DNA of 64,000 bases from NCBI RefSeq assembly GCF_000482545.1, contig NZ_KI519454.1, positions 62,001-126,000 of the forward strand. Reading direction: 5' to 3'. Shown here one piece after another: positions 1 to 64,000 of this stretch; position 1 is the first letter of the stretch; each line of letters opens with the position of its first letter. The position numbers and the translations under genes are program-made. Source of the DNA: Arthrobacter sp. 35W (GTDB lineage Bacteria > Actinomycetota > Actinomycetes > Actinomycetales > Micrococcaceae). The notes beneath the pieces were generated by a model, which saw only the letters and a list, made by a program, of their open reading frames with translations, made no database searches and was not told the origin of the DNA.

Positions 1-1675
1 GGCGGCGCAGCAGGCCCACATCCCCGGTGCGCTGGTGCAGCACATCCGGCGTGAGCACCGCGGCATCGCCCCACACGGCCATCGGCGTCGAGGCGATGCC
101 GCCCCATTCGCCCAGCGGCAGGTACGGCACGTAGAGCGGAACGGTGCCCACGTCCTCCTGCTCCAGGGCGAGGTCGCAGAGCCAGCTGCTGAGCATGCCC
201 GTGACGTCGTAGAGGAAGGCCGCGGTGGGCGCGAACACCTGCAGATCGCCGGTCCAGCCCAGGCGCTCGTCGCGCTGCGGGCAGTCCGTGGGGATGTCCA
301 GGAAGTTGGAGCGCAGGCTCCACACGGCGTTCTCATGCAGGCGCTCGATGGCCGCATCCGAGCTGCGGAACCAGCCGGTGCGGGCCATATCGGAGTGGTA
401 GACGCGGGAGAGGACGTCCCCGGGCTCGAGCCCGCCGGGCCAGCCGGAGACCTCCGCATACCTGTAGCCGTGGATGGTGAAGCGCGGCTCCCACTCGATG
501 TCTCCGCCGGCCAGCACCAGCACATCGGTGGCGGCGGCGTCGCGCAGGGTGCGGGTGTAGAGCTCGCCCTCCTGGAGGACCTCGGCATGACGGAGCACAA
601 TGCGCGTTCCCGCGGGTCCGGACGCGCGCAGGCGCAGGCGCCCGGTGTGGTTTTGGCCGAAATCGAGCAGGAAGCGGCCATCGCCCTTGTCCACCACCGA
701 CACAGGGGCCAGCTCGCCGGTGCAGCGCATGGGCGGCCCCATCGGCGCCACCAGGGCATCCGTGCCGACGGCCTCGAGCTGGACCGCGCTCCACCCCTCG
801 GCGGTGAATCCGGGGCGGGAGAAGTCCGCATCCCACAGGCGGGCGTCGAACTGCTCGCCGTCATACAGGCTGGACAGCAGGATGGGGCCGAAGCCGGCCT
901 GCCAGGACTCCCCGCTGGCGATGGTGTGCCGCGCGCCGTCCGCCGTCACGACCTCCAGTTGGACCAGGGCCGAGAGGTCCTGGCCATAGACATTGCGCCT
1001 GCCGCCCTCGAAGCCAATGCGGCCGCGGTACCAGCCATCGCCCAGCCACACGCCGATGGCGTTGCCGCCCTCGCGCAGCTGGTCTGTGACATCGAAGGTG
1101 GCGTAGCGGAGCCGGTGCGTGTAGCTGGTCCAGCCCGGGGTCAGCGCCTCATCGCCAATGCGCTCGCCGTTGATCTCGGCCTCGGCAACCCCGTGGGCAC
1201 TCAGGTACAGTCGGGCGGCCACCACCTGGGCCGGCAGGGAGAACTCGTGGCGCACCAGCGCCGGGCGGAGGTCGACGTCGTGGTCCTCGTCCCAGGCCGG
1301 GCCCACAAAGCCGCCCTGCCAGTCGGAGGGTTCCAGCAGGCCCGCCTCCACCCACGATGCCTCGCTCCACGGGCCGAATCCGCCGCCGCCGTCCACCTGG
1401 ACGCGCACAGTGGCGCGCTCACGGGAGGCCAGCGGCCGGGCCGGCCACGGCACGAGGATCTGCCCGGGGGAGCTGACCTCGTGGAGGGTGGTTTCCACGG
1501 CGCCGGCCGCGGCGCCGGAGGAAATCGACACCTCAACCCGGTACGCCTGCTGGACGTAGGCGGGGTCCGCGCCGGGCGTCTGCCAGGACAGGCGGGGTTC
1601 GGCGTCGCCGATGCCGAGGCGGCCTGGGGCGTGGTGTTCAAAGGTGGCCTGCGACGGGGCGGGGGCTGTCGTCAT
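1..1675 (-). CDS. alpha-L-rhamnosidase, GH78 family (3' end cut by window edge)
   Basis: Retaining only the first 558 codons, this gene reads leftward off the window. It should remove terminal alpha-L-rhamnose from glycans or plant glycosides by the inverting GH78 mechanism. The N-terminal half is beta-sandwich modules (Fn3-like, then a region with LYLSAHGVAEAEINGERIGD, typical of the Bac_rhamnosid_N domain). A concanavalin-like domain follows. At about residues 458-472 comes the DCPQRDERLGWTGD motif that opens the (alpha/alpha)6 barrel and carries the acidic catalytic residues in this family. The rest of the barrel lies outside the window. ATG at 1675 is the first plausible start; it has no clear ribosome site. 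There is no signal peptide, so a cytoplasmic enzyme acting on imported glycosides is likely. The MFS gene just upstream on the same strand may supply the substrate. Family call is secure; substrate is inferred. Confidence 0.9.
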   Translation of the reverse strand, partial: MTTAPAPSQATFEHHAPGRLGIGDAEPRLSWQTPGADPAYVQQAYRVEVSISSGAAAGAVETTLHEVSSPGQILVPWPARPLASRERATVRVQVDGGGGFGPWSEASWVEAGLLEPSDWQGGFVGPAWDEDHDVDLRPALVRHEFSLPAQVVAARLYLSAHGVAEAEINGERIGDEALTPGWTSYTHRLRYATFDVTDQLREGGNAIGVWLGDGWYRGRIGFEGGRRNVYGQDLSALVQLEVVTADGARHTIASGESWQAGFGPILLSSLYDGEQFDARLWDADFSRPGFTAEGWSAVQLEAVGTDALVAPMGPPMRCTGELAPVSVVDKGDGRFLLDFGQNHTGRLRLRASGPAGTRIVLRHAEVLQEGELYTRTLRDAAATDVLVLAGGDIEWEPRFTIHGYRYAEVSGWPGGLEPGDVLSRVYHSDMARTGWFRSSDAAIERLHENAVWSLRSNFLDIPTDCPQRDERLGWTGDLQVFAPTAAFLYDVTGMLSSWLCDLALEQEDVGTVPLYVPYLPLGEWGGIASTPMAVWGDAAVLTPDVLHQRTGDVGLLRR

Positions 1676-1784
1676 GGGTGGCGGTGCTTTCTGCTCGGTG
1701 CTTAATCGGTCGCTGGGTTGAGCGTTTGCTGGAGTCTTCAGCCGCGGCGGCGGTGTGCGGCGCAGCGCGGGCTTCGGGCCGGTG

Positions 1785-3101
1785 TCAGCCGGCAATCGTT
1801 GCCGGCGCGGGGGCGCCCTGGCCGGCGTCCTGTTCCACAGGGGCGCCGGATCCGGCGTCGGGCCCGGCATCGGGGAGGGCCCGGGGGATCCGGGCCAGCC
1901 ACAGGATGCCCATCAGGCAGGAGACCACAGTGGTGGCGATCAGGAAGATGAAGAGGGCCTGCGCACCGCCGGCAATGATCTGCGGCGTGAAGAGGGCGAC
2001 GGCGGCGGCCACCACACGGGTGAAGGCGATGGTGATGCCCTGCGCGCTGCTGCGGTAGCGCGTGGGGAACAGCTCCTGGGACCAAACCTTGTACATCGGT
2101 TCGCCGGCGATGGCGCCGCCGATCGAATAGAAGATGGCCATCACGGCCAGCGACCAGGTGGAAACGCCCATCGCCGCGGGGACGACGAAGGCCACCACCG
2201 ACAGTGCCGAGGCAACAACGAACACCGGCATGCGCCACTTGGTGTCGACAAACTTCATGGTGGCCAGCATGCCGATGAAGCTGCAGCCAAAGGCAACCAG
2301 GCCAATGGTGGAGGCCGTGGAGACGCTGGCGCCCGCCACATTGACATACAGGTAGGTGCTGAACTGGCCGTTGGTGTTGGCGGCAATGTTGGCGATCGCG
2401 TAGAACAAGCCCGTGGCGACCAGCGGGATCGAGTAGCGCGAGCGGACCAGACCCTTGAGCGAACCGAAGCCGCTCTGGCCGGGGGCGGCCTTGACGGCCT
2501 GGGACTTGACCCACTCCGCCGATTCCGGCAGTCCGGCGCGCAGCACCAGCACCAGCAGGGCGACAATCAGCAGATGTCCGTAGAGGATCCGGGCGCCCGT
2601 GGCACCCATATCGCCCACGATGATGCTGATGATCTGCACGGCCAGCACGCCCACCATCCACAGCACGTGGGAGAAGGTGATCATCTTGCCCTTCTTGCCG
2701 GCGGGCGCGCTTTCGGAGATCATCGCCATCGACACCGGCAGATCCGCACCGGCGGCAAAGCCAAGCAGCACAATGCCCGCGTACAGCATGCCCGGGCCGG
2801 TGGCCACCATCAGCAGCAGGGCGCCTGCGGCAAAGACGACCATCGTCCACGAGAACACGCGGCGGCGGCCGTACTTGTCGCCCAGCCGGCCGCCCACCAG
2901 GGCGCCGACGGCGATCATGATGGTCAGCAGCGCCGACAGCTGGCCGATCTGGGCCGGGCCGAGCTGGAAGGACTGCTGGAACAGCACCAGGGCGATTCCG
3001 GTGCTAACGATGGCTGCGGCGTCCAGATAGGACGCCATGCCCGCGATGGTGGCCGTCCACCACATCTTTGAGGGTGGGGAGGCGACGCGTGCGGCGCTCA
3101 T
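1785..3101 (-). CDS. MFS transporter, sugar/organic acid type
   Basis: A 438-residue, 12-helix major facilitator protein. The cytoplasmic loop 2-3 motif GRLGDKYGRRR (about residues 70-80) and PESAEWVKS after helix 6 are typical of the sugar-porter/metabolite-H+ symporter branch. The start at 3101 was chosen because AAGGAG stands a few bases upstream; an in-frame ATG at 3125 would lie before that ribosome site. It is 109 bp upstream of the GH78 rhamnosidase on the same strand, so co-transcription and import of a rhamnosylated or related sugar is a reasonable inference, though the sequence alone does not give the substrate. Two ATCGTTT half-sites and a perfect short palindrome lie upstream (3116-3122, 3191-3206), suggesting local repression. 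Confidence 0.85.
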   Translation of the reverse strand: MSAARVASPPSKMWWTATIAGMASYLDAAAIVSTGIALVLFQQSFQLGPAQIGQLSALLTIMIAVGALVGGRLGDKYGRRRVFSWTMVVFAAGALLLMVATGPGMLYAGIVLLGFAAGADLPVSMAMISESAPAGKKGKMITFSHVLWMVGVLAVQIISIIVGDMGATGARILYGHLLIVALLVLVLRAGLPESAEWVKSQAVKAAPGQSGFGSLKGLVRSRYSIPLVATGLFYAIANIAANTNGQFSTYLYVNVAGASVSTASTIGLVAFGCSFIGMLATMKFVDTKWRMPVFVVASALSVVAFVVPAAMGVSTWSLAVMAIFYSIGGAIAGEPMYKVWSQELFPTRYRSSAQGITIAFTRVVAAAVALFTPQIIAGGAQALFIFLIATTVVSCLMGILWLARIPRALPDAGPDAGSGAPVEQDAGQGAPAPATIAG

Positions 3102-3190
3102 GAATTCTCCTTTGAATCGTTTCATAAAGTTTGCCGGACTTTGCCCTGGAGATTTGGGGGGTGAGGGTTTGTCCTAAAACCTAGTATGAC

Positions 3191-3204
3191 ACGATTTTGA
3201 TCGT
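3191..3204. promoter_or_regulatory. putative operator upstream of the MFS gene
   Basis: ACGAT-TTTG-ATCGT is a perfect 5-bp inverted repeat about 90 bp upstream of the MFS start. The half-site ATCGTTT recurs at 3116-3122 near the ribosome site. This looks like a binding site for a dimeric regulator, but no regulator gene is adjacent and the repeat is short. Confidence 0.3.
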
Positions 3205-3257
3205 TTATGCCATGGGTCACAATCGACGGGGTGGAATCGGGCGGTTTCAGGGCGTAC

Positions 3258-3305
3258 GACGACGGCGGCGCGGGGCCCTGGTCCGGGCACCGCGCCGCCG
3301 TCGTC
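3258..3305 (-). terminator. hairpin downstream of the APC permease gene
   Basis: A perfect 16-bp stem (3258-3273 with 3290-3305, GACGACGGCGGCGCGG and its complement) with an inner 4-bp GCCC/GGGC extension lies 35 bp past the permease stop. There is no T-tract on the minus-strand side, so termination efficiency is uncertain. Confidence 0.5.
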
Positions 3306-3339
3306 CGTCATGTGGGAGGGCCGAAATCCGACGGTGGGA

Positions 3340-5319
3340 TCAGCCCACGTGCACCCAGGGGCGCTTGGTGAGGTCCGGCTCCGCCTCACGGAGCACTTCC
3401 CTCGTCACGGGGGCGATCTCGCCCTCGCCAAAGAACAGGAACTTCAGCAGATTGCTGATCGGATTGCCCTCGGTCCAGCGGAAGTAGATGTGCGGCATCA
3501 GCCCCGTCACATCGCGGATGTGCAGCAGCACCGCGGCCACCGTATTGGGCACATTCGAGGCATGGACCTGCAGGATTTTGAAGCCGTGCCGCACCACGCC
3601 GCGCACCTCCAGCGCCGTTTCAAAGTCCGAGGAATCGTCCACGATGACCTCCATGAACAGCACCTGCCCGGGATCGCCCATCTGGCTTTCACTGGCGGCG
3701 TGGGCCATCTTGCGGCGGTAGGCCGCAGCGGAGGATGTCTTGGGATCGTGCGAAATGATCCGGATGGGGCCCTCCGTGGAGCCCGCAACGAACTCCAGCG
3801 CCATCGGGTCCAGCCGGATATGGGTGGCGCGCAGTTCGAAGGAGCGCCGCATGCGCGAGAGGAAGCTGACCACCAGGATGCCCAGGATGAACAGGGCGGC
3901 AATCTTCAACCCGTCCGGGCGCTCGATGGAGTTCGCCACGGTGGTGTAGATGAAGGCCAGGGAGACGGCTCCGAAGCCAATGACCCGGCCGCGCTGGCCC
4001 TTGCGCCGCGCGGACAGGGTGACGGCGACGGAGGCCGAGGTGATCAGGACCAGGACGCCCGTCGCATACGCGCCGCCCTGGGCGTTGACGTCGGCCTTGA
4101 AGATGATGGTGATGAAGATGGCGATGGCGGTGAACACCAGCACCAGCGGCCGCACGGCCCGCGCCCAGGCCGGTGCCATGCCAAAGCGCGGCAGGTAGCG
4201 CGGCACCAGGTTCAGCAGACCCGCCATGGCCGAAGCGCCGGCGAACCAGAGGATGGCAATGGTGCTGATGTCGTAGACGGTGCCGAAGCCCTCGCCCAGC
4301 AGCTGGTGGGCGAGGAAGGCCAGGGCGCGGCCGTCCGCGGCGCCGCCGGGCTGGAACTCGGCGGCTGGAATCAGAATGGTGGTGGCCAGGCTGGAGGTCA
4401 CCAGGAAGGTGCTCATGATCAGCGCGGCGGTGGTCAGCAGCTTGTGGGCGCCGGCGATGCGGCCGGCCGGGTTGGCCTCGGTGTCCGATGGGCGGCCCTT
4501 GATCTGCGGCATGACGGCAACGCCCGTCTCAAATCCCGAGAGCCCCAGCGCCAGCCGCGGGAACACTAGCAGCGCCACGGCGACCACCATGATCGGATCC
4601 CCGTGCTGGGTGGTCAACGCCGTCCACCAGTCCGTGACGGCCAGCGGGCTGGCCACCACATGGGCCAGCGACACCACCACGACGACGGCGTTCAGGGCCA
4701 GGAAGGCGGCCACCAGGACGACGGCAACGCCGATGGCCTCCTTGAAGCCGCGCATGAACACGGCTCCCAGACCGACGACCAGCACCAGGGTGATGATGAC
4801 ATTCTGGCCGTGCAGGAATTCCGGCGCGAAGGGGTTCTCCACCACGTGGGCCGTGGCATCGGCGGCCGAGAGGGTAATGGTGATCATGAAGTCCGTGGCG
4901 GCGAAGCCCAGCAGCGCCAGCACGAAGATCTTGCCCCACCAGCGGGGGAGCAGCTTCTCCAGCATGGCGATGGACCCCTCGCCGCGGGGGCTCTCCGTGG
5001 CCACCCGCCGGTAGACCGGCAGTGCGCCGGCCAGAGTGACGATGACGAGCACGATCGTGGCCAGCGGGGCGAGTACTCCAGCGGCCAGTGCGGCGATGGC
5101 CGGCTGGTAGCCCAGTGTGGAGAAGTAGTCCAGACCGGTCAGGCACATGACCCGCCACCACGAGGCTGGCTTGTGGCCCTCGGCGGGGCGGCCATGGGCC
5201 CCCTGGCGCTTGCCGGCAGGCTCGGGCATTCCCTCCAGCAGCCAGATCCGCAGGGCCGCGGCCCCGTGCGGCTTGCCGCTTTCGCCGGGGTTTGCCGGTG
5301 GGTGCTGCAGCGTTGTCAC
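3340..5319 (-). CDS. APC-superfamily amino acid/cation permease with C-terminal soluble domain
   Basis: 659 residues: a hydrophilic N-terminus of about 50, then roughly 12 transmembrane helices to about residue 480, then a soluble tail of about 150 residues. The first helix region [20 protein letters not shown] and the conserved [18 protein letters not shown] segment are those of large actinobacterial APC permeases. The overall plan (APC core plus long cytoplasmic tail) is also that of KimA-type potassium importers, so amino acid versus cation substrate is open. Start is GTG at 5319, preceded by AAAGG. It is divergent from the ureohydrolase/TPP pair, which would fit import of a guanidino compound or arginine, but this is context only. 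Confidence 0.75.
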
Positions 5320-5531
5320 GGGGGCCTTTCAGAAACGGATGCCGGATCCGGCGATTGGAGCGTAGCACCGCAAAGGGCCCCATGGACCCGGTCTTGACGA
5401 TATCTTTACGGCCTTTTTTCGGGCGGAGCGGCCGGGTCTGGGGCCGGATGTGCTGGCGGCGGGACGCGGGTTTTTCTGCCCGTGGTGCACCCGAACGGAC
5501 AGGCAGAAAGTTTCCTGTGAAAAACTTTTGG
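5320..5531. other. intergenic region between divergent genes
   Basis: Together with the promoter at 5532-5560 this forms a divergent regulatory region of about 300 bp between the APC permease and the ureohydrolase. A T-run (5414-5419) is present. I see no gene in it. Confidence 0.5.
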
Positions 5532-5560
5532 TTCACATTGGGCAACAACGGTTGTACGAT
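5532..5560 (+). promoter_or_regulatory. promoter of the ureohydrolase operon with overlapping palindrome
   Basis: A -35 box TTCACA (5532-5537) and a -10 box TACGAT (5555-5560) are separated by exactly 17 bp. A perfect palindrome ACAAC-G-GTTGT (5545-5555) fills the spacer and touches the -10, a position from which a bound repressor would block polymerase. Predicted transcription start is near 5567, giving a leader of about 50 nt. Inferred from sequence only. Confidence 0.5.
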
Positions 5561-5617
5561 GGAAAACATTCGCCCGGCTGTGACCTGGTCAACATTTTGT
5601 ACGAAAAGAGGACATTG

Positions 5618-6685
5618 ATGAAAGAGCTGCGCATCGAAGCCAACGGAAACCTTGGCCCGATCGACTCCTCCCGGATCCCGCGCTACGCGGGCGCTGCGAC
5701 GTACGCCCGCCTGCCGCGGCTGGACCAGGTCGCCAAGGCCGACGTCGCCATCGTCGGCGTTCCCTTTGACTCCGGCGTCTCCTACCGCCCCGGCGCCCGA
5801 TTCGGCGCCAACCACGTCCGCGAGGCCTCGCGCCTGCTGCGCCCGTACAACCCGGCCTGGGATGTCTCCCCGTTTGAGAACGTCCAGATGGCCGACGCCG
5901 GCGACATGGCTGTGAACCCGTTCAACATCAACGAGGCCATCGAAACCATCCAGGAGAACGCCCTGGATCTGACGGCCGGCGGCGCCAAGCTGCTGACCCT
6001 CGGTGGCGACCACACCATCTCGCTGCCGCTGCTGCGCGCCGCCGCCGAACGCGCCGGCGAGCCCGTCGCGATGCTGCACTTCGATGCGCACCTGGACACC
6101 TGGGACACCTACTTCGGCGCCGAGTACACGCACGGAACCCCGTTCCGCCGCGCCGTCGAGGAGGGCATCCTGGACACCGAGGCCATCTCCCACGTGGGAA
6201 CCCGCGGCCCGCTGTACGGCAAGAAGGACCTGGACGACGACCACCGCTTCGGCTTCGGCATCGTCACCAGCGCCGACGTCTACTACCAGGGCGTGCTGGA
6301 AACCGTGGCCAAGATCCGCGACCGCATCGGCAACCGCCCGCTGTACATCTCCGTGGACATCGACGTCCTGGACCCCGCGCACGCCCCCGGCACCGGGACA
6401 CCGGAGGCCGGCGGCATCTCCAGCCGCGAACTGATCGAGATCATCCGCGGCTTCCGCGGCATGAACCTCATCGGCGCCGACATTGTGGAGGTGGCCCCGG
6501 CCTACGACCACGCCGAGATCACCGGTGTGGCGGCCAGCCACGTGGGCTATGAGCTGCTGACGCTGTTGGCCGACAAGGCCATGGAGGGCGACCGGTTCGG
6601 GACCGCCAACGGCTACGCCGCCCAGGCTCTCGACGCCGAGCCCACCCGCGCCCCGGCCGGCTTCCGCGTTGGAGGAACCAAGTGA
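5618..6685 (+). CDS. speB: agmatinase-family ureohydrolase
   Basis: 355 residues, normal length for the family. It hydrolyses a guanidino group to release urea, with two manganese ions. All metal-binding motifs are present: [16 protein letters not shown] and [20 protein letters not shown]. The classic substrate is agmatine (giving putrescine), but guanidinobutyrate and guanidinopropionate hydrolases share these motifs and cannot be separated by eye. ATG at 5618 is preceded by AAAAGAGGA; an upstream in-frame extension would run through the promoter. Its stop codon overlaps the start of the TPP enzyme (GTGA), so the two are translationally coupled. No arginine decarboxylase is nearby, which makes 4-guanidinobutyrate at least as likely a substrate as agmatine. 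Confidence 0.88.
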
Positions 6686-8421
6686 GTCCCCAACCGCTCC
6701 CCACCCTCGCAAGCTCGGCCGGGGACCCCTCGCGGTCGGAGGCCCCTGCCGATGCCGCCAACGTTGAAACCGCCGAGCGCAATGGTGGCGACCTTGTGGT
6801 GGAGACCCTCGCCGCCCTGGGTGCCAGCAGCGTCTTCGGCATCCCCGGCCAGCATGCCCTGGGCCTCTTTGACGCCCTGAGCCGCTCGGACCTGCACTTT
6901 GTTTCCTCCCGCGTGGAGAACAACTCCGCCTTCGCCGCCGATGGCTACTCCCGTGCCACCGGCGAGGTGGGCGTGCTCTTCCTCTCCACCGGCCCGGGCG
7001 CGCTGACGGCGCTGGCCGGTCTGCAGGAGGCCTACGCCACCGGTGTGCCGATGATCGTGGTGGCCTCCCAGATTCCGCTGGAGGGCCTGGGCGCCCGCCG
7101 CAAGGGCATGCTGCACCAGCTCGACGACCAGAAGGCCTCCGCGGCCAACGTCACCAAGAGCCAGCGTCTGATCCAGCACGCCTCCGGCATCCCCTCCGCC
7201 ATCCAGGACGCCTGGACGGAGGCCGTGAGCTCGCCGCAGGGCCCGGTGTGGCTGGAGATTCCGCAGAACGTGCTGCTGGACCCGATCATGGTCCCCCGCG
7301 TGGAGGACGCGCTGGCCGAGCCCTTCGACAACCCGCCGCGCGTAGAGCTGGTGCGCGAGGCCGTCAAGTGGCTCGCCGCGGCCGAGCGTCCGGCGATCGT
7401 CGCCGGTGGCGGAACCCGCCGCGGCCACGCCGAGGCGCAGCTGCTTTCCATCGCCGAGAAGCTCAATGCCCCGGTGGTCTGCACCCCTGGCGGCAACGGA
7501 GCGTTCCCGTGGAACCACGAGCTCTCCCTGCAGTCCTGGGTGGAGGACCGCCACGTCACCGACGTCCTGGAGGACGCCGACGTTCTGGTGGTGATTGGCT
7601 CCTCGCTGGGCGAGGTGACCAGCAACTACTTCACCATGGAGCCGCGCGGCCGGATCATCCAGATCGACGCCGAGCCCCGCGTGCTGGAGTCCAACCGCCC
7701 GGCGCTGGGCATCCGTGCCGACGCCGGCCAGGCCTTGTCTGCGCTGGACGAGGCCCTTACGGAGCCGCACGGCGAGCGGGCCAATTGGCACGGCGCCACG
7801 CCGCAGGCTCTTGTCAAGGAGACCCTAGCCAAGGTGGCGGCACGCCTGGACGGCCAGGATCTGGCGCTGGAGCGCAAGTTCATGGCGGACATCCGCGAGG
7901 CCGTCCCGGCCGACATGCAGACCTTCTGGGACATGACCATCTCCGCCTACTGGGGCTGGAGCTGCTGGGATGCCCGGGACGGCCAGTTCCACTCCGCCCA
8001 GGGTGCCGGTGGGCTGGGCTACGGCTTCCCGGCAGCCATCGGTGGCGCGCTGGGTCTGCAGAGCCAGGGCAAGCCGGCCCGCGTGCTGGCCGTCTCCGGC
8101 GATGGTTCCTCGATGTACTCCATTGCGGAGCTGGCCACCGCCCGCCAGCACAATGCGCCTGTCACCTGGCTGATTGTGGACGACGGCGGCTACGGCATCC
8201 TGCGTGAGTACATGGTGGGCGCCTTCGGCAAGGCCACCCACACCGAGCTGGCCCGCCCGGACTTCGTGAAGCTGGCCGAGTCCTTCGGTGTTCCGGCCAA
8301 GCGCGTCTCCGCGGATGCGGTGGGGGAGGCCCTCCGCGAGGGCTTCGCCGCCGACGGCCCCAACGTCGTCGTCGTGGACGTCCTGCTGAAGATGTTTGGA
8401 CCGACGCACCTGGACCAGTAG
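6682..8421 (+). CDS. thiamine pyrophosphate-dependent enzyme, acetolactate synthase-like (possible 2-ketoarginine decarboxylase)
   Basis: 579 residues with the three-domain layout of the POX/ALS superfamily. An N-terminal pyrimidine-binding domain has the catalytic glutamate (Glu79 in [20 protein letters not shown]). A central domain follows, then a C-terminal PP-binding domain with GDGSSMYS near residue 472 and DDGGYG where many members have NN. GTG start at 6682 has GGAGGAA just upstream and overlaps the ureohydrolase stop. There is no small regulatory subunit gene and no ilvC, so it is not a biosynthetic acetolactate synthase. Pairing with a ureohydrolase recalls AruI, the 2-ketoarginine decarboxylase of the arginine transaminase pathway, whose product becomes 4-guanidinobutyrate. 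That function is an inference from context. Confidence 0.8.
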
Positions 8422-8433
8422 GCCCCGCGTTTC

Positions 8434-8497
8434 TGCGCCCGTTCGCGGGTTCAACCACCGTGCACCGGTGGCTGAACCCGCGAACGGGCGCATTTTT
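8434..8497 (+). terminator. intrinsic terminator after the TPP enzyme gene
   Basis: A perfect 20-bp stem (8434-8453 with 8473-8492), continued by a 6-bp inner stem CCACCG/CGGTGG, is followed by TTTTT at 8493-8497. This is a strong rho-independent terminator that closes the ureohydrolase operon before the TetR promoter. Confidence 0.93.
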
Positions 8498-8522
8498 CGT
8501 TTCGGCCACACCCACTCAGCTG

Positions 8523-8570
8523 TTGAACGTGTTCAAAAACCGTGGTCTACTGGAGTTTGAACACGTTCAA
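8523..8570 (+). promoter_or_regulatory. TetR-gene promoter with two palindromic operators
   Basis: Two near-identical 14-bp palindromes, TTGAAC-GT-GTTCAA (8523-8536) and TTGAAC-AC-GTTCAA (8557-8570), have centres 34 bp apart. The first provides a -35 (TTGAAC, 8523-8528), 17 bp from a TCTACT -10 (8546-8551); the second covers the predicted transcription start. This is the expected layout for autorepression by the TetR protein encoded immediately downstream. Confidence 0.75.
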
Positions 8571-8583
8571 AACAGGGGGATCC

Positions 8584-9237
8584 GTGGAAAACAGCAAGAG
8601 TGCGCAGACCCGGGAGCTGGTGCTGCAGACGGCACTGGGCATGTTCCGCAGCCGGGGGTTCGCCAAGACCACCATGCGCGGGATCGCCGCCGAGGCGGGG
8701 GTCTCGCTGGGCAGCGCCTACTACTACTTTGCCTCGAAGGATGAGCTCATCCTGGAGCTCTACCGCGAGTCCGTGGCCGAGCAGCGCGTGCGTGCCAGCG
8801 AAGCCATGGCTGGGGTCGTCCCGCTGGCGGACCGGCTGCGGGCGGCCATGGACGCCGGGATCGATGCCCTCACCCCGTACCACGCCTTTGGCTCGGGCTT
8901 CCTGGGCAGCGCGCTCCCACCGTCGTCGGCCGTCAACCCCTTTGGCGAGGCTTCCGCCGAGATCCGGCTGGAGGCGGAGGCGATCTTCGCCGAGGCCATC
9001 GAGGGGGCCAAGGTGCCGGCAAACCTGCGCAGCGACCTGCCCCAGCTTCTGTGGCTGGGGTACATGGGCGTGGTGCTGTTCTGGGTCTACGACCGCTCCC
9101 AGGGCCAGTGGCGCACCCGGACCCTCATCAACGGAGCCGCCCCGCTCATCGCCCGGACGCTGTCGCTGGCACGCCTGCCCGTGGCCCGCGGCCTGGTGGA
9201 GGACGCGCTGACGCTGATGGCCAAGGTCCGGCCGTGA
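8584..9237 (+). CDS. TetR-family transcriptional regulator
   Basis: 217 residues. The N-terminal helix-turn-helix (about residues 8-55: TRELVLQTALGMFRSRGFAK, then MRGIAAEAGVSLGSAYYYFASK) is a textbook TetR DNA-binding domain; the rest is the ligand and dimer domain. GTG at 8584 follows AGGGGGA and is chosen over an in-frame GTG at 8542, which lies inside the promoter. The twin palindromes just upstream make autoregulation likely. The next gene starts inside its stop codon, so it probably controls the downstream epimerase-like and membrane-protein genes as well as itself. Confidence 0.9.
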   Translation: MENSKSAQTRELVLQTALGMFRSRGFAKTTMRGIAAEAGVSLGSAYYYFASKDELILELYRESVAEQRVRASEAMAGVVPLADRLRAAMDAGIDALTPYHAFGSGFLGSALPPSSAVNPFGEASAEIRLEAEAIFAEAIEGAKVPANLRSDLPQLLWLGYMGVVLFWVYDRSQGQWRTRTLINGAAPLIARTLSLARLPVARGLVEDALTLMAKVRP

Positions 9238-10172
9238 GCGGCGCGGATGCAACCGGCACGGTGGTCCTGGCCGGGGCCGGCGGATTCATCGGGCGCGATT
9301 TCCGGCGCCGTTTCGAGGCGGGCGGCTGGAAGGTGCGCACCATCGGCCGCACCGGCGGCGGGGGCGTGGGGGCGGTATGGGGCGACACCGCCGGCATGGC
9401 GGCGCTGTTGGAGGGTGCGGACCTGCTGGTCAACCTGGCCGGCCGGTCCGTTTCCTGCCGATACACCGCGCGCAACCGGGCGGAGATCCTGGACTCCCGG
9501 GTGTCGACGACGGCGGAGCTGGGCCGCGCCGTCGCCGCCTGCGCCACCCCTCCGCGGGACTGGTTCAATGCCAGCACGGGCACCATCTACCGCTCCGCCG
9601 AAGGGGCCGGCGTGCCCGCTGGAGGTTTCCCGGAGGACGACGGCGGAATCGGCTCAGGCTTTTCCGTGGACGTCGCCCGGGCCTGGGAGCGGACGCTCGC
9701 GCAGGCGCAGACGCCGTCCACCCGCAGGATTCCGCTGCGCATCACCATCGTTCTGGGTCCGGGCGGCGGCGTCATGAGGCCCTTCGTGAACCTCGCGCGG
9801 CTGGGCCTCGGGGGCCGGATGGGCCCGGGCACCCAGTGGTTCAGCTGGATCCATCTGGAGGACCTGTACCGGGCGGTCCTATTCCTCCACAGACATGGAG
9901 ACATCACCGGTCCCGTCAATGTGGCCTCTCCGAATGCCGTGGGCAATGCCGGGCTCATGGCCGCCGTCCGGAGTGCTCTGAAGGTGCCGTTTGGACTGCC
10001 GACGCCGGCCTGGCTGCTGAAGATGGGTGCCGTGCTGATCCGCACCGAAACCGAGCTGGTGCTCAAGAGCCGCTGGGTCCGCCCGCAGAAGCTGATCGAC
10101 GCAGGGTTCCAGTGGCACCATCCTGACCTTGACGAGGCGCTGGCCGACATTCTGGCGGTGGACCGTGGCTGA
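9234..10172 (+). CDS. TIGR01777-type NAD(P)-binding epimerase/SDR family protein
   Basis: 312 residues. The glycine-rich nucleotide-binding motif GAGGFIGR sits at the N-terminus and the family segment WFNASTGTIYR near residue 110; SWIHLEDLYRAVLFL follows and the C-terminus is DUF1731-like (NAVGNAGLMAAVRSAL ... ELVLKSRWVRPQKLIDAGF). The family resembles sugar-nucleotide epimerases, but no substrate is established. GTG at 9234 overlaps the TetR stop (GTGA), which fixes the start and implies translational coupling. Likely part of the TetR regulon. Confidence 0.85.
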   Translation: MSGADATGTVVLAGAGGFIGRDFRRRFEAGGWKVRTIGRTGGGGVGAVWGDTAGMAALLEGADLLVNLAGRSVSCRYTARNRAEILDSRVSTTAELGRAVAACATPPRDWFNASTGTIYRSAEGAGVPAGGFPEDDGGIGSGFSVDVARAWERTLAQAQTPSTRRIPLRITIVLGPGGGVMRPFVNLARLGLGGRMGPGTQWFSWIHLEDLYRAVLFLHRHGDITGPVNVASPNAVGNAGLMAAVRSALKVPFGLPTPAWLLKMGAVLIRTETELVLKSRWVRPQKLIDAGFQWHHPDLDEALADILAVDRG

Positions 10173-10680
10173 GGGCACGGAACCGGCGCCGGCCCAGCCC
10201 GGCAGGGAACGGCCCCCGGCGCAGGAGTATGGATCGCACGCCTTCCTGCTGGGTTGGCTCATCACCTTCGTGCTCTTCTGCGCCCTGTTTCCCGCCTGGG
10301 TGGGCCTCAGTGGTGCGTACAGTGCAAACGAGTTTGCACTGTACTGGTTGGAGTACTTTCCCGGGCTCCTGCTGACTGGCTTCATGCCGGCCATGGTCAT
10401 CGGCATCCCGCTGGGCCTGCTGACAGCCTGGCCGCTGCGCCGCATCCCGAACCAATGGGTCCACGTGGCCGTCCACACCGTGGTGACCGGGGCCGTTGCC
10501 GCAGCCGTGGTGCTCCTGGTCCACGCCCCCGAAGCGGCGCTCCCGATGGGCCTGATCTTCGCCATCAGCGCCGGCATTGGCCGCCTCAGCGTGGTCAAGA
10601 TCGTCACCTCCCACCAGGCAAAACAGGCGGCCGCCGCCGCTGCGGCACGTGCCGGGACAGCCGCAACCAAATATGAGTGA
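10165..10680 (+). CDS. small integral membrane protein, unknown function
   Basis: 171 residues with about four hydrophobic segments (for example GWLITFVLFCALFPAWVGL and VHTVVTGAVAAAVVLLV), preceded by a hydrophilic N-terminus of about 30 residues and ending in an alanine-rich tail. GTG at 10165 overlaps the previous gene by 8 bp. I do not recognise the family. The surprising feature is a perfect 13+13 bp palindrome inside the coding region (10317-10344). It is the last gene of the TetR-led run. Confidence 0.7.
   Translation: MAEGTEPAPAQPGRERPPAQEYGSHAFLLGWLITFVLFCALFPAWVGLSGAYSANEFALYWLEYFPGLLLTGFMPAMVIGIPLGLLTAWPLRRIPNQWVHVAVHTVVTGAVAAAVVLLVHAPEAALPMGLIFAISAGIGRLSVVKIVTSHQAKQAAAAAAARAGTAATKYE
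10317..10344. repeat. perfect palindrome inside a coding sequence
   Basis: Arms GTACAGTGCAAAC (10317-10329) and GTTTGCACTGTAC (10332-10344) are exact inverted complements separated by two bases. The region encodes AYSANEFALYW in a loop between membrane segments. Such a long exact palindrome is not forced by the protein sequence. Confidence 0.9.
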
Positions 10681-10687
10681 TTGTGAA

Positions 10688-10706
10688 TCGTAATGACGCT
10701 TTACGA
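10688..10706. promoter_or_regulatory. putative operator upstream of the glycoside-hydrolase-like gene
   Basis: TCGTAA and TTACGA form an inverted repeat separated by 7 bp, widening to GTGA...TCAC on the outside with one offset. It lies about 60 bp upstream of the start of a two-gene carbohydrate operon and has the size of a dimeric regulator site. No regulator gene is adjacent. Confidence 0.35.
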
Positions 10707-10766
10707 TCACTAGGATTCAGGAAAGCATGGTGTAACCACCGGAATTTCTACTGGAGCTGATTTTTC

Positions 10767-13700
10767 ATGCCGGACCCGGCCACTGCCACCCTTGCCCGAC
10801 TGCACCCCGAACTAGATTGCGGAACGGGGGAGTGGGACAAGCTCCTCTACGGCAACCACCGCATCGTCGTCCAAGCCCCGGACGCAGCCGCCGCCACGGT
10901 GGTGCTGCCCTGGCGCCGCCAGGACGCCGACCCCGCCGCCGTGGACGTCATCGTCACCTCCGCCGCCTCCGGCCGCCGTGTCTCCAACGTGCTGGCCGGG
11001 GTGCGCACCGCCGAGCAGGGCGAGTTCACCTTCGAGCCCATCGACGGCGCGGGCACCTACTACTTCCACTACCTGCCCTACGCCATGGGCGGCCACGCCC
11101 ACTACCCGCAGGCCAGCTATCTGCCGCACCGCCCGACGGCGGACCCGGCCTGGGTGGACCGGACCGCCACCAGCATCTGGGACGAGGAGGCTGCGGCGCA
11201 GACCACCCTGCCGCGGGCCAAGGCCGTCCGCTACGAGGCCGCCAGCGAGTGGGATTCCTTCGCGCCGATGAACTTCACCCCCACGGCCGCCGAGCTTGAG
11301 GTTCTGCACGCTGCCCACGCGGGGGAGCCGTTCCTACTCTTCCCTGAGAACCGCCGCCACCCGATTTCCCTGCGCCGCGCGCTGCCGGCCCACTGGGCGA
11401 TCGGCGGCCCCCACGGCACCATCGCCGACGACGCATTGCCGGGTGAGGACTATGTGGTGCAGCTGGGACTCTATGCCCAGACCGATCTGGCAGGCGCCGT
11501 AGTCACGGTGGAGTCCGCCGACGCCAGCGGCCACTGCCTGAACACCACCGGCGTCGACCGTCTGGGCCGTCCCATGGCGAAGACCCTGAACGTTCCGGCC
11601 GGCGAGGTCCAAGGCCTGTACATCCCGCTGCACATCCCCGCCGAGGCCGCCGGAACCTCCGCCCGGGCCACGATCACCGTCACCGCTGCCACGGAGTCGG
11701 GGGAGACGTTCTCCGCCACCGTGGCCGTGGAACTGGCCGTTGCCGCAGAGCCCGACGCCGACATTCTGGCTGGCGGCCATGGCGACCCTCGCCTGCTGCG
11801 CCGCCTGGCCTGGCTGGATTCCACGCTGGTCCAGGACAACGAGCTCGTGGCCCCGTACACCGCCGTCGAGCTCGACAATGTCAGCCTCAACGGAGAAGCC
11901 GCAACGCTGCGCATCCTGGGCCGCAGCCTGCAGCTGGGGGCCAACGGCCTGCCTGCCCAGCTCACCTCCACCTTCACCCCGGCCGTCACGGGCACCGACG
12001 GACCTGAGCGAGCCCTGCTGGCCGAGCCGGCCGGCTTCCTGGTGGGCATCAACTGGCAGCATTCGCCGCTGGAGTTCACCGTCAACGGACCCGCATCCGT
12101 GGCCTGGACCTGCCGGTGGACCAGCGTTGAGCCGCCGCTGTCCCTGGTGCTGGAGGGTGAATTGGAGGCCGACGGCGCCGCCACCTTTGCGCTCCGCCTC
12201 GCCAACCCCGGCGTAAGCGGGACCACAGTGGGAGCCGCCGTCGAGCTCGACGACGCCGCGCTGTCCCTGGTGCTGAACCCGGACGCCGTGCCCTATGCCA
12301 TGGGCCTGGGCGTGCCCGGCGGCCTGCGCCCGCAGGAACTGGATTGGCAGTGGAATGTCGCCGAAAAGAACCAGGACTCGCTCTGGCTCGGCGATGCCAA
12401 CATCGGGTTCCAGCTCGCGCTGCGCGATGATTCCTACGAGCGCCCGCTGAACACCAACTTCTACGCGCAGAAGCCGCTGGTGGAGCCGGCCAGCTGGGCC
12501 AACCGCGGCCCGGGCGCCGGCTCGGACGCCGACGCCGATGCCCAGGTCCGCGGCGGCGTGCGTCTGCGCACCGGGGAGGACGCCGTCCGCCTTGAGGCCT
12601 ACAGCGGCCCGCGCACGCTCGCGCCGGGCCAGGAGCTGAACTACGGCTTCCGGCTGCTGCTCACCCCGTTCAAGCCGATCGACCCCGCCCGCCAGCTGGG
12701 CAACCGCTACTTCCACGGTGCCGGCACGCCGGAACAGGTCAAGGACGCCGGTGCCACGGTCATCAACATCCACCACGCCACGGCGCTGGCCCCCTACATC
12801 AACGATCCGCTGCTCAGCGCCGGAAACCTCGCCGCCTACACGGAGCAGGCCCACGGGCTCGGACTGAAGGTCAAGGTCTACAACACCGTCCGCGAGCTCA
12901 CGGCCCACAGCCCCGACGTGCTTCCGCTGCTCCAGCTGGGCGGGGAGATCTTCACCGACGGCGCCTCCCCCGGAACGGGAACGGGAACGGGGACAAGCAC
13001 GGGCTCCGGACCGGGCCACATCTGGCTGCAGGAGCACGCCCCGGCGGGCTATGTCTCCGCCTGGTACGCCCCCAATGTGGACGACATCTCCGTGGTCACC
13101 GCCGGCGAATCCCGCTGGCAGAACGCCTACATCAAGGGCCTGTCGGAGCTGGTCCGCAGCACCGGGCTGGATGGCATCTACCTGGATGACATCGCCTACG
13201 ACCGGCACACCATGAAGCGCGTGCGCAAGGTCCTTCAGCAGCACTGCCCGGCGCCGGAGATCGACATCCACTCCGCCAACCAGTTCAACGTCAAGGACGG
13301 GTTCTCCTCCTCGGCCAATCTGTACCTGGAGCAGCTGCCCTACACGGACAGGCTCTGGCTGGGCGAGTACTTCGACTACGACGCCTCCAGTGCCGCCTAT
13401 TGGCTGGTGGAGGTCTCCGGCATCCCCTTCGGCCTGATGGGGGAGATGCTCGAGGGCGGCGGCAATCCGTGGCGTGGCATGGTGTTCGGCATGACCGGCC
13501 GTGCGCCGCGCGTGGACAACCGGCCGCTGTGGGCGTTCTGGACCGAGCACGGCCTGGAAACCGCACCGATGGTGGGCTGGTGGGCCGGCAACGGGCCGGT
13601 GAAGACCAACCATCCGGCGGTGCTGGCCACCAGCTGGAGCACGCCGAAGGGCCTGGTGGTCGCTCTGGCCAGCTGGGCCGATGAGGCTGTCGAGGTCCAG

Positions 13701-13856
13701 CTGGAGTTCGACGACGGCGCCGCCTCCCTGGCCGGCGTCGAACGTTGGGCACCGGCCATCGAAGACTTCCAGGGCGAGCGGCGATATGCTCCACAGGAAG
13801 GCATCACCGTCTCCCCGCAACGCGGTGTACTGCTAGTGATTGGAACGCAGGCATGA
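10767..13856 (+). CDS. glycoside-hydrolase-like protein (DUF6067/GH123-N-related)
   Basis: 1029 residues, no signal peptide. The first half is beta-rich (several sandwich-like modules). A TIM-barrel-like part starts near residue 640 and contains STGLDGIYLDDIAYDRHTMK and NLYLEQLPYTDRLWLGEYFDYD, with acidic residues placed like those of glycosidases. A threonine/glycine-rich linker made of repeated ACGGGAACGGG-type codons lies at about residues 737-749. I recognise it as resembling actinobacterial DUF6067 or GH123-N-like proteins, but do not assign a substrate. ATG 10767 is followed by a long uninterrupted frame; the next gene overlaps its stop (ATGA), so both are one operon. Confidence 0.65.
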   Translation: MPDPATATLARLHPELDCGTGEWDKLLYGNHRIVVQAPDAAAATVVLPWRRQDADPAAVDVIVTSAASGRRVSNVLAGVRTAEQGEFTFEPIDGAGTYYFHYLPYAMGGHAHYPQASYLPHRPTADPAWVDRTATSIWDEEAAAQTTLPRAKAVRYEAASEWDSFAPMNFTPTAAELEVLHAAHAGEPFLLFPENRRHPISLRRALPAHWAIGGPHGTIADDALPGEDYVVQLGLYAQTDLAGAVVTVESADASGHCLNTTGVDRLGRPMAKTLNVPAGEVQGLYIPLHIPAEAAGTSARATITVTAATESGETFSATVAVELAVAAEPDADILAGGHGDPRLLRRLAWLDSTLVQDNELVAPYTAVELDNVSLNGEAATLRILGRSLQLGANGLPAQLTSTFTPAVTGTDGPERALLAEPAGFLVGINWQHSPLEFTVNGPASVAWTCRWTSVEPPLSLVLEGELEADGAATFALRLANPGVSGTTVGAAVELDDAALSLVLNPDAVPYAMGLGVPGGLRPQELDWQWNVAEKNQDSLWLGDANIGFQLALRDDSYERPLNTNFYAQKPLVEPASWANRGPGAGSDADADAQVRGGVRLRTGEDAVRLEAYSGPRTLAPGQELNYGFRLLLTPFKPIDPARQLGNRYFHGAGTPEQVKDAGATVINIHHATALAPYINDPLLSAGNLAAYTEQAHGLGLKVKVYNTVRELTAHSPDVLPLLQLGGEIFTDGASPGTGTGTGTSTGSGPGHIWLQEHAPAGYVSAWYAPNVDDISVVTAGESRWQNAYIKGLSELVRSTGLDGIYLDDIAYDRHTMKRVRKVLQQHCPAPEIDIHSANQFNVKDGFSSSANLYLEQLPYTDRLWLGEYFDYDASSAAYWLVEVSGIPFGLMGEMLEGGGNPWRGMVFGMTGRAPRVDNRPLWAFWTEHGLETAPMVGWWAGNGPVKTNHPAVLATSWSTPKGLVVALASWADEAVEVQLEFDDGAASLAGVERWAPAIEDFQGERRYAPQEGITVSPQRGVLLVIGTQA

Positions 13857-15940
13857 CCAACACCACCCAGCCCACGGCCCCCGCGGCCACGGCTTCACAG
13901 AGCACGTCCACCCTTTCCGTGGAAACCCGAACCATCCAGTTGGCCCATTTGGGCGCTGAATCCCCGCTGCCGGCGGTGCAGGCACTGTTGGAACCGCCCT
14001 ACAACGTGGGCGGGGACATTCCGGCCCACATCGCTGCCGGCGCCCGCTATGGCAAGGCCCGCAACATCTACCCGTACCAGCTCCAGGACGGCTACAGCCG
14101 CGACACCCGGCCCACCGCGATGACCGCCGTCGTGCTCGAGAACGCGCACGTCCGCGCCGTCTTCCTGCCTGAACTGGGCGGGCGGCTGTGGGAACTGGTG
14201 GACAAGGCCACCGGCAAGGAACTGCTGCACACCCAGGACCGGATCCAGTTCGCCAACCTGGCCCTGCGCAATGCCTGGTTCGCCGGCGGCATCGAATGCA
14301 ACATCGGCACCCGTGGGCACTCGCCCACCACCTGCATCCCGCTGCACACCGCCATCGTCGAGGCCCCCGGCGGCCAGCAGGTGCTGCGGATGTGGGAGTT
14401 CGACAGGCTGCGCGAGGTGGTCTTCCAGATCGATGCGTGGCTGCCTGCCGACTCGGTCGTGGTGTTTGTGGCCGTGCGGATCCGCAACCCCAACGCTGCC
14501 GAGGTGCCCATGTACTGGTGGACCAATGCGGCGGTGCCCCAAACACCGGGCAGCCGCGTGCTGGCCCCGGCACGGGAGGCCTACGCCACGGACTACGACG
14601 GCAGCATGACCCGCGTGGTGCCCACCAGCTTCCATGGCATCGATGCCAGCTGGCCGATGCGCAACACCGCCGCCGCGGACTTCTTCTTCGACATCCCCCA
14701 GGAGCAGCGCCGCTGGGTGGCCATGGCCGACGACGACGGCGACGGGCTGGCGCTGGTGTCCTCGCCGCGGCTGCGCGGACGCAAGCTCTTTGTCTGGGGC
14801 GAAACCGTGGGCGGACACCGCTGGCAGGAGTGGCTCAGCCCGGATGCCGGCCACTACACGGAGATCCAGGCCGGTCTGGCCCAGACCCAGTTTGAGCATG
14901 TACCCATGCCCGCGGGGGAGAGCTGGCAGTGGGTGGAGGCCTACGGCAACGCCGCCCTCGATCCGGCACTGGCGCACAGCGAGGACTGGAACGCGGCAGT
15001 GGTGCACGGCAGCGAGCGGGTGGACGCCCTGGTGGACACGCGCGCCGTTGACAGGGCGCTCGCCGATGCGGCCCGCTGGGCCGATCTGCCGCCCGGACCG
15101 TTGCTGGTGGCTGGCTCCGGTTGGGGTGCGCTGGAGACCATCCGGCGCGAGTCCGCAGCCATGACGTGGATCAACGCCACGGGAACGCCGTTTTCCCCGG
15201 AGACCATCACGTCCGCGCAGGAGCCGTGGGTGGGGCTTCTCCAGGGCGAATCACCGGAGGACCGCTTTGCCGGCGCGCCGAGCTTTGTGCGCGGGCAGGA
15301 CTGGGTCAGGGCCCTGATGGCGCCGGAGTGGAAGTCGGACGCGCCGGTGGAGCCGAGCGCCGAGGCGCTGTTCCACCTGGCCGTCATGTCCCACGCGGAG
15401 GGCGAATACGCGTGGGCCGTCGCCAACTACTGGCACGCGCTGGACCTGGCCGGCCGCGGTGGGGGCTTGTCGCAGTCCAGCCGGGCGCTGGCCCTGCGCG
15501 GGCTGGGGCTTGCCCTGCTGGCCCTCGCCGATGCGGAAGCAGATGCCGCCTCCGGAGACGACAACGACAATGCCGGGCTGCCCGAGGAGCCCAGCGTCGA
15601 CGGTGGCCTGGCCCGGCTGCGGGGCGCCTGCGCGGCGGATCCGGGCAGCAAGTGGCTGCTGGCCGAGGCCATGGCCGAGCACATCGATCGCGGCCAGGCC
15701 GCCGCTGCGTTGACCCTGGTGGACGGCGCCCCCGCGGAGCTTGGCGCCCTCGGGCGGATCCGCTTCCTCACCGCCCTGGCGCATGCCCGCTCCGGAGCAC
15801 CGGAAACGGCGGCTGCCATGCTCAAGGATGGGTTGGAGGTCCCCGACCTGCGCGAGGGCGAGAACTCCATCACCGCCCTCTGGCGGGAAGTCTGCCCCGG
15901 CGAATCCGTGCCACAGCAGTACCAGTTCAGCATGCAGTAG
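13853..15940 (+). CDS. DUF5107 domain protein with C-terminal TPR-like region
   Basis: 695 residues. The N-terminal two-thirds is a DUF5107 domain: the segment IYPYQLQDGYSRDTRPTAMT and then VFLPELGGRLWELVDKATGKEL resemble the aldose-1-epimerase/galactose-mutarotase fold. The C-terminal 200 residues are helical, with TPR-like helices (FHLAVMSHAEGEYAWAVANYW). It overlaps the glycoside-hydrolase-like gene by 4 bp. DUF5107 proteins regularly accompany glycoside-degrading enzymes, so a sugar-binding or glycan-processing role is likely; no reaction is established. The first 38 residues are low-complexity and may be unstructured. Confidence 0.75.
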   Translation: MTNTTQPTAPAATASQSTSTLSVETRTIQLAHLGAESPLPAVQALLEPPYNVGGDIPAHIAAGARYGKARNIYPYQLQDGYSRDTRPTAMTAVVLENAHVRAVFLPELGGRLWELVDKATGKELLHTQDRIQFANLALRNAWFAGGIECNIGTRGHSPTTCIPLHTAIVEAPGGQQVLRMWEFDRLREVVFQIDAWLPADSVVVFVAVRIRNPNAAEVPMYWWTNAAVPQTPGSRVLAPAREAYATDYDGSMTRVVPTSFHGIDASWPMRNTAAADFFFDIPQEQRRWVAMADDDGDGLALVSSPRLRGRKLFVWGETVGGHRWQEWLSPDAGHYTEIQAGLAQTQFEHVPMPAGESWQWVEAYGNAALDPALAHSEDWNAAVVHGSERVDALVDTRAVDRALADAARWADLPPGPLLVAGSGWGALETIRRESAAMTWINATGTPFSPETITSAQEPWVGLLQGESPEDRFAGAPSFVRGQDWVRALMAPEWKSDAPVEPSAEALFHLAVMSHAEGEYAWAVANYWHALDLAGRGGGLSQSSRALALRGLGLALLALADAEADAASGDDNDNAGLPEEPSVDGGLARLRGACAADPGSKWLLAEAMAEHIDRGQAAAALTLVDGAPAELGALGRIRFLTALAHARSGAPETAAAMLKDGLEVPDLREGENSITALWREVCPGESVPQQYQFSMQ

Positions 15941-15980
15941 CCCGCCAGCCCCGTCGTGACTGGGCACCGGGGACGACGTT

Positions 15981-16041
15981 TCCCGTTCAGGACGCAGTTG
16001 TAGACGCGTCCTGGGCGGGGAACGGCGTCCTGGATGCAGTT
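15981..16041. repeat. dispersed 61-nt intergenic repeat, copy A
   Basis: Aligns without gaps to 45271-45331 at 48 of 61 positions. Each copy holds two direct half-units of consensus CGTCCWGGATGCAGTT spaced 42 bp apart (here beginning 15984 and 16026). It lies between the DUF5107 gene and the asparagine operon. Confidence 0.8.
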
Positions 16042-16066
16042 CTGTGGCCCGGACCACCCGCAACCA

Positions 16067-16095
16067 TTGACACCATCAGCACAGCGTGGCAAAGT
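16067..16095 (+). promoter_or_regulatory. promoter of the asparagine-catabolism operon
   Basis: A perfect -35 TTGACA (16067-16072) is followed after 17 bp by a weak -10 CAAAGT (16090-16095). Predicted transcription start is at 16102-16103, the position of the GTG start of the GntR gene, which suggests a leaderless mRNA. Confidence 0.5.
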
Positions 16096-16102
16096 TCTGA
16101 AC

Positions 16103-16831
16103 GTGAACCTGTCAGACAGCTGGGCAGCCAAGCAGCCAGCCATTGCCCGCATCAGCGCAGCCGAGGCGGTGCTGGGCTCCCTCCGCGGCGCCATCGAGGA
16201 TGGCCACCTGCCCATTGGGAGCAGGCTGCCCGCCGAAGCCACCCTTGCCGCCCAATACGGCGTGAGCCGCTCGGTGGTCCGCGAGGCCCTGCGCTCCAGC
16301 CAGTCGCTGGGGCTGACCGAAACCAAGACCGGCAAGGGCACCTATGTCGTGGCCTCCCGCACCTCGGGGGACCTGGCCCTGGGCCGCTTCTCCGCCCGCG
16401 CCCTGATGGAGGCCCGGCCCCACATCGAGGTGCCGGCCGCCGCGCTGGCCGCGGACCGCCGCGGGGAGGACGACCTTGAAACCCTCCGCGGCATCCTCAC
16501 CGCGATGGCCACCGAGGATGATCCCCAGCAGTGGGTTGCCCTGGACGCCGACTTCCACGCCGCCGTCGCCCATGCCAGCGGCAACCCCGTGTTTGAGCAG
16601 ATCATCACCGGCATCCGGGATGGGCTGTCCAGCCAGTCGGAGACCATCAACCTGATGACGGGCCGCCAGCGCGAGTCCGACGACGAGCACCGCGCCGTCT
16701 TCGACGCGATTGAACGGCACGACGGCGACGGCGCCGCCGCCGCGATGGGCAACCACCTCGCCCACGTGGCCTCGGCCCTGCAGGAAATTTTTGGCACCAC
16801 TGAGAGGACCACCACCCATGGCCGGCACTGA
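16103..16831 (+). CDS. GntR-family (FadR/FCD subgroup) regulator of the asparagine operon
   Basis: 242 residues. A winged helix at about residues 17-75 contains EAVLGSLRGAIEDGHLPIGS and LAAQYGVSRSVVREALRSSQ; the C-terminal FCD-type helical domain contains ALDADFHAAVAHASGNPVF. GTG at 16103 was chosen because the helix-turn-helix begins soon after and a promoter predicts transcription starting right there; no ribosome site is visible, consistent with leaderless translation. An in-frame extension back to 16034 would cross the promoter. It overlaps the asparaginase gene by 14 bp and most likely senses an amino or dicarboxylic acid to control the operon. Confidence 0.85.
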   Translation: MNLSDSWAAKQPAIARISAAEAVLGSLRGAIEDGHLPIGSRLPAEATLAAQYGVSRSVVREALRSSQSLGLTETKTGKGTYVVASRTSGDLALGRFSARALMEARPHIEVPAAALAADRRGEDDLETLRGILTAMATEDDPQQWVALDADFHAAVAHASGNPVFEQIITGIRDGLSSQSETINLMTGRQRESDDEHRAVFDAIERHDGDGAAAAMGNHLAHVASALQEIFGTTERTTTHGRH

Positions 16832-17822
16832 CGCCACCACCGCACTCCCGCCCCTGCCCGGCCATGTGCCCCTGGTGGCGCAGATCCGCTCCGACATGGT
16901 GGAGAGCGTCCACTACGGCTCGTACATCGTGCTGGCCCCGGACGGATCAACGCTGATGTCCGCCGGTGATCCGCTGGCGCTGTACTACCCGCGCTCCTCG
17001 CTCAAGCCGCTGCAGGCGGTGGCCATGGTCCGTGCCGGGCTGGTGCTGGCGCCGGAGCTGCTGGCCCTGGCCGCCGCGAGCCATTCCGGTGCCACCCGGC
17101 ATCTGGACGGTGCGCAGGAGATCCTCGCGCTGCACTCGATCGACCCCGTCTTTCTGGCCAACCAGCCCGATCTGCCCTACGGCACCGCCGAGCGCGAGGG
17201 CTGGCTGCGCGCCGGGGGGGCGCCGACGGCGTTTGCCCAGAACTGCTCGGGCAAGCACGCCGCGATGCTGGCCACCTGCACGCTGAACGGCTGGCCGCTG
17301 CGCGGATACCTCGATCCGGAACACCCCCTGCAGCAGCGCGTCGACGCCGTCGTCGAGGAACTCACGGGCGAGCCCATCACCCATGCCAGCACGGATGGCT
17401 GCGGCACCCCCGTGCATGCCATCTCCTTGGCCGGCATGGCCCGCGCCTACTCTGCCATCATCAGCGCCCCCGCCGGCACTGCCGAGGCCGCGGTGGCCGA
17501 TGCCATGCGGGCGTTCCCGGAGAATGTCGCCGGCGAGGGCCGCGATGTCACAGCCCTGATGCGCGCCGTCCCCGGCCTGCTGGCCAAGGACGGCTTCGAA
17601 GGCATCCAGGCGGTGGCGCTGCCGGATGGCCGGGCGCTGGTGCTGAAGATCGCCGACGGCGGCGACCGCGCCAGAATGCCCGCCACCGTGGACCTGCTGG
17701 GACGTCTGGGCGTAGATTCGGCGCAACTGGCCCGTGTTGAAACGGCGCCCGTCCTGGGCGGCGGACTGTCTGTGGGCGCGCTGGTTGCGCTGCCCACTCC
17801 TGCCGGACCCTCCGGCAGCTGA
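16818..17822 (+). CDS. L-asparaginase, Rhizobium etli type II (class 3) family
   Basis: 334 residues. Hydrolyses asparagine to aspartate and ammonia. The family is unrelated to E. coli-type asparaginases and has a beta-lactamase-like active site. The expected motifs are all visible: SSLK at residues 60-63 (the Ser-x-x-Lys pair), CSGKHAAML (zinc-binding Cys and Lys) and DGCGTPVHA (third zinc ligand Cys). ATG 16818 lies within the end of the GntR gene, fixing its place in the operon. No signal peptide, so cytoplasmic. Its product aspartate is the substrate of the next gene. Confidence 0.9.
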   Translation: MAGTDATTALPPLPGHVPLVAQIRSDMVESVHYGSYIVLAPDGSTLMSAGDPLALYYPRSSLKPLQAVAMVRAGLVLAPELLALAAASHSGATRHLDGAQEILALHSIDPVFLANQPDLPYGTAEREGWLRAGGAPTAFAQNCSGKHAAMLATCTLNGWPLRGYLDPEHPLQQRVDAVVEELTGEPITHASTDGCGTPVHAISLAGMARAYSAIISAPAGTAEAAVADAMRAFPENVAGEGRDVTALMRAVPGLLAKDGFEGIQAVALPDGRALVLKIADGGDRARMPATVDLLGRLGVDSAQLARVETAPVLGGGLSVGALVALPTPAGPSGS

Positions 17823-17834
17823 GCAAGGAGAACC

Positions 17835-19238
17835 ATGACTGGGATGGCCACACGCAGCGAACACGATCTTCTCGGGGACCGCGACATCCCCGCAGACGCC
17901 TATTGGGGCGTCCACACCCTGCGGGCGGTGGAAAACTTCCCGATCACCGGGCAGAAGCTCTCCAGCAACACCAACCTCGTCCGCGGGCTGGCCATGGTCA
18001 AGATGGCCGCCGCCCGGGCCAACCAGGAGCTGGGCCTGCTCGACGACGTCCGCGCCGGCGCCATCACCGCCGCCTGCCAGGACATCATCGACGGCAGGCT
18101 GCATGAGCAGTTTGTTGTGGACGTCATCCAGGGCGGGGCCGGTACGTCGTCGAACATGAACGCGAACGAGGTCATCGCCAACCGCGCGCTGGAAATCCTG
18201 GGCCACGCCAAGGGCGAGTACCAGCATCTGCACCCCAACGACCACGTCAACCTCAGCCAGTCCACCAATGACGTCTACCCGACGGCGGCCAAGGTGGGCA
18301 CCATCTTTGCCGTGCAGGGCCTGCTGGCCGCCATGGAGGTCCTGGCCACGGCCTTTGCCGGGAAGTCCGAGGAGTTCCGGACCGTGGTGAAGATGGGCCG
18401 CACCCAGCTCCAGGACGCCGTGCCCATGACGCTGGGCCAGGAGTTCGGCACCTACGCCGTCATGATCGGCGAGGACCGCGCCCGCCTGGCCGAGGCCTCG
18501 AAACTGGTCCACGAGATCAACCTCGGGGCCACGGCCATTGGCACAGGACTCAACGCCCCGGAGGGCTACGCCACCGTGGCCTGCCGCCACCTGGCCGAGG
18601 TCAGCGGGCTGCCGCTGGAAACCGCCTTCGATCTGATCGAAGCCACCCAGGACGTGGGCTCCTTCGTCCAGCTCTCCGGCGTGCTCAAGCGGGTGGCGGT
18701 CAAGCTCTCCAAGATCTGCAACGATCTGCGCCTGCTCTCCTCCGGCCCACGTGCCGGTTTGGGCGAAATCAACCTGCCCGCCGTGCAATCGGGATCCTCG
18801 ATCATGCCCGGCAAGGTCAATCCGGTGATCCCGGAGGTGGTCAACCAGGTGGCGTACCAGGTGATCGGCAACGACGTCACGATCACCATGGCGGCCGAGG
18901 GTGGACAGCTGCAGCTGAACGCCTTTGAACCCATCATTGTGCACTCGCTGACCGCGAGCATCCTGCACCTCGAGGCTGCCTGCCTGACGCTGGCCGAACG
19001 CTGCGTCCGCGGCATCACGGCCAATGTCGAAAAGCTCCGGCTCAGCGTGGAGCAGTCCATCGGCCTGGTCACGGCGCTGAACCCGCGCCTTGGCTACGCG
19101 GCCGCGACGGCCATCGCCCTGGAGGCCCAGACCACGGGCCGCGGCGTGGCCGAACTTGTCCTTGAGCATGCCCTGCTCAGCCCCGAAGAACTCAACGAAC
19201 TGCTCTCGCCGGAACGTCTGGCCAATCTCTCCGACTGA
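17835..19238 (+). CDS. aspA: aspartate ammonia-lyase
   Basis: 467 residues, standard length for the fumarase/aspartase superfamily. Converts aspartate to fumarate and ammonia. The superfamily signature GSSIMPGKVNPV is intact, as are the HPNDHVNLSQSTND segment and GRTQLQDAVPMTLGQEF. ATG 17835 follows AAGGAGA 12 bp after the asparaginase stop. GTAINAP-like GTGLNAPEGY fits aspartase, though fumarase C is the closest alternative; position between an asparaginase and an amino acid permease decides for aspartase. Confidence 0.93.
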   Translation: MTGMATRSEHDLLGDRDIPADAYWGVHTLRAVENFPITGQKLSSNTNLVRGLAMVKMAAARANQELGLLDDVRAGAITAACQDIIDGRLHEQFVVDVIQGGAGTSSNMNANEVIANRALEILGHAKGEYQHLHPNDHVNLSQSTNDVYPTAAKVGTIFAVQGLLAAMEVLATAFAGKSEEFRTVVKMGRTQLQDAVPMTLGQEFGTYAVMIGEDRARLAEASKLVHEINLGATAIGTGLNAPEGYATVACRHLAEVSGLPLETAFDLIEATQDVGSFVQLSGVLKRVAVKLSKICNDLRLLSSGPRAGLGEINLPAVQSGSSIMPGKVNPVIPEVVNQVAYQVIGNDVTITMAAEGGQLQLNAFEPIIVHSLTASILHLEAACLTLAERCVRGITANVEKLRLSVEQSIGLVTALNPRLGYAAATAIALEAQTTGRGVAELVLEHALLSPEELNELLSPERLANLSD

Positions 19239-19290
19239 GCCGCACCGGCGCAATGGTGCGCCGCTGGCACGGTAGAAAAGGAAGAACACC

Positions 19291-20856
19291 ATGCAACACG
19301 CAGCAAAGCCCGATACCTCGGACCTCGTGCAGGACATACCCGATTCGGCGTTGACCGCCGAGGATGCCGGCTACCACAAGGGGCTCAAGTCCCGGCAGAT
19401 CCAGATGATCGCCATTGGCGGCGCCATCGGCACGGGTCTGTTCATGGGCGCCGGCGGGCGCCTGGCCACCGCCGGCCCCGGCCTGGTCATCAGCTACGCA
19501 CTGTGCGGCTTCTTTGCCTTCCTGATCCTGCGTGCGCTGGGGGAACTGGTGCTGCACCGGCCCTCCTCCGGCTCCTTTGTCTCCTACGCCCGCGAGTTCT
19601 ACGGGGAGAAGGCGGCCTTCGTGTCCGGCTGGCTGTACTGGCTGAACTGGGCCATGACGGCCATCGTGGACATCACCGCCGTCGCCCTCTACATGCATTT
19701 CTTCGCCAAATATGTGCCCTGGATCGGCACCGTTCCACAGTGGGTGTGGGCACTGGCCGCGCTATTGGTGGTCCTGGGCCTGAACCTGGTGTCGGTGAAG
19801 GTCTTTGGCGAGATGGAGTTCTGGTTCGCCCTGATCAAGGTGGTCGCCCTGGTGACGTTCCTGGTGGTGGGGCTGTACTTCGTCATCTTCGGCACGCCCG
19901 TTGAGGGCCAGCAGGTGGGCTTCTCGCTGATTGCCGACAACGGCGGCATCCTGCCCAATGGCCTGCTGCCGGTGGTCATCGTGATGCAGGGCGTGGTGTT
20001 CGCCTACGCCTCCATCGAGCTGATCGGCACCGCGGCCGGTGAAACGCAGAACCCGGAAAAGATCATGCCCAAGGCCATCAACACAGTGGTCATCCGCATC
20101 GGCGTGTTCTACGTCGGCTCGCTGATCCTGCTGTCGCTGCTGCTGCCCTTCACCGCATACAAGGCCGGCGAGAGCCCGTTCGTCACGTTCTTCGGCTCCA
20201 TCGGCGTCGACGGCGTGGACGCCATCATGAACCTGGTGGTGCTGACGGCGGCCATGTCCTCGCTGAACGCCGGCCTGTACTCCACCGGGCGCATTCTGCG
20301 GTCCATGTCGATGTCCGGCTCGGCGCCGCGCTTTGCCGCCCGGATGAACAAGAACGGCGTGCCCTACGGCGGCATTGGCCTGACGGCGGCGGTGGCGGTG
20401 CTGGGTGTGGTGCTCAATGCCATCCTGCCCGCGGCGGCCTTTGAGATTGTCCTCAACGTGGCCTCGCTGGGCATCATCAGCTCCTGGGGCACCATCGTGC
20501 TCTGCCAGCTGGCCCTGTTCAAGCTGGCGAAGAAGGGCGAGGCGATCCGGCCGTCATTCAGGATGTTTGGCGCGCCCTACACCGGCTACCTGACGCTGGT
20601 GTTCCTCGTCGGCGTCCTGGTGCTGATGGCCTTCGACGCTCCGGTGGGGACCTGGACGGTGGCCTCGCTGGTGGTCATCATTCCGCTGCTGATGCTCGGC
20701 TGGCGGCTGTCCAAGAACCGGATCCTGGAGATCGCCCACGGCCGCGAGGGGTTCACCGGCCCGCACCCGGTGATTGCCCACCACAGTCTGGCCACAGGCA
20801 AAGAAGGCACAGGGGCGACGCCGGACAAGACCCCCGAATCGGCCGAGAAGGACTAG
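19291..20856 (+). CDS. amino acid permease, likely asparagine (AnsP/GABA-permease type APC)
   Basis: 521 residues with 12 predicted membrane helices. The N-terminal segment [26 protein letters not shown] is the classic substrate-binding start of the amino acid transporter (AAT) family, and [21 protein letters not shown] is its conserved middle motif. Last gene of the asparagine operon, 52 bp after aspA; the gap holds a small 6-bp hairpin (19247-19262) that may tune expression. Asparagine (or aspartate) as substrate is inferred from the operon. Cytoplasmic membrane. Confidence 0.88.
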
Positions 20857-20947
20857 CCAGCCCGGCCGGGGAATATTCGCACGGTCCTTCCAGTTCAACT
20901 ATGTAGATGCAAACGCATGAAGCTTGGTGGCTGAGAAGGAGTCGAAA

Positions 20948-21664
20948 GTGCAGCACGGGACGCAAGAGCAGCGCAGGATAGTTGTTGTTTCAGGAGGCCT
21001 CGGCGTTCCGTCGTCGAGCCGCATGCTCGCCGACCAGCTGGCCGCAGCCGTCACCGCCCAGCTGGCGGAGCTGGGCACGACGGCGGTGGTGGACGTCGTC
21101 GAATTGCGCGACTACGCCGGCGACATCGCCAACAACCTTGTGACAGGCTACGCGGGCCCCGCCCTGGCCGCCGTCATCGCCAAGGTTGAGGACGCGGATG
21201 CCATGATCGCCGTGACCCCGGTGTTCAGTGCCTCCTACAGCGGCCTGTTCAAATCCTTCTTCGACATTCTGGATCCCAAACTGCTCGACGGCATGCCGGT
21301 GCTCTTCGGCGCCACCGGCGGCAGTTCGCGGCATTCGCTGGTGCTGGACATGGCGATCCGGCCGCTGTTCAGCTACCTGAGGGCGCGCACCATGCCGACC
21401 GCCGTCTACGCCTCCCCGGAGGACTGGGGCCAAGGTGGCGGCGGGGCCGACGGTCTGGACCGCCGCATCGCCCAGGGGGCCGGCGAGCTTGCCGTCGCCC
21501 TGGCACCGACCGGCGGGACGCGCTCACAGGGAAACGCCGCCGGTGGATCCATCGGATCATCCCAACCGGCGCTTGACCACAAGGCCAAGCGTGCAGCCCG
21601 CGAGGCCGAGAAGATGGAATCCCTGCCCTTCGAGCAGCTGCTCGCGCAAATCACCGCCCGCTGA
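20948..21664 (+). CDS. FMN reductase, CE1759 family (partner of LLM flavin monooxygenases)
   Basis: 238 residues. Flavodoxin-like fold: VVVSGGLGVPSSSRMLADQL binds the FMN phosphate, and VTPVFSASYSGLFKSFFD is the flavin-stacking region of NAD(P)H:FMN reductases. GATGGSSRHSLVLDMAIRPLFSYLRA is typical of the CE1759 group, usually found with a luciferase-like monooxygenase; no such monooxygenase is present in this window. GTG at 20948 follows AAGGAG. The last 50 residues are low-complexity. An ATGC-AAAC-GCAT repeat at 20907-20918 may be an operator. Confidence 0.85.
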   Translation: MQHGTQEQRRIVVVSGGLGVPSSSRMLADQLAAAVTAQLAELGTTAVVDVVELRDYAGDIANNLVTGYAGPALAAVIAKVEDADAMIAVTPVFSASYSGLFKSFFDILDPKLLDGMPVLFGATGGSSRHSLVLDMAIRPLFSYLRARTMPTAVYASPEDWGQGGGGADGLDRRIAQGAGELAVALAPTGGTRSQGNAAGGSIGSSQPALDHKAKRAAREAEKMESLPFEQLLAQITAR

Positions 21665-21702
21665 CGCGCTGACGCCGGCGCGAACCACCGGACCGGCACC
21701 GC

Positions 21703-22719
21703 CTAGAAGTACAGCGTGGGCGGCGCCGACGTCCGGGGCCTGCGGTCCAGCACATCCTGGAGCACCCGCAGGCCGGTGTCGTAGACATCGGGGTGGATCT
21801 CCGGGCTGGCGTGGCCGGTGTGCGGCACATCGTATTGGAACGACAAGCTTGACCCCAGCAGCCGCCGCCATCCCCGGATGGCGGCGGCTGCATCCACAAT
21901 GAAATCCTCCGGGTCGTAGAGCAGGCCGATCCCGGTGCTGGGGGACACGCCGCCGTCGAACTGGGCCGGGAAGGCCTGCAGGAACGTGGCCTGCGTGGTG
22001 GAGAGGATCAGCGAGGTCTGGTCCGGGTCCATCGACCTGCCCACCCCAGACCGTGCCGCCTGGTACATGTCCTCGCCGTTGGGATTGGACAGCCCGCTCC
22101 ACACGCCCGCGGCCAGCCGGCCCACAATTCCCGTCAGCGGGACCACCACCCCGGCCATGGCGATGTAGTCCTTGCCCGGATCCTTGACCTGGCTGACGTC
22201 GGAGGGGCTGGAGGCGAAGACGATCAGCTTCACGTGGATGCCGTTCTGTTCCAGCAGCGGCGCAAGAACCGCCGCCACCATGCCGCCGAAGCTGTCGCCA
22301 TAGAGATAGGCCGTGGTGACCTTCCGGGCGAAGGCGTCCCGTTGGATGGCGATGAACAGCTGGGCGATGTCGATGCCCTCGTTGGAGTAGCCGATGTACG
22401 ACGCCGGGGCGCGCTCATTCATGGCCGGCTGCAGTGCCTCGAGCTTGCGGCCGGCGGTGCGGTTGGAGACCCGGAATCCGGGCAGCAGGTACCAGGCCCG
22501 GCCGGGAAAGCGGAGGGCCGCGGCGTCGTTCTTCGCGTTCGACGGCGTGACCACCTTGAAGGAGGAATCCTCGGTGAGCCTGTAGTCGGCGGCGATGTTG
22601 GCCCGGAACGCCGTCACCGCGGCCCCGGCGGCAAGGGCCAGCAGAACGCGGCGGCGGCCGACGTCCGGAATTTGCCGCACATGCCGGCCGGCAGGCCGTG
22701 GTGTTTCATTGGCATTCAT
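21703..22719 (-). CDS. secreted or membrane-anchored alpha/beta-hydrolase-fold protein
   Basis: 338 residues. The N-terminus has twin arginines followed by LLALAAGAAVTAF, so a Tat-type signal or a signal anchor is likely. The nucleophile elbow YGDSFGGMVAAV (about residue 140) is a Gly-Asp-Ser-Phe-Gly motif, with a late HTGHASPE that may supply the histidine. No close family recognised; esterase- or lipase-like activity is possible. ATG at 22719 was preferred to an upstream in-frame start because the upstream part is low-complexity. Convergent with the FMN reductase (38-bp gap) and divergent from the next gene. Confidence 0.6.
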   Translation of the reverse strand: MNANETPRPAGRHVRQIPDVGRRRVLLALAAGAAVTAFRANIAADYRLTEDSSFKVVTPSNAKNDAAALRFPGRAWYLLPGFRVSNRTAGRKLEALQPAMNERAPASYIGYSNEGIDIAQLFIAIQRDAFARKVTTAYLYGDSFGGMVAAVLAPLLEQNGIHVKLIVFASSPSDVSQVKDPGKDYIAMAGVVVPLTGIVGRLAAGVWSGLSNPNGEDMYQAARSGVGRSMDPDQTSLILSTTQATFLQAFPAQFDGGVSPSTGIGLLYDPEDFIVDAAAAIRGWRRLLGSSLSFQYDVPHTGHASPEIHPDVYDTGLRVLQDVLDRRPRTSAPPTLYF

Positions 22720-22945
22720 GGTGACCTCACTGCCGATTCTGCCACAACTGCGCAGCAATGGAACGGGCACTGTGGAGGCCCCCACGGGCCCGCGAAGTGG
22801 TGCGCCGGCGGCCCGTGGCCGGGCCCCGCAGGGCAGGCTCCCGGCGCCACGCAGGGCACCCACGGGGCGCCCAGTTGGGTAGTCTTCCGGCGCCGCGCGG
22901 GGCCGCCTCGTTGAGCCTTCCCGGCGCCGGTGGCAGGATGGGGAG

Positions 22946-23611
22946 GTGCAGCCCTTCTTTGATTTCCTGGCCCATTACTGGTGGTTGGTGTTCCCCCTGG
23001 CCGGCATGGCCGGCGGTTGGGGGAGGGCCTGGTCCAAGGCCGCCGAACGCCGGCACCAGCGCAAGGTGGAGTTGTACAAGCTCCAGCACCAGAGTGTGGC
23101 GCTGGAGGCGAACCGGACCACAGATGTTGAAGCACTCGTGGCCGCGCACGACGCCGTCAACCAGCGCTGGCTGGACTATGAATTGGATGTCGGGAAGCTG
23201 ATCGACTTCCCCATGATGACCGATGTCCGCGAGCCCTTGACCGTGGCGTTCCTGCGGGCCAAGCGCACCGCGGACGGCCTCCGGCCCGCCGATCCGGCGG
23301 ACATGGACTCGACGGCGGCGCTGGCCGAATACCGCGCGGCCGTCAACACCTACGAGGTGGCCTTCGACGTGGCCGAGCACGAGGCCAAGCGGCTCAAGGA
23401 CAGCGCTTTCAGCGAGGGTGAACGCCAGCGGCTGGCCACTGCCCGCAAGCTGGTGGCCATCGTCGTCGACGATGGCGCCACCGAGGCCGAGAGGCAGACG
23501 GCCTACAAGCGGGCCCGGAGGGAATTGGACGGACTGCTGGTGCTGCCGGATGTCTCCATCGCCGCACTGGAGGAGAAGGCGGCGCAGATGCTCGGCCCCA
23601 CCGCCGGCTGA
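22946..23611 (+). CDS. hypothetical membrane-anchored coiled-coil protein
   Basis: 221 residues, not recognised. The N-terminus has one transmembrane segment (HYWWLVFPLAGMAGGWGRAW); the rest is hydrophilic, charged and strongly helical (KAAERRHQRKVELYKLQHQS and later EGERQRLATARKLVAIV), suggesting a coiled coil on the cytoplasmic side. GTG 22946 follows GGATGGGGAG. It stands alone between a divergent hydrolase gene and a convergent aldolase operon. Confidence 0.7.
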   Translation: MQPFFDFLAHYWWLVFPLAGMAGGWGRAWSKAAERRHQRKVELYKLQHQSVALEANRTTDVEALVAAHDAVNQRWLDYELDVGKLIDFPMMTDVREPLTVAFLRAKRTADGLRPADPADMDSTAALAEYRAAVNTYEVAFDVAEHEAKRLKDSAFSEGERQRLATARKLVAIVVDDGATEAERQTAYKRARRELDGLLVLPDVSIAALEEKAAQMLGPTAG

Positions 23612-23640
23612 GGACCAGCCGCCCGGGGCGCGAGGACAGG

Positions 23641-23681
23641 CGACGGCGGATGGCCCCCACCCAGGGGACCGTCCGTCGTCG
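23641..23681. terminator. possible bidirectional hairpin between convergent genes
   Basis: CGACGGCGGA (23641-23650) pairs with TCCGTCGTCG (23672-23681) with one G-U, and an inner CCCC/GGGG stem. It separates the convergent coiled-coil and aldolase genes. Only a weak pyrimidine tract follows. Confidence 0.45.
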
Positions 23682-23706
23682 TGCTCTATTCAAATGCCGT
23701 GCCGGC

Positions 23707-24549
23707 CTACTTGCCGCCGAGCAGCTCCAGCGTCTTGGCCGCGAAGCCGCGCGCCGTGGCATTCCACAGCGTCAGCAGGCCCAGCAGGTTTTCGCCGTCC
23801 ACGCGGTGGGCGGAGACCTCGGATTCCAGCATGCCGAGCACATCGGTGCGCAGCTCGGTGTTGAAATTGACCTTGCCCACGCGAAGGCCCGGGGCCTTTG
23901 CGAGGTCCTCGGCCGGAATGCCGGACGCGCCGTGGAGCACCAGCGGCACACCCGCCTCGGCGGCGATGCGCTCCAGCAGGTCCCAGTGCAGCATCGGCTC
24001 GCCGGCGTACTTGCCGTGGACGTTGCCCACGGCCACGGCCAGCAGCTGTGCACCGCTGCGCCGGACGAAGTCCGCCACCTGGGCCTCATCCGTCAGGCCG
24101 GTTGCGGCCAGGGCGAAGGCCTTGTCCTCGTTGCCGGCCAGCCCGCCCAGCTCGGCCTCGATCACGATGTCCGGGTTGTCGATGGCGGCGCGCACACTGT
24201 TGACCAGTGCGATGTTCGCCTCCAGCTCCAGCGAGGAGCCGTCGGCCAGCACCGAGTCGGCACCGGCGTCGATCCCGGCCTTGATCGCCTCCAGATTGCT
24301 GGCGTGGTCCAGCTGGACGCAGACCGGCACCGTGGCGGCGTCGGCCAGCCCGCGCAGCGCCGACACCAAACGCAGCCCGGACACGGAGGCCGCGGACTTG
24401 GGGGCCACCAGCAGAATGACGCCGGTGCCGGCGGCCTCCGCTGCCTCGACGACGGCCAGCGCCGTCGTGAAGTCGTAGCAGGTCAGGGCCGGAACGGCGC
24501 CGCCTGCGGCCAGGGCGTTTCCAACAAGGTCATCCAAATGGGCGCGCAT
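23707..24549 (-). CDS. class II (fructose-bisphosphate-type) ketose-bisphosphate aldolase
   Basis: 280 residues. Zinc-dependent aldolase with all class II landmarks: LDHASN (metal histidine and catalytic region), DSVLADGSSLELEANI, EAELGGLAGNED, AVGNVHGKYAGEP, LVLHGASGI and KVNFNTELR. It cleaves a phosphorylated ketose or keto-acid to dihydroxyacetone phosphate or a related fragment. ATG overlaps the stop of the GntP gene (ATGA). In this cluster it likely acts on the product of the DUF1537 kinase, instead of the adducin-type OtnC decarboxylase of the known L-threonate pathway. Not the glycolytic aldolase, given its context. Confidence 0.88.
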   Translation of the reverse strand: MRAHLDDLVGNALAAGGAVPALTCYDFTTALAVVEAAEAAGTGVILLVAPKSAASVSGLRLVSALRGLADAATVPVCVQLDHASNLEAIKAGIDAGADSVLADGSSLELEANIALVNSVRAAIDNPDIVIEAELGGLAGNEDKAFALAATGLTDEAQVADFVRRSGAQLLAVAVGNVHGKYAGEPMLHWDLLERIAAEAGVPLVLHGASGIPAEDLAKAPGLRVGKVNFNTELRTDVLGMLESEVSAHRVDGENLLGLLTLWNATARGFAAKTLELLGGK

Positions 24550-26003
24550 CAGGCAGCCATCCCGCCAACGAGAACCCAGGCGAGGCAGGTCAACAGGAAG
24601 CCTGCGATGCCCAGGACGGTGGTCAATACGGTCCAGGTCTTCAGTCCGTCGGCCACGGTGAGGCCGTAGTAGCGCACCACCACCCAGAAGCCGGCGTCGG
24701 TGACGTGGGACAGGCCCAGCGAGCCGAAGCCGATGGCGATGACAATCACGGCAATCTGGGCCGGGCTGTAGTGGCCCGCCTGGATGGCGGCCGTCAGCAG
24801 TCCGGTGGTTGTCACAATGGCCACCGTGGCCGAACCCTGGGCCGCGCGGAGCGCCAGGGAGATGATGAAGCCGAGCAGCAGGATCGGCATGCCCCAGCCG
24901 TCCAGCGTGTGCGAGAGGGCCGCGCCGATGCCACTGACCTGCAGCACGGTGCCGAAGATGCCGCCACCGGCGACGATCATCAGAATCGAGGCGATCGGTG
25001 GCAGGGCGCCCTCGAAGATGTCGCTGGTTTCCTGCAGCGACCAGCCGCGGCGGATGGCCAGGGTGTAGAAGGACAGAGCCACAGCCACCAGCAGGGCGAA
25101 GAAAGGGTTGCCCACGAAGGCGGAGAAGCCGTGCCAGAAGGTGCCCTTTTCCAGGGTCAGCGTGCCCAGGGTGCCGAGCAGGATCAGGACGATGGGTGCG
25201 GCGATCAGGGAGATGATCAGGCGCGGCCGCGGCGGGGCCATGTCGCCCTTGTGGCCGGCCATGAGGGTCTCCGGGCTGCCGAATTCCTCCAGCTGGGCCG
25301 CCACGGAGGGCAGCAGCGCGTAGGACCGGCGGTTCAGAATGCTGGAAACCCAGTAGCTCAGGAAGCCCAGCGGCACACAGATGGCCAGCGAAACAATCAT
25401 GATCAGTCCGACGTCGGCGCCCAGCACGCCGGCCCCGGCGACAATGCCCGGGTGCGGCGGGACGGCCACGTGGATGGCCAGCATGATGCCGGCCATCGGC
25501 AGGCCGAACTTGACCGGGTGGACATTGGCGATCTTGGAGAACGCATAGACGATCGGCACCAGGACGATGACGCCGACCTCAAAGAACACCGGAATGGCCA
25601 CCAGGAAGCCCACGATGGTCAGTGCAATGGCCACCCGCTTGGGCCCCAGCGTTGCGGTGAAGTGGTCGGCCAGCGACTGCACACCGCCCGAGACCTCGAT
25701 CATCCGGCCCAGGATGGCGCCGAGGGCGATCAGCAGAGCCACCTTGCCCATGGTGCCGCCGACGCCGGTGGAGACCACGGTGAAGATGTCCTTCAACGGG
25801 ATCTGCGCGGCCACGGCCACCAGGATGCTCACCGTCAGCAGGGAGACGAAGGCATGGATCTTGAAGCGGACGATCATGACGAGCAGCAGCGCCACGCCGG
25901 CTGCGGCGATGGTGAGCAGCAGGGGAGTGCCCAGCTCCACCGCGGGCTTGATGACGGGCGTGTCCGCCGCCGCAAGCATCAGGGGGTTGATTACGGTGTT
26001 CAT
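24549..26003 (-). CDS. GntP-family gluconate/acid-sugar:H+ symporter
   Basis: 484 residues, about 12-14 membrane helices. GntP family signatures include GVGGTMGKVALLIALGAILGRMIEVSGG near the N-terminus and GLSHVTDAGFWVVVRYYGLT near the C-terminus. It imports an aldonate or tetronate with protons. Start ATG 26003 has AAGGAGA upstream. It is coupled by overlap to the aldolase and lies 50 bp after the dehydrogenase, so the four-gene set reads kinase - dehydrogenase - permease - aldolase. The YgbN transporter of the E. coli ygbJKLMN cluster is of this family. Confidence 0.92.
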   Translation of the reverse strand: MNTVINPLMLAAADTPVIKPAVELGTPLLLTIAAAGVALLLVMIVRFKIHAFVSLLTVSILVAVAAQIPLKDIFTVVSTGVGGTMGKVALLIALGAILGRMIEVSGGVQSLADHFTATLGPKRVAIALTIVGFLVAIPVFFEVGVIVLVPIVYAFSKIANVHPVKFGLPMAGIMLAIHVAVPPHPGIVAGAGVLGADVGLIMIVSLAICVPLGFLSYWVSSILNRRSYALLPSVAAQLEEFGSPETLMAGHKGDMAPPRPRLIISLIAAPIVLILLGTLGTLTLEKGTFWHGFSAFVGNPFFALLVAVALSFYTLAIRRGWSLQETSDIFEGALPPIASILMIVAGGGIFGTVLQVSGIGAALSHTLDGWGMPILLLGFIISLALRAAQGSATVAIVTTTGLLTAAIQAGHYSPAQIAVIVIAIGFGSLGLSHVTDAGFWVVVRYYGLTVADGLKTWTVLTTVLGIAGFLLTCLAWVLVGGMAA

Positions 26004-26053
26004 CTCTGTGAAGTCTCCTTTGACGCCAGGCTTGGTGCAATCACAACGGGTGT

Positions 26054-26956
26054 CTAGCCGGCGTGGCGCTGGGTGGGCGCCACAACCTTGATGACGGCGG
26101 AATCGTCCTCAGCAGCCAGCCCCTGGGCCTGGCCCAGCAGGAACAGCTGCTCGGCGGCAGCGGCCACGGGGGCGGCCAGGGAGGCGGCGCGGGCGGCCTT
26201 GCCCACGATGCCCATGTCCTTGACGAAGATGTCCAGGCGGCTGAGCACCTCGGCGCCCTCCTCGGTGTAGGCCTGCAGGATGCGCGGGCCGCGGTTGGAG
26301 AGCATGAAGGATCCGGCGGCTCCGGCCTCCAGCGCAGCGAGCGTCTTGGCCTGGTCCAGGCCCAGCGCATCGGCCAGGGCCAGTGCCTCGGCGGCTGCGG
26401 CGATGTGCACGCCGCAGAGCAGCTGGTTGACGGTCTTCATGGCCTGGCCGTCGCCGGGCTTGTCGCCCACCACCGTCAGCGTGGAGGCCAGCAGTTCCAG
26501 CACGGGGGTGGCCTGGGCCAGAGCGGCCGGGGTGGCGCCGACGACGATCAGCAGATCGCCGTCGCCGGCACGGACGGGGCCGCCGGAAAGCGGTGCATCC
26601 ACCAATTCGACGCCGTACTCGGCCAGGCGCGCCACCGTGCCGGCGATGGCCTCGGTGCCCACGGTGCTGGTCAGGATCACGACGGAGCCCTTGGCCAGGG
26701 CCGGGGCCACGCCGTTGTCGCCGAAGAGCACATCGTTCAGCTGCTCGCCGTTGCGGACGGCCAGCAGCAGCGCGTCGGCGCCCTGGACGGCCGCGCGGGC
26801 CGAGTCAAAGGTGCGCACGCCGGCCTCGCGGGCCAGCTCCAGGCGGGGGGCTGCGATGTCGAAGCCGTTGACGGTGAGCTTGCTGGCCAAACGAGTGGCC
26901 ATGGGCAGGCCCATGGCCCCGAGGCCCAGAACGGTGACGGTGTAGTTGGTGGACAT
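26054..26956 (-). CDS. 6PGDH/3-hydroxyisobutyrate-dehydrogenase-family dehydrogenase (LtnD-like)
   Basis: 300 residues. N-terminal Rossmann motif VLGLGAMGLPMATRLASKL, substrate motif DAPLSGGPVRAGDGDL and catalytic-lysine region GDGQAMKTVNQLLCGVHI are complete. The family oxidises beta-hydroxyacids with NAD(P)+. Next to a DUF1537 kinase it most resembles L-threonate/D-erythronate dehydrogenases (LtnD, YgbJ), which convert the acid to a 2-keto acid. Ribosome site AGGAGA. Exact substrate unknown. Confidence 0.9.
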   Translation of the reverse strand: MSTNYTVTVLGLGAMGLPMATRLASKLTVNGFDIAAPRLELAREAGVRTFDSARAAVQGADALLLAVRNGEQLNDVLFGDNGVAPALAKGSVVILTSTVGTEAIAGTVARLAEYGVELVDAPLSGGPVRAGDGDLLIVVGATPAALAQATPVLELLASTLTVVGDKPGDGQAMKTVNQLLCGVHIAAAAEALALADALGLDQAKTLAALEAGAAGSFMLSNRGPRILQAYTEEGAEVLSRLDIFVKDMGIVGKAARAASLAAPVAAAAEQLFLLGQAQGLAAEDDSAVIKVVAPTQRHAG

Positions 26957-27016
26957 GGAATTCTCCTAGGCAAGGCTGTGCCCATGAACTGGGCAGTGGG
27001 GGATTGGGCGAAGCGT

Positions 27017-28477
27017 TTAGAAGGTGCTGCTGAGCTTGCGGGTGACCTGCGCCAGCGACTGGTCATCGCCCACATTGCCGGCGAAGACGATGTAGGGGAT
27101 GCCCGCGGCGGGGCCGCCCACGGGCTCCCAGAGGGAGACAATGCCCGGCAGCATGGGGCCGCGGACAATGGCGTGGCGGATTTCCAGGCCGTGGGCTGCC
27201 ACATCCGAGGAGGTGATGCCGCCCTTGGCGATGACGAAGCGCGGCGGGGAGGTCTTCAGCGTCCTGTTGACCACCTCGACGACGGCGGCGGAGACGCTGC
27301 GGGCGATGCGCAGGCTCGCGGCGGCGTCGTCGGTCTTGATCAGCAGACGGCTGGTGTGGACGATGACGTCGCCCGTGGCCAGGGCCGTGACGACGGCGGA
27401 CACAGTTCCGTCCAGGTGGGCGGCTGCGTCCTCGCCGAGCAGCTGCTCAACGTCGATCTCGATGATGCTGGCGGAGCGGTGCTGCTCGGTCAGGGCCTTG
27501 AGCTGGCGGGTGGTGACGCCCACGTGGGAGCCGACGACGATCAGGCCGCCGGCGGCACCGGCTGTCTCGTCCTGCGTGAAGATCTCGCTGGTTTCCAGCT
27601 CGGGGTGGATCTCCTGGCCGATCCGGGCGCGGACAAACGGCGGGCCCACCCGGTAGATCAGCGTCTTGCCGCGGCGTTCGGCCTCGTCCAGGCCCAGGGC
27701 GAGGATGCGCAGATCGTTTTCGGTCACGGTGTCCACCACGATCGGCGTGGAATCCGTGGCCGCGGCGATGGCATCGGCCACGGCGGCCGCACCCTCTGCC
27801 GGGGTGCCGGTGCGCAGCAGGTTCAGGTCAACGACGATGACGTCCGCGGCCTGGAAACGTCCCAGGGACTTCTCCTGCACGTAGTCAGCGAGGCGGGAGT
27901 TGGTGTAGCCAAAGGTGGCGTCCTGGGCGAACTCGGTTTCGCCCGTGGGGGTCAGCGTGCCACCGGCGGTGCGCATGTAGTGCACGCCGCCGATGGTGAT
28001 GCGCCCGGCGTCGGGGAAGGCCGGAACGATCACGACGCCGTCGGCCGTGGCGCCGGTTGTGGCCGCCAGAGTCTCGGCGATGGTGTCCGGTTCCAGCGGG
28101 TAGTGCCCGCGCAGGGTGGAGTCGCTGCGGCTGACAAAGCCCACCACCGTGCCAGTGGTTTCGGCAGCGGCCAGCGCGCTGGTGACAATCTGGCGGTTGC
28201 GCTCGGCGGCTTCGGCCGGGTCCAGGCTGCGGGTGTTGGTGAGCACGTAGACGGCCCCGGCCCGGGCGCCGTCGATCTGGTGGGTAAAGGCCCAGACGAA
28301 GTCCTCTTCGGTCCAGCGGGTCAGCACCGGCAGGTTGGCCACCGACTGGGTGCCCGTCGGGTCGTCGTCGAGGACCACCAGGACGCGGTTGGAGTCGGAC
28401 ACCGTGGCGGCGACATCGGCTGCGGCCACGTGGACCTCGGCGGGGAAGCCGGCCAGCAGTTCGGATTCAAGGATCAT
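27017..28477 (-). CDS. four-carbon acid sugar kinase (DUF1537 family)
   Basis: 486 residues. The N-terminal domain carries VVLDDDPTGTQSVANLPVLTRW and SRSDSTLRGHY, which bind substrate; the C-terminal nucleotide-binding domain has RFVIAKGGITSSDVAAHGL. These are hallmarks of the DUF1537 kinases (OtnK, DtnK) shown to phosphorylate 3-oxotetronate or threonate. First gene of the operon; the start follows AAAGAGGTG and lies just downstream of the palindromic operator at 28509-28524. Substrate in this organism is not established. Confidence 0.9.
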   Translation of the reverse strand: MILESELLAGFPAEVHVAAADVAATVSDSNRVLVVLDDDPTGTQSVANLPVLTRWTEEDFVWAFTHQIDGARAGAVYVLTNTRSLDPAEAAERNRQIVTSALAAAETTGTVVGFVSRSDSTLRGHYPLEPDTIAETLAATTGATADGVVIVPAFPDAGRITIGGVHYMRTAGGTLTPTGETEFAQDATFGYTNSRLADYVQEKSLGRFQAADVIVVDLNLLRTGTPAEGAAAVADAIAAATDSTPIVVDTVTENDLRILALGLDEAERRGKTLIYRVGPPFVRARIGQEIHPELETSEIFTQDETAGAAGGLIVVGSHVGVTTRQLKALTEQHRSASIIEIDVEQLLGEDAAAHLDGTVSAVVTALATGDVIVHTSRLLIKTDDAAASLRIARSVSAAVVEVVNRTLKTSPPRFVIAKGGITSSDVAAHGLEIRHAIVRGPMLPGIVSLWEPVGGPAAGIPYIVFAGNVGDDQSLAQVTRKLSSTF

Positions 28478-28508
28478 GGGACACCTCTTTGTGCGGAAGT
28501 TGTGCTTT

Positions 28509-28524
28509 TGTCAGATGTCTGACA
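28509..28524. promoter_or_regulatory. palindromic operator in the acid-sugar divergent region
   Basis: TGTCAGATGTCTGACA is a perfect 16-bp palindrome 31 bp upstream of the kinase start. The GTCnGAC-like core is the type recognised by FadR-class GntR regulators, and the divergent gene encodes one. On the minus strand a TATCAT -10-like box lies immediately upstream, so the palindrome would cover the transcription start. Confidence 0.7.
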
Positions 28525-28693
28525 TTTGAATGATATTGTGGCACCAACCACAGCATCTGTGCAAGTGAGGGCTTCCGAGGCCCGGAACTGCGCCCTCTGG
28601 TGGGCCTGTTGGGCGGGGCGGTGGACTGGGGGTTCGACCCCATAAACTGGAACATCGCTGTACATGGAACGTTGCACTGGGAAAAGGGGGAGC

Positions 28694-29395
28694 ATGGCGC
28701 GCAAATCGTTGACCGGTGTGGTCGCGGACGATCTGCTGGATAGGATCGTGGCCGGCGAATTCCCGCCGGGATCCGTCGTGCCCGGCGAGCTTGAGCTCAG
28801 TGCCCAGCACGAGGTCAGCCGGATGACGGTCCGCGAGGCCATGAAGACCCTCGAGGCCCAGCGGATCCTAAGCGTTGAGCGCGGCCGCGGGACCTTCGTG
28901 AACCCCCTGAGCCAGTGGGTTTCCCTGGAGGCCGTCCTGCGGGCCGCCTCCGAGGGGAAGAACGACGCTGTCGCTGCCGTCCAGCTGATCGAGCTGCGCC
29001 GCATGCTGGAAACGGGCGCCTGTGAGCTGGCCGCCACGCGGATCAGCGACGCCGAACTGGACCTGTTGGAGGCGCATGTAGAGGCCATGCGCGCCGCCCA
29101 CCAGCGCGACGACGTCGCCGCGTTTGTCGAGGCGGATCTCGCCTTCCACGACGTCATCCTCCATGCCTGCGGCAACGTCTTTGTCTCGGTGCTGTTCGAC
29201 CCGCTCCACCGCGTGCTGGAGAACCGGCGCGCCCAGACCTCGCGGGTGCCGCAGATCCAGGCGAACGCTATTGACATGCACGGGCGGATCCTCGCCTCGC
29301 TGCGCTCACGCGATCCGGAAAGCGCCCGCATCGCCATGGACAACCACATGATCCAGACGCTGGAGGACCTGAAGACGTACGTTCTTCAGGGCTGA
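28694..29395 (+). CDS. GntR-family (FadR/FCD) regulator of the acid-sugar cluster
   Basis: 233 residues. Winged helix near residues 5-70 (DLLDRIVAGEFPPGSVVPGE, then SRMTVREAMKTLEAQRILSV) and a C-terminal FCD domain with AFVEADLAFHDVILHACGN, whose Asp/His residues bind metal in this group. ATG 28694 follows GGGGGA; an in-frame ATG at 28664 lacks a ribosome site. Divergent from the kinase operon across the 16-bp palindrome, which it probably binds, released by the acid sugar or a pathway intermediate. Confidence 0.9.
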   Translation: MARKSLTGVVADDLLDRIVAGEFPPGSVVPGELELSAQHEVSRMTVREAMKTLEAQRILSVERGRGTFVNPLSQWVSLEAVLRAASEGKNDAVAAVQLIELRRMLETGACELAATRISDAELDLLEAHVEAMRAAHQRDDVAAFVEADLAFHDVILHACGNVFVSVLFDPLHRVLENRRAQTSRVPQIQANAIDMHGRILASLRSRDPESARIAMDNHMIQTLEDLKTYVLQG

Positions 29396-29400
29396 GCGTT

Positions 29401-29480
29401 TTTTCTGGCCCGGACCGGCCCGGACCGGCCAGAACCGGCCAGAACCGGCCAGAACCGGCCAGAACCGGCCCGGACCGGCC
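29401..29480. repeat. 10-bp tandem repeat array
   Basis: Seven consecutive decamers after a first degenerate one: CGGACCGGCC twice, AGAACCGGCC four times, CGGACCGGCC once. It starts directly after the GntR stop codon and lies between convergent genes. Possibly a recombination-made expansion of a termination or spacer element. Confidence 0.9.
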
Positions 29481-29509
29481 GCCTGGCGTTTGGTGCGTGG
29501 CCCGCTGCC

Positions 29510-29560
29510 TTGGGGAGCCGGGCCTCTTGGGGAGCCGGGCCTCTTGGGGGAGCCGGGCCT
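29510..29560. repeat. 17-bp tandem repeat, three copies
   Basis: TTGGGGAGCCGGGCCTC occurs twice head-to-tail (29510-29526, 29527-29543), followed by a third copy with one inserted G (29544-29560). The last copy runs into the stop codon of the convergent Cache-domain gene. Confidence 0.9.
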
Positions 29561-30257
29561 ACAGTCCGGTGGCCTCGACCGCCGACAATAGGCGGAACTG
29601 CCGCCCCACACGGTGCTCCTCGGCGCCGTCGGGGGGTTCCACGATGTCGCCGGCATTGATGTCCGGCGCCGCCGAGACAATGGTGCGCCCATCGGTGTTC
29701 ACCAGCGCGGCGCGCGGCCCAATGGTGCGCAGCAGCGGCAGCCCCAGGCGTTCAAACGTCTGCGCTGTGACATCCAGTCCCACGATGCCGGCGACCGAAC
29801 CATCCCCCTGGACTATGGGGTGGGTGAAGGTCAGCACGTATTCATCGGTGCAGAGGAAATCGATGTACGGTCCGGTGACGTGTGGCAGTCCGGTTTCCAC
29901 GGGGATCCGGAACCACTCGGCCTTGACGTAGCGGCTGAGCGACTGCGGGCTGAAATTGGCCAAGGCATCCACGCGCTCCATGTCATCGCCCTGCCACCAG
30001 GCAATGTAGCTGCGCTCGGGCTCCATCAGCCCGGCGTTGGCGATGAAGCCGGCCCCGGCAACATGGCCCTCCGGATCCGTGAGCAGTTGCACCACGGCCG
30101 CGCGGATGAACTTGTCGATGGCCGTGCCGGTCAGCTTGCCGCTGGAGGCGATCCACTCCTGCGTGGCCGCGGCCCAGACATCAAGCCGGCGTTCGATCCC
30201 CGCCACGAAGCCATCCAGCTGCCCAACGGCATCCGCGGTGGTTTTCACTTCAGTCAT
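29559..30257 (-). CDS. soluble Cache-domain protein
   Basis: 232 residues with no signal peptide and no membrane segment. The pattern GAGFIANAGLMEPERSYIAWW, then YIDFLCTDEYVLTFTHPIVQ and VAGIVGLDVTAQTFERLGLPL, matches the ligand-binding Cache fold normally found outside the membrane in chemoreceptors and sensor kinases. Here it stands free, next to a GntR regulator and a polyamine-type ABC importer. A cytoplasmic ligand-sensing or ligand-buffering role is inferred. It ends in a tandem repeat shared with the intergenic region. Confidence 0.7.
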   Translation of the reverse strand: MTEVKTTADAVGQLDGFVAGIERRLDVWAAATQEWIASSGKLTGTAIDKFIRAAVVQLLTDPEGHVAGAGFIANAGLMEPERSYIAWWQGDDMERVDALANFSPQSLSRYVKAEWFRIPVETGLPHVTGPYIDFLCTDEYVLTFTHPIVQGDGSVAGIVGLDVTAQTFERLGLPLLRTIGPRAALVNTDGRTIVSAAPDINAGDIVEPPDGAEEHRVGRQFRLLSAVEATGL

Positions 30258-30406
30258 GATGCACTGCCTTCTGGATAGGACGACGCCGCCGGGCCCGCGG
30301 GGTGCCGCCGGCTGTCGAGGTGGTTCTGGTTCTGGTACTGAACTGCACTGGTTCTGGATGGTCCTGCTGCTGAGGGTAGCGCTTCTGAATGGTGCTGCCG
30401 AGCAGT

Positions 30407-31147
30407 CTATTGATCTGCCGCGTGTGCGGCCAGCAGCCAGTTGATGGTGGCCGAGACGAGTTCCTTGGTGCGGGACTCGGCGGCCATGGGGTCCCGGGCT
30501 GCGATGGCATCCGTGACCGCCTCGCTGAGGGTGGCGGCGTGTTCGCAGAACTCCCTGTCGCCAAAGGGCAGCAGGGTCAACGTGCCCAGATCAGCCTGCA
30601 GCCGCAGTAGTTCGCGGGCCAGCCGCGCCGAGCGCGCGACGGCGGCGATCTCCAGCAGGAACTCCGAGGACGCAAGCCGCCAGCTCAGCGGAGTATCAGT
30701 CTCGGGGCGGACGAAGTAGCGCAGCGCCTCGACGTCGTTGGCGTCCGCCCGCCGCGCGGCAACACCCGCGCAGGCGACGGCAATCGCTTGGTAGTGCAGG
30801 CCCAGATCGCTGATCTGCAGGCGCGTCAGGCCGCGCAGTTTCTCGCGGGCCCGCACCAGAGAGGGGAGGGCATCGTCGGCCACAAAACTTCCACCGCTGC
30901 GGCCGCGCGCCGTGCGGATCAGCCCCTGGCCGCGGAGCTGGGACAGCGCCTCGCGGGCGGTGACCGCGGAGACGCCCAGAGCGGCGGCAAGCTCGACTTC
31001 GTTGGGAAGGCGCTGGCCGCTGGTCAGCAAACCTGTCTCCACGGCAAGTTCAATGCGCTGGCAAACCTCATCCACCAGGCCGCCGGACTTGATCGGCGTG
31101 AACACCGCAGCAAGGCTGCGGGAGGCGCCAAGTGGTGACAAAGACAT
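30407..31147 (-). CDS. GntR-family (FadR/FCD) regulator of the polyamine importer locus
   Basis: 246 residues. The winged helix at about residues 18-90 contains GLVDEVCQRIELAVETGLLT and GVSAVTAREALSQLRGQGLI; an FCD-like helical domain follows (LASSEFLLEIAAVARSARLA). Divergent from potA across 185 bp and upstream of the Cache gene on the same strand, so it likely controls both. Start ATG 31147 has only a weak ribosome site (GGCGCGG). Confidence 0.85.
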   Translation of the reverse strand: MSLSPLGASRSLAAVFTPIKSGGLVDEVCQRIELAVETGLLTSGQRLPNEVELAAALGVSAVTAREALSQLRGQGLIRTARGRSGGSFVADDALPSLVRAREKLRGLTRLQISDLGLHYQAIAVACAGVAARRADANDVEALRYFVRPETDTPLSWRLASSEFLLEIAAVARSARLARELLRLQADLGTLTLLPFGDREFCEHAATLSEAVTDAIAARDPMAAESRTKELVSATINWLLAAHAADQ

Positions 31148-31254
31148 CCGCGCCGCCTCTCCTGAAATTGGTCATTGCCATCGTAACCAGAAGTTCCCCC
31201 GGGGGTCTATACATAAATCATCTGAAGTTATAGTGTTTATCTCGATCGGGCCAA

Positions 31255-31270
31255 TGTGTTCCAGATCACA
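31255..31270. promoter_or_regulatory. CRP/GlxR-like binding site upstream of the importer
   Basis: TGTGT-TCCAGA-TCACA matches the Crp consensus TGTGA-N6-TCACA at 9 of 10 positions. A second overlapping inverted repeat GTGTTC...GAACAC (31256-31279) surrounds it. It lies 63 bp upstream of the potA-like gene, within the divergent regulatory region. Confidence 0.5.
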
Positions 31271-31332
31271 CTTGAACACTCACTGGTAGACGACCACCTT
31301 CAGACCACCGGCAACGGGGAAAGGCGCACCTC

Positions 31333-32496
<1,164 letters not shown>

Positions 32497-32553
32497 CCGC
32501 CCCTTCGATTCCACCCAGCTCCACCCATCATCACTCTATGAAAGGCAAGCACA

Positions 32554-33735
32554 GTGGCACTGAACAAGAAGTCATCGCGTGTGGTGGGGGCCCTGGCGGC
32601 TGCCGTCCTCGCACTCACCGCCTGTGGAACCAGCGGCGGCTCCGGCGGCGCGGCCACAGCGGCCATGACCGCGATCGGCCCGGGGGAGGGGCAGATCTCC
32701 ATCCTCGGCTGGCCCGGCTACGTCGAAGACGGCAGCAACGATCCCAAGGTTGACTGGGTGACGGACTTCGAGCAGCAGACGGGCTGCAAGGTCAACTTCA
32801 AACCCTTCGGCACCTCGGACGAAGCAGTGACGCTGATGCGCACCGGTCAGTACGATGTCATCTCCGCCTCCGGCGATGCCTCCCTGCGCCTGGTTGCCGG
32901 CGGGGACGTGCAGCCAGTGAACATGTCACTGCTGAGCAACTACGCCGATGTGTACCCCTTCCTGAAGGACAAGGCGTGGAACACCGTTGACGGCAAGAAC
33001 TACGGAATGCCGCACGGCTGGGGCGCCAATCTGCTGATGTACCGCACCGACCTGGTGCAGCCTGCACCCACCTCCTGGAGCTCCGTGTTCGACGACGCCT
33101 CCGCCCACGCCGGCAAGGTCACCGCCTACGATTCACCGATCTACATCGCCGATGCGGCCATGTACCTGATGGCGCACAAGCCCGAACTGAACATCAAGAA
33201 CCCCTACGCGCTGGACACCACCCAGCTGGCGGCCGCAGTGGATCTGCTGAAGGCCCAGCGGAAGAACATCGGCGAGTACTGGAGCGACGTCGTGAAGTCC
33301 GTGCAGTCCTTCACCTCCGGCAGCACCGTCATCGGCACCACCTGGCAGGTCGGAGCCAACATTGCCCAGGCCGAAGGAACGCAGGTGGAGACCCTGCTGC
33401 CTTCCGAGGGGGCAACCGGCTGGTCCGACACCTGGATGATCGGATCCAAGACCAAGAACCCGAACTGCTCCTACCTGTGGCTGAACCACATCGCCAGCCC
33501 GGCAGCGAACGCAGCAGTGGCCGAGTACTTCGGCGAATCACCGTCGAATCCCAAGGCCTGCGATTTGACCGCGGACAAGGCCCACTGCACGACCTACCAC
33601 TCCGGTGATGCCGCCTATGCCGAGAAGATCTGGTACTGGACCACCCCTGTAGAGAAGTGCATCGACGGCCGCACCGACGCCAAGTGCACCGACTACTCCG
33701 CCTGGACCAAGGCCTGGACGGAAATCAAGGGCTGA
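32554..33735 (+). CDS. potD: polyamine-type substrate-binding lipoprotein
   Basis: 393 residues. Signal peptide with lipobox LTAC (Cys24 is the lipid anchor) followed by a Ser/Gly linker. GQISILGWPGYVEDG opens a periplasmic-binding fold typical of PotD/PotF proteins; YGMPHGWGANLLMYRTD is the conserved hinge region. GTG start after GAAAGGCAAG. Captures the substrate outside the membrane and delivers it to the PotBC channel. Confidence 0.9.
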   Translation: MALNKKSSRVVGALAAAVLALTACGTSGGSGGAATAAMTAIGPGEGQISILGWPGYVEDGSNDPKVDWVTDFEQQTGCKVNFKPFGTSDEAVTLMRTGQYDVISASGDASLRLVAGGDVQPVNMSLLSNYADVYPFLKDKAWNTVDGKNYGMPHGWGANLLMYRTDLVQPAPTSWSSVFDDASAHAGKVTAYDSPIYIADAAMYLMAHKPELNIKNPYALDTTQLAAAVDLLKAQRKNIGEYWSDVVKSVQSFTSGSTVIGTTWQVGANIAQAEGTQVETLLPSEGATGWSDTWMIGSKTKNPNCSYLWLNHIASPAANAAVAEYFGESPSNPKACDLTADKAHCTTYHSGDAAYAEKIWYWTTPVEKCIDGRTDAKCTDYSAWTKAWTEIKG

Positions 33736-33873
33736 CCCATTGCCCCACAGAGTGTGGGCAGCCAGCCGGCCGCCCACACCCGCACCACCCCAAACCTCCC
33801 CGGCATTCCCTGGCGGTCTTTCCCTAACGGAACTTCCCCGACGGAACGCACAGCAGAACAAAGGTAAGACGAC

Positions 33874-34815
33874 ATGGCACTACAGACGCAGCAGCCCGGA
33901 GCCACTCCCGGCCCAGCCGCCGGCCCAGCCGCCGGTGCCGTGCCGCGGGCCAGAGCAAACAAGTTCTCCGCCCTGCTCTTTAGATCGCCCCGGCTGCGGC
34001 TGGCCGGGCTGATCACGGCACCGGCCGGCTGGCTGGTAGTGATCTACATTGCCGCGCTCGCAGCCCTGCTGATCACAGCGCTCTGGACCGTGGACACCTT
34101 CACGGGCAAGGTCTCCACCACCTGGACCTTCGACAATGTCATCCAGGTGGTCACGGACCCCGTGTACCAAACCATTACATTGCGCACCATCTGGATAGCC
34201 CTGGCCGTGACCATGATCGACGTCGTGATTGCCCTGCCGATCTCCTTCTTCATCGCCAAGGTCGCCACGGCACACTGGCAGAAGATACTGGTCATCGCCG
34301 TGCTTATGCCGCTGTGGGCCAGCTACCTAGTCAAGGCCTATGCCTGGCGCAATGTGCTGGCCGAGGGCGGCCTGCTCGAATGGCTCGGGACGCCCATCGG
34401 ACTCAACAGCCCCGGCTATTCCGAAACCGCCGTGATCCTGACACTGGCCTACATCTGGCTGCCGTTCATGATCCTCCCCATCCACGCCGGCTTTGAGAAG
34501 GTGCCCGATTCCCTGCTGGAGGCCTCCGGAGACCTCGGCGCCAAGCCCTGGACCACTATGCGCCTGGTCATGCTGCCGATTCTGGTCCCGTCCATCATCG
34601 CCGGCACCATCTTCACGTTCTCGCTCTCGCTGGGCGACTACATCACAGCACAAATTGTCGGTGGGGCCACGCAAATGCTCGGAACCGTGGTGTATGCCAA
34701 CGTTGGCGCGGCCAACAACCTGCCGTTCGCCTCCGCGGTGTCCCTGATCCCGATCGTGATCATCATGATTTACCTCTTCGTGGTCCGCCGCACCGGCGCC
34801 CTGAACAACATCTAG
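33874..34815 (+). CDS. potB: polyamine-type ABC transporter permease 1
   Basis: 313 residues, six membrane helices after a 45-residue hydrophilic alanine/proline-rich N-terminus. The EAA loop EASGDLGAKPWTTMRLVMLP contacts the ATPase. It follows potD after 138 bp and precedes the second permease by 9 bp. Confidence 0.9.
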   Translation: MALQTQQPGATPGPAAGPAAGAVPRARANKFSALLFRSPRLRLAGLITAPAGWLVVIYIAALAALLITALWTVDTFTGKVSTTWTFDNVIQVVTDPVYQTITLRTIWIALAVTMIDVVIALPISFFIAKVATAHWQKILVIAVLMPLWASYLVKAYAWRNVLAEGGLLEWLGTPIGLNSPGYSETAVILTLAYIWLPFMILPIHAGFEKVPDSLLEASGDLGAKPWTTMRLVMLPILVPSIIAGTIFTFSLSLGDYITAQIVGGATQMLGTVVYANVGAANNLPFASAVSLIPIVIIMIYLFVVRRTGALNNI

Positions 34816-34824
34816 GAGCACGTT

Positions 34825-35664
34825 GTGAGACTCTCCCGCAGCGCCAAAATCATCCTCGGCACCGTGACCGGCCTGGTCCTGCTCTTCATCTATGCGCCAC
34901 TGCTGCTGGTGGTGGTGAACTCATTCAACGCCGACAGGACCTTCGGCTGGCCGCCCAGGGGATTCACACTCGAGTGGTGGGGAAGGGCCTTCGAATCCAC
35001 CGGCGTGCGGGAAGCGCTGGTCAACTCGCTCTGGGTGGCGCTCGTGGCCACCGCCATCTCCCTGGTGCTCGGTACGCTGCTGTCACTGGCCCTGCAGCGC
35101 TACAAGTTCTTTGGCCGCGACGCAGTGAACCTGCTGGTCATCCTGCCCATTGCACTTCCCGGCATCGTCACGGGCATTGCGCTGAACAATATGTTCACCA
35201 CCATCCTGGGCGTGCCGTTGAGCATGTGGACGGTGGTCATTGCCCACGCAACGTTCTGCATGGTGACGGTGTTCAACAACGTCATCGCCCGGTTGCGGCG
35301 GATGGACAGCAAACTCGAAGAGGCCTCTGCCGATCTCGGTGCCGGCGTCTTCACCACCTTCTGGCTCGTGACCTTCCCCCAACTGCGCTCGGCCCTGCTG
35401 GCCGGTGGGCTGCTGGCCTTCGCCCTGAGCTTCGACGAGATCATCGTGACGACCTTTACGATCGGCGCCGGCGACACCACCCTGCCCATCTGGATACTGC
35501 AGAACCTCTTCCGACCCAACCAGGCCCCCGTGGTCAACGTGGTTGCCGTCGTGCTGATCATCGTGTCGATCGTGCCCATCTGGCTGGCCCAGCGGCTGTC
35601 CGCCGACTCCGTGGGCATCGGCCGCGGCCGGCCCGCCCGGACCAAGGCCGTAGCCAAGGCGTAG
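34825..35664 (+). CDS. potC: polyamine-type ABC transporter permease 2
   Basis: 279 residues, six membrane helices. EAA loop EASADLGAGVFTTFWLVTFP. GTG start at 34825 follows TAGGAGCA. Completes the importer; a hairpin terminator lies 170 bp downstream. The gap contains two direct copies of CCGACGACGGCGG (35702, 35759). Confidence 0.9.
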   Translation: MRLSRSAKIILGTVTGLVLLFIYAPLLLVVVNSFNADRTFGWPPRGFTLEWWGRAFESTGVREALVNSLWVALVATAISLVLGTLLSLALQRYKFFGRDAVNLLVILPIALPGIVTGIALNNMFTTILGVPLSMWTVVIAHATFCMVTVFNNVIARLRRMDSKLEEASADLGAGVFTTFWLVTFPQLRSALLAGGLLAFALSFDEIIVTTFTIGAGDTTLPIWILQNLFRPNQAPVVNVVAVVLIIVSIVPIWLAQRLSADSVGIGRGRPARTKAVAKA

Positions 35665-35835
35665 CCGGGTGCCGAGATTCGGCGGTTCGACTCAAAGCCT
35701 CCGACGACGGCGGGTCCCGGGCGCCTGCTTGGATCCACCTCCGGCTCTCCAAGGTAGTCCGACGACGGCGGACCCTGGGTAGTGCACCCCATGTTCTGCG
35801 TGCATTGGGCAGAGGACCGCCACAGCAAGATGTTG

Positions 35836-35867
35836 ATGAGGGCCCGGCCATCTGGCCGGGCCCTCAT
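35836..35867. terminator. hairpin downstream of the pot operon
   Basis: ATGAGGGCCCGGCC (35836-35849) pairs perfectly with GGCCGGGCCCTCAT (35854-35867) around loop ATCT. No T-tract, but it is the only strong hairpin after potC. Confidence 0.6.
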
Positions 35868-35929
35868 TGCGTCCGGGTGCCTTCCATGGGGCGGACTCTG
35901 CTCTAACGCATGACGGCTGGAGAGCGCTC

Positions 35930-36120
35930 AACTGATGCTTTGACCCAGAAGTGGTGCTTTGACCCAGGAGCCGAAACCATCGTCCGGAGAGCGCATTCAG
36001 CTGAAATGACCCATGCCACCGTCCCGCCATTTGTGCAGCATCATGCACTGCCGCTGCGCCATGTGGGTGGCACCATTCAACCGGAGTGCCGCCGTTCAAC
36101 CGGAGCGGCGACGTTCACCC
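35930..36120. mobile_element. possible remnant of IS21-type element ends
   Basis: TGCTTTGACCCAG occurs twice, 19 bp apart (35936 and 35955). TTCAACCGGAG occurs twice, again 19 bp apart (36076 and 36095), and a degenerate third follows at 36114. TGGGTCAA/CCGGTTGAA-type units repeated at about 19 bp are characteristic of IS21-family termini. No transposase frame survives. The rest of the 35868-36213 gap holds no recognisable gene. Confidence 0.35.
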
Positions 36121-36213
36121 ACTGACCCGGCGTGCCCCGGCCGTGCCCCGGCCGTGCAGGGGCCTCGCAGTGGACGTGCACTGCCCCTCGGTCTACTCCG
36201 GCGTCCACTTCTT

Positions 36214-38133
36214 CTACCAGGGCGGGTCCGCTCCCAGGCCGGGCGGGTACGTTTCCCGGCCGGGCGGGTGCATCGGGGGCCGGGCGGCGAGGCGGACGGG
36301 GTCGGGGTTGTGGGCGTGGTTGCGGCGGGGGCGTTGGAGCCGGTCCAGGGCCAGAGGCGGGGTGAACCAGGGGACCCCGTCCACCAGGGCCGCCGTCCAG
36401 CCGGTGTGGTGGAGGAGGTGGTGGTGCCAGGAGCACAGGAGCACGCAGTTGGCCAGGGAGGTTTCCCCGCCGCAGGCCCAGGGCACGATGTGGTGGGCCT
36501 CGGTCCACTGCGGGGGCCGGGTGCAGCCCGGGAACGCGCAGCCGTGGTCGCGGACGACCAGGGCCCTGCGCAGGGCCGCGGAGACCAGGCGTTGTGAGCG
36601 GCCCAGGTCCAGGACCTCCCCGTTCGTGCCGAGCACGGCCGGGATGAGGTGCGCGTCGCAGGCGGCCTGGCGGATCGAGGCGATCGAGGTGGACCCGGCG
36701 TACGGGAGCAGGGCGCTGCCCAGGCCCGAGCGCAGTTCGGCCAGGGTGACGGTGATGAACAGCTGGGGCCGCAGGCCGCCGTTGTCGGGGAGGGTGTCGG
36801 TGCGGGCGGCGAGGTGCACGCAGTCCAGCAGGGCGTGCAGCAGGGCCTGGGGGCGGGGGCGGCGGTCGCGGATGGCCTGGTCCTGCGTGCACTGGTCCGG
36901 ATCGGTGCCCGGCCCCGGATCGGTGGACGTGGCGGCCTCGCCGGTGGAGGCGGCGGTGGATGTGGCGGCCTCGCCGGTGGAGGCGGCGGTGGATGTGGCG
37001 GCGTCATGGTGGGTGGGGGCGCAGCCTGTGGAAGCGGACAACCCTCCGTCCCCGGCGGCACCAGCGGTGCCGGCCCCGGCAGTCCCGCCGTCCGGGCCAG
37101 CGTCCGGGCCAGCGTCCGGGCCAGCGCCGTCCGGGCCAGCGTCAGGGCCGCGGGCCCAGGCGGGCATCTCCGCGGCCGGGGAGGAGGGCATGGCGCCGGG
37201 GATGGTGTTGATGCCGGCGGTCTGGCGGGGGTTGGTGGCGGTGCCGATCGCGGCCAGAAGCTCCTCGTAGTCGACCACGGTCAAATGTCCATCGAAGTGG
37301 ACCAGTCCGCGGCGGGGCCGGGTGAAGTGGATGCCCTCCTTGGCCAGCAGCTCGGCCTCGGTGGGTTCGGTCCCGTCCGGGTCCAGCAGGTTGATGGTGC
37401 GGTGCGCGCACTGGGTGAGGATCTCGGGGCGTTCGGCCACGGCCAGGGCCGTCAACGCCTCCTCCACCGTGCGGACTTCGGGCAGGGTGATCCGGCCCCC
37501 GTCGGCCAGGTGGGAGGCCTGGGTGGTGTAGTCGGCCACGATCCGGGCGGCCTCGATCGACAGGGCCCCGGCGAAGAACGCGGCGGCCAGGGCGGGCATC
37601 CTGGGTGCGGTGGTGTGGGTGGTGAGCGGGTCGATGGTGGGGAGCAGGTGCTCTGCGAGGATGATGCGGCGGGCGGCCTCCCGGCCGGAGATCTGCAGGG
37701 TTTCGGCGAGCAGGTTGATCGGGTTCGTCGCCCCGGTCCCGGTGTACCGGCCCGCGGCGGCGCGGGCGGCGATCTCCCCGGCGTAGTGGATCTGCAGTGC
37801 GGCCAGGTGGCGGGCGAGGGATTCCAGCTGCGCGGCCCGGGTGGTGAGCTGGGCGTCGGTGTGGGCGGGCAGGTGGAGGGCGGCCGGGTCGAAGCCTGCC
37901 GGTCCTGCGGCGTCGGCGGCGGCCAGGGCCAGGCGCAGCACGGCCCGCAGATGCCCGCCCGCCACCGGCACACCCCGGCCCGGCGCGTCCCGGCCCTCCG
38001 GATCCCGGCCCGGCGCATCCCTGCCCTCCGGGCCCGCGTCGGGGCCGGCTGCCGGGCCGGGGAAGGCGGCGGGTGCGCCCGGCTCTTCGCCGTAGTCTCT
38101 GGAGGCCCCACCGCCGCCGTCAAACCAATTCAT
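36214..38133 (-). CDS. DUF222/HNH endonuclease domain protein (13E12-repeat type)
   Basis: 639 residues. The N-terminal DUF222 region (RAAQLESLARHLAALQIHYA ... ILAEHLLPTIDPL) is followed by a low-complexity linker with repeats of STAASTGEAAT and DAGPD. The C-terminal HNH nuclease is complete: DHGCAFPGCTRPPQWTEAHH, then ANCVLLCSWHHHLLHH, with zinc-binding cysteines and the catalytic histidines. These proteins are multicopy and often unstable in Arthrobacter and mycobacteria; their biological role is not settled. Start ATG 38133 in an AT-richer region. Neighbouring IS-like ends suggest a mobile neighbourhood. Confidence 0.85.
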   Translation of the reverse strand: MNWFDGGGGASRDYGEEPGAPAAFPGPAAGPDAGPEGRDAPGRDPEGRDAPGRGVPVAGGHLRAVLRLALAAADAAGPAGFDPAALHLPAHTDAQLTTRAAQLESLARHLAALQIHYAGEIAARAAAGRYTGTGATNPINLLAETLQISGREAARRIILAEHLLPTIDPLTTHTTAPRMPALAAAFFAGALSIEAARIVADYTTQASHLADGGRITLPEVRTVEEALTALAVAERPEILTQCAHRTINLLDPDGTEPTEAELLAKEGIHFTRPRRGLVHFDGHLTVVDYEELLAAIGTATNPRQTAGINTIPGAMPSSPAAEMPAWARGPDAGPDGAGPDAGPDAGPDGGTAGAGTAGAAGDGGLSASTGCAPTHHDAATSTAASTGEAATSTAASTGEAATSTDPGPGTDPDQCTQDQAIRDRRPRPQALLHALLDCVHLAARTDTLPDNGGLRPQLFITVTLAELRSGLGSALLPYAGSTSIASIRQAACDAHLIPAVLGTNGEVLDLGRSQRLVSAALRRALVVRDHGCAFPGCTRPPQWTEAHHIVPWACGGETSLANCVLLCSWHHHLLHHTGWTAALVDGVPWFTPPLALDRLQRPRRNHAHNPDPVRLAARPPMHPPGRETYPPGLGADPPW

Positions 38134-38912
38134 ACATATATTCTAATAAACTTTGGTGCCTTCGAAAAGAGGTTTAGGGGAATCAACAAAATCTGTGGAT
38201 AAACCGGCCTGCGAATAACCCTGTGGAGGACTCGGCAAATGAGAAATTGCATATATTCAGCGGTTATCGAGCAGCGGGTCCCCGGTTCTCTGGCGTCCAA
38301 CCGTCGCGTTGCCACGCCGCTGAACCGCATCATCGAGGACTGGCCCGTAGTCCCTTCAATCCGGACGAGGTGCTTCAATACGAAGCGCATCAAGGCTGTC
38401 GACGTGCGTTCGGAGCCAGCGTGCCACCATTCTGATGGCCAGGTGCGTCTGGTGTTCTGTTGACTGGCGCCGATCCGGTCCGCCACCCAAGCCGCTGCTA
38501 CGCGCGATTGCGAGGGCAACGCTAACCGCATGGCCATTCGATCAATTTGCCCGCCGGATTCCAAAGCCAGATATTTGTTCTGCGCACAATGGCGGGGATA
38601 ATTTCAACCGACAAAGGCATAAACTCCAACGTGGCTGGCCGGTGTTGCAGCGCAGGCTTCCGTCAAGGCGCCACCATCGAAGCACTCTGCCAAGGGTGCA
38701 GATTCCTGCTGCCCACCGACCGCCGACCAGCGAGCCCGTGGTGGCGTACGGGAGCTGCAGTTCCGGCGCTGGCATCGGCGCCTGTGTCAGCTGTTTCCAG
38801 CCGGCAGTGCATCGGAAAGGTGTTGGAAACCAACTGTTTACCGTCATCTACTGACCAGTACGGTTTTGCGCTGGCACACTGGAACCACATCGACCCCTCC
38901 AGGAGGACAGCT
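38134..38912. other. 779-bp gene-poor stretch
   Basis: The first 130 bases are notably AT-richer than the surroundings. I find no frame with actinobacterial codon character, no tRNA and no clear repeat. A weak promoter-like pair TTTACC (38837) and TACGGT (38859) may serve the downstream gene. Could hold decayed mobile or coding DNA. Confidence 0.4.
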
Positions 38913-39722
38913 GTGACCGTTTCCGACAACACCAATCTCCGTCTCAAAGCCGTATTGGACATTCTGGCCGCTGGAACGTGGGCGGAGGAAAAGCCCGGAG
39001 CCGGCGTCGTGCTGGCCGAGGCCATTGCGCGCGTGCCCTTGAATGCCGAGGAAGGTGAGCTGCTCAGCGGCGGCATTCCCCGCGGCCACAAGACTCTGAC
39101 GACAGCGACGGCCAAGCTGGTCAAGGCGGGCTGGCTGGTCAAGGGACGTGGCGGTTGGACCATCACGGAGGACGGGCTGCGCGCAACCGTTGAATTCCCT
39201 GATGCTGCTTCCCTGACCGCGGCTCTGGCCGCCGGAACCCAGGTTTCCGCGGAGACCCCGCTCCCGGCTGCACCGCCGGCTCCTGCCGCGGAGGCTGTGG
39301 AGGCCAAGGAAGCAAAGGCTCCCGCCAAGAAGACCCAGGCCAAGAAGCCGGCCGCAAAGGCCAAGTCCACCGCAAAGGCTGAGCCCACCGCAAAGGCAGA
39401 GGCTGGGCAGCCCGCCGTTCAGCAGCCGGCGTCCGTGGCGATAGCCGGCGATTTCGGCACCCTGTTGGGTGCGAATGAGGACTGGGCGCCGCAGGCGGAG
39501 CAGGTCCAGATGAACCTGGATGAAGATGCCCAGCTGTGGAAGCTCACCGTGGCGCTGCCGCAGGGCTTCTACAAGTTCAAGGCAGTCGTCAATGGGTCCT
39601 GGGATGAGAACTATGGGGCCTTCGGTGTAGCCGACGGTTTCGACCACGAACTGCACCACGACGGCGGCGAGATCACCTTCCGCTACGACCACGCCACCAA
39701 CGACGTCCTGACCACGGCGTAG
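38913..39722 (+). CDS. winged-helix-like protein with C-terminal pullulanase X25-type domain
   Basis: 269 residues in three parts. Residues 1-100 look like a winged-helix fold (RGHKTLTTATAKLVKAGWLV, GGWTITEDGLRATVEF). Residues 105-165 are a Lys/Ala/Pro-rich linker. Residues 170-260 form a beta-sandwich with SVAIAGDFGTLLGANEDWAP and GFYKFKAVVNGSWDENYGAF, very like the X25/SusE-type starch-binding modules of amylopullulanases. GTG 38913 follows AGGAGGAC, a strong ribosome site. No enzyme domain, no signal peptide. A glycogen-sensing or DNA-linked role is conceivable but unproven. Confidence 0.7.
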   Translation: MTVSDNTNLRLKAVLDILAAGTWAEEKPGAGVVLAEAIARVPLNAEEGELLSGGIPRGHKTLTTATAKLVKAGWLVKGRGGWTITEDGLRATVEFPDAASLTAALAAGTQVSAETPLPAAPPAPAAEAVEAKEAKAPAKKTQAKKPAAKAKSTAKAEPTAKAEAGQPAVQQPASVAIAGDFGTLLGANEDWAPQAEQVQMNLDEDAQLWKLTVALPQGFYKFKAVVNGSWDENYGAFGVADGFDHELHHDGGEITFRYDHATNDVLTTA

Positions 39723-39740
39723 GGGCCAGTAAGCCACTCA

Positions 39741-39794
39741 TTAGGCGGCATGCACGCGCAGCTCTTGTGCGCGTGCATGCCGCCTAACCCTTTT
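39741..39794 (+). terminator. intrinsic terminator
   Basis: A perfect 20-bp stem (39741-39760 with 39768-39787) with a 7-nt loop, followed by CCCTTTT. Ends the X25-domain gene. Confidence 0.93.
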
Positions 39795-40075
39795 GGGTAC
39801 TGTTCCGGCATTGCGGTGATGGACCCTTTGGGTGGCCTTATCCAATTGCAGCCAACAAAGTATCTGCCTGCGGCCGGGCGAACAGTTGGTAAAGGTCAAG
39901 GAAATGCTGAGGAAAGATCTGGGGAGCCCCTGGGTGGCGGCCGTGCGCCCATCCAGCCCCGGCGGCGCGGCATGGCGCGGAACTGCACCGTGGCTGCGGT
40001 CCGGCCCTGCGGGGCCTCGTGAACGGCCTCTGTGGCCTCGATCACGACACACCGTGACGACTATCTCTTTTTGGG
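39795..40075. other. non-coding gap before the cold-shock promoter
   Basis: Short open frames exist here on both strands, but none has a ribosome site, recognisable product or typical codon use. I see nothing I can support in this stretch. Confidence 0.4.
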
Positions 40076-40104
40076 CTGGCACGGCGAAGTGATTTATGTA
40101 TACT
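40076..40104 (+). promoter_or_regulatory. promoter of the cold-shock gene
   Basis: -10 TATACT (40099-40104) lies 17 bp after CTGGCA (40076-40081). The local AT-richness and strong -10 fit a highly expressed gene. Predicted transcription start near 40111. Confidence 0.6.
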
Positions 40105-40110
40105 GGCGTT

Positions 40111-40249
40111 AGTTGTAGTGTTGCGCATTTCGAAGTAGAGGCGGCGACACCCGAAAGGGACGCCGCTTTTCTGAAGATAGCGGACAGGACACCGTAACTG
40201 GAGGCCCGATGGTCGGGCGGAATCTCCAAACTTCAGAAGGAAAAGAATA
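40111..40249 (+). promoter_or_regulatory. structured 5' leader of the cold-shock gene (possible attenuator and RNA thermosensor)
   Basis: The 139-nt leader contains a terminator-like hairpin GCGGCG (40141-40146)/CGCCGC (40161-40166), capped by a CC-GAAA-GG tetraloop helix and followed by TTTT. The next ten bases, TTTTCTGAAG (40167-40176), can pair (with two G-U) with CTTCAGAAGG (40231-40240), which contains the ribosome-binding site. A third hairpin GCCCGA-TGG-TCGGGC stands between. The arms make mutually exclusive folds possible. Confidence 0.55.
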
Positions 40250-40453
40250 ATGGCAACAGGTACCGTCAAGTGGTTCAACTCCGAAAAGGGCTTCGGCTTC
40301 ATCTCCCCGGATGACCAGAGCCAGGATGTTTTCGCTCACTACTCCGCAATCAACTCGAGCGGCTACCGCTCCCTCGAAGAGAACCAGAAGGTTTCCTTCG
40401 ACGTCGAGCAGGGCCCCAAGGGTCCGCAGGCAGTCAACATCCAGGCCATCTAA
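40250..40453 (+). CDS. CspA-family cold-shock protein
   Basis: 67 residues, standard length. Both RNA-binding motifs are intact: KGFGFI (RNP1) and VFAHYSAI (RNP2 position, with His and Tyr substitutions common in actinobacteria). Binds single-stranded nucleic acid and acts as an RNA chaperone in the cytoplasm. Preceded by AGAAGGAAAAG and a long structured leader, followed by a strong terminator, so it is a single-gene unit. Confidence 0.96.
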
Positions 40454-40468
40454 TTTTTAGATCCTGAA

Positions 40469-40508
40469 CAAAAGCAGGGCCGGCACCATGCCGGCCCTGC
40501 TTTTGTGT
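40469..40508. terminator. intrinsic terminator after the cold-shock gene
   Basis: CAAAAGCAGGGCCGGC (40469-40484) pairs perfectly with 40490-40505 around ACCAT. The stem itself carries the A- and T-runs, so it could work in both directions. Confidence 0.95.
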
Positions 40509-40591
40509 TTAACCCCTGACGGCTTCTGGCCCCGGCCTGCGGCGGCGTTGCATCAGCGCAACTGCTGGCGGTCATGGCACCATGGGAGACG

Positions 40592-41929
40592 ATGAATAAG
40601 AGAGCAGGCACTGGCAGCGGACTACCAATGCCGTTGTGGCTGCAGGGCGCGATGGAATCCGCCGTCGCTGCAGTGGTTTCGGCCCTGCTGGTGATCCTTC
40701 CGCTGGTGGGCGTGTGGTGGGCGGACGGCTTTGCCGACAAGAGCCTTGCCACGCTGGCCCGTCTGGCGGGGCAGGCTTGGCTGGTGATCCATGCAGTCCC
40801 GCTGCACCTGACCTTGAATGAAGGCCCCAGTTCAGCGACGCTGCAAAGCGGCACGCTGACGTTGATTCCCTTGGGCCTGACCCTCATTCCCTTTCTGTTG
40901 TCCTGGCGGGCCGGGCGCCGGCTGGCCCGCGCCTCCTACACCGACCAGCTTTGGCAGGCGTTGCTGGGTGCGCTGGCACTCTATGCCGCCGTCGGACTGG
41001 GCACGGCCTTCATCTGCAGTGCCCCGGGTGTCGAAGCAGGGCTGGTGGCCGGCACCCTGATCCCACTGATTCCCGTGGGGCTCGGGCTGGTGATTGGCGC
41101 GCGCCGCGAGGCGGGTGCCTGGGGGCGTTTGATCGGCGTGGACGCGGTGGATTGGATTGCCACCACCAGCCAGCATTCGCGCTGGGCCGGGTCCTATATG
41201 TGGGCGGCAGTGCGTGCCGGTTTCGTGGCTGCCGCAGCATCCGTGGCCATGGCCGCCGTGCTGCTGGCCGTCAATCTGGCCATCCACTGGGCGGACATCG
41301 CGGCCGTCTACCAAGGCCTGAACTCCGGGGCGTTGGGTGGCTCGGTGCTGACCATCGCCCAGCTGGGATTCATCCCCAACTTTGTCCTCTGGACGCTCGC
41401 CTGGGCCAGCGGCGCCGGCTTCAACCTGGGCGTCGGTTCCACCGTGGGCCCGCTGGGCACGGCCGTGGCTCCGGTGCCGGCGATCCCCATCCTGGGGGCC
41501 CTGCCCGTCGGGGAGTTGTCCTGGGGCGTGGTGGCCATGGTGGTGCCCGTCCTGGCAGGCGTGCTGGGCGGCTGGTGGTTCCTCCGCGAGGGGGAGAACC
41601 ACTTCGACGAGTGGCTCTCCATCAAGGTCAAGGCCCGCTGGTTCACCGCCAGCGCCTCCACCCTGGCGCTCGGCGCCGTCGTCGGAGCTGCCGCGGGCAT
41701 TTTTGCCGGCGCGCTGGCCTGGCTCTCGCACGGCTCGGCCGGGCTGGGCCGCCTGACGGACCTGGGCCCCGGCTTCCTCTGGACCGGGGTCTGGGTGGCC
41801 GGCGAGGTCGCCGTCGGCGTCGTGGTCGGTTCCGTGCTGGGGCCCTGGCTGGAGCGCCTGCCGGAGAATGCCGCCGGCCAGTCCCGGGAGTCCGGCCGAC
41901 GGAGCAAGACCGCCGACGACGCCGAATAG
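40592..41929 (+). CDS. DUF6350 family membrane protein (PerM-like)
   Basis: 445 residues, about ten membrane helices, with an arginine/glutamate-rich C-terminal tail. Sits directly upstream of purN, a gene order kept in Arthrobacter and other actinobacteria; in mycobacteria the homologue PerM affects cell division and persistence. ATG 40592 follows GGGAGACG; an in-frame start 18 bp upstream is possible. Function here is by analogy only. Confidence 0.8.
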   Translation: MNKRAGTGSGLPMPLWLQGAMESAVAAVVSALLVILPLVGVWWADGFADKSLATLARLAGQAWLVIHAVPLHLTLNEGPSSATLQSGTLTLIPLGLTLIPFLLSWRAGRRLARASYTDQLWQALLGALALYAAVGLGTAFICSAPGVEAGLVAGTLIPLIPVGLGLVIGARREAGAWGRLIGVDAVDWIATTSQHSRWAGSYMWAAVRAGFVAAAASVAMAAVLLAVNLAIHWADIAAVYQGLNSGALGGSVLTIAQLGFIPNFVLWTLAWASGAGFNLGVGSTVGPLGTAVAPVPAIPILGALPVGELSWGVVAMVVPVLAGVLGGWWFLREGENHFDEWLSIKVKARWFTASASTLALGAVVGAAAGIFAGALAWLSHGSAGLGRLTDLGPGFLWTGVWVAGEVAVGVVVGSVLGPWLERLPENAAGQSRESGRRSKTADDAE

Positions 41930-41962
41930 GGGACGGCCGTGCGCCTCGCCTAAAGTTGTGGC

Positions 41963-42532
41963 ATGCGCATAGTTGTTCTTGTCTCCGGTACCGGTTCGAA
42001 TCTGCAGGCCGTCATTGACGCCGTTGCCGCCGGGGACCTGCCCGTCGAGATTGCCGCCGTCGGCGCGGACCGTCCGGACACGGCCGGCGTCGCCCGCTCT
42101 GCCGCGGCCGGGATCGAGACCTTTGTGGTGAACTTCAAGGACTTTGCCGCCCGCACCGATTGGGACGCCGCACTGCTGGCCGCCGTCGAGGCCTACACAC
42201 CGGACTATGTGGTGTCCTCCGGGTTCATGCGGATCGTGGCCCCAAGCTTCATCGACGCGTTCCCGGGCCGCTATGTCAACACCCACCCCGCCCTGCTGCC
42301 CGCTTTCCCCGGAGCGCACGGCGTCCGCGATGCCATGGCCTACGGCGTGAAGGTCACCGGCTGCACGGTGCACTTCGCCGACGCCGGGGTGGACACGGGC
42401 CCCATCATCGCCCAGAGCGCCGTCGAGGTCCTGCCCGTGGACACCGAGGAGACGCTGCACGAGCGCATCAAGGTGGCCGAGCGTGCGCTCCTGATCTCCG
42501 TGTTGAAGGACCTCGCGGCTCCGTTCAACTAG
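41963..42532 (+). CDS. purN: phosphoribosylglycinamide formyltransferase
   Basis: 189 residues. Transfers the formyl group from 10-formyl-THF to GAR in purine synthesis. Motifs GTGSNLQAVIDAV (phosphate-binding), the catalytic NTHPALLPAFPGAHG and GCTVHFADAGVDTGPIIAQ are complete. 33 bp after the DUF6350 gene; purH follows 5.5 kb downstream rather than adjacent, so lineage-specific genes have been inserted between them. Confidence 0.95.
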   Translation: MRIVVLVSGTGSNLQAVIDAVAAGDLPVEIAAVGADRPDTAGVARSAAAGIETFVVNFKDFAARTDWDAALLAAVEAYTPDYVVSSGFMRIVAPSFIDAFPGRYVNTHPALLPAFPGAHGVRDAMAYGVKVTGCTVHFADAGVDTGPIIAQSAVEVLPVDTEETLHERIKVAERALLISVLKDLAAPFN

Positions 42533-42542
42533 GCGCTGCGCC

Positions 42543-42574
42543 GGCGCGGCCCGCAGGGATCTGTGGGCTGCGCC
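42543..42574 (+). terminator. hairpin after purN
   Basis: A 14-bp stem with two G-U pairs (42543-42556 with 42561-42574) and loop GGAT. No T-tract; weak candidate. Confidence 0.4.
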
Positions 42575-42663
42575 ACAAGAGTTCAACCCCTTGGTTGCGC
42601 CAGTCTAGGCTGTCTGGGGGCTTCGGCCCCGGCACACCGAACGCAACACCAGGGGAACTTGAA

Positions 42664-43281
42664 ATGAAGAAGAACATGACCATTCTGGCCGCCGGCGCAG
42701 CAATGTCGCTGCTGGCCCTGACGGGCTGCGGCGGCGCAGATGGCACGACGGCGGCAGCTGGCTCCAGCGCCAGTGCTGCCGCCGCTCCGACCGCCGCCTC
42801 CGCCACGGCGCCAGCCCGGAACATTGCCGTTCCCACGCCCTTCGCCGGCATGGACAAGGACGCCACCAGCGCCCTGACGTCGTTCAGCTACTACTGGTTC
42901 GATGTCCAGAACTACGTGATGCAGACCGGCGATGCGGCACCGCTGCAGCAGCTCTCGGACCCGGCCTGCACCTACTGCAACGAGTCGGCCGCACTGTTGG
43001 AGGCCCTGTACAACGACGGCGGCTGGATGCTCGGTGGACAGCCGAAGGTCTTGAACGTCTACCCGGCCGAGGCCGCCGCCGATGGCAGCCACCAGGCCAT
43101 CCTGGCGTACCGTGCGGACGCATCGACCACCTACGCCAAGGACGGTTCCGAGGCTGCGTCCACCCCGTTCCAGGCCAAGTCCACGTTGATGACCATCCAG
43201 GCAAAGTACACCGGAGGGGCATGGAAGATGCTCTCCGTCGCGCACACCCCGGATGCCGAGATCCCCGGCGCTGCAGGCTAG
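42664..43281 (+). CDS. DUF6318-like lipoprotein
   Basis: 205 residues. Signal peptide with lipobox LTGC (Cys22), an Ala/Ser/Thr-rich linker, then a compact domain with SFSYYWFDVQNYVMQTGDAAP and a CTYC pair. I recognise it as the DUF6318 type common in Arthrobacter, of unknown function, exposed on the outer face of the membrane. The downstream MFS gene is convergent. Confidence 0.75.
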   Translation: MKKNMTILAAGAAMSLLALTGCGGADGTTAAAGSSASAAAAPTAASATAPARNIAVPTPFAGMDKDATSALTSFSYYWFDVQNYVMQTGDAAPLQQLSDPACTYCNESAALLEALYNDGGWMLGGQPKVLNVYPAEAAADGSHQAILAYRADASTTYAKDGSEAASTPFQAKSTLMTIQAKYTGGAWKMLSVAHTPDAEIPGAAG

Positions 43282-43323
43282 GCGCAGCAGACCATGGGGC
43301 CCGGCTGGGCCGGGGCGGACGCC

Positions 43324-44676
43324 CTAGTCCAGCCGGGTCCCCTTGGTTTCCGGTGCGGCGATGGCCATGCCGACAACTGCCACGAGCACCAGCGCACCCG
43401 TCAGGGCGAAGGTCAGCGGTAGTCCGAGCACCGGCCACAGCAGCGAGCCGAAGATCAGCGGAACCAGCCCCGCGCCCACCCGGGAAATGGTGGACGCCCA
43501 GCCAAACCCCGTGCCGCGCAGATGCGTGGGGTACAGCTCGGAAACGTAGGTGTAGAGCACCGGTATGGCCACCTGGATGACCAGACCGAAGACCAGCAGC
43601 CAGAGCTGGGCGGCGGCCGGGACGTCCAGCACCAGGGCGAAAATGACCAGCGACAGCGCCGACAGCGGGCCGGTGATCGCCAGGATCCACTTGCGGCCCA
43701 CCCGCTCCACCAGCAGGGCCGCGAGCACCACGCCCAGCAGGCCAACCGCCGTCATGCCCGCGGTGGCCATGAACGCCTTGGTTTCCCCGAATCCGGTGGA
43801 GACCAGGATCGAGGGCATCCAGGTCAGCGCCCCGTAGTAGACCAGCAGAATCGTCAGGAAGAGCGACCACGCCACGGCTGTGATCCGCCAGTTGAACCGC
43901 CACAGCTCGCTGAGCTGCGCGCCGATCCGGCCCATGGACAGCTTGGGTGCCTCGCTGGGTTCGGGCAGCCGCCACGGCCCCACCGTGGCACCCGTGCGCC
44001 GGACGAGGGACTCGATGACGGCGGAGGCCTCGGCCGGGCGGCCGGCCCTCACCAGATACAGCGGCGACTCGGGCACGGCCAGCCGAACCCAGACCACCAG
44101 CAGTGCCGGGACGACCATCACCAACATTAAGGTGCGCCAGTTGCCGGTGGTGGCGATGAGCACGGCGGAAACCACCCCGCAGAGCGTGGCGCCGATGGGC
44201 CACCAGGCATCCATGGCAGTGAGGACGCGGCCGCGGTGTTTGCGCGGAGTGAACTCGCCCACCAGGGCGTAGTCCACCGGGATGCAGCCACCCAAGCCGA
44301 AGCCGGCGATGAAGCGGAAGGCGCAGAACCACACGATGTCCGGCGACGCGGCGCCGAGCACGGTGAAGATGGAGAAGATCAGCAGCGTCAGCGTGAAGGC
44401 CTTCTTGCGGCCGATCACATCTGCTATGGAGCCCCAGGCGAAGGCGCCGACGGCCATGCCGATCAGATTGGACGTGCCCACCCAGGCCGCGCCGCCGGCG
44501 TCGAGCGCCCATTCCTTGGATAGCAGGGGAATCAGATAGCCGTTGAGGGTCACATCCCAGGCATCGAACATGAAGCCAAGGCCGCCGATGAGGAAGATGC
44601 TACCCTGCACGCGCCAGCGCCACGGCAGCTCCTGCACTACATCGGCGCCGCTGGGGAGTGTGGTGCTGGTGCTCAT
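43324..44676 (-). CDS. MFS transporter, sugar/aromatic acid type
   Basis: 450 residues, 12 helices. GFMFDAWDVTLNGYLIP in helix 1 and RFIAGFGLGGCIPVDYALVGEFTP before helix 5, with VPESPLYLVRAGR after helix 6, are typical of the sugar-porter and aromatic-acid:H+ symporter branches; the DAWDVT motif points to the latter or to niacin-type transporters. Substrate undetermined. Stands alone, divergent from the SRPBCC gene. Confidence 0.82.
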   Translation of the reverse strand: MSTSTTLPSGADVVQELPWRWRVQGSIFLIGGLGFMFDAWDVTLNGYLIPLLSKEWALDAGGAAWVGTSNLIGMAVGAFAWGSIADVIGRKKAFTLTLLIFSIFTVLGAASPDIVWFCAFRFIAGFGLGGCIPVDYALVGEFTPRKHRGRVLTAMDAWWPIGATLCGVVSAVLIATTGNWRTLMLVMVVPALLVVWVRLAVPESPLYLVRAGRPAEASAVIESLVRRTGATVGPWRLPEPSEAPKLSMGRIGAQLSELWRFNWRITAVAWSLFLTILLVYYGALTWMPSILVSTGFGETKAFMATAGMTAVGLLGVVLAALLVERVGRKWILAITGPLSALSLVIFALVLDVPAAAQLWLLVFGLVIQVAIPVLYTYVSELYPTHLRGTGFGWASTISRVGAGLVPLIFGSLLWPVLGLPLTFALTGALVLVAVVGMAIAAPETKGTRLD

Positions 44677-44766
44677 GGATGCCTTCCGTGGTGGTGCTGC
44701 CGGTTCCCATTATCCGCCCTGCGCCGGGCCTGCACGGGCCCGCCACAGGGCTGCAATAATCGAGCC

Positions 44767-45210
44767 ATGACGGTCTACGTCGAGTGCACCACGCCCATGG
44801 CTGCCAGCCGTGCGGAGGCGTTTGACCTGGCACGGAGCATCGATGCGCACACGGGCTCGATGGCCCGCTCACGGGAGCAGGCCATCGCGGGAACCACCAC
44901 TGGACTCATCTCACTCGGCGAGGAAGTGGCATGGCGCGCGTGGCATTTCGGCCTTCCGCTGCGGATGACCAGCCGGATCTCCGAGATGGCGGCACCGCAC
45001 TACTTCGTCGATGAACAGGTCAAGGGGCCGTTCCGCCACTTCCGGCACGTTCATGAGTTCACTGACGTGGGGGAGGGGTCCATCATGACGGACCGCATCG
45101 AATTCTCGGCGCCCTTCGGGCTGCTGGGCCGGGCCGTCGAAAAGCTGGTCCTTGCCCGATACCTGAAACGGCTCATCGAGGAGCGCAACCGCTACCTCGC
45201 CGTGGCCTGA
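44767..45210 (+). CDS. SRPBCC (START/Bet v1-like) family protein
   Basis: 147 residues. The N-terminal strand VECTTPMAASRAEAFDLARS and the later FRHFRHVHEFTDVGEGSIMTDRIEFSAPFG are typical of SRPBCC cyclase/dehydrase-like proteins that bind hydrophobic ligands. No catalytic assignment possible. Single gene. Confidence 0.8.
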   Translation: MTVYVECTTPMAASRAEAFDLARSIDAHTGSMARSREQAIAGTTTGLISLGEEVAWRAWHFGLPLRMTSRISEMAAPHYFVDEQVKGPFRHFRHVHEFTDVGEGSIMTDRIEFSAPFGLLGRAVEKLVLARYLKRLIEERNRYLAVA

Positions 45211-45270
45211 GCGGAGCTTGAGGAGTCGAAACCAAGCGAGACACGCCTGTCCCGGGCGCCTGACGCGGAA

Positions 45271-45331
45271 TCCCGTCCAGGATGCAGTTGTAGTCATGTC
45301 CCGGAAGGGAATCTGCGTCATGAATGCAGTT
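45271..45331. repeat. dispersed 61-nt intergenic repeat, copy B
   Basis: Ungapped match (48 of 61) to 15981-16041. The two half-units here are CGTCCAGGATGCAGTT and CGTCATGAATGCAGTT. Lies in the gap between the convergent SRPBCC and murQ genes. Confidence 0.8.
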
Positions 45332-45350
45332 GGACGTCCTGGAACGGCCC

Positions 45351-46286
45351 CTAGCTGCCGGGCTCGGCGATGGCCTTGGAGAGGTGTCCCGCATGGCCGG
45401 CCAGGACTTCGGCCGCAGCCTCGGGGGAGAGGCCGGTCAGGACCACCAGGATGGCGGCCTTGACGGAGCCGTCCACGCTGGCCAGCGCCGCTGCGGCGGT
45501 GGCCGGGTCGGTGCCGGTGGCGCGGATGACGGTGCGCTCGCTGCGGGCTCGAAGCTTCTCGTTCGTGGCGCGCAGATCCACCATCAGGTTCTTGTAGGTC
45601 TTGCCGAGCCGCACCATCGTGATGGTGCTGATCATGTTCAACACGAGCTTCTGGGCGGTGCCGGACTTCAACCGGGTGGAACCGGAGAGGAATTCCGGGC
45701 CCACCACCGTCTCGATGGCGGTGTCGGCCGCGGCGCCCAGCGGCGAACCGCTGTTGCAGGCGAAGCCCACGGTGTAGGCGCCCGCGGCCCGGGCCTCGGC
45801 GATGGCGGCGAGGACATAGGGAGTACGGCCGGAAGCCGAGATGCCCACCACCGAGTCGTCCGGACCCAGCGCCAGGGCGGCCATGTCGGCGGCGCCGGCC
45901 TCCTGGTTGTCCTCGGCGTTCTCCACCGCCGCGTCGATGGCCACGCTGCCGCCGGCAATGACGCCCACCACCAGGGAGGGGTCTGTGCCGAAGGTGGGCG
46001 GGCATTCGCTGGCATCCAGGATCCCCATGCGTCCCGGTGTCCCGGCCCCCACGTAGATGAGCCGGCCGCCGCGGGCCATCCGCCCGGCAATCTGATCGAT
46101 GGCTGCCGCAATGGCGGGGACCGCAGCGGCGACGGCGCCGGGAACCGTGGCATCCTCGGAGTTCATGACTGTGGCCAGCTCCAAGGTGTCCAGGGCCGCC
46201 AGATCGGGGTAGCGGTCGTTGGAAGCCTCTGTGACGAGGGTGCCCAGCTGTTCGCGCAGGGCGGCGTTGTTATCGATGCCATTCAT
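45351..46286 (-). CDS. murQ: N-acetylmuramic acid 6-phosphate etherase
   Basis: 311 residues, normal length. Cleaves the lactyl ether of MurNAc-6-phosphate in peptidoglycan recycling. SIS-fold motifs RGGRLIYVGAGTPGRMGILDASECPPTF and VVGISASGRTPYVLAAI are intact, as is LKSGTAQKLVLNMIST. 46 bp downstream of nagZ on the same strand, so the two form a recycling operon. The usual MurNAc kinase and PTS are not nearby. Confidence 0.96.
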   Translation of the reverse strand: MNGIDNNAALREQLGTLVTEASNDRYPDLAALDTLELATVMNSEDATVPGAVAAAVPAIAAAIDQIAGRMARGGRLIYVGAGTPGRMGILDASECPPTFGTDPSLVVGVIAGGSVAIDAAVENAEDNQEAGAADMAALALGPDDSVVGISASGRTPYVLAAIAEARAAGAYTVGFACNSGSPLGAAADTAIETVVGPEFLSGSTRLKSGTAQKLVLNMISTITMVRLGKTYKNLMVDLRATNEKLRARSERTVIRATGTDPATAAAALASVDGSVKAAILVVLTGLSPEAAAEVLAGHAGHLSKAIAEPGS

Positions 46287-46331
46287 GGGGTCTCCAGAGG
46301 TCGAGGGAACGGTTGATGGGGGAGGAGCTGT

Positions 46332-47924
46332 CTAGGCGCCGGCGAGCAGCAGGCGCGCGACGGCGGCAGCACTGACCCGGCTGGAGCCGTGGCAGTGGAT
46401 GGTGCTCAACGGTGCGCGCTCCTGGGCCATGGGCAGGAGGCCTGCGTTGATGGCCACCACGCGGCGCCGGGAAACCGGGGCCAGGCCCGCGGCGGCTCCG
46501 TCTGCCGCGGTCCCGGCACCGGGCTCGGCCAGGGCGGCAACGGCGGCCAGGGTTTGCTGCTGTTCGGCGCTGGTGAGCGCATCAGTGATGGCTATGACCG
46601 GCAGATCGGCGGGAACCAGCCCGGCCAGCAGGGCCTCGGGGGTGCGTTCATGCACCGTCACGGTGGCGGACAGGGCCTGGGCAAAGAAGTTCGCGGTGGG
46701 CCCGGCGGCCATGTTGAACTCCGTGCGGGCATCGACGACGACGACGTCGGTGGTGCCGGCGGGCAGGGTGGCCGGGCCGTGGGTCGCCTCGACGGTGCAG
46801 GCCTGCTCGGCGGCATCCACCCAGCGGTAGGGGGAGCCGGCGGCAGCGCCGTCGTCGCCCGCGCCCCAATTGTCGGCGGACCACTGGGCAAAGGCAGCGA
46901 CGCGTGCGCGGGCGGTCTGCAGCACCTCAAGGGGAAGGCGCCCGCTGGAGGCGGCATCGATCAGGGCGTCCCGGACCTCGACATAGCAGTCGAAGTCGTT
47001 GCCTCCACTGGAGTAGTCGTTCAGCGGGTTGCCCACGCAGAGCAAATCCGCCCCGGCCAGCATGGACAACACGGCGCCCTCGCCGGCACCCACCGTGGCG
47101 CGGATGGCGGCCATGTCCAGGGCATCGGTGATCAGCAGTCCGTCAAACCCGGTGCCGCGGAGCAGGGCCCCCATGGCCGGATTGAGCGTGGCCGGAGCTT
47201 CGCTCAGCTCGGGAATGATGATGTGGGCGCTCATCACCGAGGCCACACCGGCGTCGAACGCGGCATGGAACGGCGGCAGGTGGTGGGCGGTGATCTCGTC
47301 CATGCCCAGTTCGAGCCGGGCCGTGCCCATGTGGGAGTCGGCCACGGTGTCCCCATGCCCGGGGAAGTGCTTGGCGCAGGCGCCGACGCCGGCGGACTGG
47401 ATGCCCGTGACGGCCGCGGCGGTGTGCCGGCTGACGAGGGCCGTGTTGGAGCCGAAGGCGCGCACGCCGATCACCGGGTTGAGCGGGTTGGTGTTCACAT
47501 CCGCCACCGGGGCGATGGTCAGGTTGATGCCCGCCTCGTGGCAGAGCCGGCCGATCTCCCGCCCGGCAGCCTCCGTCACGGAGAGGTCGTCCAGGGCACC
47601 CAGCACTGCGGCGCCGGGCACGGTGGAGCCGTCGCGGGCCTGCAGCCGGGTGACATTGCCGCCCTCCTCGTCCACGCCGATGACGGCGCCGGGGTTGGCG
47701 CTGCGGATGGCCGCGGACAGGGCCGCCACCTGGGTAGGGGAGTCCGGGTCGATGTTGTGCGTGAAGTAGACGACGCCGGCCAGCCCGTCCAGCAAGGCCT
47801 GGTCCAGCCAGGCGGGCACGGTGGTGCCGACGAAGCCGGGCCAAATCACCGAGTTCACCAATTGCAGGAGGGCCGTAGGAACCTCGGGACGCGTCTGAAT
47901 GTGGGCGCCATCACGTGCAGTCAT
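46332..47924 (-). CDS. nagZ: beta-N-acetylglucosaminidase, GH3 family
   Basis: 530 residues, longer than the 340-residue E. coli NagZ because of a C-terminal GH3_C-like domain of about 150 residues, as in Bacillus/actinobacterial forms. VIGVDEEGGNVTRL, the KHFPGHGDTVADSHMG catalytic loop (Asp-His dyad) and the nucleophile region LLITDALDMAAI are present. No signal peptide, so cytoplasmic. Releases GlcNAc from GlcNAc-MurNAc fragments for MurQ. Divergent from purH. Confidence 0.93.
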   Translation of the reverse strand: MTARDGAHIQTRPEVPTALLQLVNSVIWPGFVGTTVPAWLDQALLDGLAGVVYFTHNIDPDSPTQVAALSAAIRSANPGAVIGVDEEGGNVTRLQARDGSTVPGAAVLGALDDLSVTEAAGREIGRLCHEAGINLTIAPVADVNTNPLNPVIGVRAFGSNTALVSRHTAAAVTGIQSAGVGACAKHFPGHGDTVADSHMGTARLELGMDEITAHHLPPFHAAFDAGVASVMSAHIIIPELSEAPATLNPAMGALLRGTGFDGLLITDALDMAAIRATVGAGEGAVLSMLAGADLLCVGNPLNDYSSGGNDFDCYVEVRDALIDAASSGRLPLEVLQTARARVAAFAQWSADNWGAGDDGAAAGSPYRWVDAAEQACTVEATHGPATLPAGTTDVVVVDARTEFNMAAGPTANFFAQALSATVTVHERTPEALLAGLVPADLPVIAITDALTSAEQQQTLAAVAALAEPGAGTAADGAAAGLAPVSRRRVVAINAGLLPMAQERAPLSTIHCHGSSRVSAAAVARLLLAGA

Positions 47925-47998
47925 GGTGACAGCCTACCCAGAAGTAGTGGCCTAAACTTTACATGTCGCCCTCTTCGACCAACCCCTGGAGCAAATCT

Positions 47999-49669
47999 GT
48001 GAGCATCTCACACCTTGACCGCGTTCCCTTCCGCCGAGCATTGATCTCGGTCTACGACAAGACGGGGTTGGAGGAGTTGGCTGCAGGCCTGCACGCCGCT
48101 GGTGTCCGCATCGTTTCCACCGGCTCGACGGCGAAGAAGATCGCCGCCGCCGGCATCCCGGTCCAGGAAGTTGAAGAGGTCACCGGTTCGCCGGAAATGC
48201 TGGACGGCCGCGTCAAGACCCTGCACCCGCGCGTGCACGGCGGCATTCTGGCCGACCGCCGCGTCCAGGCCCACATGGACACCCTTCAGGAGATGGACAT
48301 CGAGGCCTTCGACCTCGTTGTCGTCAACCTCTACCCGTTCGTGGAGACTGTCCGTTCCGGCGCCGGGATGGACGACGTCGTCGAGCAGATCGACATCGGC
48401 GGACCGGCCATGGTGCGCTCCGCCGCGAAGAACCACGCCGCCGTGTCCATCGTGGTGGACCCGGCCAGCTACGGCGATGTTGTCGCCGCTGCCGAGGCCG
48501 GCGGTTTTGACCTGAAGACCCGCCGCCGCCTGGCCGCCAAGGCCTTCGCCCACACCGCCAGCTACGACACCGCCGTGGCCACCTGGACCGCCAGCCAGTT
48601 CCTCGATGAGGACGGCGACGGCGTCATCGACTGGCCCGCCTACACCGGCATGGCACTGGAGCGTTCCGAGGTGCTGCGCTACGGCGAGAACCCGCACCAG
48701 CAGGCAGCCCTCTACGTGGACAAGGCGGCCCCGGCCGGCATCGCCCAGGCCGACCAGCTGCACGGCAAGGCCATGAGCTACAACAACTACGTCGACGCCG
48801 ATGCCGCCCTGCGCGCAGCCTTTGACTTCGCCGAGCCCGCCGTGGCGATCATCAAGCACGCCAACCCCTGTGGTGTGGCTGTGGCCTCCCCGGACGCCGT
48901 GGACCCCATCGCCGACGCCCACGCCAAGGCCCACGCCTGTGATCCGCTGTCCGCCTTCGGTGGCGTCATTGCCGCCAACCGCCCCGTCACGGCCGCCATG
49001 GCCTCGACGGTCAAGGACATCTTCACCGAGGTTGTCATCGCCCCGAGCTTCGAGCCCGAGGCCGTGGAGATCCTCTCCAAGAAGAAGAACATCCGCCTGC
49101 TGGCCCTGCCCGAGGGCTACGGCCGCTACCCGGCCGAGGTCCGCCAGGTCTCCGGCGGCGCGCTGGTGCAGATCGCGGACAAGGTGGACGCCGACGGCGA
49201 CAACCCCGCCAACTGGACGCTGGCCGCCGGCGAGGCAGCCGATGAAGCCACGCTGGCCGACCTCGTCTTCGCCTGGACCGCCGTCCGCGCCGCCAAGTCC
49301 AACGCCATCCTGCTCGCCAGCAACGGCGCCGCAGTGGGCATCGGCATGGGCCAGGTCAACCGCGTTGACTCCTGCAAGCTGGCCGTGGAGCGGGCCAACA
49401 CCCTCGGCGTTGCCGTTGAGGGCGCCGACGCTCCGGGCGGTGCCGCCGGCGCTGCCGAGGGCTCCGTCTCCGCCAAGCGTTCCATCGGCGCCGTCGCGTC
49501 CTCGGATGCGTTCTTCCCGTTCGCCGATGGGCTGCAGATCCTGCTCGACGCCGGCGTGAAGGCCGTGGTCCAGCCCGGCGGCTCGGTGCGCGATGAAGAG
49601 GTCATCGCCGCCGCCAACGCCGCGGGCATCACCATGTACTTCACCGGCGCCCGCCACTTCTTCCACTAG
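47999..49669 (+). CDS. purH: bifunctional AICAR transformylase / IMP cyclohydrolase
   Basis: 556 residues. N-terminal MGS-like cyclohydrolase ([40 protein letters not shown]) and C-terminal transformylase ([61 protein letters not shown]). Does the last two steps of purine synthesis. GTG 47999 with TGGAG upstream is preferred over an in-frame ATG at 47963, which lies only 5 nt after a TAAACT -10 box. Confidence 0.96.
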
Positions 49670-49676
49670 GAAGCCC

Positions 49677-49721
49677 CTTCGGGGCCCGTCCCGCCAACCG
49701 GGACGGGCCCCGAAGACTTTC
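49677..49721 (+). terminator. intrinsic terminator after purH
   Basis: CTTCGGGGCCCGTCCCG (49677-49693) pairs perfectly with 49699-49715 around CCAAC, followed by ACTTT. Confidence 0.92.
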
Positions 49722-49796
49722 AACAACCAACAGCAGCACCTACGGAACGCTGGCAAGTACTGTCGCAAAGGCGGGGCATGGCGGTGTTTCGGGTAA

Positions 49797-52097
<2,301 letters not shown>

Positions 52098-52109
52098 ACC
52101 CGGGATGCA

Positions 52110-52161
52110 CGACGGCGGTGCGCGGCCCACTTTGGTGGGCGGCGCACCGCCGTCGCTCTTT
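52110..52161 (+). terminator. intrinsic terminator after icd
   Basis: A 14-bp stem (52110-52123 with 52142-52155) and an inner 6-bp stem GCCCAC/GTGGGC are followed by CTCTTT. Confidence 0.9.
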
Positions 52162-52217
52162 AAGTGCCACCTTCTTCCAAGCGGCCGTTTCCGTTATCCG
52201 ATCTTTATGGATTTCTG

Positions 52218-52257
52218 CACATAAATGTGTTGCACGCCACATTCCTGCAGGTAGTCT
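52218..52257 (+). promoter_or_regulatory. possible livK promoter region
   Basis: A 5-bp inverted repeat CACAT-AA-ATGTG (52218-52229) immediately precedes a weak promoter-like pair TTGCAC (52230-52235) and TAGTCT (52252-52257), spacer 16 bp. Leader to the livK start would be about 70 nt. Tentative. Confidence 0.3.
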
Positions 52258-52331
52258 CAGGGAACGTAATTCGGAACGAGCACTGGGACAAGGATGTCTC
52301 GGTGCCGCAGATGCGCTTGGAAGGCAGATCT

Positions 52332-53558
52332 ATGTACCGAAAGAAAGTCATCACCAGCCTGGCAGTTGCCGCCACACTTGGCATGCTGCTCTCATCCTGC
52401 GCCAACCAGGCGTCAACGGGCGGGGCGACCACTGGGAGTGGAAACCGAATCGATATTCCCGCCCTCACCAAGATCGATACACCTGCAGGCGCGGTCCTCC
52501 CGGCCGGCGACGGCAAGGGAACCTGTCCGTCCACCACCACTCTGGGCTACATCGGTGCCGAAACCGGCGCCAATGCCCAGCTGGGCATTAACATTTTCAA
52601 CGGCATCCAGTTGGCCATCAATGAGCACAACGCGGCAAATGCCGGCTGCCAGGTCCAGTTCAAGAAGTTCGACACCGAGGGCGATCCCAACAAGGCCACC
52701 GGCCCTGTCGCCCAGGCAGTCAGTGAAGCGGACATCATCGGCGTCATCGGCCTCCCGTTCTCCGGTGAATCCAAGGCCACGGGCAACATCTTCGAGCAGC
52801 AGGGCCTGGTGCACATCACGCCGTCGGCCACCAACCCGACACTGACCGAAAACGGCTGGACCACCTTCTTCCGTGGTCTGGGCAATGACGCAGTCCAGGG
52901 CCCGGCCGCCGCGAAGTTCCTCACCGGCAAGCTGGAGGCCAAGAAGGTCTACCTGGTCCAGGATGACTCGGACTACGGCATCGGCCTGGGCACGGCAACT
53001 TCCGCAGCGCTGGGCAGTGCACTGGCCGGCACCGACAAGGTCACCACGGGGCAGAAGGACTTCTCCGCCGTAATTTCCAAGATCATCAACTCCAAGGCTG
53101 ACGCCGTCTTCTACTCGGGCTACTACGCCGAGGGTGCGCCGTTCGACCAGCAGCTGGTGGGCAAGGGCTTCACCGGAACGTTTGTTGGCCCGGATGGTGT
53201 GAAGGATGACCAGTTCGTCAAGCTGGCCGGCGATGCCTCCAACAACGCCTACTTCACCTGCCCCTGCATCCCGGGTGAGCTGATCCCGACCTTTGAAAGC
53301 GCCTACAAGAAGCTGGCAAACGCCGAGCCCGGAACGTACTCCATTGAGGGCTACGACGCCGCCACGGTGCTGCTGGCAGGCATCGACAAGGGCAAGCAGG
53401 ACAGGGCTTCGCTGAAGGACTGGGTCAAGAACTACGACGCAGATGGTCTGAGCAAGCACTACAAGTGGAATGACAAGGGCGAGCTCCAGGCCCCCACGGT
53501 GTACGGCTACAAGATTGCCGCCGGCAAGATCGTTCCGATCGGGCCGATCGGCGAGTAG
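52332..53558 (+). CDS. livK: branched-chain amino acid ABC transporter substrate-binding lipoprotein
   Basis: 408 residues. Signal peptide with lipobox LSSC (Cys23) then a type I periplasmic-binding fold: TLGYIGAETGANAQLGINIF, GVIGLPFSGESKATGN, KKVYLVQDDSDYGIGL and YTIEGY-like YSIEGYDAATVLLAGI. ATG 52332 follows GGAAGG. Captures leucine, isoleucine, valine or related amides outside the membrane. Separated from the channel genes by a strong hairpin, so it can be made in excess. Confidence 0.92.
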   Translation: MYRKKVITSLAVAATLGMLLSSCANQASTGGATTGSGNRIDIPALTKIDTPAGAVLPAGDGKGTCPSTTTLGYIGAETGANAQLGINIFNGIQLAINEHNAANAGCQVQFKKFDTEGDPNKATGPVAQAVSEADIIGVIGLPFSGESKATGNIFEQQGLVHITPSATNPTLTENGWTTFFRGLGNDAVQGPAAAKFLTGKLEAKKVYLVQDDSDYGIGLGTATSAALGSALAGTDKVTTGQKDFSAVISKIINSKADAVFYSGYYAEGAPFDQQLVGKGFTGTFVGPDGVKDDQFVKLAGDASNNAYFTCPCIPGELIPTFESAYKKLANAEPGTYSIEGYDAATVLLAGIDKGKQDRASLKDWVKNYDADGLSKHYKWNDKGELQAPTVYGYKIAAGKIVPIGPIGE

Positions 53559-53565
53559 CGGAAAG

Positions 53566-53620
53566 CCAAAGAGGAAATGCTGTGGGGCGCGCAATCGATG
53601 CCCCACAGCATTTTCTTTGG
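53566..53620 (+). terminator. hairpin between livK and livH
   Basis: AAATGCTGTGGGGC (53575-53588) pairs perfectly with 53600-53613; CCAAAGA (53566-53572) and TCTTTGG (53614-53620) extend it across a GG bulge. The TTTT in the right arm makes a terminator or mRNA-stabilising end. Confidence 0.85.
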
Positions 53621-53729
53621 AGACCGCCAGGGCGCAATGCCCGTCCCCTCGTCCCTGATGCAGGCACCCGGCACACACTCCGTGCCGCGTGCAGCGTCTT
53701 CCGGTCCGTAACCCGTTCAGGATGTGACC

Positions 53730-54737
53730 ATGCTAAGTACACTCGCTATGTCCGTACCCGCGGATAGCAATTGGATCAATTTCGATGTTCCAGCCCTTAT
53801 CCAAAACTTCTGGAGCGCCACCTTTGACGGGCTGACCTTCGGAGCCATCTACGCCCTCGTGGCGCTCGGTTACACGCTGGTCTACGGCGTGCTCAACCTC
53901 ATCAACTTTGCCCACTCCGAAGTCTTCATCGTTGGTTGCTACGGTGTGTTCTTCACGCTGAGCTTTCTGGGCTTCGGGCCCTCCGTCCCCAACCTGGACT
54001 TCTGGTCCATTGTGCTGAATCTGGTGCTCGCACTGGTCGTCGCGATGGTGGCGTCGGCCCTGACAGCCTTCGTTGTGGAGCGGGTGGCCTACAAGCCACT
54101 GCGCAAGCGCAACGCCCCGCGCCTGGTCTTTCTGATCACGGCCATTGGCGTTTCCTTCAGCATCCAGTACCTGATCTTCCTCTGGCGCGGCCCCAACCCT
54201 GAGGTTGCCCTGACCATGTTCCGCCCCACACCCATCTTTGACGTCTTCGGCACCATCATCGACTCGCAGCAGCTGGTGATTGTGCTCGCCGCCGTCGTAA
54301 TGATGGTCTTCACCGACCAGTTCATCAGCCGATCCCGGACCGGCCGCGGCATCCGCGCCGTGGCCCAGGATCCGGATACGGCCACGCTCATGGGTGTCAA
54401 CAAGGAACGCATCATCATCACCACCTTCATCATCGGTGGCCTGCTGGCCGGCGCCGCGGCTCTCTTCTACGTGATGAGGATCCCTTCCGGCGTGCAGTAC
54501 AGCGGCGGATTCGTGCTCGGCGTCAAGGCCTTCGCCGCAGCTGTTCTGGGCGGCATCGGCAACGTCCGCGGCGCCCTGCTCGGTGGACTGCTGCTGGGCC
54601 TGATCGGCAACTACGGCCAGATCCTGCTGGGCAGTTCGCAGTGGACGGACGTCGTGGCTTTCGTAGTCCTGGTCCTGGTGCTGCTGGTGCGGCCCGAGGG
54701 CATCCTGGGCACCTCCCTTGGAAGGAGCAAAGCATGA
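53730..54737 (+). CDS. livH: branched-chain amino acid ABC permease LivH
   Basis: 335 residues, about eight membrane helices. Signature GAIYALVALGYTLVYGVLNL INFAH-type start and GLLAGAAALFYVMR, GVKAFAAAVLGGIGNVRGAL are typical. ATG 53730 has AGGA at -10; an in-frame GTG at 53724 is possible. Overlaps livM by 4 bp. Confidence 0.93.
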   Translation: MLSTLAMSVPADSNWINFDVPALIQNFWSATFDGLTFGAIYALVALGYTLVYGVLNLINFAHSEVFIVGCYGVFFTLSFLGFGPSVPNLDFWSIVLNLVLALVVAMVASALTAFVVERVAYKPLRKRNAPRLVFLITAIGVSFSIQYLIFLWRGPNPEVALTMFRPTPIFDVFGTIIDSQQLVIVLAAVVMMVFTDQFISRSRTGRGIRAVAQDPDTATLMGVNKERIIITTFIIGGLLAGAAALFYVMRIPSGVQYSGGFVLGVKAFAAAVLGGIGNVRGALLGGLLLGLIGNYGQILLGSSQWTDVVAFVVLVLVLLVRPEGILGTSLGRSKA

Positions 54738-55963
54738 GCATGGTAGATGGACCCACTCCGCTGCCGGGGGCTAAAGCGAGCCAGGCAGCCGAGGATCGCG
54801 AGGCCGCCAAGTCCGGCCCGGGGACCAGCGCAGACGCTCCCAGGGGCGGCATGTTCAAATCATTCGGTGCACGTTGGAACGCGCTGCCCCGCCAGCAGCA
54901 GTGGGCCTGGCTGACGATCGTGGTGGTGCTGGCCTACCTGCTGCCGGTCATCAATCCGCCGTTGATCAGCACCGAACCCGGCAACAACTTTGCATTGGCC
55001 TGTTTCGACATGGCCCGGTTTGCCCTGATCGCCGTCGGCCTGAACGTGGTGATTGGCTACGCCGGCCTGCTCGACCTGGGGTATGTGGCCTTCTTCGCCG
55101 TCGGCTCCTACACCGCGGCCATGCTGACGAGCCCGGATTCAACCTTCCTGAAGATCCCGTACCTGTGGACAGTGCCGGTGGCCATGGCCGTCGCCATGTT
55201 CTTCGGCGTGGTGCTGGGGGTGCCAACGCTGAGGCTGCGCGGCGATTATCTGGCCATCGTGACGCTGGGCTTCGGTGAGATTGTCCGCCTGCTGGCCACT
55301 CTGATCCCGGCCATGAACGGCCAGGTCGGTTTCCAGAACGTGGGCCATCCGCCCGGACTGGAGGCCGATGGCACACCCATCTTCTCCAACGCGAATGGAA
55401 CGCCCTGGTACTGGCTGGTGCTGACGGTGTTGATCATCGTGCTGCTGCTGGCTGGCAATTTGGAACGCAGCCGTGTGGGCCGTGCCTGGATCGCCATCCG
55501 CGAGGATGAGGACGCCGCCGAAATCATGGGCGTTCCCACGTTCAAGTACAAGGTCTGGGCGTTCGCCATCGGCGCCGGTGTGGGTGGGCTCTCCGGAGCA
55601 CTGTTTGCCGGCCAAGTGGGCTTTGTGAACAACCAGAAGTTCGACGTCGTCACCTCCATCCTGTTTGTCGCCGCCGTCGTCCTCGGTGGCGCCGGCAACA
55701 AGGTCGGCGCCGTCCTTGGCGGTGCGCTGGTCAGCTACATTCCCCTGCGCTTCACGGCCATTGCGGAATACAAGTACCTGATCTTCGGCGTCGCCCTGGT
55801 GCTGATCATGATCTTCCGGTCCCAGGGTCTGCTGCCGGCCCGCCAGCGTCTGCTGGCCTACGGCCGGTTGGCCTACAACCGGGTGGCTGCGTCCGGCAAG
55901 GGGGGCACGCCGCCCTCCGGAGGCGCCCCGGGAACTGCTACATCAACGGAGGCTGGCGCATGA
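54734..55963 (+). CDS. livM: branched-chain amino acid ABC permease LivM
   Basis: 409 residues with a 55-residue hydrophilic N-terminal extension, then about nine helices. VVIGYAGLLDLGYVAFFAVG and TLRLRGDYLAIVTLGFGEIV are the family motifs, and the EAA-like loop is RVGRAWIAIREDEDAAEIMG. Start follows AAGGAG and overlaps livH (ATGA). Confidence 0.93.
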   Translation: MSMVDGPTPLPGAKASQAAEDREAAKSGPGTSADAPRGGMFKSFGARWNALPRQQQWAWLTIVVVLAYLLPVINPPLISTEPGNNFALACFDMARFALIAVGLNVVIGYAGLLDLGYVAFFAVGSYTAAMLTSPDSTFLKIPYLWTVPVAMAVAMFFGVVLGVPTLRLRGDYLAIVTLGFGEIVRLLATLIPAMNGQVGFQNVGHPPGLEADGTPIFSNANGTPWYWLVLTVLIIVLLLAGNLERSRVGRAWIAIREDEDAAEIMGVPTFKYKVWAFAIGAGVGGLSGALFAGQVGFVNNQKFDVVTSILFVAAVVLGGAGNKVGAVLGGALVSYIPLRFTAIAEYKYLIFGVALVLIMIFRSQGLLPARQRLLAYGRLAYNRVAASGKGGTPPSGGAPGTATSTEAGA

Positions 55964-56889
55964 GCACCACGGAACCGGAAATGGCTCCGGAGAACGAACG
56001 CGGGCGGTCCAGCGATGCGCCGGAGATCGACGAGGCCATGATGGCCGAGCAGGGCATCGACATGGAGGTGGCCGAGGCCGTCGCCCCGGACCGCGAGATC
56101 GCCGTCGAGGTTGGCGACAAGCTGGTGGAGGTCCAAAACCTCACCATCAAGTTTGGCGGCCTCGTGGCGCTGGACAACGTCTCCTTCGACATCAAACGCG
56201 GAGAGATCCTCGGCCTGATCGGACCCAATGGGGCCGGCAAGACCACGTGCTTCAATGCCATGACCGGCGTCTACAAGCCCACCAGCGGCAAGATCCTCCT
56301 GGAGGGTACGTCCATTGGTGGGCAGAAGCAGCACAAGATCACCCGCATGGGCTTGGCCCGCACCTTCCAGAACATCCGCCTCTTCGGCGAAATGACGGCT
56401 CTGGAAAATGTCGTGGTGGGCCTCGACGCCCGGCACAGGACCAGTGTGGGTGGGGCGCTGCTGCGCCTGCCCCGGCACATCCGCGAGGAGAAGAGCGCCA
56501 TCGAACGGGGCATGGCCCTGCTGGAGTTTGTGGGCGTGGCCGACCACGCCGCAACCCTGTCGCGGCACCTCTCCTACGGACACCAGCGCCGCCTGGAGAT
56601 CGCACGGGCCCTGGCCACCGATCCCAAGGTGCTGTGCCTGGATGAGCCGGCCGCCGGATTCAACCCGGCGGAGAAGGAGGATCTGATGGCCCTGATCCGC
56701 ACCATCCGCGGAGACGGGTACACGGTGCTCCTCATCGAACATGACATGAAACTTGTCATGGGCGTGACGGACCGCATTGTGGTGTTGGAATTCGGCAAGA
56801 AGATTGCCGACGGCATTCCGTCAGCCATCCGCGAGGATCCGCGGGTTGTTGCGGCCTACCTAGGGGAGCCCGAAGATGACGTTGCTTGA
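55960..56889 (+). CDS. livG: branched-chain amino acid ABC ATP-binding protein LivG
   Basis: 309 residues with an unusual acidic N-terminal extension of about 45. Walker A GPNGAGKTT, signature LSYGHQRRLEIARAL, Walker B VLCLDEPAAGFNP and switch LIEHDMKLVM are intact. Overlaps livM (ATGA) and livF (14 bp). Confidence 0.94.
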   Translation: MSTTEPEMAPENERGRSSDAPEIDEAMMAEQGIDMEVAEAVAPDREIAVEVGDKLVEVQNLTIKFGGLVALDNVSFDIKRGEILGLIGPNGAGKTTCFNAMTGVYKPTSGKILLEGTSIGGQKQHKITRMGLARTFQNIRLFGEMTALENVVVGLDARHRTSVGGALLRLPRHIREEKSAIERGMALLEFVGVADHAATLSRHLSYGHQRRLEIARALATDPKVLCLDEPAAGFNPAEKEDLMALIRTIRGDGYTVLLIEHDMKLVMGVTDRIVVLEFGKKIADGIPSAIREDPRVVAAYLGEPEDDVA

Positions 56890-57589
56890 GTTGAAAGATG
56901 TCTCCGTCCACTACGGGCGGATCAGAGCCATCAACAAGATGTCCTTCGCCGTGAACGAGGGCGAGATCGTGTCGCTGATCGGTGCCAATGGTGCCGGCAA
57001 GACCACCACGATGAAGACCATCTCCGGCCTGCTGACACCGTCCCACGGAAGCATCTCCTTCGCTGGGCAGGACATCACCAAGATGAAGGCCCACATCCGC
57101 GTGGTGCAGGGGATCTCCCAGGCGCCCGAGGGTCGTGGCATCTTCCCCGGCATGACAGTGCTGGAGAACCTGGACATGGGGACCTTCGGCCGCAGGGACA
57201 AGACCGGCGTCCCTGCGGATCTGGAGCGGGTCTTTGACCTCTTCCCCCGATTGAAGGAACGGCAGAAGCAGTACGGCGGCACCATGAGCGGCGGCGAGCA
57301 GCAGATGCTGGCCATTGGCCGAGCCCTGATGTCCAACCCGAAGCTGCTGCTGCTGGACGAGCCCTCCATGGGCCTGGCACCCCAGTTCATCCGGCAGATC
57401 TTCAAGATCATCACCGAGATCAACAAGCAGGGGACCACCATCCTGCTCGTGGAGCAGAACGCCAACCAGGCCCTTGCCCGGGCCGACAGGGCGTTCGTCC
57501 TCGAAACGGGGGAGATCACGCACAGCGGAACCGGCAAGGAACTGCTGGTCAACCCGGCCATCAAGGAGGCCTACCTGGGCGTCGGCTGA
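56876..57589 (+). CDS. livF: branched-chain amino acid ABC ATP-binding protein LivF
   Basis: 237 residues. Walker A GANGAGKTT, signature MSGGEQQMLAIGRALM, Walker B LLLLDEPSMGLAP, switch LVEQNANQAL. Last gene of the liv operon; forms the ATPase heterodimer with LivG. Confidence 0.95.
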   Translation: MTLLELKDVSVHYGRIRAINKMSFAVNEGEIVSLIGANGAGKTTTMKTISGLLTPSHGSISFAGQDITKMKAHIRVVQGISQAPEGRGIFPGMTVLENLDMGTFGRRDKTGVPADLERVFDLFPRLKERQKQYGGTMSGGEQQMLAIGRALMSNPKLLLLDEPSMGLAPQFIRQIFKIITEINKQGTTILLVEQNANQALARADRAFVLETGEITHSGTGKELLVNPAIKEAYLGVG

Positions 57590-57616
57590 TCCCCGCTCCC
57601 ACCGATTCACGGCACC

Positions 57617-57660
57617 ACAGCAGGGCGCATTCCGGAGGTTCCGGGATGCGCCCTGTTGTT
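57617..57660 (+). terminator. intrinsic terminator of the liv operon
   Basis: ACAGCAGGGCGCATTCCGG (57617-57635) pairs with 57641-57659 (two G-U) around AGGTT; the right arm ends TTGTTTGT. Confidence 0.88.
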
Positions 57661-57935
57661 TGTCCGGATCCTTTGGGCTGCGCGCAGGGTTTCAACGGGG
57701 CCGGGCACGGGTGAACCGCCAGCCGCGGCGGGGCCGGTCCGGGTTGGGCCCATGCCGCGTCTGACGGTCTCACTACCGGCCTGTCATCCGGCTCTCGCAC
57801 CAACCCTTCCGGCCGGCCGGGTCATGTCCGGCTGGCCACAGGGTGGCGCTGGTGGATATCGACCACCTCCCCTCGTGTTCCAGATGCCCGGCAGCATCAG
57901 CCAGAGTGCCGGGCAGGGCTGCCAGTGCTTGGTGG
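57661..57935. other. non-coding gap between convergent genes
   Basis: No gene seen. A 9-bp inverted repeat TGCCCGGCA (57885-57893) / TGCCGGGCA (57907-57915) lies 20 bp beyond the end of the surface-protein gene and may end its transcript, without a T-tract. Confidence 0.4.
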
Positions 57936-60140
57936 CTAGGAGGTGGCCGTCCGGCGCGTGCGGCGGACCAGCACCAGGATGCCAAGGGCCATCAGGAATG
58001 CCCCGATGGCGAGCGTGGGGAGGACCGTGGAACCTGTTGCGGCCAGGACGCTCGAGGCGGCAATGACGGTGATGCCGGAGCCCGCAGGGAGGACCACCGC
58101 GATGGCGGGATTGGTGAGGTCAACCGGGGTTGCGGGAGACGCCGGTGTCGCAGGGCCGGTGGGGTCCACGGGGGTTGCGGGGTCAATCGGGTCCGAGGGC
58201 GTTACAGGCGTTACGGGGTCCACCGGGTCCACGGGATCGACAGGGTCAACGGGGTCAACGGGCCCCGCGGCTGAACCGCATCCGGCGTCCGTCGAGCCAA
58301 GGATGCCAATCGCATTGCAGCCCACGTTCACCGGGATGCTCACGGGGATTGATATCGAGAGGTCACCCAGCAGGCCGTCTCCGAGGAGGCCACCGAGCAG
58401 CCCGCCATTGGCGTTGCTGCCGCCGTTGCCGTTGCTTTCCTGGTTGGTTCCGCCAGTGGTGCCGGCGGTGGTTCCTTCGCAGCCGTTGGAGGTGTCGCCG
58501 AGGAGGCCCACCGAGTTGCAGGAGGCGTTCACGGGGACGGTTACGGGCGCCGAGGCCTGGGTGTCTCCCAGGGGTCCGCCGAGCAGCCCGCCGTTGGCGT
58601 TGCTGCCGCCGTTGCCGTTGGTTTCCTGGTTGGTTCCGCCAGTGGTGCCGGCGGTGGTTCCTTCGCAGCCGTTGGAGGTGTCGCCGAGGAGGCCCACCGA
58701 GTTGCAGGAGGCGTTCACGGGGACGGTTACGGGCGCCGAGGCCTGGGTGTCTCCGAGGAGGCCACCGAGCAGCCCGCCGTTGGCGTTGCTGCCGCCGTTG
58801 CCGTTGGTTTCCTGGTTGGTTCCGCCAGTGGTGCCGGCGGTGGTTCCTTCGCAGCCGGTGGAGGTGTCGCCGAGGAGGCCCACCGAGTTGCAGGAGGCGT
58901 TCACGGGGACGGTTACGGGCGCCGATGCCTGGGTGTCGCCCAGGGGTCCGCCGAGCAGCCCGCCGTTCGAGCCACCGTTGGTTCCGTTGGTGTCTTGCTG
59001 GGTTCCACCGGTGGTGGTTCCGGGGGTTCCTTCGCAGCCGGTGGAGGTGTCGCCGAGGAGGCCCACCGAGTTGCAGGAGGCGTTCACGGGGACGGTTACG
59101 GGCGCCGATGCCTGGGTGTCTCCGAGGAGGCCACCGAGCAGCCCGCCATTGGCGTTGCTGCCGCCGTTGCCGTTGGTTTCCTGGTTGGTTCCGCCAGTGG
59201 TGCCGGCGGTGGTTCCTTCGCAGCCGGTGGAGGTGTCGCCGAGGAGGCCCACCGAGTTGCAGGAGGCGTTCACGGGGACGGTTACGGGCGCCGATGCCTG
59301 GGTGTCGCCCAGGGGTCCGCCGAGCAGCCCGCCGTTCGAGCCACCGTTGGTTCCGTTGGTGTCTTGCTGGGTTCCACCGGTGGTGGTTCCGGGGGTTCCT
59401 TCGCAGCCGGTGGAGGTGTCGCCGAGGAGGCCCACCGAGTTGCAGGAGGCGTTCACGGGGACGGTTACGGGCGCCGAGGCCTGGGTGTCTCCGAGGAGGC
59501 CACCGAGCAGCCCGCCATTGGCGTTGCTGCCGCCGTTGCCGTTGGTTTCCTGGTTGGTTCCGCCAGTGGTGCCGGCGGTGGTTCCTTCGCAGCCGGTGGA
59601 GGTGTCGCCGAGGAGGCCCACCGAGTTGCAGGAGGCGTTCACGGGGACGGTTACGGGCGCCGATGCCTGGGTGTCTCCGAGGAGCCCGCCGAGGAGGCCG
59701 CCGCTGGAGTCTGAGTTGGCGTTTGTACTGCCGCTGGCCTCGGTTGCGGTGTTCCCCGGCTGGCCTCCCGCCGCAGTGCTTTCGGTGCTGCCGCCGACGG
59801 CAACAGCATTGCCTGCGACGTTGACCGGGATGCTGATGGAGGCGCCAGCCTGAAGGCCGCCAAACAGCCCCAGACCATCGGAATCCCACTGGCTGGCCGG
59901 CGTTGACGAATCGGACGTGGGGGTCTGGGCGGTGCTGCTGCCGCCCTGATTGAGAACCCCTAGGGAATTGCCGGTGATATCGACGGGAATGGTGGCAGGA
60001 ACGGCCACTTGGATGGCGCCGAGCAGGCCGCCATTGCTGGAATCATGCTGGTCCGAGGCGGATGCAGTCCCTGCCCCAAGGGCCAACAGCCCTGTGGCAA
60101 ACACGGCTCCGCAGAGGGTTCTGCGAACGAAGATACGCAT
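57936..60140 (-). CDS. cell-wall protein with seven chaplin-like repeats and LAATG sortase motif
   Basis: 734 residues. Sec signal peptide ([19 protein letters not shown], cleavage near ASA-SD). Two cysteine-free repeats come first, then seven almost identical repeats of about 61 residues with core [20 protein letters not shown] and a second Cys in GCEG; a divergent eighth ([14 protein letters not shown]) follows. The paired cysteines, [13 protein letters not shown] pattern and beta-rich core resemble streptomycete chaplins. A Pro/Asp/Val-rich stalk ([12 protein letters not shown]) leads to LAATG at residues 699-703, a hydrophobic helix and RRTRR: an LAXTG-type anchor used by class E sortases and by long chaplins. 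Start ATG follows TAGGAGA. No sortase gene in the window. Surface coating or adhesion is inferred. Confidence 0.8.
58402..59703 (-). repeat. tandem coding repeats of 183-186 bp (seven copies)
   Basis: The anchor CCCACCGAGTTGCAGG recurs at 58507, 58693, 58879, 59062, 59248, 59431 and 59617, giving steps of 186, 186, 183, 186, 183 and 186 bp. Two subtypes differ in their linker ([15 protein letters not shown] versus [14 protein letters not shown]) and run A-B-A-B-A-A-A from the N-terminus. Boundaries approximate. Confidence 0.92.
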
Positions 60141-60228
60141 GGAAGTTCTCCTAACTGAATGGTGTGTACCGGCCGCGAAGGCGGGCGGTTGATGCCGTTG
60201 CTGCCAGCGGTGGGCAGCGGACGGCCAT

Positions 60229-61341
60229 TCAGTCGGGGCGGGAGCCCGGGCGGTCGGAGAGGGATGTGGGCAGCGGCCACGAGTGCGCAGATGCGGACAT
60301 CGAGTGGCCGAAGGTATTCAAGAAGAGGGATCCGGGCAGGACGGCACTTGCAGCCGCTCCCTGCCCACCGAGTCCGGAACTGGACGAGGCAAGCCCGGAG
60401 GCCGTGCCGGCAGCCGGTGTGGCGGCCTGGCAGGGCAGGGCAAGGGCGTCTCCCGCTATGCAGTCCTCGCCGGAGGCTCCTGTGGACGGAGCTGTAGCCG
60501 AGCCCTGCAAGCCTGAGGCAGGCAGGCTGCCAGCGGCCGCGGAAAGCGCTGCCAAGACCGGGGAGGTTCCCCGCGTGGCGCTGGACTGCGGGGCGCCGAT
60601 TGCCGACGCCGCTGCATCGTTCGCAGCGGTGGCTCCGGGGATGGAACCGTCGACGCCGGCAGTGCTGCCGCCGGGGGTCATTGTTCCTGGACCGCCGGAG
60701 ACTGGATAATCGGTCCCACTGCCTGCGGCCGGGGGAGTGGTTCCCGCTGTGCCGGGACCGGTGGGCGTGCCCGGCACGGTCGGCGTACCGGGCGTACCAG
60801 GCACCTGCGGGATGACCTCGGTGACGCCATCAACCATGGGCTGGACAACGTCCACGACGCCCCCAACAACCGGCGCGGTTCCGTCAAGAATTCCAGCTGC
60901 GGGCTCCGTGACGCCATTGACGATGCCGCCCACAATCGGCAGCGCACCCAGTCCGGTGTCCACGGCGTCGACGATCCCCAGTACAGGGTTCGTGGCGGTG
61001 GAAACGGGATCCGGTCCGACCACGGTGCCCACGATCGGCACCTGCCCGATGGCGGAATCAGCCAGCCCGACGACGGGCTGAAGCACGTTTCCGAGGGCGC
61101 CGCCCACTCCGGGTGCCGGTGCGGGTGCCGGAAGAATGGTGCCGACCAAGCCGCCAACCGCACCCGACAAGGAGCCCAGCAGGCCGCTGCGGTTGTCGTT
61201 GCCGCTCTCGTGTCCTGCAGCGAATGCGCTGGAGGCTCCAATGGCAAGCCATAGCAGGGTGGCGGCGGCTGTGCCCAGAATCAGTCGAACTGTTCTGGGC
61301 ACGAGAGTGCGCCACGCGAGACCATACGCTTGCTGCCGCAC
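60229..61341 (-). CDS. secreted Gly/Val/Pro-rich protein, unknown function
   Basis: About 370 residues from GTG 61341, which has a GGGGGTGG purine run upstream; an in-frame GTG at 61401 is possible but would abut a palindrome and give a very long n-region. A signal peptide (VRLILGTAAATLLWLAIGAS, ending SAFAA) leads to repetitive Gly/Val segments (PIVGTVV, PIVGGIVNGV, PVVGGVVDVV) and a PGTPGTPTVPGTPTGPGT stretch. Two late cysteines (EDCIAG, LPCQA). No LPXTG-like anchor. Probably part of the same surface layer as the neighbouring chaplin-like protein; unrecognised family. Confidence 0.6.
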   Translation of the reverse strand: MRQQAYGLAWRTLVPRTVRLILGTAAATLLWLAIGASSAFAAGHESGNDNRSGLLGSLSGAVGGLVGTILPAPAPAPGVGGALGNVLQPVVGLADSAIGQVPIVGTVVGPDPVSTATNPVLGIVDAVDTGLGALPIVGGIVNGVTEPAAGILDGTAPVVGGVVDVVQPMVDGVTEVIPQVPGTPGTPTVPGTPTGPGTAGTTPPAAGSGTDYPVSGGPGTMTPGGSTAGVDGSIPGATAANDAAASAIGAPQSSATRGTSPVLAALSAAAGSLPASGLQGSATAPSTGASGEDCIAGDALALPCQAATPAAGTASGLASSSSGLGGQGAAASAVLPGSLFLNTFGHSMSASAHSWPLPTSLSDRPGSRPD

Positions 61342-61403
61342 TCCAACCACCCCCAGATGGATATTGTCGAGCCGTATGATCGACAGCCTAAACCTGCCCA
61401 CCG

Positions 61404-61428
61404 ACGTCCGTCCATAGTCTGGACGGAC
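61404..61428. promoter_or_regulatory. palindrome between Gfo/Idh and secreted-protein genes
   Basis: CGTCCGTCCA (61404-61413) and TGGACGGACG (61419-61428) form a perfect 10-bp inverted repeat around TAGTC. It could be an operator or a hairpin ending the oxidoreductase transcript; no T-tract follows on the minus strand. Confidence 0.5.
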
Positions 61429-61446
61429 GGGATGGCGGACGGGTGG

Positions 61447-62544
61447 CTATGCGGGCGGAGCCTGGTCGTTGGGGTAGACGACGCCGAGCTGGGCACGGAC
61501 GTCGTCGAACAGTTCCATGATGGCCAGCGAATCCGACAGCGGCATGGTGGGACTCTCCAACAATCCCGACTGGATGCAGCGGGTGACCTCGCGGAGCTGG
61601 TAGGTGTAGCCGGACCCCGGAATGTCGAAGGATTCTTCGCGCTGGGTGTCCCAGCCGGTGCTGATGCGGATGGTGCGGGGGTTGTTGACGGACTTCACAG
61701 ATTCGATCATGCCTTTGGTGCCGGCGACCACTGCAGCCCGGGGTCCGTGCGAGGTCAGGTAGCTCATCAGCTGGGCCTGCGCGCCGCCGTCGTACTCCAG
61801 CGTCAAGGCATTCTGGCTGTCGACACCGAAATCAGTGATGGTGCCGGTGGCCTGCACGCGGGACGGCGCGCCAAGAGCACCCCAGGCCCAGAGCAGCGGG
61901 TAGACGGTGACGTCCAGCAGGGCGCCGCCGCCATCGGAGGGGTTCCAGATGCGGGCGGAGAGGTCCAGCGGGGCGGGGAAGCCGAGATCGGCGCGCACCC
62001 ATTTCACGGTGCCGATCTCTCCGGAGGCGATGACGGAGAGTGCACGCTGGATGCCGGGGACGAAGCGGGCCCAGACGGCCTCCATCAGGAACAGGCCGCG
62101 CTCGCGTGCCAGCTCGATCAGGACCTTTGTTTCGGCGGCGTTGATGGTCAGGGCCTTTTCGCAGAGAACATGCTTGCCGGCCTCCAGTGCGGCCTTCGCC
62201 ACGCGGTAGTGCTGGGCATGCGGGGTGGCGATGTAGACAACGTCCACGGCCGGGTCCTGCACCAGCTGCTCATAGCCGGCCGGTCCCAGTCCGTCCGCGC
62301 CACCATCGAAGTAGTGCGAGGCGAACCCAAAGCGGGCCGCGAAGTCCGCCGCCTTGGGCTCAGTTCGGGAGCTGACCGCCTGCAGAACGGCGTCCTCCAG
62401 GAGGGCGAGATCGGCCGTCACGGTGCCGGCGATGCCGCCCGTGGCGACGACGCCCCAGCGCAGGGCAGTGCCGGTGGCGGCAAGGGTTTCGGGGTTGTCC
62501 GTGGTGTACCAGTCGGGCTTGGCAATGTAGCGCGGTTCAGTCAT
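61447..62544 (-). CDS. Gfo/Idh/MocA family oxidoreductase
   Basis: 365 residues. N-terminal Rossmann fold WGVVATGGIAGTVTADL, the catalytic-lysine motif GKHVLCEKALTINAAET and a C-terminal alpha/beta domain with SDGGGALLDVTVYPLLWAWG. NAD(P)-dependent sugar or cyclitol dehydrogenases belong here; substrate not deducible. ATG 62544 chosen as the start of the conserved sequence; a longer in-frame extension upstream has no homologous character. Confidence 0.88.
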   Translation of the reverse strand: MTEPRYIAKPDWYTTDNPETLAATGTALRWGVVATGGIAGTVTADLALLEDAVLQAVSSRTEPKAADFAARFGFASHYFDGGADGLGPAGYEQLVQDPAVDVVYIATPHAQHYRVAKAALEAGKHVLCEKALTINAAETKVLIELARERGLFLMEAVWARFVPGIQRALSVIASGEIGTVKWVRADLGFPAPLDLSARIWNPSDGGGALLDVTVYPLLWAWGALGAPSRVQATGTITDFGVDSQNALTLEYDGGAQAQLMSYLTSHGPRAAVVAGTKGMIESVKSVNNPRTIRISTGWDTQREESFDIPGSGYTYQLREVTRCIQSGLLESPTMPLSDSLAIMELFDDVRAQLGVVYPNDQAPPA

Positions 62545-62702
62545 GCGGCCATTCTGCCATTGGCGCTGGGCCGGGCGCGGACCGGCGGTGGTAGATGACG
62601 GAGCGGGCCGCGGGGCAAGGATGCCGGGCCATGGATACGGGGTATCGTGGCCGGAACGTCCATTTCCGGTCGTGTCTGTGGGGAGTCTGCGAAGGAGTGG
62701 AT

Positions 62703-63770
62703 ATGAGGGTGCTGAGGCGTGTGGTTTTTCCAGTGGCATGGCTGTTGGTTTTTGGGGTGATTGCGGTGGCGCTGGTCAAGATGGCCTTCATCGACGGACT
62801 CAAAGAGGAGACGGGGCAGTTGGCCCCGCATGCGGCGGTGGCCGCTCCGCAGGTGCCGGTGGTCCTGGGCACCGTGGTCAACACGGTTGAGCTGAAGGGG
62901 ACGGTGTCCTCCGACCCGGACGCCACGGCCAAGGCGACGGCGGCCGGGAAGGTGGTGCACTTCTTCGTGGAGGCCGGCGAGAAGGTAGCCCGCGGCGACA
63001 AGCTGCTGCAGATCCGTTCCGAGGAAGTGCCCGACGCCGCCCCGGCCGCCCCGGCGGCTCCGTCGGCTCCGTCGGCGGGGGAGGCGCCAGCCGCACCGGT
63101 CTACACCTATACCAATGTCCTCTCGCCTGTGGATGGCACAGTGGCGACGCTGCCGCTGCTGCCCAACCAGCAGGTGGGCATCGGCGACGCCGCGGCCACG
63201 ATTGCCACCGGCACCTTCACCATCAACGCACCTTTGGATGCGGCGGCGCAGTACCGGTTGCTTGGCCGTCCCACCACCGCCACAGGTTTCATCACCGGTG
63301 GTCCGGGTGCCTTCACCTGCCTGGACGTCAAGACCGGGAATGCTCCCTCCACGGGCGGCACACCGGCGGGCGGGCTGTCGGTTCCGGCGGCCCCGGCAGG
63401 ACCGGGTGCACCGTCCGACGGCGGGGCCGGGGGAGCGGTGACCGGCACCGTGAGCTGCGGCGTCCCCTCAACGACAGCGGTGTTCGCCGGGCTGGGCGCC
63501 ACCGTGACAGTCAGCGCCGGCGAGGCGCGGGATGTCCTCACTGTTCCACTGACGGCCGTCAAGGGCAGCGTCACCGAGGGAACCGTTTGGGTGCCGGCGG
63601 CCAGTGGCGAAGCCGAGCAGCGCAAGGTCACCCTGGGTTTGAACGACGGCGCCAAGGTCGAGGTGGTCCAGGGGCTCGCAGCGGGTGAATCCGTGCTGGA
63701 ATTCGTCCCCGGCGCACCCGCCCCGGAGCAGCCGGGCATGTCCGGCGGCATGGTCCGGATGGGCGGTTGA
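62703..63770 (+). CDS. HlyD/RND-type efflux adaptor subunit
   Basis: 355 residues. An N-terminal membrane anchor (RVVFPVAWLLVFGVIAVALV) and an extracellular part with a lipoyl/biotinyl-like half-motif (GKVVHFFVEAGEKVARGDKL), an Ala/Pro-rich insert where the coiled-coil hairpin would be, then LSPVDGTVATLPLLPNQQVG and a C-terminal barrel with VLTVPLTAVKGSVTEGTVWV. ATG 62703 follows GAAGGAG. It precedes an ABC ATPase by 2 bp, so together they form a MacAB-like export system. Two cysteines in the middle domain (FTCLD, SCGVP) may pair. Confidence 0.8.
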   Translation: MRVLRRVVFPVAWLLVFGVIAVALVKMAFIDGLKEETGQLAPHAAVAAPQVPVVLGTVVNTVELKGTVSSDPDATAKATAAGKVVHFFVEAGEKVARGDKLLQIRSEEVPDAAPAAPAAPSAPSAGEAPAAPVYTYTNVLSPVDGTVATLPLLPNQQVGIGDAAATIATGTFTINAPLDAAAQYRLLGRPTTATGFITGGPGAFTCLDVKTGNAPSTGGTPAGGLSVPAAPAGPGAPSDGGAGGAVTGTVSCGVPSTTAVFAGLGATVTVSAGEARDVLTVPLTAVKGSVTEGTVWVPAASGEAEQRKVTLGLNDGAKVEVVQGLAAGESVLEFVPGAPAPEQPGMSGGMVRMGG

Positions 63771-63772
63771 GC

Positions 63773-64000
63773 ATGGCGGACAACGACATGGCGGACAGGA
63801 ACACAGCAACAGGGCCCGGTCAGCCGGACGATGGCGGCGCGGCCCAGGTACTGGTGGACCTCCACGATGTGACCCGGACGGTGCTGCTGGCCGACGACGA
63901 GGAATTGCACATTCTGCGCGGCGTGACGCTGCGCATCAGCGCGGGGGACCACCTGGCGATTGTCGGCCGCTCGGGCTGCGGCAAGTCCACGCTGCTCAAT
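63773..64000 (+). CDS. ABC transporter ATP-binding protein, MacB/LolD type (3' end cut by window edge)
   Basis: Only the first 76 codons are present. An unusual 30-residue hydrophilic N-terminus precedes VLVDLHDVTRTVLLADDEEL and the Walker A motif GRSGCGKST at residues 66-74. The phenylalanine-free A-loop area and position after an adaptor gene fit the MacB/LolD exporter class. Permease part must lie beyond the window. Confidence 0.85.
   Translation, partial: MADNDMADRNTATGPGQPDDGGAAQVLVDLHDVTRTVLLADDEELHILRGVTLRISAGDHLAIVGRSGCGKSTLLN

Follow-up and report, generated by a model that had tools for sequence, protein, structure and literature searches.

A chaplin-like gene and its predicted secreted partner

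The window, by which we mean the whole 64,000-nucleotide stretch that was analyzed, carries on its minus strand a gene whose product appears, judging from its sequence, to be a cell-wall-anchored surface protein of ten chaplin-like units (Table 1). The open reading frame and seven near-identical repeats of the original prediction were confirmed by the ORF list, Tandem Repeats Finder, and a unit profile, and the signal peptide, Pro/Asp stalk, LAATG motif, hydrophobic segment, and basic tail were recognized again on reading the translation. To these seven repeats, the unit profile added two Cys-free units ahead of them and one diverged Cys unit after them. Tandem Repeats Finder reported a 186-bp unit in 7.2 copies (88% matches) and a 369-bp double unit in 3.6 copies (96%), and the seven repeat starts fall at residues 147, 209, 270, 332, 393, 455, and 517, a spacing of 61 or 62. 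Pairwise comparison of the 47-aa repeat cores gave 0-7 synonymous and 0-5 nonsynonymous codon differences, a pattern that looks as it would after recent in-frame expansion. The first cysteine pair lies at residues 171/184 and the last at 608/621, with one extra cysteine within the signal peptide; LAATG occupies residues 699-703, and RRTRR forms the C-terminal tail. The N-terminus is 48-66% identical to those of congeners across 33-52 residues.

Table 1. Positions of the chaplin-like gene, its parts, and its neighbors in the window
Feature	Positions	Strand	Basis
Multi-unit chaplin-like LAXTG surface protein (predicted), 734 aa	57936..60140	-	ORF, Pfam, unit profile
Signal peptide, about residues 1-29	60054..60140	-	Read from sequence; congener N-terminus identity
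Unit 1, Cys-free, residues 33-78	59907..60044	-	Unit profile; alone, PF03777 14.6 bits (<21)
Unit 2, Cys-free, residues 87-132	59745..59882	-	Unit profile; alone, PF03777 21 bits, equal to the cut-off
Seven near-identical Cys units and linkers, residues 147-582	58395..59702	-	Repeat finding, unit profile
Last, diverged Cys unit, residues 583-626	58263..58394	-	Unit profile; alone, PF03777 17.8 bits (<21)
Pro/Asp-rich stalk and spacer, residues 627-698	58047..58262	-	Read from sequence
LAATG signal, hydrophobic segment, basic tail, residues 699-734	57939..58046	-	Read from sequence
Partner: predicted secreted protein, C-terminal tail PGSRPD, start codon uncertain	60229..61401	-	Translation, profile, neighborhood
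Gfo/Idh/MocA oxidoreductase, flanking the pair from outside	61447..62739	-	Pfam, neighborhood

Two long antisense ORFs lie opposite the repeat array (57943-59853, plus strand, 636 aa; 58130-59824, plus strand, 564 aa) and are most likely by-products of GC-rich repeats. The minus-strand frame is favored because it has same-frame homologues, a Pfam match, and an AGGAGA just 5' of its ATG.

Adjoining the chaplin-like gene on its upstream side is the partner gene, which the original prediction did not include. Its product is hydrophobic in an N-terminal segment, has stretches rich in PV or in Pro, and ends in PGSRPD; no LAXTG was seen in its translation. Relatives occupy the same position at many loci and end in tails such as DPGSSPD, DTDTTPD, TDVSPD, or DIPVSPG. 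A Pfam search of 31 members of the partner family at E 0.01 returned no match, and NCBIfam returned four matches, each in one member (best E 1.2e-4). The partner is a predicted secreted protein that fits no known family. Neither the partner (pLDDT 54.6, pTM 0.26) nor a single chaplin-like unit (pLDDT 62.6, pTM 0.20) was folded with confidence by AlphaFold, and the partner model consisted of helices at low confidence save in the N-terminal segment.

Along the plus strand, the window runs icd, liv operon, chaplin-like gene (minus), partner (minus), and Gfo/Idh gene (minus); the livJHMGF-type branched-chain amino acid transport operon itself lies at 52164-57589 (plus), after purH and icd. The region after icd was compared in 15 of 22 congeners: icd-livJHMGF was present in all 15, and a Gfo/Idh gene followed livF in 14, the remaining region being cut off by a contig end. 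Its strand was opposite to that of livF in 11 and the same in 3. None of the 15 regions held a unit or partner match. The pair sits between livF and Gfo/Idh in the window and is missing from that place in 14 congeners; nine of the 15 carry a Cys-free pair elsewhere in the genome. In another genus (g31), five loci (L050-L054) have the pair flanked by icd and Gfo/Idh as well, but inverted relative to the window: the partner adjoins icd, and no liv operon intervenes. A locus of a third genus (L219) matches the window, with the Gfo/Idh gene, the partner, and the chaplin-like gene consecutive on one strand. The window's lineage may either have kept an old site of the pair or have gained the pair there.

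Relation to chaplins and the predicted wall anchor

Kinship to chaplins, as originally predicted, was upheld at the level of the whole protein, which matched PF03777 with 44.9 bits (cut-off 21; E 1e-11) in ten stretches, and of profiles, where the order's units aligned with Streptomyces-like domains at probability 96.8 and E 2.9e-10 over 32 columns. In the profile search with one repeat that had been proposed as a check, a single repeat by itself had no match in Pfam. Judged by the whole-protein score and by the class E sortase described below, neither outcome that was to refute the prediction came about. Five of seven relatives tested passed the PF03777 cut-off, with a maximum of 130.2 bits; L222 reached 17.3 bits, below it, and L211 had no match. 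"Order" here is the window's order as the search tool defines it, for which the name Micrococcales is our inferred label; "Streptomyces-like" is likewise an inferred label for a group of 6.1-9.9 Mb genomes that encode chaplins of both the short and the long type and, in one instance, a rodlin-like ORF.

Chaplin domains are defined by three GN motifs (PMC13251363). The Cys repeats of the window carry SCN in place of GN, and the profile-profile match ends ahead of the segment that bears the third GN and the second chaplin cysteine. In addition, the protein has ten units, not the two chaplin domains of long chaplins.

PF03777 returned nothing from the window's own genome at E 0.001, where it missed even the window gene, so its failure to find short chaplins there is no evidence of their absence. 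Over the phylum it matched 14 of 396 genomes, 3 from the window's order and 11 from a single Streptomyces-like genus. Because this model missed the window gene and matched so few genomes, a unit profile (A1) was built for the order-wide searches. Searches with the 734-aa protein (P0001) gave no match in a plasmid collection, three weak matches among solved structures, of which the best reached E 0.0082 and two covered the Pro-rich stalk, and 21 loci in a scan of named records. Most of these loci were stalk-region matches in unrelated bacteria; for two records from Agromyces (L187 and L194), the match lay chiefly in the unit region.

The original prediction also depended on a class E sortase. 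A PF04203 search of the genome (G000) identified a single sortase, which belongs to class E (NF033747, 242.4 bits; cut-off 160) and has SrtE1 among its solved-structure relatives; its gene adjoins a glutamine-amidotransferase-like ORF and a PASTA-like ORF, as read from sequence. Class E sortases anchor the S. coelicolor chaplins through LAXTG (PMC5148588), and the window protein has the C-terminus of a long chaplin, with LAATG followed by a hydrophobic segment and a basic tail, while the NCBIfam model LAXTG_small_WW scored only 18 bits on it (cut-off 65). Across the order, 352 of 396 genomes have a class E sortase: all 60 with chaplin-like proteins and 292 of the remaining 336 (Fisher p 6e-4). 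With the enzyme near universal, its presence is consistent with anchoring and weighs little as evidence.

Chaplin homology (PF03777 and profile-profile) also counts in favor of a true chaplin-type hydrophobic amyloid coat, a layer of the kind originally suggested, in which cross-beta fibrils would make the surface water repellent, as on Streptomyces aerial hyphae. The hydropathy of the window's units (0.14 to 0.95) averages 0.32, a value that would not stand out among 12 Streptomyces-like domains, which span -0.10 to 0.77, and fibrils form in vitro from reduced chaplins and Cys-free ChpE (PMC3079736) and from ChpF (PMC5618249). Set against such a coat are the hydrophilic linkers (-1.29), the mean of -0.11 for the mature chain, and the lower hydropathy of the window's units relative to those of congeners (0.32 versus 0.62). 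We regard a water-repellent amyloid coat as rather unlikely.

Distribution and cysteine order among relatives

P0001 matched 13 of the 23 genomes of the genus at E 0.001, counting the window's own, and 76 of 295 in the family, stalk-only matches included; weak or stalk-only matches in these searches (e.g., G009 and G015) were left out of the orthologue count. Clear unit proteins occur in ten congeners (L003-L012) and are Cys-free in every one. The unit profile matched 60 of 396 genomes of the order at E 1e-5, from 19 of 109 genera, and 83 frames, some of which are fragments (e.g., L029, L049, and L208), were retained. The original prediction that seven repeats far exceed the two of long chaplins holds true as a count; many units are, however, usual in the order (4-10 in 73 of the 83 frames), and repeat number was rejected as an anomaly there. 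One frame (L150, in G131) exceeds 1,250 aa, with 12-14 unit-like stretches (the count of 14 made at a low score limit), a partner-type tail upstream, and no anchor in the available piece. In another genome (G098), the chaplin-like gene is divided between two contig ends (C11 and C12), probably through an assembly break in the repeats.

The partner's profile (A2) matched 64 of 396 genomes of the order at E 1e-10, namely 51 of the 60 with chaplin-like proteins versus 13 of the 336 others (Fisher p 2e-42). Coordinates of both matches were at hand for 42 of the 51 genomes, and in 41 of these the partner lay upstream of the unit match, on the same strand and within 1,506 bp; for G859 and G770, in which contig breaks divide the gene, the count uses the unit match that shares a contig with the partner. 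The 42nd genome is the split G098, in which a unit match lies beside the partner on contig C12. Nine of the 60 genomes had no A2 match at E 1e-10, and a diverged partner-type tail lies upstream in some A2-negative loci (e.g., L136, L174, L177, and L216). Conversely, 13 genomes had an A2 match and no unit match; in a second search of six of these, unit matches came no lower than E 0.196, so that A2 may also be picking up proteins that are solitary or of low complexity. A rule based on the tail assigned a partner to 62 of 93 frames, the remainder comprising 10 chaplins of the Streptomyces-like group, frames that lie at the edge of a locus, variants of the tail that the rule missed (L045, L136, L174, L177, L216, L219, and L220), and some for which none was called (e.g., L042, L129, L130, L206, L209, and L225).

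The linked partner and the unit core conserved across families are not what would be predicted if the repeats were a length-variable spacer or stalk that projects an adhesive tip through the wall or capsule, with length and not assembly being what matters. Units do vary from 2 to 14 per retained frame, fragments included, and the window's repeats are near-identical in DNA, both of which speak for such a stalk. On balance, a mere spacer seems to us improbable, more so than the amyloid coat.

Among the 515 units of the 83 frames, cysteines number two in 67 units, one in 1, and none in 447. The two cysteines are 13 apart in 65 of the 67 Cys units and 14 apart in 2, and for 66 of 67 the first stands 5 residues past the core Pro, most commonly in the context SCN or GCN, occupying the position of Gly in the chaplin GN. 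In all 19 Streptomyces-like domains, by comparison, the spacing is 18 and the offset from Pro is 4. The chaplin register (C-GN, second cysteine 18 on) was not found in the order's Cys units, and the initial equation of the window's pair with the chaplin pair was not borne out (offset 5 and spacing 13 versus 4 and 18).

Cysteine pairs are absent from 62 of the 83 frames; in all 21 that have them, the array as seen opens with a Cys-free unit and closes with one that carries a pair, and 19 of the 21 are strictly sorted, Cys-free units preceding Cys units. Two frames depart from strict order, with the patterns 002022 (L209, in G886) and 00020222 (L225, in G934). The 21 frames span 8 genera and 3 families but are not independent, 8 coming from one genus; at the level of genera, all 8 share the same direction. 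In two of them, the first unit seen is possibly not the true one, since L029 starts at a contig edge and L208 has masked bases. A Streptomyces-like protein with a mixed pattern (L060) shows the opposite order, with Cys-containing units before Cys-free, and ChpB runs the same way as L060 (PMC13251363). An anchor within the last 70 residues was of LAXTG type in 14 of the 21 frames and of LPXTG type in 4, and was not found in 3 (L207, L208, and L209), to which the label "wall-proximal" does not extend. The LPXTG-type signals belong to L206, L212, L224, and L225.

The near-identical copies that make up the run of Cys units in the window could mean that the order of cysteines has no function and arose simply because a single old C-terminal Cys unit was duplicated in tandem. 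A pair of the same kind is, however, kept in the last unit in 3 families and 8 genera. In L207, L208, and L222, moreover, the last unit is the sole Cys unit, so duplication by itself does not account for the pair's persistence. We consider a by-product without function doubtful.

A proposed two-gene surface module and comparison with known systems

Unit homology, gene pairing, the sorting signal, the sortase gene, and the cysteine pattern all derive from sequence comparison, and the wall signal, many units, and linked partner lead us to favor, with moderate confidence, a two-gene surface module in which a sortase-anchored chaplin-like protein and a secreted partner act as a coat or adhesin. 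The two proteins would be made together and secreted, and the class E sortase would join the chaplin-like protein to peptidoglycan at LAATG. The Pro/Asp stalk would then span the wall and display the ten short beta-prone units. In the Cys units beside the stalk, a disulfide, suggested by the near all-or-none pairing of cysteines, may close each loop between cysteines 13 apart and give a stiff base, while the Cys-free units at the tip would be free to bind one another, the partner, or a surface. The product may thus be a surface coat or adhesin serving attachment or aggregation, much as Streptomyces chaplins also have a role in attachment (PMC4255298, PMC8166509). A broader proposal, which we put forward only tentatively, is that of an order-wide two-gene surface system with its own tail-tagged secreted partner family and its own cysteine geometry, in which wall-proximal units are disulfide locked and distal units can assemble freely, forming a sister of the chaplin/rodlin coat that would serve attachment in place of aerial growth.

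Chaplins without these cysteines are known, namely ChpE and the second domain of ChpB (PMC13251363, PMC3079736). Streptomyces chaplins do not require their cysteines for fibrils in vitro, and those of ChpH are required in vivo (PMC3079736, PMC5618249); the role of the chaplin cysteines is described as incompletely understood (PMC5618249). The presence of Cys-free and Cys units in one chain offers a natural test of their function.

The protein is like the Streptomyces long chaplins ChpA-C in its signal peptide, repeated PV-VPVN-x-x-GN core, LAXTG signal, and class E sortase. It differs from them in having ten units versus two, a cysteine pair one residue later and 13 versus 18 apart, long hydrophilic linkers, and a new partner as its upstream neighbor. 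Chaplins are known chiefly as proteins of Streptomyces aerial growth, and the rodlins of Streptomyces provide a precedent for a second secreted protein encoded near chaplin genes; at L056, an ORF that we take to be rodlin-like is close to the gene for a long chaplin, the two being separated by a short-chaplin frame. The partner was rejected as a rodlin on sequence, its profile showing no similarity to this one rodlin-like protein (hhalign probability 0.04). Among the open-licence papers listed in our searches, we saw no description of the partner, the cysteine register, or the cysteine order, nor of the pair's place between livF and Gfo/Idh.

A further parallel is found in CwpA and CwpB of Actinoplanes missouriensis, SrtE-dependent, wall-anchored hydrophobic proteins that are encoded in an operon and that their authors compare with long chaplins (PMC13251363). 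Unlike the window protein, they lack chaplin domains, by the authors' conclusion (PMC13251363), and both are wall anchored, whereas the window's partner showed no LAXTG. A chaplin-like protein was also reported in 2013 from Arthrobacter chlorophenolicus, a nonsporulating rod-coccus (PMC4255298). Both the occurrence of such a protein in Arthrobacter and the authors' suggestion that attachment might predate the chaplin role in aerial growth have already been published (PMC4255298). The portion of that account available to us does not deal with architecture, cysteine pattern, partner, or a survey of relatives (PMC4255298). Through a multi-unit, partner-linked form that extends across another order, the possible origin of chaplins as attachment proteins would become testable.
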